Of a stretch of 27,124 nucleotides of DNA, positions 1-27,124 are shown in pieces. Position numbers and translations under genes: made by a program. Each line of letters starts with the position of its first letter. Position 1 is the stretch's first letter. The stretch comes from a virus: positions 1 through 27,124 of IMG/VR virus record IMGVR_UViG_3300043399_000320; one strand, given 5' to 3'. The notes beneath the pieces were generated by a model. That model saw only the letters and a program-made list of their open reading frames with translations. It did no database searches and had not been told where the DNA came from.

Positions 1-263
1 TAAAGTTTATTTTTCTCAAGGGCAGTAGTAAAAGCCTCCGTCGAAGACTTAATATTTGTCATCGATGCAGCAAATCGACCAGTAGCATTTACTGAGTCGA
101 TAAGTTGCTGATTTAGTTTTGCAGCATTTGCAGCACTTGTTTTACTACCAGAAGAAATCTGGGCATTAAGAATTGCAATTTGTCTTTGTAGAGCCTTTAC
201 AGATGAAATGGCATCGGATGTGTCTACGCCTATGCGTATATTAGCATTTACATCTTCAGCCAT
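1..263 (-). CDS. Tail tape-measure protein, N-terminal part (runs off window)
   Basis: This open frame starts at the ATG at 263 and runs off the left edge, so only the first 87 codons are visible. The start has a good ribosome site, AGGAGT, 8 bases upstream. The protein begins MAEDVNANIRIGVDTSDAIS and continues with a Ser/Ala/Asn/Gln-rich stretch that should be helical, ending at LEKNKL. This start resembles tape-measure proteins of actinobacterial siphophages, which set tail length and sit inside the tail tube. Its place directly after two tail assembly chaperone genes is the classic position for a tape measure. The call rests on position and the N-terminal style; the diagnostic long coiled-coil body lies outside the window. 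Confidence 0.8.
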   Translation of the reverse strand, partial: MAEDVNANIRIGVDTSDAISSVKALQRQIAILNAQISSGSKTSAANAAKLNQQLIDSVNATGRFAASMTNIKSSTEAFTTALEKNKL

Positions 264-286
264 TCATCAACACTCCTATTTAAAAA

Positions 287-604
287 TTAGCCAATAATAT
301 TGGCGGCTACATCAGAAAGCTTAATCCCTGATGCTGCTTCCACAATCTTATAGACTGTTGGAAGGTCTAGATTATCCTCAAGTGCTGCAAGATCTGCTGC
401 TACTTCAGGCTTGTACTGCTTCATTGCAATCTGGACACATTCCATAAGAAGACTCATAGACTTGTCGTTATCTTCTGCAACCTTTGCAATCCCCTCAAAC
501 TTTTTCATAAACTCACGCAGAAGCGAGATCTTGAGTGGACGTACTTCAATTGTTGTTCCATCGATTAGTGTTACAGTTGTAACTTCGTTAATTTCTGTTG
601 CCAA
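287..604 (-). CDS. Tail assembly chaperone, short form (gpG-like)
   Basis: The protein has 105 residues and starts at a TTG codon behind a strong AAGGAGG site; no in-frame ATG is available and the N-terminus MATEI matches its neighbour. Residues 1-97 align along their length with the upstream 226-residue protein (shared MATEI, PLKI, LR-FM, QYKPE, Y-I-E-A). Tail assembly chaperones coat the tape measure during tail building and are not in the virion. In lambda, short and long forms come from one gene by a -1 frameshift. Here they are two separate genes, 42 bases apart, the short one second and next to the tape measure. It also has its own TATAAT box at 631-636, which could allow it to be made in excess. 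Confidence 0.8.
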   Translation of the reverse strand: MATEINEVTTVTLIDGTTIEVRPLKISLLREFMKKFEGIAKVAEDNDKSMSLLMECVQIAMKQYKPEVAADLAALEDNLDLPTVYKIVEAASGIKLSDVAANIIG

Positions 605-630
605 TTTTTCCTCCTTGTTAGGCTTATTAA

Positions 631-636
631 ATTATA
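631..636 (-). promoter_or_regulatory. Promoter -10 box for the short tail chaperone
   Basis: The minus strand reads TGTGATATAAT between the stop of the long chaperone and the ribosome site of the short one. A transcript from here would start about 20 bases before the AAGGAGG site, so this gene is led, not leaderless. No clear -35 hexamer is seen. Confidence 0.5.
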
Positions 637-646
637 TCACAAAGCA

Positions 647-1327
647 TTAGTCTAGTCTGGCGTAGTCTAGCCCCATACCAATTCCAAAACCAGCCTTTGC
701 AGCATTTGGTCCTTGCAAAGCAACCACATCATTTCCGTCTGCTGTCGCACCGTTACTAAAAAACTTTGCCTTCTTTTGTTCCCAAAGATCTTGGCTTGTA
801 TTTCCTTTATCCAGATCTACTCCCTGTATTCCTGCTAAAAATCTTTTTTCTTCGTAATCAAGATCTCTTTTTCTATTTAAGATTTCAATGAGTTCTGGCA
901 TAGATAGCGATGTCTCAAGTTCTTCAAAATCTTTCCAAATTCCTAGCAAAAATACTTCACTTTCTAGTTTTACTAAGTCTAGATCATCCCAGCTTTGACC
1001 ACCCTCTTCTGCTTGCTCTTTTACAGTTTCTTCAGAATCTTCTCGTATCTTAATGTCTGCAGCAATTTCAAGAATGTCATAGATTGTATTTAAATCAAAG
1101 ATGTCTTCAAACTCTTCTTGTGTTTTTATTTCTGGCTTGTATTGCTGCATAGTTATTGTTGCACAGGCTGCCAATACTGTCATTGCCTCCATATCATTTT
1201 GGGCATATGATAAATCTTTAAATGCCGTCATAAATTGACGAAGGTACTTTATTTTCAATGGTGTCAAATAAATAGACTCTCCATTTATTGTTTTAACCAC
1301 TTTACTTTTATATATTTCTGTTGCCAT
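647..1327 (-). CDS. Tail assembly chaperone, long form (gpGT-like)
   Basis: The protein has 226 residues. Residues 1-97 are a homologue of the following 105-residue protein; residues 98-226 form an extra, partly acidic C-terminal domain containing SWDDLDLVKLESEVFLLGIW and ending DYARLD. That layout is what the lambda GT fusion has: a chaperone domain plus a domain proposed to recruit tail-tube subunits. I see no classic slippery heptamer near the end of the shared domain. The ATG lies six bases after a TACAAT box with no ribosome site, so the mRNA is probably leaderless. A terminator hairpin after the tail-tube gene lies just upstream, which makes this gene start a fresh transcription unit. 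Confidence 0.78.
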   Translation of the reverse strand: MATEIYKSKVVKTINGESIYLTPLKIKYLRQFMTAFKDLSYAQNDMEAMTVLAACATITMQQYKPEIKTQEEFEDIFDLNTIYDILEIAADIKIREDSEETVKEQAEEGGQSWDDLDLVKLESEVFLLGIWKDFEELETSLSMPELIEILNRKRDLDYEEKRFLAGIQGVDLDKGNTSQDLWEQKKAKFFSNGATADGNDVVALQGPNAAKAGFGIGMGLDYARLD

Positions 1328-1333
1328 TACTCT

Positions 1334-1339
1334 ATTGTA
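1334..1339 (-). promoter_or_regulatory. Leaderless promoter box for long tail chaperone
   Basis: The minus strand reads GATACAAT-AGAGTA-ATG. The -10-like TACAAT is six bases from the start codon and there is no ribosome site between them. Confidence 0.55.
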
Positions 1340-1340
1340 T

Positions 1341-1380
1341 CAAAAACAAAACTGCCCAGAGCCTAAACCCTGAGCAGTTC
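1341..1380 (-). terminator. Intrinsic terminator after major tail protein
   Basis: The minus strand carries the arms AACTGCTCAG and CTGGGCAGTT (1370-1379 and 1350-1359; one mismatch) with a 10-base loop, followed by TTGTTTTT. It lies between the stop of the tail-tube gene and the promoter of the chaperone gene, so it should end high-level tail-tube transcripts. Confidence 0.75.
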
Positions 1381-1393
1381 TGATTGTATTAAA

Positions 1394-2095
1394 TTATGAA
1401 GCGAGTGTACGATCTACAATCTTTCCGTAAGACGCATTGTCGTTAGGAAGAAGTCTGAATGAGACTTCGAACATTGTAGGCTCGTCACGCTTTGCTGATA
1501 CTGTAACACTTTCGATTGAAAGAGCACGGTATCCAACGTAAACGCGTTCGATGCTTGAACCAGCTGCACAGTCTCCTGTTCCTGGACCAACTGCAACGAG
1601 ACCACGCTCTACTGGACACTCACCGATGTTTCCTGCACCAAGGGTTAGAACACGGTCACCGTCGTAAGTTGGTGTACCGAATGCTGTGTTTGATGTAACA
1701 CTGGTGTATGTGCTTGATAGGTCTGAAGACTGACCAGCAATAGCAAACAGAAGGTTGTCAAGTGTAGCCTCAGCAAATGCTGTGTTTAGGTTTACCTGCA
1801 TACCCTGCTTGTAGAGCTTGGCAACGTCAAGAACCTGGTCAACCTGAACTTCACCGAAGTCAGGCTGGAATACGATTTCAAGACCGTTCATTGTGTAACC
1901 TACGTTGCGGAAGTCTGCATCGTTTGCAAGAGTTTCCTTGTAGGAAATGTTAGTCTGGAAGTCGGGAAGGTCAATCTCAGCCTGAGTGTTGGTAATACCA
2001 CCACTTGTATTCTGACCGATAGGACCATCTTCATATGTGAATAGAGCTGCTGCACCAACGATGATGTTAGCAGCTGTACCGCGTGAATATGCCAT
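1394..2095 (-). CDS. Major tail (tube) protein
   Basis: The protein has 233 residues, rich in Ala, Gly, Thr and Asn, beginning MAYSRGTAANIIVGAAALFTY. It alternates short beta-type segments, including a middle stretch with FQPDFGEVQVDQVLDVAKL and an end with VTVSAKRDEPTMFEVSFRLL, as in tube proteins that form hexameric rings around the tape measure. Its place between the neck genes and the chaperones is the standard siphovirus position. Expression looks high and insulated: a TATAAT box (2147-2152) and a good AGAGGTGAAA ribosome site stand upstream and a strong terminator downstream. The call combines position, size and composition; no single motif proves it. Confidence 0.75.
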   Translation of the reverse strand: MAYSRGTAANIIVGAAALFTYEDGPIGQNTSGGITNTQAEIDLPDFQTNISYKETLANDADFRNVGYTMNGLEIVFQPDFGEVQVDQVLDVAKLYKQGMQVNLNTAFAEATLDNLLFAIAGQSSDLSSTYTSVTSNTAFGTPTYDGDRVLTLGAGNIGECPVERGLVAVGPGTGDCAAGSSIERVYVGYRALSIESVTVSAKRDEPTMFEVSFRLLPNDNASYGKIVDRTLAS

Positions 2096-2146
2096 ATTTG
2101 TTTCACCTCTTTTTCTTTATAGAATTAGGGGCGTTTCCTCATTTCA

Positions 2147-2152
2147 ATTATA
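2147..2152 (-). promoter_or_regulatory. Promoter -10 box for major tail protein
   Basis: The minus strand reads ACGGTATAATTG just after the stop codon of the preceding gene (2161) and about 50 bases before the tail-tube start, leaving room for a normal leader with its ribosome site. Confidence 0.5.
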
Positions 2153-2160
2153 CCGTGCGT

Positions 2161-2745
2161 TTATGCAAATGAATCTGATCTATGCCAATCGTAGTCAATA
2201 ATAATTTTATTACCTGCATAAGTGCGAGCAGTTCCAAAATCAATGATGTCACGAGTTTCTTCAAGTTGATAAATCTTAAAGTCGTGGAAATATGGCATAA
2301 GAAAGTCTTTTCCATCAAAAGTAACCTTGTTATGTGTTACTCCATCTACAACAACAGTTCCGTCTGCCTTTGCTTCAATCCAGGCATTTAAATCTTGTGC
2401 AGATTCATCCCCATTGTCAAGTAGATCTTGAATCTTTTGTGTCATTTCAATTAAATTTTCAACAGCATCTTCTGTAAGGGCATAAAAATAGTAAAGAAGT
2501 TGTTCACACTTAATGTGTGGGAATGCCTTACGACGCATTTTAAACATTCTATCGTATACTGCTGCCTGTCCATTAAAATTATATTTTACTGTTGAGCTAC
2601 CAGATAGTACGTCAAGAGTGAAGTCGTTTGCAATACTAAAGTCACTTGGGTATGTTGGGTACATTGGAACAGCACCAAATCCGCTACCTGCAAGTTTTTC
2701 CTGAAGGTACTTATTTATAAAAATTGGTGGGTAATAGATTGCCAT
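2161..2745 (-). CDS. Head-tail joining or tail completion protein (tentative)
   Basis: The protein has 194 residues, begins MAIYYPPIFINKYLQEKLAG, and has a central helical part with many aromatic and charged residues (EQLLYYFYALTEDAVENLIE) followed by a beta-rich end. I do not recognise a family motif. It is the last gene of a five-gene run downstream of the capsid gene and directly precedes the tail-tube gene, the usual place of the tail terminator. Its ATG overlaps the stop of the previous gene (TAATG), so translation is probably coupled. The specific role is inferred from position only. Confidence 0.5.
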   Translation of the reverse strand: MAIYYPPIFINKYLQEKLAGSGFGAVPMYPTYPSDFSIANDFTLDVLSGSSTVKYNFNGQAAVYDRMFKMRRKAFPHIKCEQLLYYFYALTEDAVENLIEMTQKIQDLLDNGDESAQDLNAWIEAKADGTVVVDGVTHNKVTFDGKDFLMPYFHDFKIYQLEETRDIIDFGTARTYAGNKIIIDYDWHRSDSFA

Positions 2746-3419
2746 TATCGTTTAACTCCTACATTTGCTACCCAAGAATATCCTGTGGCAACTCCTAGAG
2801 ATCTTCCTCCACGTTTTCCAGCATTAAGATTTTTCTTAAATACTTCTGGATTCTCTAGATAATCCATAATACCACTTACTCTTAAAAATGCTTGAGAAAA
2901 ATAGTTATTAAAGAACGAATCAAATACTTGTTCGAATCCGTTTTGTGCCTCAGTTCCTCCAGGATTGTCTACAACTACTGGACCTTTTGTAAAAACAGTC
3001 TCGCCATTTTGTTCAAATGCAAGAACTGATGCTCTGCGAGGTCTAATAACTACTGGAATACCATTTTCAATAATTCGTGCCTTGTCATAAAATGGAACAG
3101 TCGATCCATCTTTAATAGATGTAGACTGTCTGAATGTAGATTTAACAGATAGACCAACATTAGAAATGGTATATGTGAGATCGAATAGTCTAGCATTTGG
3201 GCTACCAGTCTGATACCACTCATAAACGTGATGTAATGCTGCTGGATTTGTTCTAGCGTTTGAGTCAATAAATTGTTTTAAAAGATTAATTGCTTCGGCT
3301 CCGACTGCTCTGAGAATATGCTGCTTGCCTCTTTGTACACCATCCATAAAACCAACTGCATACTCCATAATATTATTCATAGAGGATGCGAATGTTTTTG
3401 TGTCTGTTGTTATAATCAC
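2745..3419 (-). CDS. Neck / head-tail connector protein (HK97 gp10-like position)
   Basis: The protein has 224 residues and starts at a GTG that overlaps the stop of the previous gene (TAGTG). It has a helical N-terminal part (MEYAVGFMDGVQRGKQHILR, then AVGAEAINLLKQFID) and a basic, Gly-rich end (KRGGRSLGVATGYSW). Helical neck proteins that follow the head-closure gene in HK97-like phages have this general look. A weak AAGGGG lies 10 bases upstream of the start. The head-tail role is supported by gene order, but the precise neck component cannot be named from the sequence. Confidence 0.55.
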   Translation of the reverse strand: MIITTDTKTFASSMNNIMEYAVGFMDGVQRGKQHILRAVGAEAINLLKQFIDSNARTNPAALHHVYEWYQTGSPNARLFDLTYTISNVGLSVKSTFRQSTSIKDGSTVPFYDKARIIENGIPVVIRPRRASVLAFEQNGETVFTKGPVVVDNPGGTEAQNGFEQVFDSFFNNYFSQAFLRVSGIMDYLENPEVFKKNLNAGKRGGRSLGVATGYSWVANVGVKR

Positions 3420-3868
3420 TAAACGTCTACCCCTTGATTTTCGGATCTACGGAGTACAACTTTATAGTATTCTACTGTTCCAAAAGGATTGATAAAAGGT
3501 GCTTGTGTTGCAATTTCAAAAAGGGTAGACTTGCCATTTCTAATTCCAGATGTCTCTAAATAAATTTCATTTCCGAGTTGATCTCTAATGTTTGTAATTA
3601 GAACATTAGTTGCAGCATTTCTAGCCCCATCTTCTCCGACACGAATATCATTTCTTACTCGTCCAAGCAAAATAAAATCTGTTTTTATATCTGGGTCTGG
3701 CTTGATATCTTCCTTATAAGAAACTCCAGCCTCATTAAATGAGCAAACAATTGTTTTATCTAAAATCCAAGTTTTCTTTACATTGCCATAAGCTGTGTTT
3801 TCAGTAATTGGGTAGTAAACATCTGCATACATTGGGAACATTATGTCTGGAGTTTCGCAATAAACCAT
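3419..3868 (-). CDS. Head-closure (stopper)-like protein
   Basis: The protein has 149 residues and begins MVYCETPDIMFPMYADVYYP. It is mostly beta-type, with segments such as KTDFILLGRVRNDIR and TVEYYKVVLRR, and is of the size of head-closure proteins that plug the portal after packaging. Its ATG overlaps the stop of the adaptor gene by one base (TAATG). The position, directly after a head-tail adaptor candidate and before a neck candidate, supports the role; no catalytic or family-specific motif is visible. Confidence 0.5.
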   Translation of the reverse strand: MVYCETPDIMFPMYADVYYPITENTAYGNVKKTWILDKTIVCSFNEAGVSYKEDIKPDPDIKTDFILLGRVRNDIRVGEDGARNAATNVLITNIRDQLGNEIYLETSGIRNGKSTLFEIATQAPFINPFGTVEYYKVVLRRSENQGVDV

Positions 3869-4779
3869 TACAGCACCCCTAGTCTTGTAATAGACTTAGC
3901 ATACTTTGAAAGTATCTTGTCTACAAGAATATTACCTGTTCCTTCAAATACTCGCTTATCAAACTGTAGCTTGTACTGGTCTGTATTGTATGCTGTTACG
4001 TAACGCTTGTAGTAGTCAAGCTGACCGCACTCAATATCGTTGATTAGCATCTTAGACGCACGAACAATATCTGCAGGGACTCCTGTATACCCTGCCTCAA
4101 AAACTATTTTGTAATCGAATGTCTTTGGGAATGTACCAAAATATCCTGTGTTTAGGTCAAGATAGTCTGTATTACCTGCAGGAAGAATTAGTGATGCTCC
4201 TTCGAATCTATTAAGAGCACCAGTCCAAGTTTGCTGAATTGCAGTCTTGTCTTTTGTAATCTCAAAGTTACGTTCGTAGGCTGTTGGATTAGCTGCATCG
4301 TAAACCAATACATTATTTTCGTAAACTTTTAAAATCTTTTTGGCATCTAGCCAAAGTGGTAGATAGTCTGCACCGAGACCGACTGTCTCAAGTGTTACTT
4401 TCTTATAATAAAATCCTTGCGGAATTACTGAATCGATGACGGCTCTTGCAAGCTCTTCATTTAGAGTTTTTGCTGCAATATCTGTTGCAGTTTCTGCAAG
4501 TGTATTTGGATCAACATATGGTCTGCGTACTTGGTATGTTTCATCGTGAACTACATCGTCTGATGCGTCTGTAATAACTACCCTGTAATCTGAGTCATAT
4601 GTGCCAGGTAGTTCAATCGTCCAGATATATGCAGCATTTTCAGTAACAGTCTGTATTGTAATGCTAAGGTCCGCCATATCTGTTATGGTAGCAGTAAACT
4701 CCTCATTAGATGTGTATGATGCTGGAATTGTATACTCAACTTCCACATCAGAATATGGCGATAGCCTTAGTAGTTCCAT
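3868..4779 (-). CDS. Head-tail adaptor, with beta-rich N-terminal extension
   Basis: The protein has 303 residues, longer than usual adaptors (about 100-200). Residues 1-95 are beta-type and Ig-like in rhythm (SDVEVEYTIPASYTSNEEFT); the remainder ends in a helical part, VPADIVRASKMLINDIECGQ, with the pattern of adaptor proteins that dock under the portal ring. The start overlaps the upstream stop (TAATG) and lies 11 bases after AAGGAG. The extra N-terminal domain could be exposed on the neck. Confidence is moderate for the adaptor part and low for the extension. Confidence 0.55.
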   Translation of the reverse strand: MELLRLSPYSDVEVEYTIPASYTSNEEFTATITDMADLSITIQTVTENAAYIWTIELPGTYDSDYRVVITDASDDVVHDETYQVRRPYVDPNTLAETATDIAAKTLNEELARAVIDSVIPQGFYYKKVTLETVGLGADYLPLWLDAKKILKVYENNVLVYDAANPTAYERNFEITKDKTAIQQTWTGALNRFEGASLILPAGNTDYLDLNTGYFGTFPKTFDYKIVFEAGYTGVPADIVRASKMLINDIECGQLDYYKRYVTAYNTDQYKLQFDKRVFEGTGNILVDKILSKYAKSITRLGVL

Positions 4780-5282
4780 TAAATTCCGTACTCCTTCGCA
4801 ACTTCTTCTGGAGTTGCTAGACGAACAAATGACTTATCTAGCCATTTAGTTGCCACATCTTTAGGGAAGATGTTATAACCCTTATTTATTTTGCCAAGAC
4901 CATCAACTAGCACATTCTTTTCAGAAAATACTGCTGTCTTGGCTGGCTCTTCCACTGCCTCAGCTTTTACTTTTGGTGAACGATCTGCAGCTCCAGATCC
5001 AATTGCACCATTAGTTGTTGATACGATTCTGCCAGACTTTTTGCCACCTTTGGCTGTTGTCCTAGATGATCCAATAACATTGTCACCATCTGTTTCTGGC
5101 ATACCCTTAGTTTTTGTTTTAATATCTGCTGCAATTGACTCTGCTTTTGCAACAACTTCATCTACCACGCTTTCTTCGGCAGACTCTTCTTCGACAATCT
5201 CTGCAGCTTCTACAGGAGCTTCTGCCTCTCCTTCTAGTAGATCTACAGAGGCAACGTCTTCAATTTCTGTTTCGTTTGACAT
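4779..5282 (-). CDS. Acidic hypothetical protein after the capsid gene
   Basis: I chose the ATG at 5282 (167 residues, MSNETEIEDVAS) over one 15 bases earlier because AGGAGG lies 6 bases before it and would be inside the longer reading. Residues 1-55 are very acidic (Glu, Ala, Val-rich), the middle is polar, and the last 45 residues form a compact-looking end (GKINKGYNIFPKDVATKWLD, then VRLATPEEVAKEYGI) of a type seen in small proteins next to capsid genes in actinophages. It could be a minor head or head-tail protein. A terminator and a new TATAAT box separate it from the capsid gene. Confidence 0.6.
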   Translation of the reverse strand: MSNETEIEDVASVDLLEGEAEAPVEAAEIVEEESAEESVVDEVVAKAESIAADIKTKTKGMPETDGDNVIGSSRTTAKGGKKSGRIVSTTNGAIGSGAADRSPKVKAEAVEEPAKTAVFSEKNVLVDGLGKINKGYNIFPKDVATKWLDKSFVRLATPEEVAKEYGI

Positions 5283-5299
5283 TGAAACCTCCTGCAATA

Positions 5300-5305
5300 A
5301 TTATA
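5300..5305 (-). promoter_or_regulatory. Promoter -10 box for the head-tail joining operon
   Basis: The minus strand reads CTGATATAATTATTGCAGGAGG: a TATAAT box directly after the capsid terminator and close to the ribosome site of the first joining gene. It restarts transcription for the five genes down to 2161. Confidence 0.6.
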
Positions 5306-5311
5306 TCAGAT

Positions 5312-5344
5312 TAAAAAGAAGGGCAGGAGCCGAAGCCCCTGCCC
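5312..5344 (-). terminator. Strong UUCG-loop terminator after the capsid gene
   Basis: The minus strand folds into a 10-base-pair stem GGGCAGGGGC / GCTCCTGCCC (one G-U pair) closed by a TTCG tetraloop, followed by TTCTTTTT. It lies 20 bases past the capsid stop. This is the cleanest intrinsic terminator in the window and should insulate capsid expression. Confidence 0.88.
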
Positions 5345-5364
5345 AACTTGGATCAACCATTAGA

Positions 5365-6459
5365 TTATGAAGATGAATCCTGGCTGTCGCTGTCAACCCA
5401 AGCGATAGCGTCTTCCTCTTCGAACTGGAGTCCGAAACGAACGAATACTGTGTATTCGATTGTGTCTTTCTTCGCAACGTACTCACGGTTTACTGTGATG
5501 TCACGCTGGAATCCCCAGATACGGTTTGAAGGGAATGTAAGGTCAACGTAGTTGTCTGGGTAGTAAGGAACTTCCATAACTGGAATACCTAGTACGCGAG
5601 TTGTACGTGCCTCTCCCATAACCTGGTCAGTACCTGCAAGGTATGCGTTACGGTACTGCTCGGTCCAGATGTTGTTTGCTGCTGTACCATTCTGCTTAAC
5701 GATGTCAGCAAAAGTGTCAGTGCTTGCATAGAACTTGAGACCGTTCTTGAGAGCACGATACTTACGTGGTAGAGCTGAAATGACACCCTGGAGAACTTCT
5801 GGAGTCCAAGCACCGCTTGTAACGGTTGCTGAGTACTCGTGAGCATCTCCACCGAAGCGGACCTTACGAACGAATCCTTCCATAATGCTGAGGAAGTCTC
5901 CTCCTGCACTACCGTGACCGTTAATAGCAAGGTCTTCGATGTCATTTGCAAAAGCGTTGGTCATAAGACGAACGAGGTGGTCCTCAAGGGCTGCACCTTC
6001 GATGTTGTCTTCCAATGCTTCTGCAGAAACTTCCCAGTCAAGACGAAGTTTCTTTGTTGTAAGTTCAACCTTGGCAAAGGTTGCACCTGCGTTTGTGTAT
6101 GTAGCGTCGGCTTGGTTCGCAGCACGAATAACACGCTCACCAACATTGACCTTTTCTAGCTCCATTGTGTTGGCTCGCATTGTGACTCTGCGACCATCCT
6201 TGGCGAGAACTGTACCGTCCCAAACGTAGTCGATAAAACGACGAGCCTGTTCTGGGCGGAGAATTCCACTGCCAGCATCACCCGAAGGATTTACGGCGTT
6301 TGGTCCAGTTGTAACACCAAAGTTTGCGGTGGGGATGTTTCCTAGTGTATCTGCACCAGGAGTACTAACTCCACCAATTCCACCAGATGCGAATGCACCT
6401 TCGCCATTTACTTCGTTGGCTCCTGCACCTGGATAATTTTTGATAATCTCTTCCGACAT
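5365..6459 (-). CDS. Major capsid protein, HK97 fold
   Basis: The protein has 364 residues from the ATG at 6459, which has AGGAGG seven bases upstream; a longer reading from 6528 adds 23 residues that overlap the preceding gene and has no ribosome site of its own. The first 60 residues are Gly/Ala/Asn-rich and flexible. Then come ILRPEQARRFIDYVWDGTVL, a helix LRLDWEVSAEALEDNIEGAA followed by LEDHLVRLMTNAFANDIEDL, and late beta strands with IWGFQRDITVNREYVAKKD. This order (N-arm, E-loop, spine helix, P-domain, A-domain) matches HK97-type capsid proteins. It follows the protease-scaffold gene directly and is closed by a strong terminator. Confidence 0.92.
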   Translation of the reverse strand: MSEEIIKNYPGAGANEVNGEGAFASGGIGGVSTPGADTLGNIPTANFGVTTGPNAVNPSGDAGSGILRPEQARRFIDYVWDGTVLAKDGRRVTMRANTMELEKVNVGERVIRAANQADATYTNAGATFAKVELTTKKLRLDWEVSAEALEDNIEGAALEDHLVRLMTNAFANDIEDLAINGHGSAGGDFLSIMEGFVRKVRFGGDAHEYSATVTSGAWTPEVLQGVISALPRKYRALKNGLKFYASTDTFADIVKQNGTAANNIWTEQYRNAYLAGTDQVMGEARTTRVLGIPVMEVPYYPDNYVDLTFPSNRIWGFQRDITVNREYVAKKDTIEYTVFVRFGLQFEEEDAIAWVDSDSQDSSS

Positions 6460-6488
6460 TTTGTCACCTCCTAAGTGATTTTGTGTAT

Positions 6489-6992
6489 TTAAAATAGATC
6501 GGCAGTTTTGAGGAAACGTCCGCCCCATAGGGATTTTTCAATCTTTTCTGATTGAATTTCCTGTACGATCTCGCCTAGATCGCCAGACTTGCGGAAGGCT
6601 GTGTCAGCTTCTACTGCATCGACACGCTTTCCAAATTCATCGAAGTTACTCTTTGCCTCTGTTACCTCATTTTTTACAGAGTCAAGTGACTTCTTTAGTT
6701 CTGATACCTGCTCATTAAGAGACTTAACGGTGTCAGCTAGATCGCTAAAGGCTGATGTAAGAGTGTCCTTGATTTCAGCAACTGCATCAACAAGAACCTC
6801 GTCTGACTTTGAGATTACTTCTTCTGTAGCTTCAACGGTGTCTGCTTTTTCTGCATCAGCTTCAACAGCTTCCTCAGCCTCAACAGCAACCTCTTCTACA
6901 CTTTCTTCGGCAACCTCTGCCTCTGGAGCGACCTCTGCTTCGGTAGCAACTTCTGCTTCCTCAGCGACTGCTTCTGTTGTTTCGTCAGTCAT
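6489..6992 (-). CDS. Nested in-frame start: scaffold alone (putative)
   Basis: Within the protease-scaffold gene, codon 254 is an ATG with AGGAGG eight bases upstream (rc of 7001-7006), as good as the sites of the capsid gene and of the gene at 5282. Translation from it would give a 167-residue protein beginning MTDETTEAVAEEAEVA, exactly the acidic and coiled-coil scaffold part without the protease. Lambda makes its Nu3 scaffold from an in-frame start inside gene C in the same way. The site and its placement at the domain border are seen; the separate product is inferred. Confidence 0.6.
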   Translation of the reverse strand: MTDETTEAVAEEAEVATEAEVAPEAEVAEESVEEVAVEAEEAVEADAEKADTVEATEEVISKSDEVLVDAVAEIKDTLTSAFSDLADTVKSLNEQVSELKKSLDSVKNEVTEAKSNFDEFGKRVDAVEADTAFRKSGDLGEIVQEIQSEKIEKSLWGGRFLKTADLF

Positions 6993-7751
6993 AGGACTTA
7001 CCTCCTCATTCATCTTAGTCACATTAATGCCTTTAGCACTATCAACTAAGAACTTAACCATATCAGCCTTTTCGGAATCTGACTTCTCTACAAAGCCAAT
7101 GTTCTTCATTGGTAGACCGCTAGTTGGACTAATTTCTGATTCATTTTCTGAGAGCATTACGATACCGTTTTGATCGTCCCAAAAAACATTTTCAAGTTCT
7201 GTCTGAACGACATCTCCTGTAATTACATCCACTCCGTCTACCTTTTCGACTGATAGAATATTTGCAAATTGGTTTGCAGGTGTGTCTACGAGTGATAACT
7301 CAAAAAGGTCGTATTCTTTAATAATACGAACTGTTGAATCCATCTTTTCGTCGTAGGCATCATCCCACTTATTCATTTTACCACCAATTGAAAAACCTGA
7401 TAGGGTTCCGTCTAGAACTTTTTCCCAAGTATCCTGAGCACCCTTTGAAACATATGCAGAAACGTATACACCACTGTACATTTTCTTTGTCTCTGGGTCA
7501 AAGTACTTGTCTTCTTTAAACGCAACCATTTTACCTACCGCCTTGGGTTGGTGCATTTCACGAATATTCCCACGAAATTTTGCGAAAGCTTTTGCAGAAG
7601 CCTCAGCAGTAACAATGTCTGACTGACGGTCTACGTTATCTAGTGTTGCAAAACCAGATACAATTCTACGCTCTTTATCTACTTTAGAAAAGGGCATATC
7701 CATACGAACGGTATCACCGTCAGTATGCCAATTAGCTTTCTGAATACTCAT
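6489..7751 (-). CDS. Prohead protease fused to scaffolding domain
   Basis: The protein has 420 residues. Residues 1-185 are an HK97-type (S78) prohead protease: VSGFATLDNVDRQSDIV, then His67 in EMHQP, then a serine in TLSGFSIGG (Ser118/Ser121), then LVDTPAN. Residues 254-305 are an acidic Glu/Ala/Val repeat region, and about 340-390 has a heptad-like coiled coil (LNEQVSELKKSLDSVKNEVT), as in scaffolds or delta domains. The protease would cut scaffold and capsid N-arms during head maturation. The ATG lies nine bases after a TATAAT box with no ribosome site, so it may be leaderless or nearly so. An internal start (see 6489-6992) may make the scaffold alone. Confidence 0.9.
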   Translation of the reverse strand: MSIQKANWHTDGDTVRMDMPFSKVDKERRIVSGFATLDNVDRQSDIVTAEASAKAFAKFRGNIREMHQPKAVGKMVAFKEDKYFDPETKKMYSGVYVSAYVSKGAQDTWEKVLDGTLSGFSIGGKMNKWDDAYDEKMDSTVRIIKEYDLFELSLVDTPANQFANILSVEKVDGVDVITGDVVQTELENVFWDDQNGIVMLSENESEISPTSGLPMKNIGFVEKSDSEKADMVKFLVDSAKGINVTKMNEEVSPMTDETTEAVAEEAEVATEAEVAPEAEVAEESVEEVAVEAEEAVEADAEKADTVEATEEVISKSDEVLVDAVAEIKDTLTSAFSDLADTVKSLNEQVSELKKSLDSVKNEVTEAKSNFDEFGKRVDAVEADTAFRKSGDLGEIVQEIQSEKIEKSLWGGRFLKTADLF

Positions 7752-7760
7752 ACTGTTTTA

Positions 7761-7803
7761 ATTATACACTATATTTTACGAAATGTTACAATGTTATAAC
7801 ATT
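7761..7803 (-). promoter_or_regulatory. Promoter of protease-capsid operon with palindrome
   Basis: A TATAAT box (7761-7766) stands nine bases before the protease ATG. Upstream is a perfect 14-base palindrome AATGTTATAACATT (7790-7803), placed 24 bases above the -10 box, where a regulator could bind the -35 region. On the minus strand it follows the portal stop by six bases. Confidence 0.5.
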
Positions 7804-7809
7804 TGCTAA

Positions 7810-9408
7810 TTATTGCGAAGATCTACCTTCTCCTTGTGGATTTCTACCAGTTGTGGTTGCCTCACCATCAGACTGGTTGTTTGATCTTTCTGCATCACGC
7901 TGTCTGTTACCTGCAAGGTTTGCACGAGCATCGGTAGCTTGGCGTGGTGTCATTACAAATGGCTGATCTCCGTCTGGTCGTTGTGGAAGACCAAGTTCTT
8001 CACGAGCTTCATTAGGTGTAAGAATCTGTGTCTTAACATAACGTTCAAGAATCTGTGACTGTGCAATCTCGTCAGTAAGTGTGAACTCGTTAAACTTGAA
8101 CTCAAGAATGTCTGTCTTCTCACGAACAATCTTGTTGATAACTTTTTCAAGATTACGCTGTTGTGGTCTTGCTACCTGCTCTTTAAATGTGCGGTCTTGA
8201 GCAAGAGCTGCTGCGATACTTGCTGCATCCCCACCACCAATTTTTGAAAGTGGAACTTGGTGGGCAACAAGAATGTCGTCACGGTTACGCATACGATACT
8301 TTTCAAATGATGCCTCTTGTACGCCATTCTCGATTGGCTCCATCTTAAACTCAACCTTGTTGCTGTCTGAGTCTCCAGGAAGTGGGATGTAGAGTGTGCG
8401 GTGTGACTGTCCTTTTAGCCCTGTCTGAAGGAATCGGAACATTTTGTCTTCGGCATCTTCAGAAAGTTTTGCACCTTTAAGAGTTACAACATAACGAGGC
8501 ACTGCCTTATTCCCAAAGTAGTCAATGTTATATTGTGATGCAAGCTGGTCTCCGTGAAGCGAACCAATGGCAGACATAATGTCTGGGATTCCGTAATATG
8601 TATTTAGTGGAGAATATTGCTTAAGGTGAATAATCTCGTTAGGTCGTGGATCGTCAGTAATTGGATTTGGATTCGTTGCCCCAAAATTTCTGAAGTAAAC
8701 AGTCTTGTTTCCAATAATTTGAACATAGCCATCCTTTAGACGACGAACACGAATTGTCGTAGCTGGAATGTGACCAACGTATCCAATCTCTCCTGTTACA
8801 GTACGACCAATTTCAAGGTATCCATTTCCAGTTGCTTCGTAATCTGTGTAAGCCTTCATAAGTGTGTGAGTAAATGAGTCTTCGTCATTCAGAGTTTCCA
8901 TCCAGTCACGCAACTCAATCTTTGCACGTTCGATACGCTTACGTGCTCTCTGTCGCTGATCTTCGTTAGCGTCTTCAAGACGTGCCATTGTTCTTTCTGA
9001 AACGTGAAAGTCGTATCCAAGACCAACAATGTTTTCTACTTTTGCGTCAATGGCGGCGTGGTTAGCAAAAGATGTGTCGTAGTAGTTTGCAAGTTCGTAA
9101 AGATTCCAGGGTGGAGTAATGACATCAAACATACCGTAACCATTTACATAAACTGTTCCAGGATTGATTTCTTTTGACCTTGCCCCAAGAATTCCAGAGC
9201 TAACTGAACGAGAACTTTCTACGTATGCTGGAGACGATGTATCAGCCTTTGATACTTGACGAGAAGCACGACGCTTAAAGTTTGCATTAAGACCAGATAA
9301 CGACTTAATATCGTCCCAGCTTTTGTTGAATGGGTCTTGCTTCTTAAACAGATCGTCCTCTTCTGGCAACTTGTCTGTCTTAATAAAAATTCTTTCAAGG
9401 TCTGACAT
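7810..9408 (-). CDS. Portal protein
   Basis: The protein has 532 residues, a normal portal size. Features include the early DVITPPWNLYELANYYDTSF, the core YYGIPDIMSAIGSLHGDQLA followed by SQYNIDYFGNKAVPRYVVTL, and the late part with IAAALAQDRTFKEQVARPQQ. This pattern (gene order portal, protease, capsid; the GIPD segment; the N-FF-N-A-P type strand) is that of HK97/PBSX-like portals, the 12-subunit ring through which DNA enters. The ATG overlaps the stop of the upstream small gene (TAATG), with GGAG ten bases before. The C-terminus is low-complexity and polar (Asn, Arg, Gly, Ser). Confidence 0.92.
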   Translation of the reverse strand: MSDLERIFIKTDKLPEEDDLFKKQDPFNKSWDDIKSLSGLNANFKRRASRQVSKADTSSPAYVESSRSVSSGILGARSKEINPGTVYVNGYGMFDVITPPWNLYELANYYDTSFANHAAIDAKVENIVGLGYDFHVSERTMARLEDANEDQRQRARKRIERAKIELRDWMETLNDEDSFTHTLMKAYTDYEATGNGYLEIGRTVTGEIGYVGHIPATTIRVRRLKDGYVQIIGNKTVYFRNFGATNPNPITDDPRPNEIIHLKQYSPLNTYYGIPDIMSAIGSLHGDQLASQYNIDYFGNKAVPRYVVTLKGAKLSEDAEDKMFRFLQTGLKGQSHRTLYIPLPGDSDSNKVEFKMEPIENGVQEASFEKYRMRNRDDILVAHQVPLSKIGGGDAASIAAALAQDRTFKEQVARPQQRNLEKVINKIVREKTDILEFKFNEFTLTDEIAQSQILERYVKTQILTPNEAREELGLPQRPDGDQPFVMTPRQATDARANLAGNRQRDAERSNNQSDGEATTTGRNPQGEGRSSQ

Positions 9409-9791
9409 TATTCATCATCTCCGTGTGCATCAAAAGCTTTCTTTGCCGCAATCAATGCACCAAGATCATTCATATTAGGAATAAATCCCTGTTTCATACG
9501 GTCAATTTGCTCTGAGTGAGTTTCGTCTGAAATTTGACGAGTATTTGGATAAAAAACTGCGTGTCCTTCTGCTTCTCCATAATATGCAGCGGCATCTATA
9601 AGTTTTTTTACACGTTCGTGATCATTCTTATATGATTCAATTGACAAAACGTTACCGCTTCCATCTGTAAAAGCTTTGCCATTTGCTTTAATCCAGACAT
9701 ATGTTCCAAAGTCTGAAAACTCTTCTTTTACGACTGTTAGCCTTGCTTTACCAAGAGCTTGCTCCATTGGATCAATTTCTTCTTGTTTCAT
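9408..9791 (-). CDS. Hypothetical protein upstream of portal
   Basis: The protein has 127 residues from the ATG at 9791 (MKQEEIDPMEQALGKA). A GTG two codons earlier is possible, but it would sit one base from the TATACT box, so I prefer the ATG. It is charged, with a beta-type start (TVVKEEFSDFGTYVWIKANG) and helical end ending HGDDE. I recognise no family. It is co-transcribed with the portal gene and overlaps it by one base, so it may be a head or packaging accessory protein. Confidence 0.7.
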   Translation of the reverse strand: MKQEEIDPMEQALGKARLTVVKEEFSDFGTYVWIKANGKAFTDGSGNVLSIESYKNDHERVKKLIDAAAYYGEAEGHAVFYPNTRQISDETHSEQIDRMKQGFIPNMNDLGALIAAKKAFDAHGDDE

Positions 9792-9798
9792 AACCACA

Positions 9799-9804
9799 AG
9801 TATA
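9799..9804 (-). promoter_or_regulatory. Leaderless promoter box for the portal operon
   Basis: The minus strand reads TATACT-TGTGGTT-ATG, seven bases to the start. A second TATAAT overlaps the stop codon of the upstream tail gene 9 bases further up. No ribosome site is visible before the ATG. Confidence 0.45.
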
Positions 9805-9809
9805 CCATA

Positions 9810-12800
9810 TTATAGCGGTGTGGCTGTAATTATTGACGATCTTAAGTCACTATATAGCGTTGTTCTGTTCTGACTTGCATTAACTTTATGCAAATTTTCA
9901 AAATCTTGGAATATGGATAGTTTTCCAGTGCCAAGGAACGAATTATGAATTTGCGATACATCTAAAGATACTGAAATATCTGTCAATTCTCCAGTCAGCG
10001 TGTCTCTCCAAGTTGTGGCATTTGGACTCATTTCAGTTGAAACATTTGTCCAAGTGCCTTCTGCAAGTACAGAGTATGTTCCAGCACCCCATTGTGCATA
10101 AACTATAGACTGACCTTCTCTAGCCTGATCAATTTGATAGTCTGCGATATTATTAATGATAAATGGACCTGTAATATCAAGGCTGCCATCTCTAGAGTTA
10201 CTAAAGTCAAGCACTGGATCAAATAATAGCTCAATCATATTCCACTGACTGTGACCAAATACCGTGCTTTGTGCAAGACCATTTGTTGTTGTGTCTTCTA
10301 CGCCATTAACAAAAATAGTTACATTAGAATATTGTGTGTATGCAGTTCCGTTAGATGTCCGAACTTTAATCCTAGCTGTTGTAGTATTTCCTGCAGTTGT
10401 ATTTGCACTAACTACATATGTATTTCCATTGTCCTTAATTCTAAATATTTCAAGATCGGTATTTGCAGTAAAAGCAGAATCTTTAAGCATTGATAATTGA
10501 ACAACACTTACTTTGTAATAATCTTTTTGTGTTGCATTGATTGGAATTCTAATACCCCTTGATTCGACAGTTGTTCCAGAAATTGTTGAGCCAACATTAT
10601 CTCCAACAAGCTTTATTCCACTGTAATTATTTAAATATAAATATGGGGTGCTATCTTTATAAATTGTGTAAGGATTTGTTCCATTATAAACAATTGCTGT
10701 TGTATTTGGCTTTGTGTATGGAATAACATCCCTTAAGTATTTTGTTCCTATTTCTGTTGGCAAATCCGCATAATCATAAGCCTGTGATGCTATTTGAAGC
10801 TTTTTAATTTTTACAGGATTTCTAATAATTCCTGGAATTTTTGCTTCAATAGAAATTTTTATGCATAGATCTTTAAAATCTGCAAATCCTCCAGATGGTA
10901 GATATACAATGGTATTGTCTGTAAACTGATATTTTTTGTTTAGCCAACTTGAATTTGGAGATATTACAGAATTTGATGGTACAGCCTCATATGTTTTTGT
11001 AATCTGATTTTCAGATACTATCGATGTAGCGATTTCTGAAAATTCTACATAAGACTTAATTGTTGAGTTGGTCGATGATATTGATGCTGGATGGTCAAAG
11101 TTTAGCTGCATAAACTCTAAGTCATACGCAATATTTCCAGATGAATTAGTTATTACATTTTTTGCAAGAAGTGATAGTGGAACAAAATCTTCCCAATAAG
11201 AGTCAATTGCTATATCTAAACCAAATACTCCAAAAGTATTTACTGCAACCAGAGTGTAGGTTGCAAAGTGTGATGGAAGGATGGTGCTGTTGTGTCTTAC
11301 AATACCGTCTGTAAATTCTGCACCTCCACCAGATGATTCATCTAAGTCATAAATTTTATTTAAATTATCTTTATTGCCAAATCCAAATTTATAAATATTT
11401 CCTCTAAACATTTTTGCTGTAGCCGAAGATGTAGAGTTAAGTTCTGAAGATCCACCAAGAAATACTTTTAGGTCTCCTTGATTTGTGAAGAATGATGATA
11501 GCTGAATATTATTTTCTGCAATAAGTAGTTGATCGATATCTATTCCTGCAGAAAACTTTTCAGAAGTATTTGTGATTGTAATAGTATCAATTGTTGTTGC
11601 AGAAGATCCAGAAACAAATTTGTATACTATTTGATTTGATGAATTGACAACTGCTTCAAAGTATTCGTTATTTTTATTTATAACTCTAAACAACAACTCG
11701 TTAGATGTTGGTGTTGCACTTAGTTTATAAACTCCATAAATTACTTTTACTGGTTCCGAAAGAAAACTTAGTTTTTCAAACTCTAAGTACCCAGCAGAAT
11801 AATAGTCTTCTTCATCTTCTCCTGCTTCAACTGTACTAATATTTGAGTTATCTGGAACAATTCTAAAGAACACATCGTCATTAAGTGTGTCTCCTGATGT
11901 CAGTGTGCTTGTTGTAGATTGTCCACTTAAAGAATTATTTAAATCACACCATTCAAAAAAAGATTGATCTGTATTTTCAAGGATTAGTTTTGGCAAACTA
12001 TAATTTGGCATATAGATGCTTCTTCCATCTGTCAACAAGTTTTTAATTATTCCGTTTTGCCATCTACCATTTCCAGGATACACATAATTATTTGCATATT
12101 TTGATACTTGATAGTCAACTACAATTGGCAGCTCTGAGAAGTTTCCAAATCTCATTTGTGGAACTTCTACCGATTGACCCTTAACAAAGTGAAGTTTTGC
12201 TTTTAATTCTGAAATCTGATATGAATAAATTGCAATACAGTCTAATTGTATTTGTGGAACATTTGAGTATGCATAGAATCCTATCCAATCCTGATCAATA
12301 TTGTTTGCATCAAGTTTTGCTGGAAGTTCAAAATTAGTACTATCGTGATTAATAGTTATTACAGACTCTCCATTTATCATTAGTGACGAAGATAGTTGAC
12401 TATAAGTGAGATGAATAAGCATAGGTCTATTCCAGTCTCCAACATAATGAGATCCTACAAAGTCTTCTATTTTTAAAGATATAAATGGACCATTGACATA
12501 AATACCATTGTCAGAATTAATTGGTCCAACGATTTTTTGTGGATAATGCGAAGAAGATTTTATTCTTGCCCAAAACTCAAGGGTATATGTTTTATCTTTA
12601 CCGTCATCATTTAGCATTCCAAATCCAGGAATAATAATTGATGGAAGATTGCTTACTGGATAAATATTTGTAATGTTACTTGCACCAAAAACTAGCGGTA
12701 TTCCTCTGTTATCTGCAGCAACATTTGCAGCAGTATTATCAGATGAAATATAGTACCCATTATCTGATGATATTGAACTATAGGTTGATAGAGACGCACC

Positions 12801-12923
12801 ATTTGCAGCTATACTAATTGAGCCACTTAAGTCGGCAACGGACGCTGGTGGCAATGTATCATCTAATGCCCAAATTGTAATTGGATTATCTAAGATTATG
12901 GAGTCTGCGTACTTGTTTGTCAT
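9810..12923 (-). CDS. Large minor tail protein with LamG-like domain
   Basis: This is the largest gene here, 1037 residues. The start MTNKYADSIILDNPITIWAL is of the type seen in actinophage tail proteins with laminin-G/concanavalin-like domains. Residues of about 100-235 form that domain: YTLEFWARIKSSSHYPQKI, then LIHLTYSQLSSSLMINGESV, then WIGFYAYS. The rest is beta-rich, Asn/Ser/Thr-rich, and has other segments that look like a carbohydrate-binding jelly roll. It likely binds host surface glycans at the tail tip. A ribosome site AGAGGAAAAT and a TATGAT box precede the ATG. Unusually, it sits upstream of the portal operon and not after the tape measure. Confidence 0.75.
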   Translation of the reverse strand: MTNKYADSIILDNPITIWALDDTLPPASVADLSGSISIAANGASLSTYSSISSDNGYYISSDNTAANVAADNRGIPLVFGASNITNIYPVSNLPSIIIPGFGMLNDDGKDKTYTLEFWARIKSSSHYPQKIVGPINSDNGIYVNGPFISLKIEDFVGSHYVGDWNRPMLIHLTYSQLSSSLMINGESVITINHDSTNFELPAKLDANNIDQDWIGFYAYSNVPQIQLDCIAIYSYQISELKAKLHFVKGQSVEVPQMRFGNFSELPIVVDYQVSKYANNYVYPGNGRWQNGIIKNLLTDGRSIYMPNYSLPKLILENTDQSFFEWCDLNNSLSGQSTTSTLTSGDTLNDDVFFRIVPDNSNISTVEAGEDEEDYYSAGYLEFEKLSFLSEPVKVIYGVYKLSATPTSNELLFRVINKNNEYFEAVVNSSNQIVYKFVSGSSATTIDTITITNTSEKFSAGIDIDQLLIAENNIQLSSFFTNQGDLKVFLGGSSELNSTSSATAKMFRGNIYKFGFGNKDNLNKIYDLDESSGGGAEFTDGIVRHNSTILPSHFATYTLVAVNTFGVFGLDIAIDSYWEDFVPLSLLAKNVITNSSGNIAYDLEFMQLNFDHPASISSTNSTIKSYVEFSEIATSIVSENQITKTYEAVPSNSVISPNSSWLNKKYQFTDNTIVYLPSGGFADFKDLCIKISIEAKIPGIIRNPVKIKKLQIASQAYDYADLPTEIGTKYLRDVIPYTKPNTTAIVYNGTNPYTIYKDSTPYLYLNNYSGIKLVGDNVGSTISGTTVESRGIRIPINATQKDYYKVSVVQLSMLKDSAFTANTDLEIFRIKDNGNTYVVSANTTAGNTTTARIKVRTSNGTAYTQYSNVTIFVNGVEDTTTNGLAQSTVFGHSQWNMIELLFDPVLDFSNSRDGSLDITGPFIINNIADYQIDQAREGQSIVYAQWGAGTYSVLAEGTWTNVSTEMSPNATTWRDTLTGELTDISVSLDVSQIHNSFLGTGKLSIFQDFENLHKVNASQNRTTLYSDLRSSIITATPL

Positions 12924-12998
12924 ATTTTCCTCTAATTAATTTTATCATACCTGTCGTTTCGTGGTATACTATTCTTACAACTAACAGATGGAGAGACA
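12924..12998. promoter_or_regulatory. Divergent promoter region
   Basis: Between the LamG tail gene (minus) and the glycosyltransferase (plus) are a minus-strand TATGAT (12944-12949) and a plus-strand TATACT (12965-12970). Both genes have their own ribosome sites (AGAGG and GGAGAG), so both are led transcripts. Confidence 0.5.
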
Positions 12999-13772
12999 AT
13001 GCATTTACACATTGCTACCCCAATGTATGGGGGAAACTGTAAAGGCGTTTATGTAGACGGTCTAATGGCTCTTACTTTTGAGCTTGCAAGACGAGGGTAT
13101 CAAGTATCGTTCTCAAAGATCTACAACGAAAGCCTAATCACTCGTGCTCGTAACAATCTTGTTTATGAGTTCGAAAAGTCTGGTGCTGATGCACTACTAT
13201 TTATTGATGCAGATGAAGGCTTTAATCATATGGATGTTATTCAAATGATTGAGTCTGGCAAGGATGTTATTGGTGCAATTTATCCAATGAAGAACATTAA
13301 CTGGGATAATGTTCGCAAGGCAGCCCTTGCTGGAAAAGAAAATCTTGCAGACTATTCTGGATTCTTTGCAATGAATATGCTACCTGGCGAAAATACGTTT
13401 AAGCTCAATGAGCCAGTGGAAGTTACTGAAGTTGGCACTGGAATGCTTTTTGTTCGTAAAGAAGTATTTGAAAAGATGAAGCCAGAGTGTCCAGCATATA
13501 TGCTTAATACATCTACTGGTGCATTTGATCAGAGCCAAATGGTAACTGAGTATTTTGCTACTAGCATTACTCCAGACGGAGTACTTCTTTCTGAAGACTA
13601 CCACTTTTGCCGCAAGTGGCGTGAAATGGGTGGGCAGGTATTTGCTGCACCTTGGGTACAGATTGTCCACGCAGGTGAATATATCTTTAATGGCAGTTTT
13701 GCAGCAACTATGGTGCTTACTGCCGATAAAGTTGAGGTAGATAAGCCAAAGCCTAAAAGTAAAAAGAAATAA
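12999..13772 (+). CDS. GT-A type glycosyltransferase (phage moron)
   Basis: The protein has 257 residues. It starts MHLHIATPMYGG, has a helix with ESLITRARNNLVYEFEK, a metal-binding DxD at Asp70-Asp72 in LLFIDADEGF, GTGMLFVRKEVFEKM, and an acidic LLSEDYHFCRKW motif (Glu199, Asp200) that fits the catalytic base. The Lys-rich tail (KPKPKSKKK) is unusual. Such enzymes transfer a sugar from a nucleotide sugar; the target could be a virion protein, phage DNA or a host glycan. It is the only plus-strand gene within about 22 kb of minus-strand genes, and has its own TATACT box and terminator, which is a moron-like arrangement. Confidence 0.85.
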   Translation: MHLHIATPMYGGNCKGVYVDGLMALTFELARRGYQVSFSKIYNESLITRARNNLVYEFEKSGADALLFIDADEGFNHMDVIQMIESGKDVIGAIYPMKNINWDNVRKAALAGKENLADYSGFFAMNMLPGENTFKLNEPVEVTEVGTGMLFVRKEVFEKMKPECPAYMLNTSTGAFDQSQMVTEYFATSITPDGVLLSEDYHFCRKWREMGGQVFAAPWVQIVHAGEYIFNGSFAATMVLTADKVEVDKPKPKSKKK

Positions 13773-13777
13773 TTAAT

Positions 13778-13804
13778 GGGGGCAGAAATGCCCTCATTTT
13801 TTAT
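13778..13804 (+). terminator. Terminator after glycosyltransferase
   Basis: GGGGGCA-GAAA-TGCCCTC (13778-13795, one G-U pair) is followed by ATTTTTT. It ends the plus-strand gene. The stem could also work in the other orientation for the 44-residue gene, though the T-run there is weak. Confidence 0.8.
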
Positions 13805-13935
13805 ATTACTTCAATATCTCCAACAAATTCATCCAGAGATAGTTGAATTTTTGCAATATCAATTGCTTCATCAACAGAGTTTGCCTCTACCTCAATGATG
13901 TTGTTTTCGTCTAGCTTAATTCTATAATTGTTCAT
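13801..13935 (-). CDS. Small acidic hypothetical protein
   Basis: A 44-residue frame, MNNYRIKLDENNIIEVEANS then VDEAIDIAKIQLSLDEFVGD and IEVI. Its ribosome site AGGAT overlaps the stop of the fibronectin-type fibre gene, so it is likely coupled to it. It is the last gene of the receptor-binding operon and ends within the T-run of the converging terminator. The sequence reads as a short beta strand plus helix; no family is recognised. Confidence 0.65.
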   Translation of the reverse strand: MNNYRIKLDENNIIEVEANSVDEAIDIAKIQLSLDEFVGDIEVI

Positions 13936-13943
13936 TATTTATC

Positions 13944-15425
13944 CTAACTCAAATACTTCCATCCACCAGTACCGCCATTTAGTGTTGAGTCCCATACCTT
14001 AACCTGTGGCGTTGCGGATGTCCAGTTTGTTCCATTCCAAATCTTAATTGTACTTCTTGTCATTGCAGAACCATTCCAAACTTTTGGTGCTAATGTTCCA
14101 ACCGTAATTGTTTGGGTAGAAGTTGTTGCAGTTCCTGAATCTCCATTTGTAGCTCTAATTGTAAAGTTATATGTACCAGGTGTTGTTGGTGTTCCTGCAA
14201 TAGCTCCAGTAGAAGTATTAAGAGATAGTCCTGTTGGTAAAGATCCAGACTGAACATTATATGTTAGTGCTGAACTTACTGCACCGCCACCAGCAGGTTG
14301 TGTCCAAGTAACATTTGAAGAATATGCTTCGTTCACATTTGCAGTAGATGTATAAGATCCAGACACTGTTGGGTCAGCAAGTAGCGTTCTATAACTAACA
14401 TCAAGATTGGTTCCTACGTGATCACCTGTTGCTGTGTAGTCGCCATATGCCCTTGTGCCAGATGTAGGAGATGTTGTAACAATTGAAACTGCTGCACCAT
14501 TATGTCTATCTGTTACAAGATTTAAACCTGCAATCTTAAAATCATAATTTGTATTTGAGTCTAGTCCTGTTACATCTTGAAATGCACCAGTTGTAGTAAA
14601 TACATTACTTGATGATGGCGTTGCTACTGGTGGAGTAGTAGTGTAATTGTATGCTGATGTACCTTGAATATATTCACATCCAGAGGGTGAACCAGTTGTA
14701 TCTGATCCAAAAATAAGCCAAGTAGAGTCTGCAGTTTTCTTATATGCAATTCTGTATCCATATAATCCACCAAAAGAAAGGGATGTTGATATTCCGTCGT
14801 CAGTTGGATGAGTCCATCTAAAAGCAATTGAACTTGCTCCAGTATTTGCAGTAGTTGTTGTTCTAGAAACTAAAGTTGCCGATGTTGGTGCTTCTGGAAC
14901 GTGATACCACCCGATACGTCCAGCAAGAGCACGACCAGACCAAGCTGAAATAACTGTTCCATCTAAATAAATATTATTTGGGTTATAGCCAGTATCTGGA
15001 GAAGCACCAGTATTTGGATAGTATGTAGAAGCACTGTTTTTTTGATATCCATAATAAAATCTTTGAGTTGTATTTGATGAATTTTTTGAAAATGTTGCAT
15101 ACTGAAGTGGACCAAAAGAAGATCCATCTGTAACATTCCAGTCTGGGTCAGCATCAGAACCAGCAATAGATGCACTTTGCACACCACCAGAACCAGTATC
15201 TCCTGTCGCAATTTGAAGATCGATTGAGCCTGAGCTAGACGTATGTGTATATATCTGAAGATATCTAAACATAATTGGGCGAGAATTGGAGTCGCCAATA
15301 GCACCAGTTAATGGAGACACATAATCATCATATGGGTCATACGCAGAAACGAGATCTGACCCAGAAGCATACGACTCAAATGAGTTATTGGCTTGCGATC
15401 CTACTGTTGTTAATACTGAAGCCAT
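13944..15425 (-). CDS. Tail fibre with fibronectin III and putative Ig domains
   Basis: The protein has 493 residues. Residues of about 1-170 are a beta-type N-domain shared with the 341-residue protein at 19393-20418. About 178-320 is a fibronectin III domain (PEAPTSATLVS, then FRWTHPTDDG, then YRIAYKKTADSTW, then LDSNTNYDFKIAGLN). About 350-440 resembles a putative Ig (He_PIG) domain (SGSLPTGLSLNTSTGAIAGT). The end has Trp-Asn-Gly repeats (KVWNGSAM, KIWNGTNW, VKVWDSTL). A display role on the tail is likely. It has AGGAGT before its ATG and follows the 470-residue fibre in the same operon. Confidence 0.75.
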   Translation of the reverse strand: MASVLTTVGSQANNSFESYASGSDLVSAYDPYDDYVSPLTGAIGDSNSRPIMFRYLQIYTHTSSSGSIDLQIATGDTGSGGVQSASIAGSDADPDWNVTDGSSFGPLQYATFSKNSSNTTQRFYYGYQKNSASTYYPNTGASPDTGYNPNNIYLDGTVISAWSGRALAGRIGWYHVPEAPTSATLVSRTTTTANTGASSIAFRWTHPTDDGISTSLSFGGLYGYRIAYKKTADSTWLIFGSDTTGSPSGCEYIQGTSAYNYTTTPPVATPSSSNVFTTTGAFQDVTGLDSNTNYDFKIAGLNLVTDRHNGAAVSIVTTSPTSGTRAYGDYTATGDHVGTNLDVSYRTLLADPTVSGSYTSTANVNEAYSSNVTWTQPAGGGAVSSALTYNVQSGSLPTGLSLNTSTGAIAGTPTTPGTYNFTIRATNGDSGTATTSTQTITVGTLAPKVWNGSAMTRSTIKIWNGTNWTSATPQVKVWDSTLNGGTGGWKYLS

Positions 15426-15433
15426 TTAAACTC

Positions 15434-16846
15434 CTACCAGTCAATCCATATATCGCCAGCTTGCAAAGATGTTCCATCTGGTCTTGTTGTTGGATCAGAT
15501 GATCCTGTTGCTGTTGCTGTCATAATTACCCTGCTTGCTTGTGCAAATGCTCCAGAAGCACTATTATATCCAGATGCCACTAATGCATTTTTTTGTTGAG
15601 CAACAGTAATTGCATTTGCACTTATTGTTCCAGATGATGTTACATTTGTAGCAATAAGATTTCCATTAAAAGTTGTAGCATTTACATTAGTGGTTGCTAT
15701 AACGTTACCTGAAAAAGTTACGGTAGCTGCTGCAAGATTAGCAATATTTGCCTCTGCAAAAGTTCTATTAATCCAAACAGTATTATTTGCACTTCTTTGC
15801 AAAACCTCGTCTGCTGCAACGTCTGTTACTAAAACATCGTGTAGTTCATCGATCTCGTATCCATTCTGAACAGCAATAAGAATGCTTCCACCATTACCTG
15901 CTTTTACTACCCAGCCAAGGAATACACCATTAATTGGCTGAGTTGGTTTTGTGTCTGTAAATTGTCCAGCGGTAGCAGAAAGCCATAGTGGTGTTCCAGC
16001 AGCATATGCACCGACATCAACTCCACGCATAATACCAGCAATACAAACATAGCCAGATGCAGCATTAGCAATGCCACCTTGATGTGTAACAATACCAATT
16101 GTTTGTGCAGATGCACCTTCGGTTGCAGCATTGGCAAGGGCAATAGTTGGTTCTTGACCAGAGGAGCCATTAATATAAACAACAGCACCCTCATTAATTG
16201 TAGATCCAGTATTATTAACTACACGAATGTCAAGCTGTTGACCAATTCTATGAGTTACTGCTCCATCTTTAAGTTGGAACATAATTGTTCCTTCATCAAC
16301 ATCCCACGCAATTTCTCCTGGTAGCGTTGTTCCACCAGTATAGGTTGTATCAATTCTAAAAGTATCTGCAGAAACATATCCAGAGTTTGCTGTTATATTA
16401 GCACTGGCAATCATATTGTTTGAGAATGTTTTTTCTCCTGCAAATGTTTGTGAGCCTGTTGTTACAATACCGTTGGCAGAACCACTGGCAACATTGGGGG
16501 TAAAAGTAATAGTATCTGAAGTAGCATTTCCAGTAATAGAAAAGCCGTCTCCAGGCGTAATTGTAAGAGTGTCTGTAGCAGAATCTGCTACTACAGATGT
16601 GCCATTAGCAGAAATAGTTTCAAATGTATTACCACCGCCTCCAGCACCAGTAGCATCTGTATCATTAATCCAAGCAGAACCATTCCATTTAAGAACTTGA
16701 CCAGAAGTTGGCGAAGAAATGGTTACATCGGAGAGTGCATTAATTGAAGCGGCATTTGTAAGAATTTCATTACCATTTACCGTAGCATTTGCACCCTCAA
16801 CGATAAGACCATTTTTAATCCTAAAGTCTTTATTAGTAGTCGCCAA
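15434..16846 (-). CDS. Tail fibre protein, long form
   Basis: The protein has 470 residues and starts with TTG (MATTNKDFRIKNGLIVEGAN); an in-frame TGA lies two codons upstream, and AAGGTGAT serves as ribosome site. The N-terminal 35 residues match the fibre at 16900-18177 (FRIK-GL-VEGA, T-NG--IL). A middle part with GAVVYINGSSGQEPTIALAN and WLSATAGQFTDTKP is typical of phage and cyanophage tail fibres. The end (SRVIMTATATGSS then LQAGDIWIDW) matches the 173-residue protein at 20427-20948. This makes it a mosaic of modules from both neighbours. It likely binds the host surface. Confidence 0.72.
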   Translation of the reverse strand: MATTNKDFRIKNGLIVEGANATVNGNEILTNAASINALSDVTISSPTSGQVLKWNGSAWINDTDATGAGGGGNTFETISANGTSVVADSATDTLTITPGDGFSITGNATSDTITFTPNVASGSANGIVTTGSQTFAGEKTFSNNMIASANITANSGYVSADTFRIDTTYTGGTTLPGEIAWDVDEGTIMFQLKDGAVTHRIGQQLDIRVVNNTGSTINEGAVVYINGSSGQEPTIALANAATEGASAQTIGIVTHQGGIANAASGYVCIAGIMRGVDVGAYAAGTPLWLSATAGQFTDTKPTQPINGVFLGWVVKAGNGGSILIAVQNGYEIDELHDVLVTDVAADEVLQRSANNTVWINRTFAEANIANLAAATVTFSGNVIATTNVNATTFNGNLIATNVTSSGTISANAITVAQQKNALVASGYNSASGAFAQASRVIMTATATGSSDPTTRPDGTSLQAGDIWIDW

Positions 16847-16885
16847 GTATCATCACCTTAGTAAATTATACCAGATAATGATACT
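16846..16885 (-). promoter_or_regulatory. Promoter with flanking inverted repeat
   Basis: A TATAAT box (16865-16870, minus strand) is flanked by perfect 8-base inverted arms AGTATCAT (16846-16853) and ATGATACT (16878-16885). One arm reaches the TTG start codon. The arrangement could be an operator; the symmetry is seen, the function is not. Confidence 0.45.
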
Positions 16886-16899
16886 CAGCAACTAACTAA

Positions 16900-18177
16900 T
16901 TAGGCTTCGATATATGTTTTGCTAACTTTAAACACAACACCGCTAGTTGTTGATGTTGCACTAACAGTTACATTTGAAGTTGCATATGCAGCGGTAAATT
17001 CTGCAAGAGATGCATTTGAGAACATATTTGCATATTCTGTAATGTAAACATTGTTAGAGCCATCAACAGTAACAAGAAGTTCTGTCACCTCAATATCTCC
17101 AGATCCATTCTTTGCCTGAATGAGATATTTTGCTGTTGAGTATGTAGCAACTGCCCAAGTATCAAGATCAACGGTTGAGCCAGAAGCTGTTGCTGTTGCA
17201 CTACCAAGTGATGCATCTGGAAGTGTAACTGAGCCAGCAGAAAGGGCTGCGGTTGCGTTTGTTCCAATGGTAACTGTGTCAGTTGTTCCATTAACTGTTA
17301 CGGTAATTGCTCCGCTACCAGAGAATGTAAGTGTGTCGCTTGCACTATCTGGTGTTGCAGTATTGCTTCCATCTGAGATTGTGTTAAATAGGTTTACAGA
17401 GCCACCAGTTGAAATAACAGCTTCTGTTGCTGCACCGTTACTGTCGCCAGGTGTTGAAAGATACCAAGCGTTAGCTGTTTCATTCCAGTAGATCTTTGCG
17501 TTAGTGTAGTCTCCACGCTCAACCTCAATGCCAGCATCAGTTGTTGGTGTTCCAGTAACATTTGTGTTAAGAACAACAATGTTGTCTTCAACAGCAAGAG
17601 TTTCTGTGTTAAGTGTAGTGGTCGTACCGTTAACAGTAAGATTTCCTGTAACTGTAAGATTATTACCAATTGTTACGTTATCTGGAAGACCAATTGTGAC
17701 CGATCCAGTACCTGCGGAAACCTCAATCTCGTTTGTGGTTCCAGTTAGTGATGTAACACCAGAGTTAGTGATTGTAACAGTTGATCCCTCTCCACCAGAT
17801 CCTGAAACTGAAATTCCAGTACCTGCTGAAACACCAGCAACATAGTCACCAGTTGTGTCTGTACCAAGTGCTACTGAGTTTGCACCAATTGTTGCTGTAA
17901 GTGTTCCACTGGCAAGGTTCGTAATAGTTACGCTACCACTTAGATCTCCGCCAAGAGTAATAGTAAAGTCGTCAACATTAAAGTCAAGCTTTCCATTTGT
18001 ATCGTCATATGTTACTGCGATACCGCCTTCGTTGTTTGTTGAGACCATTGCCCCAACGGTATCTTGAAGGAATTCGGTTGATGCTTCTGTAAGAATGTTG
18101 GAGCCATTGATTGTACCTGAAGCACCCTCAACAGTTAGCCCCTGCTTAATACGGAAGTTTTTTTCTACGGTTGCCAT
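16900..18177 (-). CDS. Tail fibre protein with shared C-terminal module
   Basis: The protein has 425 residues and begins MATVEKNFRIKQGLTVEGAS, related to the next fibre. The middle has Gly/Thr/Val-rich beta repeats (LTGTTNEIEVSAGTGSVTIG, then NLTVTGNLTVNGTTTT, and EVERGDYTNAKIYWNETANA). The last 90 residues (TAKYLIQAKNGSG, then TELLVTVDGSNNVYITEY) form a module widespread in tail fibres. AAGGAG precedes the ATG. It is co-transcribed with the 146-residue gene upstream, which ends in a related module. Confidence 0.75.
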   Translation of the reverse strand: MATVEKNFRIKQGLTVEGASGTINGSNILTEASTEFLQDTVGAMVSTNNEGGIAVTYDDTNGKLDFNVDDFTITLGGDLSGSVTITNLASGTLTATIGANSVALGTDTTGDYVAGVSAGTGISVSGSGGEGSTVTITNSGVTSLTGTTNEIEVSAGTGSVTIGLPDNVTIGNNLTVTGNLTVNGTTTTLNTETLAVEDNIVVLNTNVTGTPTTDAGIEVERGDYTNAKIYWNETANAWYLSTPGDSNGAATEAVISTGGSVNLFNTISDGSNTATPDSASDTLTFSGSGAITVTVNGTTDTVTIGTNATAALSAGSVTLPDASLGSATATASGSTVDLDTWAVATYSTAKYLIQAKNGSGDIEVTELLVTVDGSNNVYITEYANMFSNASLAEFTAAYATSNVTVSATSTTSGVVFKVSKTYIEA

Positions 18178-18191
18178 AGTTTTTCTCCTTA

Positions 18192-18632
18192 TTATGCCTT
18201 AAGTCCCATACGAGCAAATCGTACAGTGACTGGCGTTACTGCGACATTTGGAGTTACTGTAATGTTTACAGTTCCAGATGTCTTTGAGACGCTAACGGTT
18301 CCAATATCCCCATCATTGTCCACCATCCCATATTGACTAACATTTACGTCTGTTCCGTCAACAAGGATTGTAAGTTCAGTTGCAAAATATTTATTTGCAC
18401 TTGATGCTTTTATAGAAAGCAAGTATTTGACCATACGCCATTCACTAGCTGTAAAACTGTCAACAACTGTAGCGTTCTCAATGCCATTGATTGTCTCTTC
18501 GTTATTCCCAACAGTTCCAAGCTCTGTTGCCTGTGCTGCGAGGGTATCGATTAATTGAGCATAATCAGCACCATTGGGTACATCTCCAGTTTCAAATCTT
18601 GACTTAATGTAAGTTAGATTGGCTCTGGTCAT
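18192..18632 (-). CDS. Short fibre-associated protein
   Basis: The protein has 146 residues. The first 50 are a helical, tail-attachment-like part (MTRANLTYIKSRFETGDVPN, then YAQLIDTLAAQATELG). The last 90 (VVDSFTASEWRMVKYLLSIK, then TELTILVDGTDVNVSQYG) resemble the C-terminal module of the downstream 425-residue fibre. It could be an adaptor or chaperone-type partner of that fibre. Its ATG lies nine bases after TATAAT with no ribosome site. Confidence 0.65.
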   Translation of the reverse strand: MTRANLTYIKSRFETGDVPNGADYAQLIDTLAAQATELGTVGNNEETINGIENATVVDSFTASEWRMVKYLLSIKASSANKYFATELTILVDGTDVNVSQYGMVDNDGDIGTVSVSKTSGTVNITVTPNVAVTPVTVRFARMGLKA

Positions 18633-18641
18633 AGTATTTAA

Positions 18642-18647
18642 ATTATA
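18642..18647 (-). promoter_or_regulatory. Leaderless promoter box, 146-residue gene
   Basis: The minus strand reads TATAAT-TTAAATACT-ATG, almost identical to the box at 19382 (TATAAT-TTAAGTACT-ATG). Confidence 0.55.
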
Positions 18648-18659
18648 CCATTAATCTTT

Positions 18660-18968
18660 TTATAAAATGTAGTTACTTACACCAATAATAGCAATTCCAA
18701 TTGGGGCAGGGTTTCCTGGACCGTACCCTTCAATTCCTATATTCGTAAATTTTACATAAAATGGAACAACATCAATTGGCTTTGCGGTATAAACAATATC
18801 CTGAATAGTTGTAATTGGATAGTCTATATTTGTAATCTTTGCGTCGTGAACAATGTCTGTTATTTTTGCAGAGTGTGCTTCTCCAGTTACAGATGTGTTT
18901 GAATAATCGGTTGCTACCACAGAACTAAGATATCCAGTTTTGATATCTGTAATGACTGCCTTAGCCAT
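18660..18968 (-). CDS. Hypothetical protein in fibre cluster
   Basis: The protein has 102 residues and begins MAKAVITDIKTGYLSSVVAT. It has short repeated beta-type steps (AKITDIVHDAKITNI, TIQDIVYTAKPI) and a hydrophobic, Gly/Pro-rich end (GYGPGNPAPIGIAIIGVSNY). No family is recognised. Its ATG overlaps the stop of the BppU-like gene by one base (TAATG) with AGGTGAG upstream, so the two are a coupled pair. Confidence 0.65.
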   Translation of the reverse strand: MAKAVITDIKTGYLSSVVATDYSNTSVTGEAHSAKITDIVHDAKITNIDYPITTIQDIVYTAKPIDVVPFYVKFTNIGIEGYGPGNPAPIGIAIIGVSNYIL

Positions 18969-19372
18969 TAACTCTCACCTGAATTGGTAATGTCCTCAAC
19001 TACGATCATACTGCCTTGGCAAACTGTCCAAATTCTTGTAGCATCTCTGATTTCAATATCAAATAAGTCTCCTGTTTCAAGAAGATTTGTTTGTGTAGCA
19101 GTTAGTTTTACTGTAAACTCTCCAGGACCGTCTGACCCTGTAATGGTTGGTGTGACAGTTGTAATTAGCGTCGCATCGTCTGTCATTGTTGGAGTAGTTT
19201 GCTCAACATCTGGACGCTTAATCTCCATTGATTTTGTCCAAGATGTAACATTAAGTGCTGCTTTTGTATCGTCCGTTACATAGACACGAAATGCTGCGGT
19301 ATCTCCACGAACTACGGTCCAGGTTACAAGTGGGGGTAGATTGCCAACAGCATAAGTTTTTCTAGTAGCCAT
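18968..19372 (-). CDS. BppU-like baseplate/tail protein (copy 2)
   Basis: The protein has 134 residues. VTWTVVRGDTAAFRVYVTDD is the type of segment found in the N-terminal Ig-like part of phage baseplate upper proteins. The end LFDIEIRDATRIWTVCQGSM matches the 123-residue protein at 21082-21453 (LFDLQVDTGTQIWTPVVGTI). It may connect fibres to the tail tip. Its ATG is nine bases after TATAAT (leaderless). The BppU assignment is by remembered motif similarity and is moderate. Confidence 0.6.
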   Translation of the reverse strand: MATRKTYAVGNLPPLVTWTVVRGDTAAFRVYVTDDTKAALNVTSWTKSMEIKRPDVEQTTPTMTDDATLITTVTPTITGSDGPGEFTVKLTATQTNLLETGDLFDIEIRDATRIWTVCQGSMIVVEDITNSGES

Positions 19373-19381
19373 AGTACTTAA

Positions 19382-19387
19382 ATTATA
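19382..19387 (-). promoter_or_regulatory. Leaderless promoter box, BppU-like copy 2
   Basis: The minus strand reads GTGATATAAT-TTAAGTACT-ATG with no ribosome site; the nine-base spacer matches that at 18642 in eight positions. Confidence 0.55.
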
Positions 19388-19392
19388 TCACA

Positions 19393-20418
19393 TTATGTAG
19401 ATATGACGAATCCATTTCCATCTGCATTTGGGTGTCCAGGACTATATACTTTTGTAATTGCATTTACAAATGTTGTACCATTCCAAACCTTAACTATCGC
19501 ATCAGAGAATTGACCGCTTCCAGTATAAACATTAAAAATTCCACCTAGTGTAGAAACTGTAAGAGTGCTGCTCCTAACACCAACTGGTGATGTAATTAGA
19601 GAATAGTCTCCGTTACTCCAAACATCTGTTACTTGATTTAGTGCAGCAACTTGAAAATCATATGAAGTATTTGGCTCTAAAGCCGATACAGAATATGATG
19701 TTGTGTTTGATCCAGTGTTTGCTACCAATACGCTCCAGGCAGAAACAGAAGACTTTTTGTAATTAATCCTATAGCCTTTAATATTTGCTGCAGAAGATCC
19801 ACTTGCTTGTATGCCATCGTCGGATGGAATTGTCCAGTTTAGTGTTAATGTTGATGCTGATACGCTTGTTGCAGTTGGTGTTCCTGGAGCACTTGGAATT
19901 GATCTATGAACAACCTCACCACTTATTCTAGAATCGTGACTTACAGTCCCATCTTTCCACGTTGAACCAGCAGTGCCACTGTCACGAGCAAAATGAAGGA
20001 CGCTTCCAGTTTGATCATTTGAATCACCAGCATCAAATCCATAATAATATGTTGTTCCTGTATCAATTTTCCAACCAGACCCAACATTTGCAGAATATGT
20101 TTGGGTAGTTCCAGATGTAGAAAAATATGATCCAGAAGTGTATCCACCACTACCACTAGTAGCAGTTGCTAACTGAATACGCCCATCTGCATTAGAAGTA
20201 TACCCATCGTATGTCCCACCGAACCTAAGCCTTAGCGATGTTACCAAGGCAATCATAGTAGTGTTTGCTGTTATACCATCTGCAAGAAAAGCACCATTTT
20301 GAGCAGTATTTGTTGGATTCCAGTCGGAAACTAAGTCTGTACCAGTTCCGACACTTAGAATATAGGAGAATCCTCCATCAGAAAGACCATCACCTAGTGT
20401 CGTCGTATATTGAGGCAT
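19393..20418 (-). CDS. Tail fibre with fibronectin III domain (copy 1)
   Basis: The protein has 341 residues and is a shorter relative of the 493-residue fibre: N-domain (VGTGTDLVSDWNPTNTAQNG), fibronectin III domain (LTLNWTIPSDDGI, YRINYKKSSVSAW, LEPNTSYDFQVAALNQVTD) and a Trp-Asn-Gly end (VKVWNGTTFVNAITKV). It lacks the putative Ig domain of its relative. The ATG has AGGAGAATAA upstream and follows the stop of the 173-residue gene by a few bases, as the 493-residue copy follows its own GDIWID partner. Confidence 0.75.
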   Translation of the reverse strand: MPQYTTTLGDGLSDGGFSYILSVGTGTDLVSDWNPTNTAQNGAFLADGITANTTMIALVTSLRLRFGGTYDGYTSNADGRIQLATATSGSGGYTSGSYFSTSGTTQTYSANVGSGWKIDTGTTYYYGFDAGDSNDQTGSVLHFARDSGTAGSTWKDGTVSHDSRISGEVVHRSIPSAPGTPTATSVSASTLTLNWTIPSDDGIQASGSSAANIKGYRINYKKSSVSAWSVLVANTGSNTTSYSVSALEPNTSYDFQVAALNQVTDVWSNGDYSLITSPVGVRSSTLTVSTLGGIFNVYTGSGQFSDAIVKVWNGTTFVNAITKVYSPGHPNADGNGFVIST

Positions 20419-20426
20419 TTATTCTC

Positions 20427-20948
20427 CTAAAAATCGATCCAGATATCTCCGACTGCAAGGTTTGCAACATTTGGCTGTGCTTGAGAAATAATAATTCTAC
20501 GTGCAGTACTTGTAGCGGTATTTGGGTCATATGCTGAAGTTTCACTATAATATCTACCAGAATTTACTGCAGCAGATGCTTGCCCAAAAAGATTAACAGT
20601 AGAGGATGTGTATGCTCCAGTACCATTAGCAACAACATTTGCAGTAGTCGTAATGTTGGCAGTTGCGTTTACTGCAGCAACATTTATATTTCCAGAACCA
20701 GTAGTTGCATCGGCAGTTAGGGTAAATGTATTTGTTGTGTCATTAAACTCAATTTTATCGTTTGCACCAAAATAAATTTCTGCTGGAAGTGTTACTGTAC
20801 CAGAAAATGTTGGACTTGCTTTAGGTGCTTTGTCATCAATATCATCTGCAACGCTACTGTGATATTGCTCAAAGGCGTAAACGATATTTGCAGAATCTGA
20901 AAGAGCAGGAATTGTTGCAGTAATGTTAGAACTTGTATATGTAGCCAT
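20427..20948 (-). CDS. Short tail fibre protein with GDIWID end (copy 1)
   Basis: The protein has 173 residues and begins MATYTSSNITATIPALSDSA. A middle part (TFSGTVTLPAEIYFGANDKI) is fibre-like, then Asn/Ala/Thr-rich repeats, and the end RRIIISQAQPNVAN then LAVGDIWIDF matches the end of the 470-residue fibre. This shared end precedes the fibronectin fibre gene in both places. The ATG lies six bases after TACAAT, with no ribosome site. Confidence 0.7.
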   Translation of the reverse strand: MATYTSSNITATIPALSDSANIVYAFEQYHSSVADDIDDKAPKASPTFSGTVTLPAEIYFGANDKIEFNDTTNTFTLTADATTGSGNINVAAVNATANITTTANVVANGTGAYTSSTVNLFGQASAAVNSGRYYSETSAYDPNTATSTARRIIISQAQPNVANLAVGDIWIDF

Positions 20949-20954
20949 ACATAA

Positions 20955-20960
20955 ATTGTA
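20955..20960 (-). promoter_or_regulatory. Leaderless promoter box, GDIWID copy 1
   Basis: The minus strand reads GTGATACAAT-TTATGT-ATG. Confidence 0.5.
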
Positions 20961-20971
20961 TCACAAATGAC

Positions 20972-21082
20972 TTAGTAAACAGCTTGAGTTGTCTTTACTT
21001 TGCTAACTGTTGTAACTCCGCCAACAACAATCTTTATAACTGGTGGCAATGTTTTGTTATCCGAAATCTTAATTACAGCCAT
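20972..21082 (-). CDS. Very small protein after BppU-like copy 1
   Basis: A 36-residue frame (MAVIKISDNKTLPPVIKIVV, then GGVTTVSKVKTTQAVY) whose ATG overlaps the stop of the upstream gene by one base (TAATG); GGAGGAAG is a good ribosome site. It has the same coupled position as the 102-residue gene after the other BppU-like copy. No family is recognised. Confidence 0.6.
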   Translation of the reverse strand: MAVIKISDNKTLPPVIKIVVGGVTTVSKVKTTQAVY

Positions 21083-21453
21083 TAGAGGCTTCCTCCAACG
21101 TCACCAATTACTGTGATGGTTCCGACAACTGGTGTCCAAATTTGTGTTCCAGTATCTACTTGTAAATCAAATAGCAATTCTGCGACGGTAGATCCGTAAG
21201 TTGTACCCCACTCAACTGTAACATCTGAAGGAGCGGTAATAGTAACAACGTTGCTTGAAACAGATGTTTCTAATTCATACTCTGTGTCATTTTTAGGATT
21301 ATATGCGATTGAAACAAAATCCCAACCAGATGTTGAATATCCAGTTACCTCGTCGTCTTGAAGAAAAGCGACAGTAATAGAAGATGTATCGCCACGAACA
21401 ATCTTCCACGTAATACGAGCAGGATCAGATCCAAAATAATCTTGTAGAGCCAT
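21082..21453 (-). CDS. BppU-like baseplate/tail protein (copy 1)
   Basis: The protein has 123 residues from the ATG at 21453 (MALQDYFGSDPARITWKIVR). A start six codons upstream is possible but lies across the TATAAT box, so I reject it. It shares WKIVRGDTSSITVAFLQDD and the LFDLQVDTGTQIWTPVVGTI end with the 134-residue gene at 18968-19372. Beta-type throughout. It opens the receptor-binding gene set after the lysis genes. Confidence 0.62.
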   Translation of the reverse strand: MALQDYFGSDPARITWKIVRGDTSSITVAFLQDDEVTGYSTSGWDFVSIAYNPKNDTEYELETSVSSNVVTITAPSDVTVEWGTTYGSTVAELLFDLQVDTGTQIWTPVVGTITVIGDVGGSL

Positions 21454-21459
21454 AACTAA

Positions 21460-21465
21460 ATTATA
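21460..21465 (-). promoter_or_regulatory. Leaderless promoter box, BppU-like copy 1
   Basis: The minus strand reads GTGTTATAAT-TTAGTT-ATG, six bases to the start codon. Confidence 0.55.
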
Positions 21466-21475
21466 ACACAATTAA

Positions 21476-21537
21476 AGGCTGACACTCAGATTGGTGGGTA
21501 TGAGAGACGGTTCTGAGTGCCAGCCTATTAAATTATA
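21476..21537 (-). ncRNA. Promoter plus long hairpin between lysin and fibre genes
   Basis: On the minus strand a TATAAT box (21532-21537) is followed after five bases by AGGCTGGCACTCAGA, a 21-base loop and TCTGAGTGTCAGCCT (21512-21526 and 21476-21490; 15 pairs, one mismatch), then TTTAATT. It could be a terminator for the lysin transcript, or a roughly 55-base hairpin RNA, since a start would fall at the first base of the stem. The fold is seen; the RNA product is inferred. Confidence 0.5.
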
Positions 21538-21542
21538 TCAGA

Positions 21543-22238
21543 TCACCAGACAGAATTGAAAAACTGTTCGTTATTCATAATTTGTTTAGTAATTTGTTTT
21601 GGATCAAACTTTCTATGTGGCTCAATGACTCTTCTGAAAGTTGGTTTACCAAGCCACGAATTAAGCGTGTCTAGGTCTCTTACATAAGTGTCACGGTATG
21701 GATTGAGAGCGTCGATAACCTTACCGTCTCCAATATAGATTCCAATGTGATGAAAATACTTTCCGTATCCCCATCCAACCAAGTCTCCAGCGATAGGACT
21801 TGATACTCGTACACCAAGTTGCATTTGCGAAGATGCTGAGTGTCTAACATCAATTCCTAATTCTTTCTTAAGTACATAGCCTACAAATCCAGAACAGTCA
21901 AAACCAGATGGAGTCGATCCTCCGTACCAGTATGGTGTTCCCTCAAAAGTAAGTGCGTACTTGACAAACTTGGACTGTTTTGAGTTTGGGTCTGCAATTC
22001 TATCTGCTTCAGATTGAACTACTTGATTATATATTTTTTTATATTCTGCATTATATTCATCCATTGCAGCTTGGACTATCTCTCTTGTTTCAGCTCTGTT
22101 AAGAACTGACCTAGAAATGCTGAGATCTAAATTCTCGGCGGTAGCATCTGGACTGGTGCAAAGCGTTAGTCCAAACACAATAGTTAAAACAATAGAACTT
22201 GATAAAAAGCTCTTTACTACTCTAGGATTTGTTTTCAT
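21543..22238 (-). CDS. Secreted NlpC/P60 endolysin
   Basis: The protein has 231 residues. Residues 1-36 are a signal peptide: basic MKTNPRVVK, hydrophobic SSSIVLTIVFGLTL, then SPDATAEN. About 40-85 is a charged helical linker. About 86-200 is an NlpC/P60 peptidase with Cys115 in SGFDCSGFVGYV and His164 in HHIGIYIGDGKVID; the third catalytic polar residue is not certain. Such enzymes cut the gamma-D-glutamyl bond of the peptide stem of peptidoglycan. A Sec signal peptide would let it work without a classical holin. Its leader holds an attenuator (22266-22297). AGGAGG stands about 11 bases upstream. Confidence 0.88.
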   Translation of the reverse strand: MKTNPRVVKSFLSSSIVLTIVFGLTLCTSPDATAENLDLSISRSVLNRAETREIVQAAMDEYNAEYKKIYNQVVQSEADRIADPNSKQSKFVKYALTFEGTPYWYGGSTPSGFDCSGFVGYVLKKELGIDVRHSASSQMQLGVRVSSPIAGDLVGWGYGKYFHHIGIYIGDGKVIDALNPYRDTYVRDLDTLNSWLGKPTFRRVIEPHRKFDPKQITKQIMNNEQFFNSVW

Positions 22239-22265
22239 ATTTCAGATACCTCCTCCTCTTTGTAT

Positions 22266-22297
22266 AAAGAGAAAAACACCTTATAGGTTAAGGTGTT
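22266..22297 (-). terminator. Attenuator-like terminator in lysin leader
   Basis: The minus strand has AACACCTTA-ACCTA-TAAGGTGTT (22289-22297 and 22275-22283; nine pairs) followed by TTTTTCTCTTT. It lies between the promoter at 22307-22335 and the lysin ribosome site, so it should limit or condition lysin expression. Confidence 0.75.
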
Positions 22298-22306
22298 GTA
22301 GACACC

Positions 22307-22335
22307 AGTATAGCAGACCTTTTGTGACAATGCAA
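22307..22335 (-). promoter_or_regulatory. Lysin promoter
   Basis: The minus strand has TTGCAT (22330-22335), 17 bases, TATACT (22307-22312). It lies upstream of the attenuator hairpin. This is a more sigma-70-like promoter than the leaderless boxes. Confidence 0.6.
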
Positions 22336-22352
22336 GTCGTAACAATTCTTAA

Positions 22353-22425
22353 CGTTACCAAAACGTTATAATTATATATATCAAGCAAACACTGGGTTTA
22401 GAGTTCGTCGTTACCAAATCGTTAT
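22353..22425. repeat. Two CGTTACCAAA-CGTTAT repeats
   Basis: CGTTACCAAAACGTTAT (22353-22369) and CGTTACCAAATCGTTAT (22409-22425) differ in one base and lie 56 bases apart, just upstream of the TTGACA promoter at 22434. They look like operator sites or short iterons. Confidence 0.5.
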
Positions 22426-22433
22426 CAAATAAC

Positions 22434-22580
22434 TTGACAAAGGTACTTGACAGCTGCTATCTTATATATATGGGGGGTAGGGGGGCAGATAAGAGAGAAG
22501 AAAACAACCCCTAAGAGAAAACTCTCCAATAGAAATCAAATCAAGTCCGAAGGACATTCGTGCTACTTATTTTTTGCTAA
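22434..22580 (+). promoter_or_regulatory. Plus-strand promoter and possible antisense RNA
   Basis: TTGACA (22434-22439), 18 bases, TATCTT (22458-22463) is the most canonical plus-strand promoter in the long gap 22239-22566. No plus-strand gene follows. The transcript would begin in a G-rich run (TGGGGGGTAGGGGGG), could pair TAGGGG with CCCCTA, and meets a T6 run at 22570-22575, overlapping the end of the holin-like gene on the other strand. A second TTGACA stands at 22447. This gap otherwise holds no gene. Confidence 0.4.
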
Positions 22581-22857
22581 TGTAACTAACAAACATTTCA
22601 GTTAGTCTGTCAATCTTATTGTCTAGCTTTTCGTGATATTCCTCACCTTTTTGATTTTGATTCTTCAAGTCTAAAATGTCTTGTTCCATTCTGCTTACTT
22701 GATCTTTCAATGACGAACCACTATTAGGTTTAAGTTCTTTTTTGATTTCATCGAAGTAGTGTTTTGTTAACCATCTAACTCCTGATGCAACAAGAGTAAT
22801 AACAGTAGCAATACTTATTGAAATTCCTAGAATCATTTGAAAAATTTCCCAAGGCAT
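22567..22857 (-). CDS. Holin-like membrane protein
   Basis: The protein has 96 residues: one N-terminal membrane segment (residues 5-26, FQMILGISISIATVITLVAS), a basic turn (RWLTKHYFDEIKKE), the segment KPNSGSSLKDQVSRMEQDIL and a coiled-coil end. One membrane helix followed by a coiled coil next to an endolysin gene fits a holin or lysis regulator; the PNSGSSLKD stretch resembles that in actinophage holin-type proteins as I remember them. The ATG follows TATAAT by nine bases (leaderless). Alternatives are a spanin-like or general membrane protein. Confidence 0.65.
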   Translation of the reverse strand: MPWEIFQMILGISISIATVITLVASGVRWLTKHYFDEIKKELKPNSGSSLKDQVSRMEQDILDLKNQNQKGEEYHEKLDNKIDRLTEMFVSYISKK

Positions 22858-22866
22858 AGTATATCT

Positions 22867-22872
22867 ATTATA
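22867..22872 (-). promoter_or_regulatory. Leaderless promoter box, holin-like gene
   Basis: The minus strand reads TATAAT-AGATATACT-ATG with no ribosome site in the nine-base spacer. Confidence 0.55.
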
Positions 22873-22938
22873 AACTACATTTTGTTATGACATTGTGACA
22901 TTACCACTACATATGGTGAAAAACTAAATAGTCGCTTA

Positions 22939-22965
22939 TAAAAATCGCCGTAAAAATCGTCGGCG
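22939..22965 (-). terminator. Minus-strand terminator guarding the lysis genes
   Basis: The minus strand has CGCCG-10 bases-CGGCG (22961-22965 and 22946-22950) followed by ATTTTTATAAG. It would stop transcripts coming from the minus-strand early genes at 23803-24074 before the holin promoter. Confidence 0.5.
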
Positions 22966-22992
22966 GTAAATAGAGTAACCACCCCCAAACAA

Positions 22993-23033
22993 GGATGTAA
23001 AACATCCACAATGGGACCATAGCCTGATATACT
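22993..23033 (+). promoter_or_regulatory. Palindrome and promoter box for the 69-residue gene
   Basis: GGATGT-AAA-ACATCC (22993-23007) stands 20 bases above TATACT (23028-23033), which is six bases from the ATG at 23040. The palindrome is placed like an operator over the -35 region. Confidence 0.45.
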
Positions 23034-23039
23034 GGATAT

Positions 23040-23249
23040 ATGACCAATGATCCCAAACCAGTAATGCCGTGGGATATGCTAAACCCCAATGAAGAGCGAA
23101 GTACCAAAGAACTCCAAACCTATCGTTTGGCGATATGCCGTGAGTGTCCACTGTTTAATGCTTATTCACAAACGTGTCAGATATGTAAGTGTTTTATGAG
23201 AATGAAGACAAAGTTGGCTAGAGCTTATTGTCCTGAGCATAAATGGTGA
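23040..23249 (+). CDS. Small zinc-ribbon-like protein
   Basis: The protein has 69 residues. After a polar start, the second half has CRECPLFNAYSQTCQICKCF and MRMKTKLARAYCPEHKW: several cysteines in CxxC pairs plus a basic KTKLARAYCP stretch. This cysteine layout is common in small phage proteins (DUF6171-like, by memory) of unknown function. The start is leaderless (TATACT, six bases, ATG). Minus-strand frames overlapping it are shadows. Confidence 0.75.
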   Translation: MTNDPKPVMPWDMLNPNEERSTKELQTYRLAICRECPLFNAYSQTCQICKCFMRMKTKLARAYCPEHKW

Positions 23250-23268
23250 GAGTTTTTACGGCTACGCC

Positions 23269-23283
23269 ATCAGCAGAGCTGAT
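23269..23283 (+). other. Short perfect inverted repeat
   Basis: ATCAGC-AGA-GCTGAT follows the 69-residue gene by 20 bases. There is no T-run on the plus side, so it is not a clear intrinsic terminator; it could be a 3' end stem or an operator. Confidence 0.35.
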
Positions 23284-23335
23284 AGATCTACCGTCCGAAA
23301 TTGAGTATGACTATTGCAAACATAGATGCACCTGC

Positions 23336-23341
23336 TATAAT
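23336..23341 (+). promoter_or_regulatory. Leaderless promoter box, HTH gene
   Basis: TATAAT-TGACAT-ATG: six bases separate the box from the start codon. Confidence 0.55.
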
Positions 23342-23347
23342 TGACAT

Positions 23348-23521
23348 ATGGAAACAAATTATATGCACAAGGACTGGCTCACCCATCAATTTGTAGAGCT
23401 AAAGAAAACATCTCGTCAAATCTCAAGAGAGATCAACGTATCAAGAAAGATCATTAACGTATGTCTATTGAACTTTGGTCTTATTACTAGGGATCAGTTA
23501 GAGGACAACGATCTACCGTGA
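23348..23521 (+). CDS. Small helix-turn-helix protein
   Basis: The frame has 57 residues: METNYMHKDWLTHQFVELKK, then TSRQISREINVSRKIINVCL and LNFGLITRDQ. The stretch TSRQISREINVSRKIINVCLL fits a helix-turn-helix (small residue, turn around Asn30-Val31, recognition helix SRKIINVCL) and resembles the HTH tails of phage endonucleases and resolvase-type regulators. It could be a regulator of this region. The start is leaderless; the gene overlaps the next by four bases (GTGA). Confidence 0.65.
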   Translation: METNYMHKDWLTHQFVELKKTSRQISREINVSRKIINVCLLNFGLITRDQLEDNDLP

Positions 23522-23658
23522 CAAAAACAGCACTTCTCATAATTCTCTTTGCACCTATTGCTGCAATTGTTATCGGACTCATTGCTATCTATTATGCATT
23601 TAAGGTTGATCAGGAAATGTTTAGTGGAGAGCTAGATTTCGATACCGTCGATTTCTGA
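23518..23658 (+). CDS. Small single-pass membrane protein
   Basis: The frame has 46 residues and starts with a GTG overlapping the TGA of the HTH gene (GTGA), so it is probably translationally coupled. Residues 5-28 are a strong membrane helix (ALLIILFAPIAAIVIGLIAI), followed by an acidic tail (GELDFDTVDF). No family is recognised. It may be a membrane-takeover or superinfection protein. Confidence 0.65.
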   Translation: MTKTALLIILFAPIAAIVIGLIAIYYAFKVDQEMFSGELDFDTVDF

Positions 23659-23705
23659 AAAAATTTTTAAATTGGGATTTGTGAAAATCTGAAAATTTTG
23701 TAGAT

Positions 23706-23805
23706 GTGTATGATACACGATCCTAAAGAATAGATGGCACTAAATTAGTGAGCACACTAGGGGATCGACTAGTGCCACCTAATAATTGGTGACTAGTGCC
23801 ACCTA
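23706..23805. repeat. Cluster of CACTAG half-sites and 15-base direct repeats
   Basis: GTGTAT-G-ATACAC (23706-23718) is followed by CACTA-AAT-TAGTG (about 23738-23750), CACTAG...CTAGTG (about 23754-23774) and two exact copies of GACTAGTGCCACCTA (23767-23781 and 23791-23805, 24 bases apart). The second copy overlaps the stop codon of the minus-strand 38-residue gene. The stretch is iteron- or operator-like. Confidence 0.6.
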
Positions 23806-23919
23806 TCGCTTGATAAGTTTGTGGAGTCCTAGCAATTCATCGAACTCACTAGCGAGCATAGTGTCACTCTTAGCGATAGCGATTAGTTCCAAGTAACGGA
23901 GTCGTTGTGTGTTGTTCAT
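23803..23919 (-). CDS. Small minus-strand early protein
   Basis: The frame has 38 residues (MNNTQRLRYLELIAIAKSDT, then MLASEFDELLGLHKLIKR), is helical and charged, and resembles nothing I can name. It has AAAGGACAAAGA before its ATG, the same start-associated sequence as the plus-strand early genes, and a copy of the common early promoter (23945-23972) on the minus strand. Confidence 0.65.
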   Translation of the reverse strand: MNNTQRLRYLELIAIAKSDTMLASEFDELLGLHKLIKR

Positions 23920-23944
23920 TCTTTGTCCTTTGTTTGTTGTTATT

Positions 23945-23972
23945 AGTATAGGGGATAGGTCAGACACGAAAC
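23945..23972 (-). promoter_or_regulatory. Common early promoter (minus-strand copy 1)
   Basis: On the minus strand: GTTTCGTGTC, 12 bases, TATACT, the same spacing as the ten plus-strand copies. It begins directly after the stop codon of the 33-residue gene. Confidence 0.75.
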
Positions 23973-24074
23973 TTAGTCGTTGTCTTTGTCACAGTCACAC
24001 CAAGTGACATCGTTTTCACAACCCATACAAACGTTTCCGTAGTATTCATCCCTAAAGTCTTCGTATTCAAACAT
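23973..24074 (-). CDS. Tiny Cys-pair protein
   Basis: The frame has 33 residues from the ATG at 24074 (MFEYEDFRDEYYGNVCMGCE, then NDVTWCDCDKDND) with AAAGGACAGAAA upstream. A longer reading from 24188 would add 38 residues that lack a ribosome site, so I reject it. CMGC and CDC could bind zinc. The protein is very acidic. A common-promoter variant stands upstream (24110-24137). Confidence 0.65.
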   Translation of the reverse strand: MFEYEDFRDEYYGNVCMGCENDVTWCDCDKDND

Positions 24075-24109
24075 TTTCTGTCCTTTCTTTGTTTTCTTTC
24101 TATAACTAC

Positions 24110-24137
24110 ATCTAATCAGATACCACCGACATATAAC
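24110..24137 (-). promoter_or_regulatory. Common early promoter (minus-strand copy 2, weak)
   Basis: On the minus strand: GTTATATGTC, GGTGGTATCTGA, TTAGAT. The spacer motif GGTGGT and spacing match the family, while the -10 box is weak. Confidence 0.5.
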
Positions 24138-24188
24138 CCCTAAAAAACGCACTTTTAGGTAAACAACAGATGAACAATAGGTAAACAA

Positions 24189-24209
24189 CTATCCACAGAG
24201 TTATCCACA
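24189..24209 (+). repeat. DnaA boxes, set A
   Basis: CTATCCACA (one mismatch, 24189-24197) and TTATCCACA (perfect, 24201-24209) lie in the 262-base spacer between the divergent early blocks. Confidence 0.75.
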
Positions 24210-24223
24210 GGTTGCGCCGCCCT

Positions 24224-24246
24224 ACGCAATAATCTTGCGTCTTTTT
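24224..24246 (+). terminator. ACGCAA hairpin, copy A
   Basis: ACGCAA-TAATC-TTGCGT followed by CTTTTTAAG. An identical stem and loop occur at 24709-24725. It looks like a small intrinsic terminator. Confidence 0.5.
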
Positions 24247-24287
24247 AAGAGTTACGCAATATTTTCCCATTTTGGCGTTTTTTGGTA

Positions 24288-24315
24288 GTTTCGTGTCCGT
24301 GGTCGGTGCTACAAT
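24288..24315 (+). promoter_or_regulatory. Common early promoter, plus copy 1
   Basis: GTTTCGTGTC, CGTGGTCGGTGC, TACAAT; 21 bases before the ATG at 24337. A GTTACGCA element lies 37 bases upstream of the block. Confidence 0.75.
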
Positions 24316-24336
24316 GAAGACATAAAGAAAAAAGAA

Positions 24337-24633
24337 ATGAGAAATAAAATGACTAACATCGAAAACATAATCGCTCGTAGAAACGAAATCGTTACCTGTG
24401 ACACTTGTGGTCGTAGTGGCTCACGCTACTCCTCCAATGTCCAGATGTTCCACTCTGACGGAGAACGCTACTATGGCTCTCCTCTCACTAGCCGTATGGG
24501 TAGCATAATCGTCAAGGGTACTGTTTGCGGAGGTTGTGTCCGTGCTCAGGCTCAGGCTAAGGTATCTGCTCTCTCTGCTACCTATGTCCCTGCTCAGATG
24601 ATTCGTGAGCCTCGTGTGAATGAGATGCCGTAA
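24337..24633 (+). CDS. Early zinc-ribbon-like protein
   Basis: The protein has 98 residues (94 if the ATG at 24349 is used; both sites lack a clear AGGA, so the start is uncertain). CDTCGRSGSRYSS at residues 21-33 and CGGC near 64-67 form two Cys pairs of a zinc ribbon; the C-terminal third is polar (AQAQAKVSALSATYVPAQM). It might bind nucleic acid. It is the longest gene of the early plus-strand array. Codon use has more C-ending codons than in the late block. Confidence 0.7.
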   Translation: MRNKMTNIENIIARRNEIVTCDTCGRSGSRYSSNVQMFHSDGERYYGSPLTSRMGSIIVKGTVCGGCVRAQAQAKVSALSATYVPAQMIREPRVNEMP

Positions 24634-24661
24634 CAGGCATACCGTCCACTAAAACGGATCG

Positions 24662-24725
24662 ACATATTCCAAACGGAGTATGTTGATAAGTTATCCACAG
24701 GCTGCGCCACGCAATAATCTTGCGT
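24662..24725 (+). terminator. Hairpins and DnaA box after the 98-residue gene
   Basis: ACATATTCC-AAAC-GGAGTATGT (24662-24683, nine pairs with one wobble) is followed by the perfect DnaA box at 24691-24699 and by ACGCAA-TAATC-TTGCGT (24709-24725). Together they end the transcript from copy 1. Confidence 0.5.
24691..24699 (+). repeat. DnaA box, set B
   Basis: Perfect TTATCCACA, followed by GGCTGCGCC as in sets A and E. Confidence 0.75.
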
Positions 24726-24762
24726 CTTTACGTACTTTACGCAATTTTCCCCAAAAATGGCT

Positions 24763-24790
24763 GTTTCGTGTCGGTGGTCTCTGCTAAAAT
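24763..24790 (+). promoter_or_regulatory. Common early promoter, plus copy 2
   Basis: GTTTCGTGTC, GGTGGTCTCTGC, TAAAAT. A TTTACGTA element stands 36 bases upstream (24727-24734). Confidence 0.75.
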
Positions 24791-24817
24791 GTAAACATAA
24801 ACAAGCAAAGGATAAAA

Positions 24818-24943
24818 ATGAACTGCTGGAAATGCGAACTGGATAAGCCAATCTATGACAACGATTTTTGTCGTGAGTGCTATGACGATTTCGTGGAGCA
24901 GAATGACAGCGACAGCGTGACAATGGACGAACTAATGGCATAG
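24818..24943 (+). CDS. Tiny Cys-pair protein
   Basis: The frame has 41 residues: MNCWKCELDKPIYDNDFCRE then CYDDFVEQNDSDSVTMDELM. CWKC and CREC fit a zinc knuckle; the rest is acidic. CAAAGGATAAAA precedes the ATG. The TAG stop overlaps the next promoter (GTTTCGTGTC begins at its last base). Confidence 0.7.
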   Translation: MNCWKCELDKPIYDNDFCRECYDDFVEQNDSDSVTMDELMA

Positions 24944-24970
24944 TTTCGTGTCGGTGCTCTGTGTTACTGT
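24943..24970 (+). promoter_or_regulatory. Common early promoter, plus copy 3
   Basis: GTTTCGTGTC, GGTGCTCTGTGT, TACTGT. Its first base is the last base of the preceding stop codon. Confidence 0.65.
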
Positions 24971-24993
24971 GTAACTAATCGAAAGGACAACAA

Positions 24994-25173
24994 ATGGAAA
25001 TCGAAAACGAAATCGACATCAACGAAAATGATGATGTGAACATCAACGCTCTCACGCCTAAGCAAAAGGCACTACGCCTAAACGCTCTTGTGAAAATGGC
25101 ACAGGGAGATGTGTTCACCTCTCACGACTTGGAGGAAGCACTTACTCTCACCCGACAACTGATGAAGCGATAA
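24994..25173 (+). CDS. Small acidic/helical early protein
   Basis: The frame has 59 residues: MEIENEIDINENDDVNINAL, then TPKQKALRLNALVKMAQGDV and FTSHDLEEALTLTRQLMKR. A charged N-terminus is followed by helices. CGAAAGGACAACAA precedes the ATG. No family is recognised. It heads a two-gene unit with the following 30-residue gene. Confidence 0.65.
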   Translation: MEIENEIDINENDDVNINALTPKQKALRLNALVKMAQGDVFTSHDLEEALTLTRQLMKR

Positions 25174-25181
25174 GGCAGGGT

Positions 25182-25274
25182 ATGGAAAAGCGTTGCTCTG
25201 AGTGTGGCGGTAACTTGGTAGTCATTCTGATGGATACCCCAGAAATTTGTTGGACTTGCGTAATGGAGAGGTGA
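25182..25274 (+). CDS. Tiny zinc-ribbon protein
   Basis: The frame has 30 residues: MEKRCSECGGNLVVILMDTP then EICWTCVMER. CSEC and CWTC are spaced like a complete zinc ribbon of minimal size. It follows the previous gene by eight bases, with AGGCAGG as a possible ribosome site, and has no promoter of its own. Confidence 0.6.
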   Translation: MEKRCSECGGNLVVILMDTPEICWTCVMER

Positions 25275-25283
25275 CAGATCGAC

Positions 25284-25313
25284 TTATCCACAGCTGTGTA
25301 CAAGTTATCCACA
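25284..25313 (+). repeat. DnaA boxes, set C
   Basis: Two perfect TTATCCACA boxes (25284-25292 and 25305-25313) in the same orientation, 21 bases apart, with CTGTGTACA between. They sit in the 139-base spacer that also carries TTTACGTA (25345-25352). Confidence 0.8.
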
Positions 25314-25379
25314 GGGGGCGCAGCCGATCTATGAGATAAACTCCTTTACGTAGTTAAGAAGAAAATTCCCGAATTCCTG

Positions 25380-25407
25380 GTTTGATGTCCGTGGTCATTG
25401 TTATAAT
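25380..25407 (+). promoter_or_regulatory. Common early promoter, plus copy 4 (leaderless)
   Basis: GTTTGATGTC, CGTGGTCATTGT, TATAAT, then GTGACT and ATG. This is the only copy with no start-associated AAAGGACA, so its mRNA is probably leaderless. Confidence 0.7.
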
Positions 25408-25413
25408 GTGACT

Positions 25414-25515
25414 ATGAACACATTCGATGCCTCCTTCCACTGCCACTACTGCCACGAACGCTATGAGTTCTGTGGTTGCCCCAATGACGAGTTTGAGCGT
25501 GAGTGGGAAGGATAG
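25414..25515 (+). CDS. Tiny Cys/His protein
   Basis: The frame has 33 residues: MNTFDASFHCHYCHERYEFC then GCPNDEFEREWEG. CHYCH and CGC could bind a metal ion. Strongly acidic C-terminus. Leaderless, six bases after TATAAT. Confidence 0.65.
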   Translation: MNTFDASFHCHYCHERYEFCGCPNDEFEREWEG

Positions 25516-25545
25516 GAGTTTGTCCTAACATACCAGGGGCGCAAC

Positions 25546-25566
25546 TTATCCACAGGCTGTGTATAA
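25546..25566. repeat. DnaA boxes, set D
   Basis: TTATCCACA (25546-25554, plus) and TTATACACA on the minus strand (25558-25566) face each other. The second is a known variant sequence of the DnaA box. GTTACGTA (25571-25578) and a CCCAGA-TTC-TCTGGG hairpin (25593-25607) follow. Confidence 0.75.
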
Positions 25567-25606
25567 CTTTGTTACGTAATGTTACGAAGAATCCCAGATT
25601 CTCTGG

Positions 25607-25634
25607 GTTTCGTGTCGGTGCTCACTTGTATAAT
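25607..25634 (+). promoter_or_regulatory. Common early promoter, plus copy 5
   Basis: GTTTCGTGTC, GGTGCTCACTTG, TATAAT. It abuts a perfect CCCAGA/TCTGGG hairpin. Confidence 0.75.
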
Positions 25635-25656
25635 AGAGATATCGAAAGGACAAAAA

Positions 25657-25857
25657 ATGATTGAAATCTCAGAATCACGAATCGAATCTCTTCTCTTGGG
25701 TGGCGGAATCGTCACGCCTAGCGGCACACTCATTGACAACATTGAGCGTGTTGACTATGACGGTCAGAATCTCCGAATCCGTGGATGGGTTCGTACCCCT
25801 ATGTCGTATGTTTCATCGGCACAATGGTACTCACGATGGGCAACCATCAAACTCTAG
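25657..25857 (+). CDS. Small early protein, beta-type
   Basis: The protein has 66 residues from the ATG at 25657 (MIEISESRIESLLLGGGIVT), which follows CGAAAGGACAAAAA. A longer reading from 25579 would run through the promoter and is rejected. The rest, LIDNIERVDYDGQNLRIRGW then VRTPMSYVSSAQWYSRWATI, is beta-type and Trp-rich. No family is recognised. Its TAG stop overlaps the next promoter. Confidence 0.65.
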   Translation: MIEISESRIESLLLGGGIVTPSGTLIDNIERVDYDGQNLRIRGWVRTPMSYVSSAQWYSRWATIKL

Positions 25858-25884
25858 TTTCGTGTCGGTGGTCTCCACTATAAT
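25857..25884 (+). promoter_or_regulatory. Common early promoter, plus copy 6
   Basis: GTTTCGTGTC, GGTGGTCTCCAC, TATAAT, the consensus member. It starts at the last base of the preceding stop codon. Confidence 0.8.
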
Positions 25885-25912
25885 TGTAGTATCAACAGAA
25901 AAGGACAGCAAA

Positions 25913-26038
25913 ATGGCAAAGAATGACTACTACTTGGTTCACTACATTGAGAATGGACGTGAGGTTTATTCCGCTGTTCACTGGCGTGACCTTGCTAAGT
26001 TCCGCTCAGAATTCGAAATCATCTCCATCACGGCATAG
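25913..26038 (+). CDS. Small early protein with YxxHY start
   Basis: The protein has 41 residues: MAKNDYYLVHYIENGREVYS then AVHWRDLAKFRSEFEIISIT. It reads as a beta hairpin and a helix, like small nucleic-acid- or protein-binding inhibitors of phages, without a recognised family. AAAAGGACAGCAAA precedes the ATG. Nine bases after its stop a structured-RNA-like element begins (26048). Confidence 0.65.
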   Translation: MAKNDYYLVHYIENGREVYSAVHWRDLAKFRSEFEIISITA

Positions 26039-26110
26039 TTATCCACAGGGGCTAGGGTGAGCCTGTGAGTTATCCACAGCAAATAAACCTAGCCCCCAAA
26101 GTTATCCACA
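26039..26110 (+). repeat. DnaA boxes, set E
   Basis: Three perfect TTATCCACA boxes in one orientation (26039-26047, 26070-26078, 26102-26110). The middle box lies inside the RNA-like element at 26048-26096. Confidence 0.8.
26048..26096 (+). ncRNA. Structured RNA-like element, copy 1
   Basis: Outer stem GGGGCTAGG (26048-26056) with CCTAGCCCC (26088-26096), joining strand GTGAGC, inner stem CTGTG/CACAG (26063-26067, 26075-26079), joining strand CAAATAAA. A second element at 26677-26723 has the same order and joining strands but different stem bases. Confidence 0.55.
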
Positions 26111-26137
26111 GGGGCTGCGCCCCCCCACAACTTTTTT
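26111..26137 (+). terminator. GC-rich hairpin with T6
   Basis: GGGGC-TGC-GCCCC (26111-26123) is followed after eight bases by TTTTTT (26132-26137). A plausible terminator after the RNA element. Confidence 0.55.
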
Positions 26138-26178
26138 GCGTCTTTAAGAATATTATTGCGTTTTCCCAGTTTTTGGGG

Positions 26179-26206
26179 GTTTGGTGTCGGTGGTCGCCTG
26201 TATACT
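26179..26206 (+). promoter_or_regulatory. Common early promoter, plus copy 7
   Basis: GTTTGGTGTC, GGTGGTCGCCTG, TATACT. Confidence 0.75.
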
Positions 26207-26229
26207 GTAAACATAACGAAAGGCAAACT

Positions 26230-26394
26230 ATGGAAATCGTACAAATCCCACTCTCCGCACTCCAATCCTCATTCGAATATTTCTCGGCAGAGGCTATCAA
26301 ATATGAGGATATGCCCGACCTGCGTGAGTGGTGTGTTGGTCGTGCGAGTGCCTACGCTACGCTTATCGAACTCTGGCACAAGCCCACCGTTTGA
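26230..26394 (+). CDS. Small early helical protein
   Basis: The protein has 54 residues: MEIVQIPLSALQSSFEYFSA, then EAIKYEDMPDLREWCVGRAS and AYATLIELWHKPTV. Helical with many acidic residues; no family is recognised. ACGAAAGGCAAACT precedes the ATG. Its TGA stop is within the next promoter (GTTTGATGTC). Confidence 0.65.
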   Translation: MEIVQIPLSALQSSFEYFSAEAIKYEDMPDLREWCVGRASAYATLIELWHKPTV

Positions 26395-26416
26395 TGTCGG
26401 TGGTCAACGGTATAAT
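26389..26416 (+). promoter_or_regulatory. Common early promoter, plus copy 8
   Basis: GTTTGATGTC, GGTGGTCAACGG, TATAAT. The TGA in it is the stop of the preceding gene. Confidence 0.75.
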
Positions 26417-26441
26417 AGAAACATAACGAAAGGAAAACAAA

Positions 26442-26669
26442 ATGAACGAATTTATCGGATACACAATCAAGACACACGACAACGCTTATGTCGGTAAGGT
26501 CAGGGATGTTCAGGCAATCTATGTCCAGCCTGTCTACCGCAAGCAGTTTGGCATTGAGGAAAATGAGCCTTATGTTGCCTACGCTGTCCAAATTGACGAA
26601 AGCCCCAAAGGTTGGTCAACCATTATCGGGCGTAACGCAGAGGAACTTCACAAGCGTTATGTAATCTAA
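26442..26669 (+). CDS. Small early protein, beta-barrel-like
   Basis: The protein has 75 residues: MNEFIGYTIKTHDNAYVGKV, then RDVQAIYVQPVYRKQFGIEE and VAYAVQIDESPKGWSTIIGR. The strand rhythm with IGYTIKTHD...YVGKVRDV suggests a small PRC- or SH3-barrel type fold, a guess from shape. ACGAAAGGAAAACAAA precedes the ATG. Seven bases after its stop the second structured element begins. Confidence 0.65.
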   Translation: MNEFIGYTIKTHDNAYVGKVRDVQAIYVQPVYRKQFGIEENEPYVAYAVQIDESPKGWSTIIGRNAEELHKRYVI

Positions 26670-26676
26670 TCTCGCA

Positions 26677-26723
26677 GGGGAGAGGGTGAGCCTAGCAAAA
26701 ACTAGCAAATAATCTCTCTCCCC
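26677..26723 (+). ncRNA. Structured RNA-like element, copy 2
   Basis: Outer stem GGGGAGAGG (26677-26685) with the end of CTCTCTCCCC (26714-26723), joining strand GTGAGC, inner stem CTAG/CTAG (26692-26695, 26702-26705), joining strand CAAATAAT. A CGCAA/TTGCG hairpin follows. Compare copy 1 at 26048-26096. Confidence 0.55.
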
Positions 26724-26724
26724 A

Positions 26725-26739
26725 CGCAAGATTTTTGCG
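26725..26739 (+). terminator. CGCAA hairpin after RNA element
   Basis: CGCAA-GATTT-TTGCG, a relative of the ACGCAA hairpins at 24224 and 24709. T-run is weak. Confidence 0.4.
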
Positions 26740-26773
26740 GATCGGGGCGCACCGACTTTGTTAGGACAAAGTA

Positions 26774-26781
26774 TTTACGTA
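26774..26781 (+). promoter_or_regulatory. TTTACGTA element upstream of copy 9
   Basis: TTTACGTA lies 29 bases upstream of the promoter block; similar elements occur at 24727, 25345 and 25571 (35-36 bases upstream), each followed by an AT-rich, TCCC-containing stretch. Confidence 0.45.
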
Positions 26782-26802
26782 GCGAGCAAAATTTTTCCCA
26801 GA

Positions 26803-26830
26803 ATAACGTGTCGGAGGTCGGTGTTATAAT
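26803..26830 (+). promoter_or_regulatory. Common early promoter, plus copy 9
   Basis: ATAACGTGTC, GGAGGTCGGTGT, TATAAT: a divergent left end, with the same spacing. Confidence 0.7.
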
Positions 26831-26852
26831 TAGAGAAACGAAAGGACAAATT

Positions 26853-27020
26853 ATGGAATGCCAATTCTGCGAAAACGAAAAACTTGCTACCGTCTCGGTT
26901 ATGCACTTGCGAGACCGAATCGAACAGGCTGCCTGTAACTCTTGTGCAGACAAACTGTCAGACGAAAAGTGGGTAATTACTCACGAATTCGACATCTCTC
27001 GCTGGGACTTCGCAGGTTAG
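26853..27020 (+). CDS. Small Cys-pair protein
   Basis: The protein has 55 residues: MECQFCENEKLATVSVMHLR, then DRIEQAACNSCADKLSDEKW. CQFC and CNSC form two Cys pairs with a 22-residue spacing, like a treble-clef or zinc-ribbon knuckle. ACGAAAGGACAAATT precedes the ATG. The TAG stop lies in the next promoter (GTTAGGTGTC). Confidence 0.7.
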   Translation: MECQFCENEKLATVSVMHLRDRIEQAACNSCADKLSDEKWVITHEFDISRWDFAG

Positions 27021-27043
27021 GTGTCGGTGCTACCCTGTATACT
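27016..27043 (+). promoter_or_regulatory. Common early promoter, plus copy 10
   Basis: GTTAGGTGTC, GGTGCTACCCTG, TATACT, overlapping the stop codon of the preceding gene. Confidence 0.7.
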
Positions 27044-27064
27044 GATAACATCGAAAGGACAAAA

Positions 27065-27124
27065 ATGACAATGGCAAACTACTTCCCCCTCTCTGACGAA
27101 ATCGAAGACCTGTATGGCGAGGTT
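27065..27124 (+). CDS. Early gene start (runs off window)
   Basis: Twenty codons are visible, MTMANYFPLSDEIEDLYGEV. TCGAAAGGACAAAA precedes the ATG, the start-associated sequence of the array. Too little is seen to judge function; it shows the array continues to the right. Confidence 0.6.
   Translation, partial: MTMANYFPLSDEIEDLYGEV

Follow-up and report, generated by a model that had tools for sequence, protein, structure and literature searches.

We found that two small hairpins in the window, meaning the whole 27,124-nucleotide stretch of DNA analysed here (a 27-kb virus record, possibly a fragment), belong to a previously undescribed RNA family, and we regard it as nearly certain that this RNA family is real. 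Its core is a nearly invariant internal loop of two strands, UGAGC opposite CAAAUAA, usually adjoining a G.A or A.G pair; the stems that frame the loop differ completely in sequence among members and keep their complementarity. The portal protein encoded in the window shares 48% identity with its counterparts in Streptomyces phages of the Stanwilliamsviridae, the family being taken from the taxonomy of one member, Yaboi. The larger genes, at positions 287-22857, lie on the minus strand and for the most part look structural; two of them (15434-16846 and 16900-18177) encode repeat-rich proteins that resemble each other. Small plus-strand genes follow. The original prediction had set two hairpins shortly after the stop codons of two such small genes; both positions and both distances are correct, and the hairpins fold as it had drawn them:

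25913..26038, plus strand: small gene of 41 aa that precedes element 1, with 9 nt between the stop codon and the element.
26048..26096, plus strand: element 1, a single-module hairpin with a 9-bp outer stem (GGGGCTAGG at 26048-26056, CCTAGCCCC at 26088-26096), a flanking G.A and a 5-bp inner stem (CTGTG at 26063-26067, CACAG at 26075-26079, with the cap AGTTATC between); a single G lies between GGGGCTAGG and TGAGC, and a single A between CAAATAA and CCTAGCCCC.
26058..26062, plus strand: 5' loop strand of element 1, UGAGC (TGAGC), invariant in 31/31 aligned single-module elements.
26070..26078, plus strand: DnaA-box-like TTATCCACA within element 1.
26080..26086, plus strand: 3' loop strand of element 1, CAAAUAA (CAAATAA), likewise invariant in 31/31.
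26442..26669, plus strand: small gene of 75 aa that precedes element 2, with 7 nt between the stop codon and the element.
26677..26723, plus strand: element 2, a single-module hairpin with a 10-bp outer stem containing one G-U wobble (GGGGAGAGGG at 26677-26686, CTCTCTCCCC at 26714-26723) and a 4-bp inner stem (CTAG and CTAG, the second at 26702-26705, with the cap CAAAAA); a T follows CAAATAA.
26687..26691, plus strand: 5' loop strand of element 2, UGAGC (TGAGC), from the alignment of 31 single-module elements.
26706..26712, plus strand: 3' loop strand of element 2, CAAAUAA (CAAATAA), from the same alignment.

Both elements are predicted to be stable, with folding energies of -24 kcal/mol for element 1 and -21.2 kcal/mol for element 2 (z about -4), and none of 200 shuffles was as stable. 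Exactly two matches to the paired pattern exist in the window, and none in the shuffled sequence. A covariance model of the family, built on 31 sequences with both window copies included, scored element 1 at 47.5 bits and element 2 at 45.0 bits (E about 1e-10), and a scan of the window with it gave nothing above noise beyond these two. The inner stem of element 1 is not evidence on its own, since this stem and its loop coincide with the DnaA-box-like TTATCCACA. Further DnaA-box-like sites lie at 26039-26047 and 26102-26110, and several occur between the early small genes at 25285-26110; as clusters of such boxes are also found near elements in two other contigs (G010 and G006), this stretch may be the origin region of the phage.

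That the motif was a structured RNA under selection had been proposed from two copies, with the proviso that a lack of further copies, or relatives in which the stems were not kept, would refute it. The idea survived this check, and the many further copies, with stems that are different yet complementary, support it. Loop-centred patterns run against 2.9 million viral contigs picked out 107 and 46 stretches, a double-module scan returned at least 120, and well over 150 distinct relatives are present in public viral contigs. A pattern requiring exact loops and both stems gave 224 matches, against 0 in the reversed-sequence control. When one mismatch was allowed, UGAGC was kept in 89/90 contexts and CAAAUAA in 81/90, the remainder being seven CGAAUAA and two CAAUUAA. 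The single-module set was 85.6% paired (61.8% when shuffled) with a covariation score of 0.378 (0.137), and the double-module set 97.6% paired (70.6%) with a score of 0.295 (0.055), the latter signal collapsing when the alignment was slid by one column. Column-wise counts, made without correction for phylogeny, likewise put changes on both sides of pairs far above the shuffles. The stems had been a selection criterion for these first alignments, and we therefore applied the test again to an independent set of 78 distinct double-module elements, retrieved with a pattern that constrained nothing beyond the loops and a portion of the inner stem common to both modules. Among them, 73/78 formed an outer stem of 4 bp or longer (shuffled mean 16, maximum 27) and 54 an inner hairpin of 3 bp or longer, against 7.6 expected; an earlier pattern-only set, which also contained chance matches from coding regions, was paired in 20/38 cases against 6.6 expected. 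Shuffles, reversed-sequence control and independent set together rule out a chance match. The junction pair beside the loop swaps G.A for A.G, the change expected of a non-canonical RNA pair.

The carriers are uncultured actinobacterial phages that form a widespread group. Of 25 element-bearing records, 14 encode a DnaE-type polymerase, with 51-76% identity to the enzyme of one mapped contig (G001); the remaining records are shorter and possibly incomplete. Identity between the G001 enzyme and those of cultured Streptomyces relatives does not exceed 55%. No element was found in Yaboi or in eight other cultured Streptomyces and Rhodococcus phages. Two scans of 84,980 bacterial species genomes gave only one true element locus, a 5-kb contig of a Saccharibacteria MAG (CAIMCP010000002.1) with two tandem single-module elements, which is probably a misbinned phage contig, and a bacterial or prophage origin is ruled out on this basis. 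The motif had not been recognised in the original prediction; no Rfam 15 family reached its gathering threshold in the window or in eight relatives; a permissive Rfam search of the element region gave only one chance match, located elsewhere. We found nothing relevant in the open-access literature on the letters of the loop or on such a motif, although a catalogue entry elsewhere is possible.

The hairpin motif had been taken as the unit, and as a structured RNA it stands, but the relatives, and only they, make visible that the unit is the internal loop. A single hairpin holds between one and three modules, whose strand order can be either way round, within a length of about 35-95 nt, and many members have only 8-10 bp in total. 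Type S, to which the window elements belong, is a single hairpin; type D has two modules back to back on a shared stem of 4-5 bp, often with the identical 16-mer UGAGCCUAGCAAAUAA on both strands; type N has two modules in the same sense; and type T has three, the innermost flipped, while one contig carries three in alternating order. Since module number, stem length and strand order all vary, we take each loop to be a recognition unit. Opposed modules are spaced by 4-5 or 9 bp and same-sense modules by 3-4 or 8-9 nt, with none at 5-7; these discrete steps suggest that the face of the helix matters, although the count partly reflects families of related rods. GNRA tetraloops cap 24/43 terminal hairpins. 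The stacking and flipping of modules in longer rods, and the usual site in 5' leaders, are not discernible from two copies.

In most phages the order is promoter, about 25 nt, element, ribosome site and small gene. In the independent set, a sigma-70-like promoter lies upstream of 40/72 elements compared with 37/360 random positions, its -10 box most often 35-39 nt upstream, from which we infer a transcription start about 25-30 nt upstream of the element; these promoters are consensus matches, with no transcript data behind them. An ATG led by a ribosome-binding site follows within 140 nt in 57/72 (at 18-76 nt), and the next gene is on the same strand in 59/70 elements with a neighbour; the first element set agrees on promoter and gene placement and on orientation. 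A U tract directly after the hairpin was found in 0/72 elements, which rules out an intrinsic terminator, and the downstream genes encode diverse small proteins with none in common, which rules out a riboswitch or leader of one gene. Each of six mapped contigs (92-112 kb) has 1-4 elements within about 3 kb (in G004 counted across the contig ends), confined to one early region and absent from the late structural genes. In four of these contigs (G001, G004, G005 and G010) they lie where a leftward block of genes gives way to a rightward one; in G003 they are near that switch, and in G006 less clearly so. At several three-module loci, among them L080, L110 and L095, a second short hairpin stands between the rod and the start codon, with arms that vary yet are complementary (for example GGTTAGAAAGTCTAACC), preceding the ribosome site AAAGAAAGG. 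Three further loci (L037:7030-7230, L199:9358-9560 and L174:2026-2230) show a promoter, a double-module rod, a second promoter, a second rod and a gene in tandem. Immediately behind the first rod there is no gene that belongs to it, and this rod might be a free small RNA.

The window's clade (the window, L139, L196 and L202) is arranged differently, with two single-module elements about 0.6-1 kb apart that follow the ends of small genes. No promoter was found just upstream of the window copies, and each next gene in this clade has a separate promoter, situated beyond the element; in the window, terminator-like hairpins come after the elements and before that promoter. A leader role is thus not shown for this clade, and a trailer or read-through role is as good for its copies. 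Between 25610 and 27050 the small genes of the window have their own promoters, with the common form TGTCGG and then a normally spaced TATAAT-like box; in many cases a hairpin-TTT and a TACGTA-like stretch come first. Upstream of -10 boxes in the other clades, TGTC(A/G)G recurs as well.

We hypothesise that the elements are cis-acting RNAs that dock a trans-acting partner on early transcripts, a proposal to which we give about an even chance, its mechanism being inferred and its function untested. Each module would be a docking site for an RNA-binding protein of phage or host, or for RNA polymerase itself, and docking would promote the earliest transcripts of the phage, most likely through a more processive polymerase in the manner of put or nut, or else through protection of the message. 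In the window's clade this module is found just after the stops of small early genes. A nearly invariant loop set in replaceable stems, present up to three times and in either order, is what would be expected of a recognition unit. Structure, conservation and position are observed in the data; the partner and its effect are inferred, and we leave undecided whether processivity, stability or translation is affected. Among the proteins common to the six mapped contigs there was no obvious RNA-binding family and no convincing candidate partner. A Ro/Y-RNA system, an idea that came from the Ro-like RNA-binding protein of Yaboi (L257:30556-32181), was rejected, as no TROVE/Ro protein was found in 16 contigs.

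A partner might not be needed at all. The put RNA of phage HK022 suppresses pausing and termination without a protein, via the beta' zinc-binding domain, and the nascent fold of our elements could similarly bind RNA polymerase and carry it past the pauses and terminators of early operons, which we consider possible but rather unlikely, there being no read-through data. Most of the family does share the location of put: the elements come after divergent early promoters, where the outward early operons begin, just as putL and putR lie behind PL and PR (PMC9378689), and like put the family has no dedicated downstream gene; the terminator-like hairpins of the window, between the elements and the next promoter, would also fit. 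However, put is a fold of about 70 nt with two stem-loops of fixed geometry (PMC9378689), an arrangement not met by single rods with one to three copies of one invariant loop, whose number of modules, length and orientation vary. The location is not shown for the window copies and, unlike for put, antitermination by the elements has not been shown. The nut sites of lambda (boxA/boxB) are also early leader RNAs at both arms, often with GNRA-type caps, but the conserved part of our elements is an internal loop and not a hairpin loop. In 108 leaders boxA was found 0 times exactly and twice with one mismatch, not above chance (three in shuffled sequences), which rules out identity with nut. With the anatomy of put unmatched and boxA absent, we prefer a docking element for a trans-acting partner.

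The loop itself can be compared with known motifs. In three dimensions, the UAA/GAN internal-loop motif forms a cross-strand AAA stack. Our elements share its sequence requirement, a UAA strand facing a GAN strand (PMC12550061), in a nearly invariant form. They have UAA on one strand and GA then G on the other, in cross-strand order and usable in either strand order, but with a longer and far more invariant consensus (5+7 nt plus the junction pair). These letters may describe the core of the loop, for which there is no 3D structure. Kink-turns are likewise asymmetric internal loops between two helices, here repeated along a rod, but they need GA on both strands for tandem sheared G.A pairs, and CAAAUAA has no GA. 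GOLLD, ROOL and other ornate phage RNAs are also structured RNAs of environmental phages, some from lakes; they run to hundreds of nucleotides, in contrast to our short elements, which have no Rfam match.

The docking of a partner must also be weighed against a simple stability element, a structured 5' or 3' end shielding small early messages from nucleases, which we think possible though doubtful. Such shields work near 5' ends and just after stops, and the elements lie near predicted 5' ends or, in the window's clade, just after stops, with stems that are stable in the folding of the window copies; but a shield has no need of an invariant 12-nt internal loop, nor would it be limited to 1-4 copies per genome in one early region. 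An RNase III site, at which the host enzyme would cut an internal-loop hairpin, seems improbable to us. Phage T7 has such sites between its early genes, and asymmetric internal-loop hairpins between small early genes, 7-9 nt past stops in the window, resemble them, but members with 8-10 bp in all are short for the enzyme, the requirement of about two helical turns of duplex is not met, and a cleavage loop need not be invariant. A DNA-level feature such as an origin hairpin or protein site, considered because DnaA boxes cluster near elements in some phages (at window 26039, 26070 and 26102, and many within a few kb in G010 and G006), is very improbable, given that the elements of G003 and G004 have few boxes around them, that orientation follows the downstream gene, that sense-strand stem mismatches favour G-U over A-C (11 against 2; small numbers, partly related sequences), and that GNRA caps are an RNA preference.

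We describe a well-supported RNA family that Rfam lacks and that our literature searches did not turn up. It has an unusual modular build, in which one loop can sit in any stems, up to three times and with its strands in either order. This build suits clean mutational design, in which the loop is altered with the stems kept, or the reverse. Tentatively, the family could represent a ruler-like class of phage regulatory RNA, with a strand-swappable loop, quantised spacings and a graded number of sites at the heads of the early operons of a widespread freshwater group of phages, that recruits an unknown takeover factor. Its position at the first promoters makes the family a candidate handle on the takeover of actinobacterial hosts.
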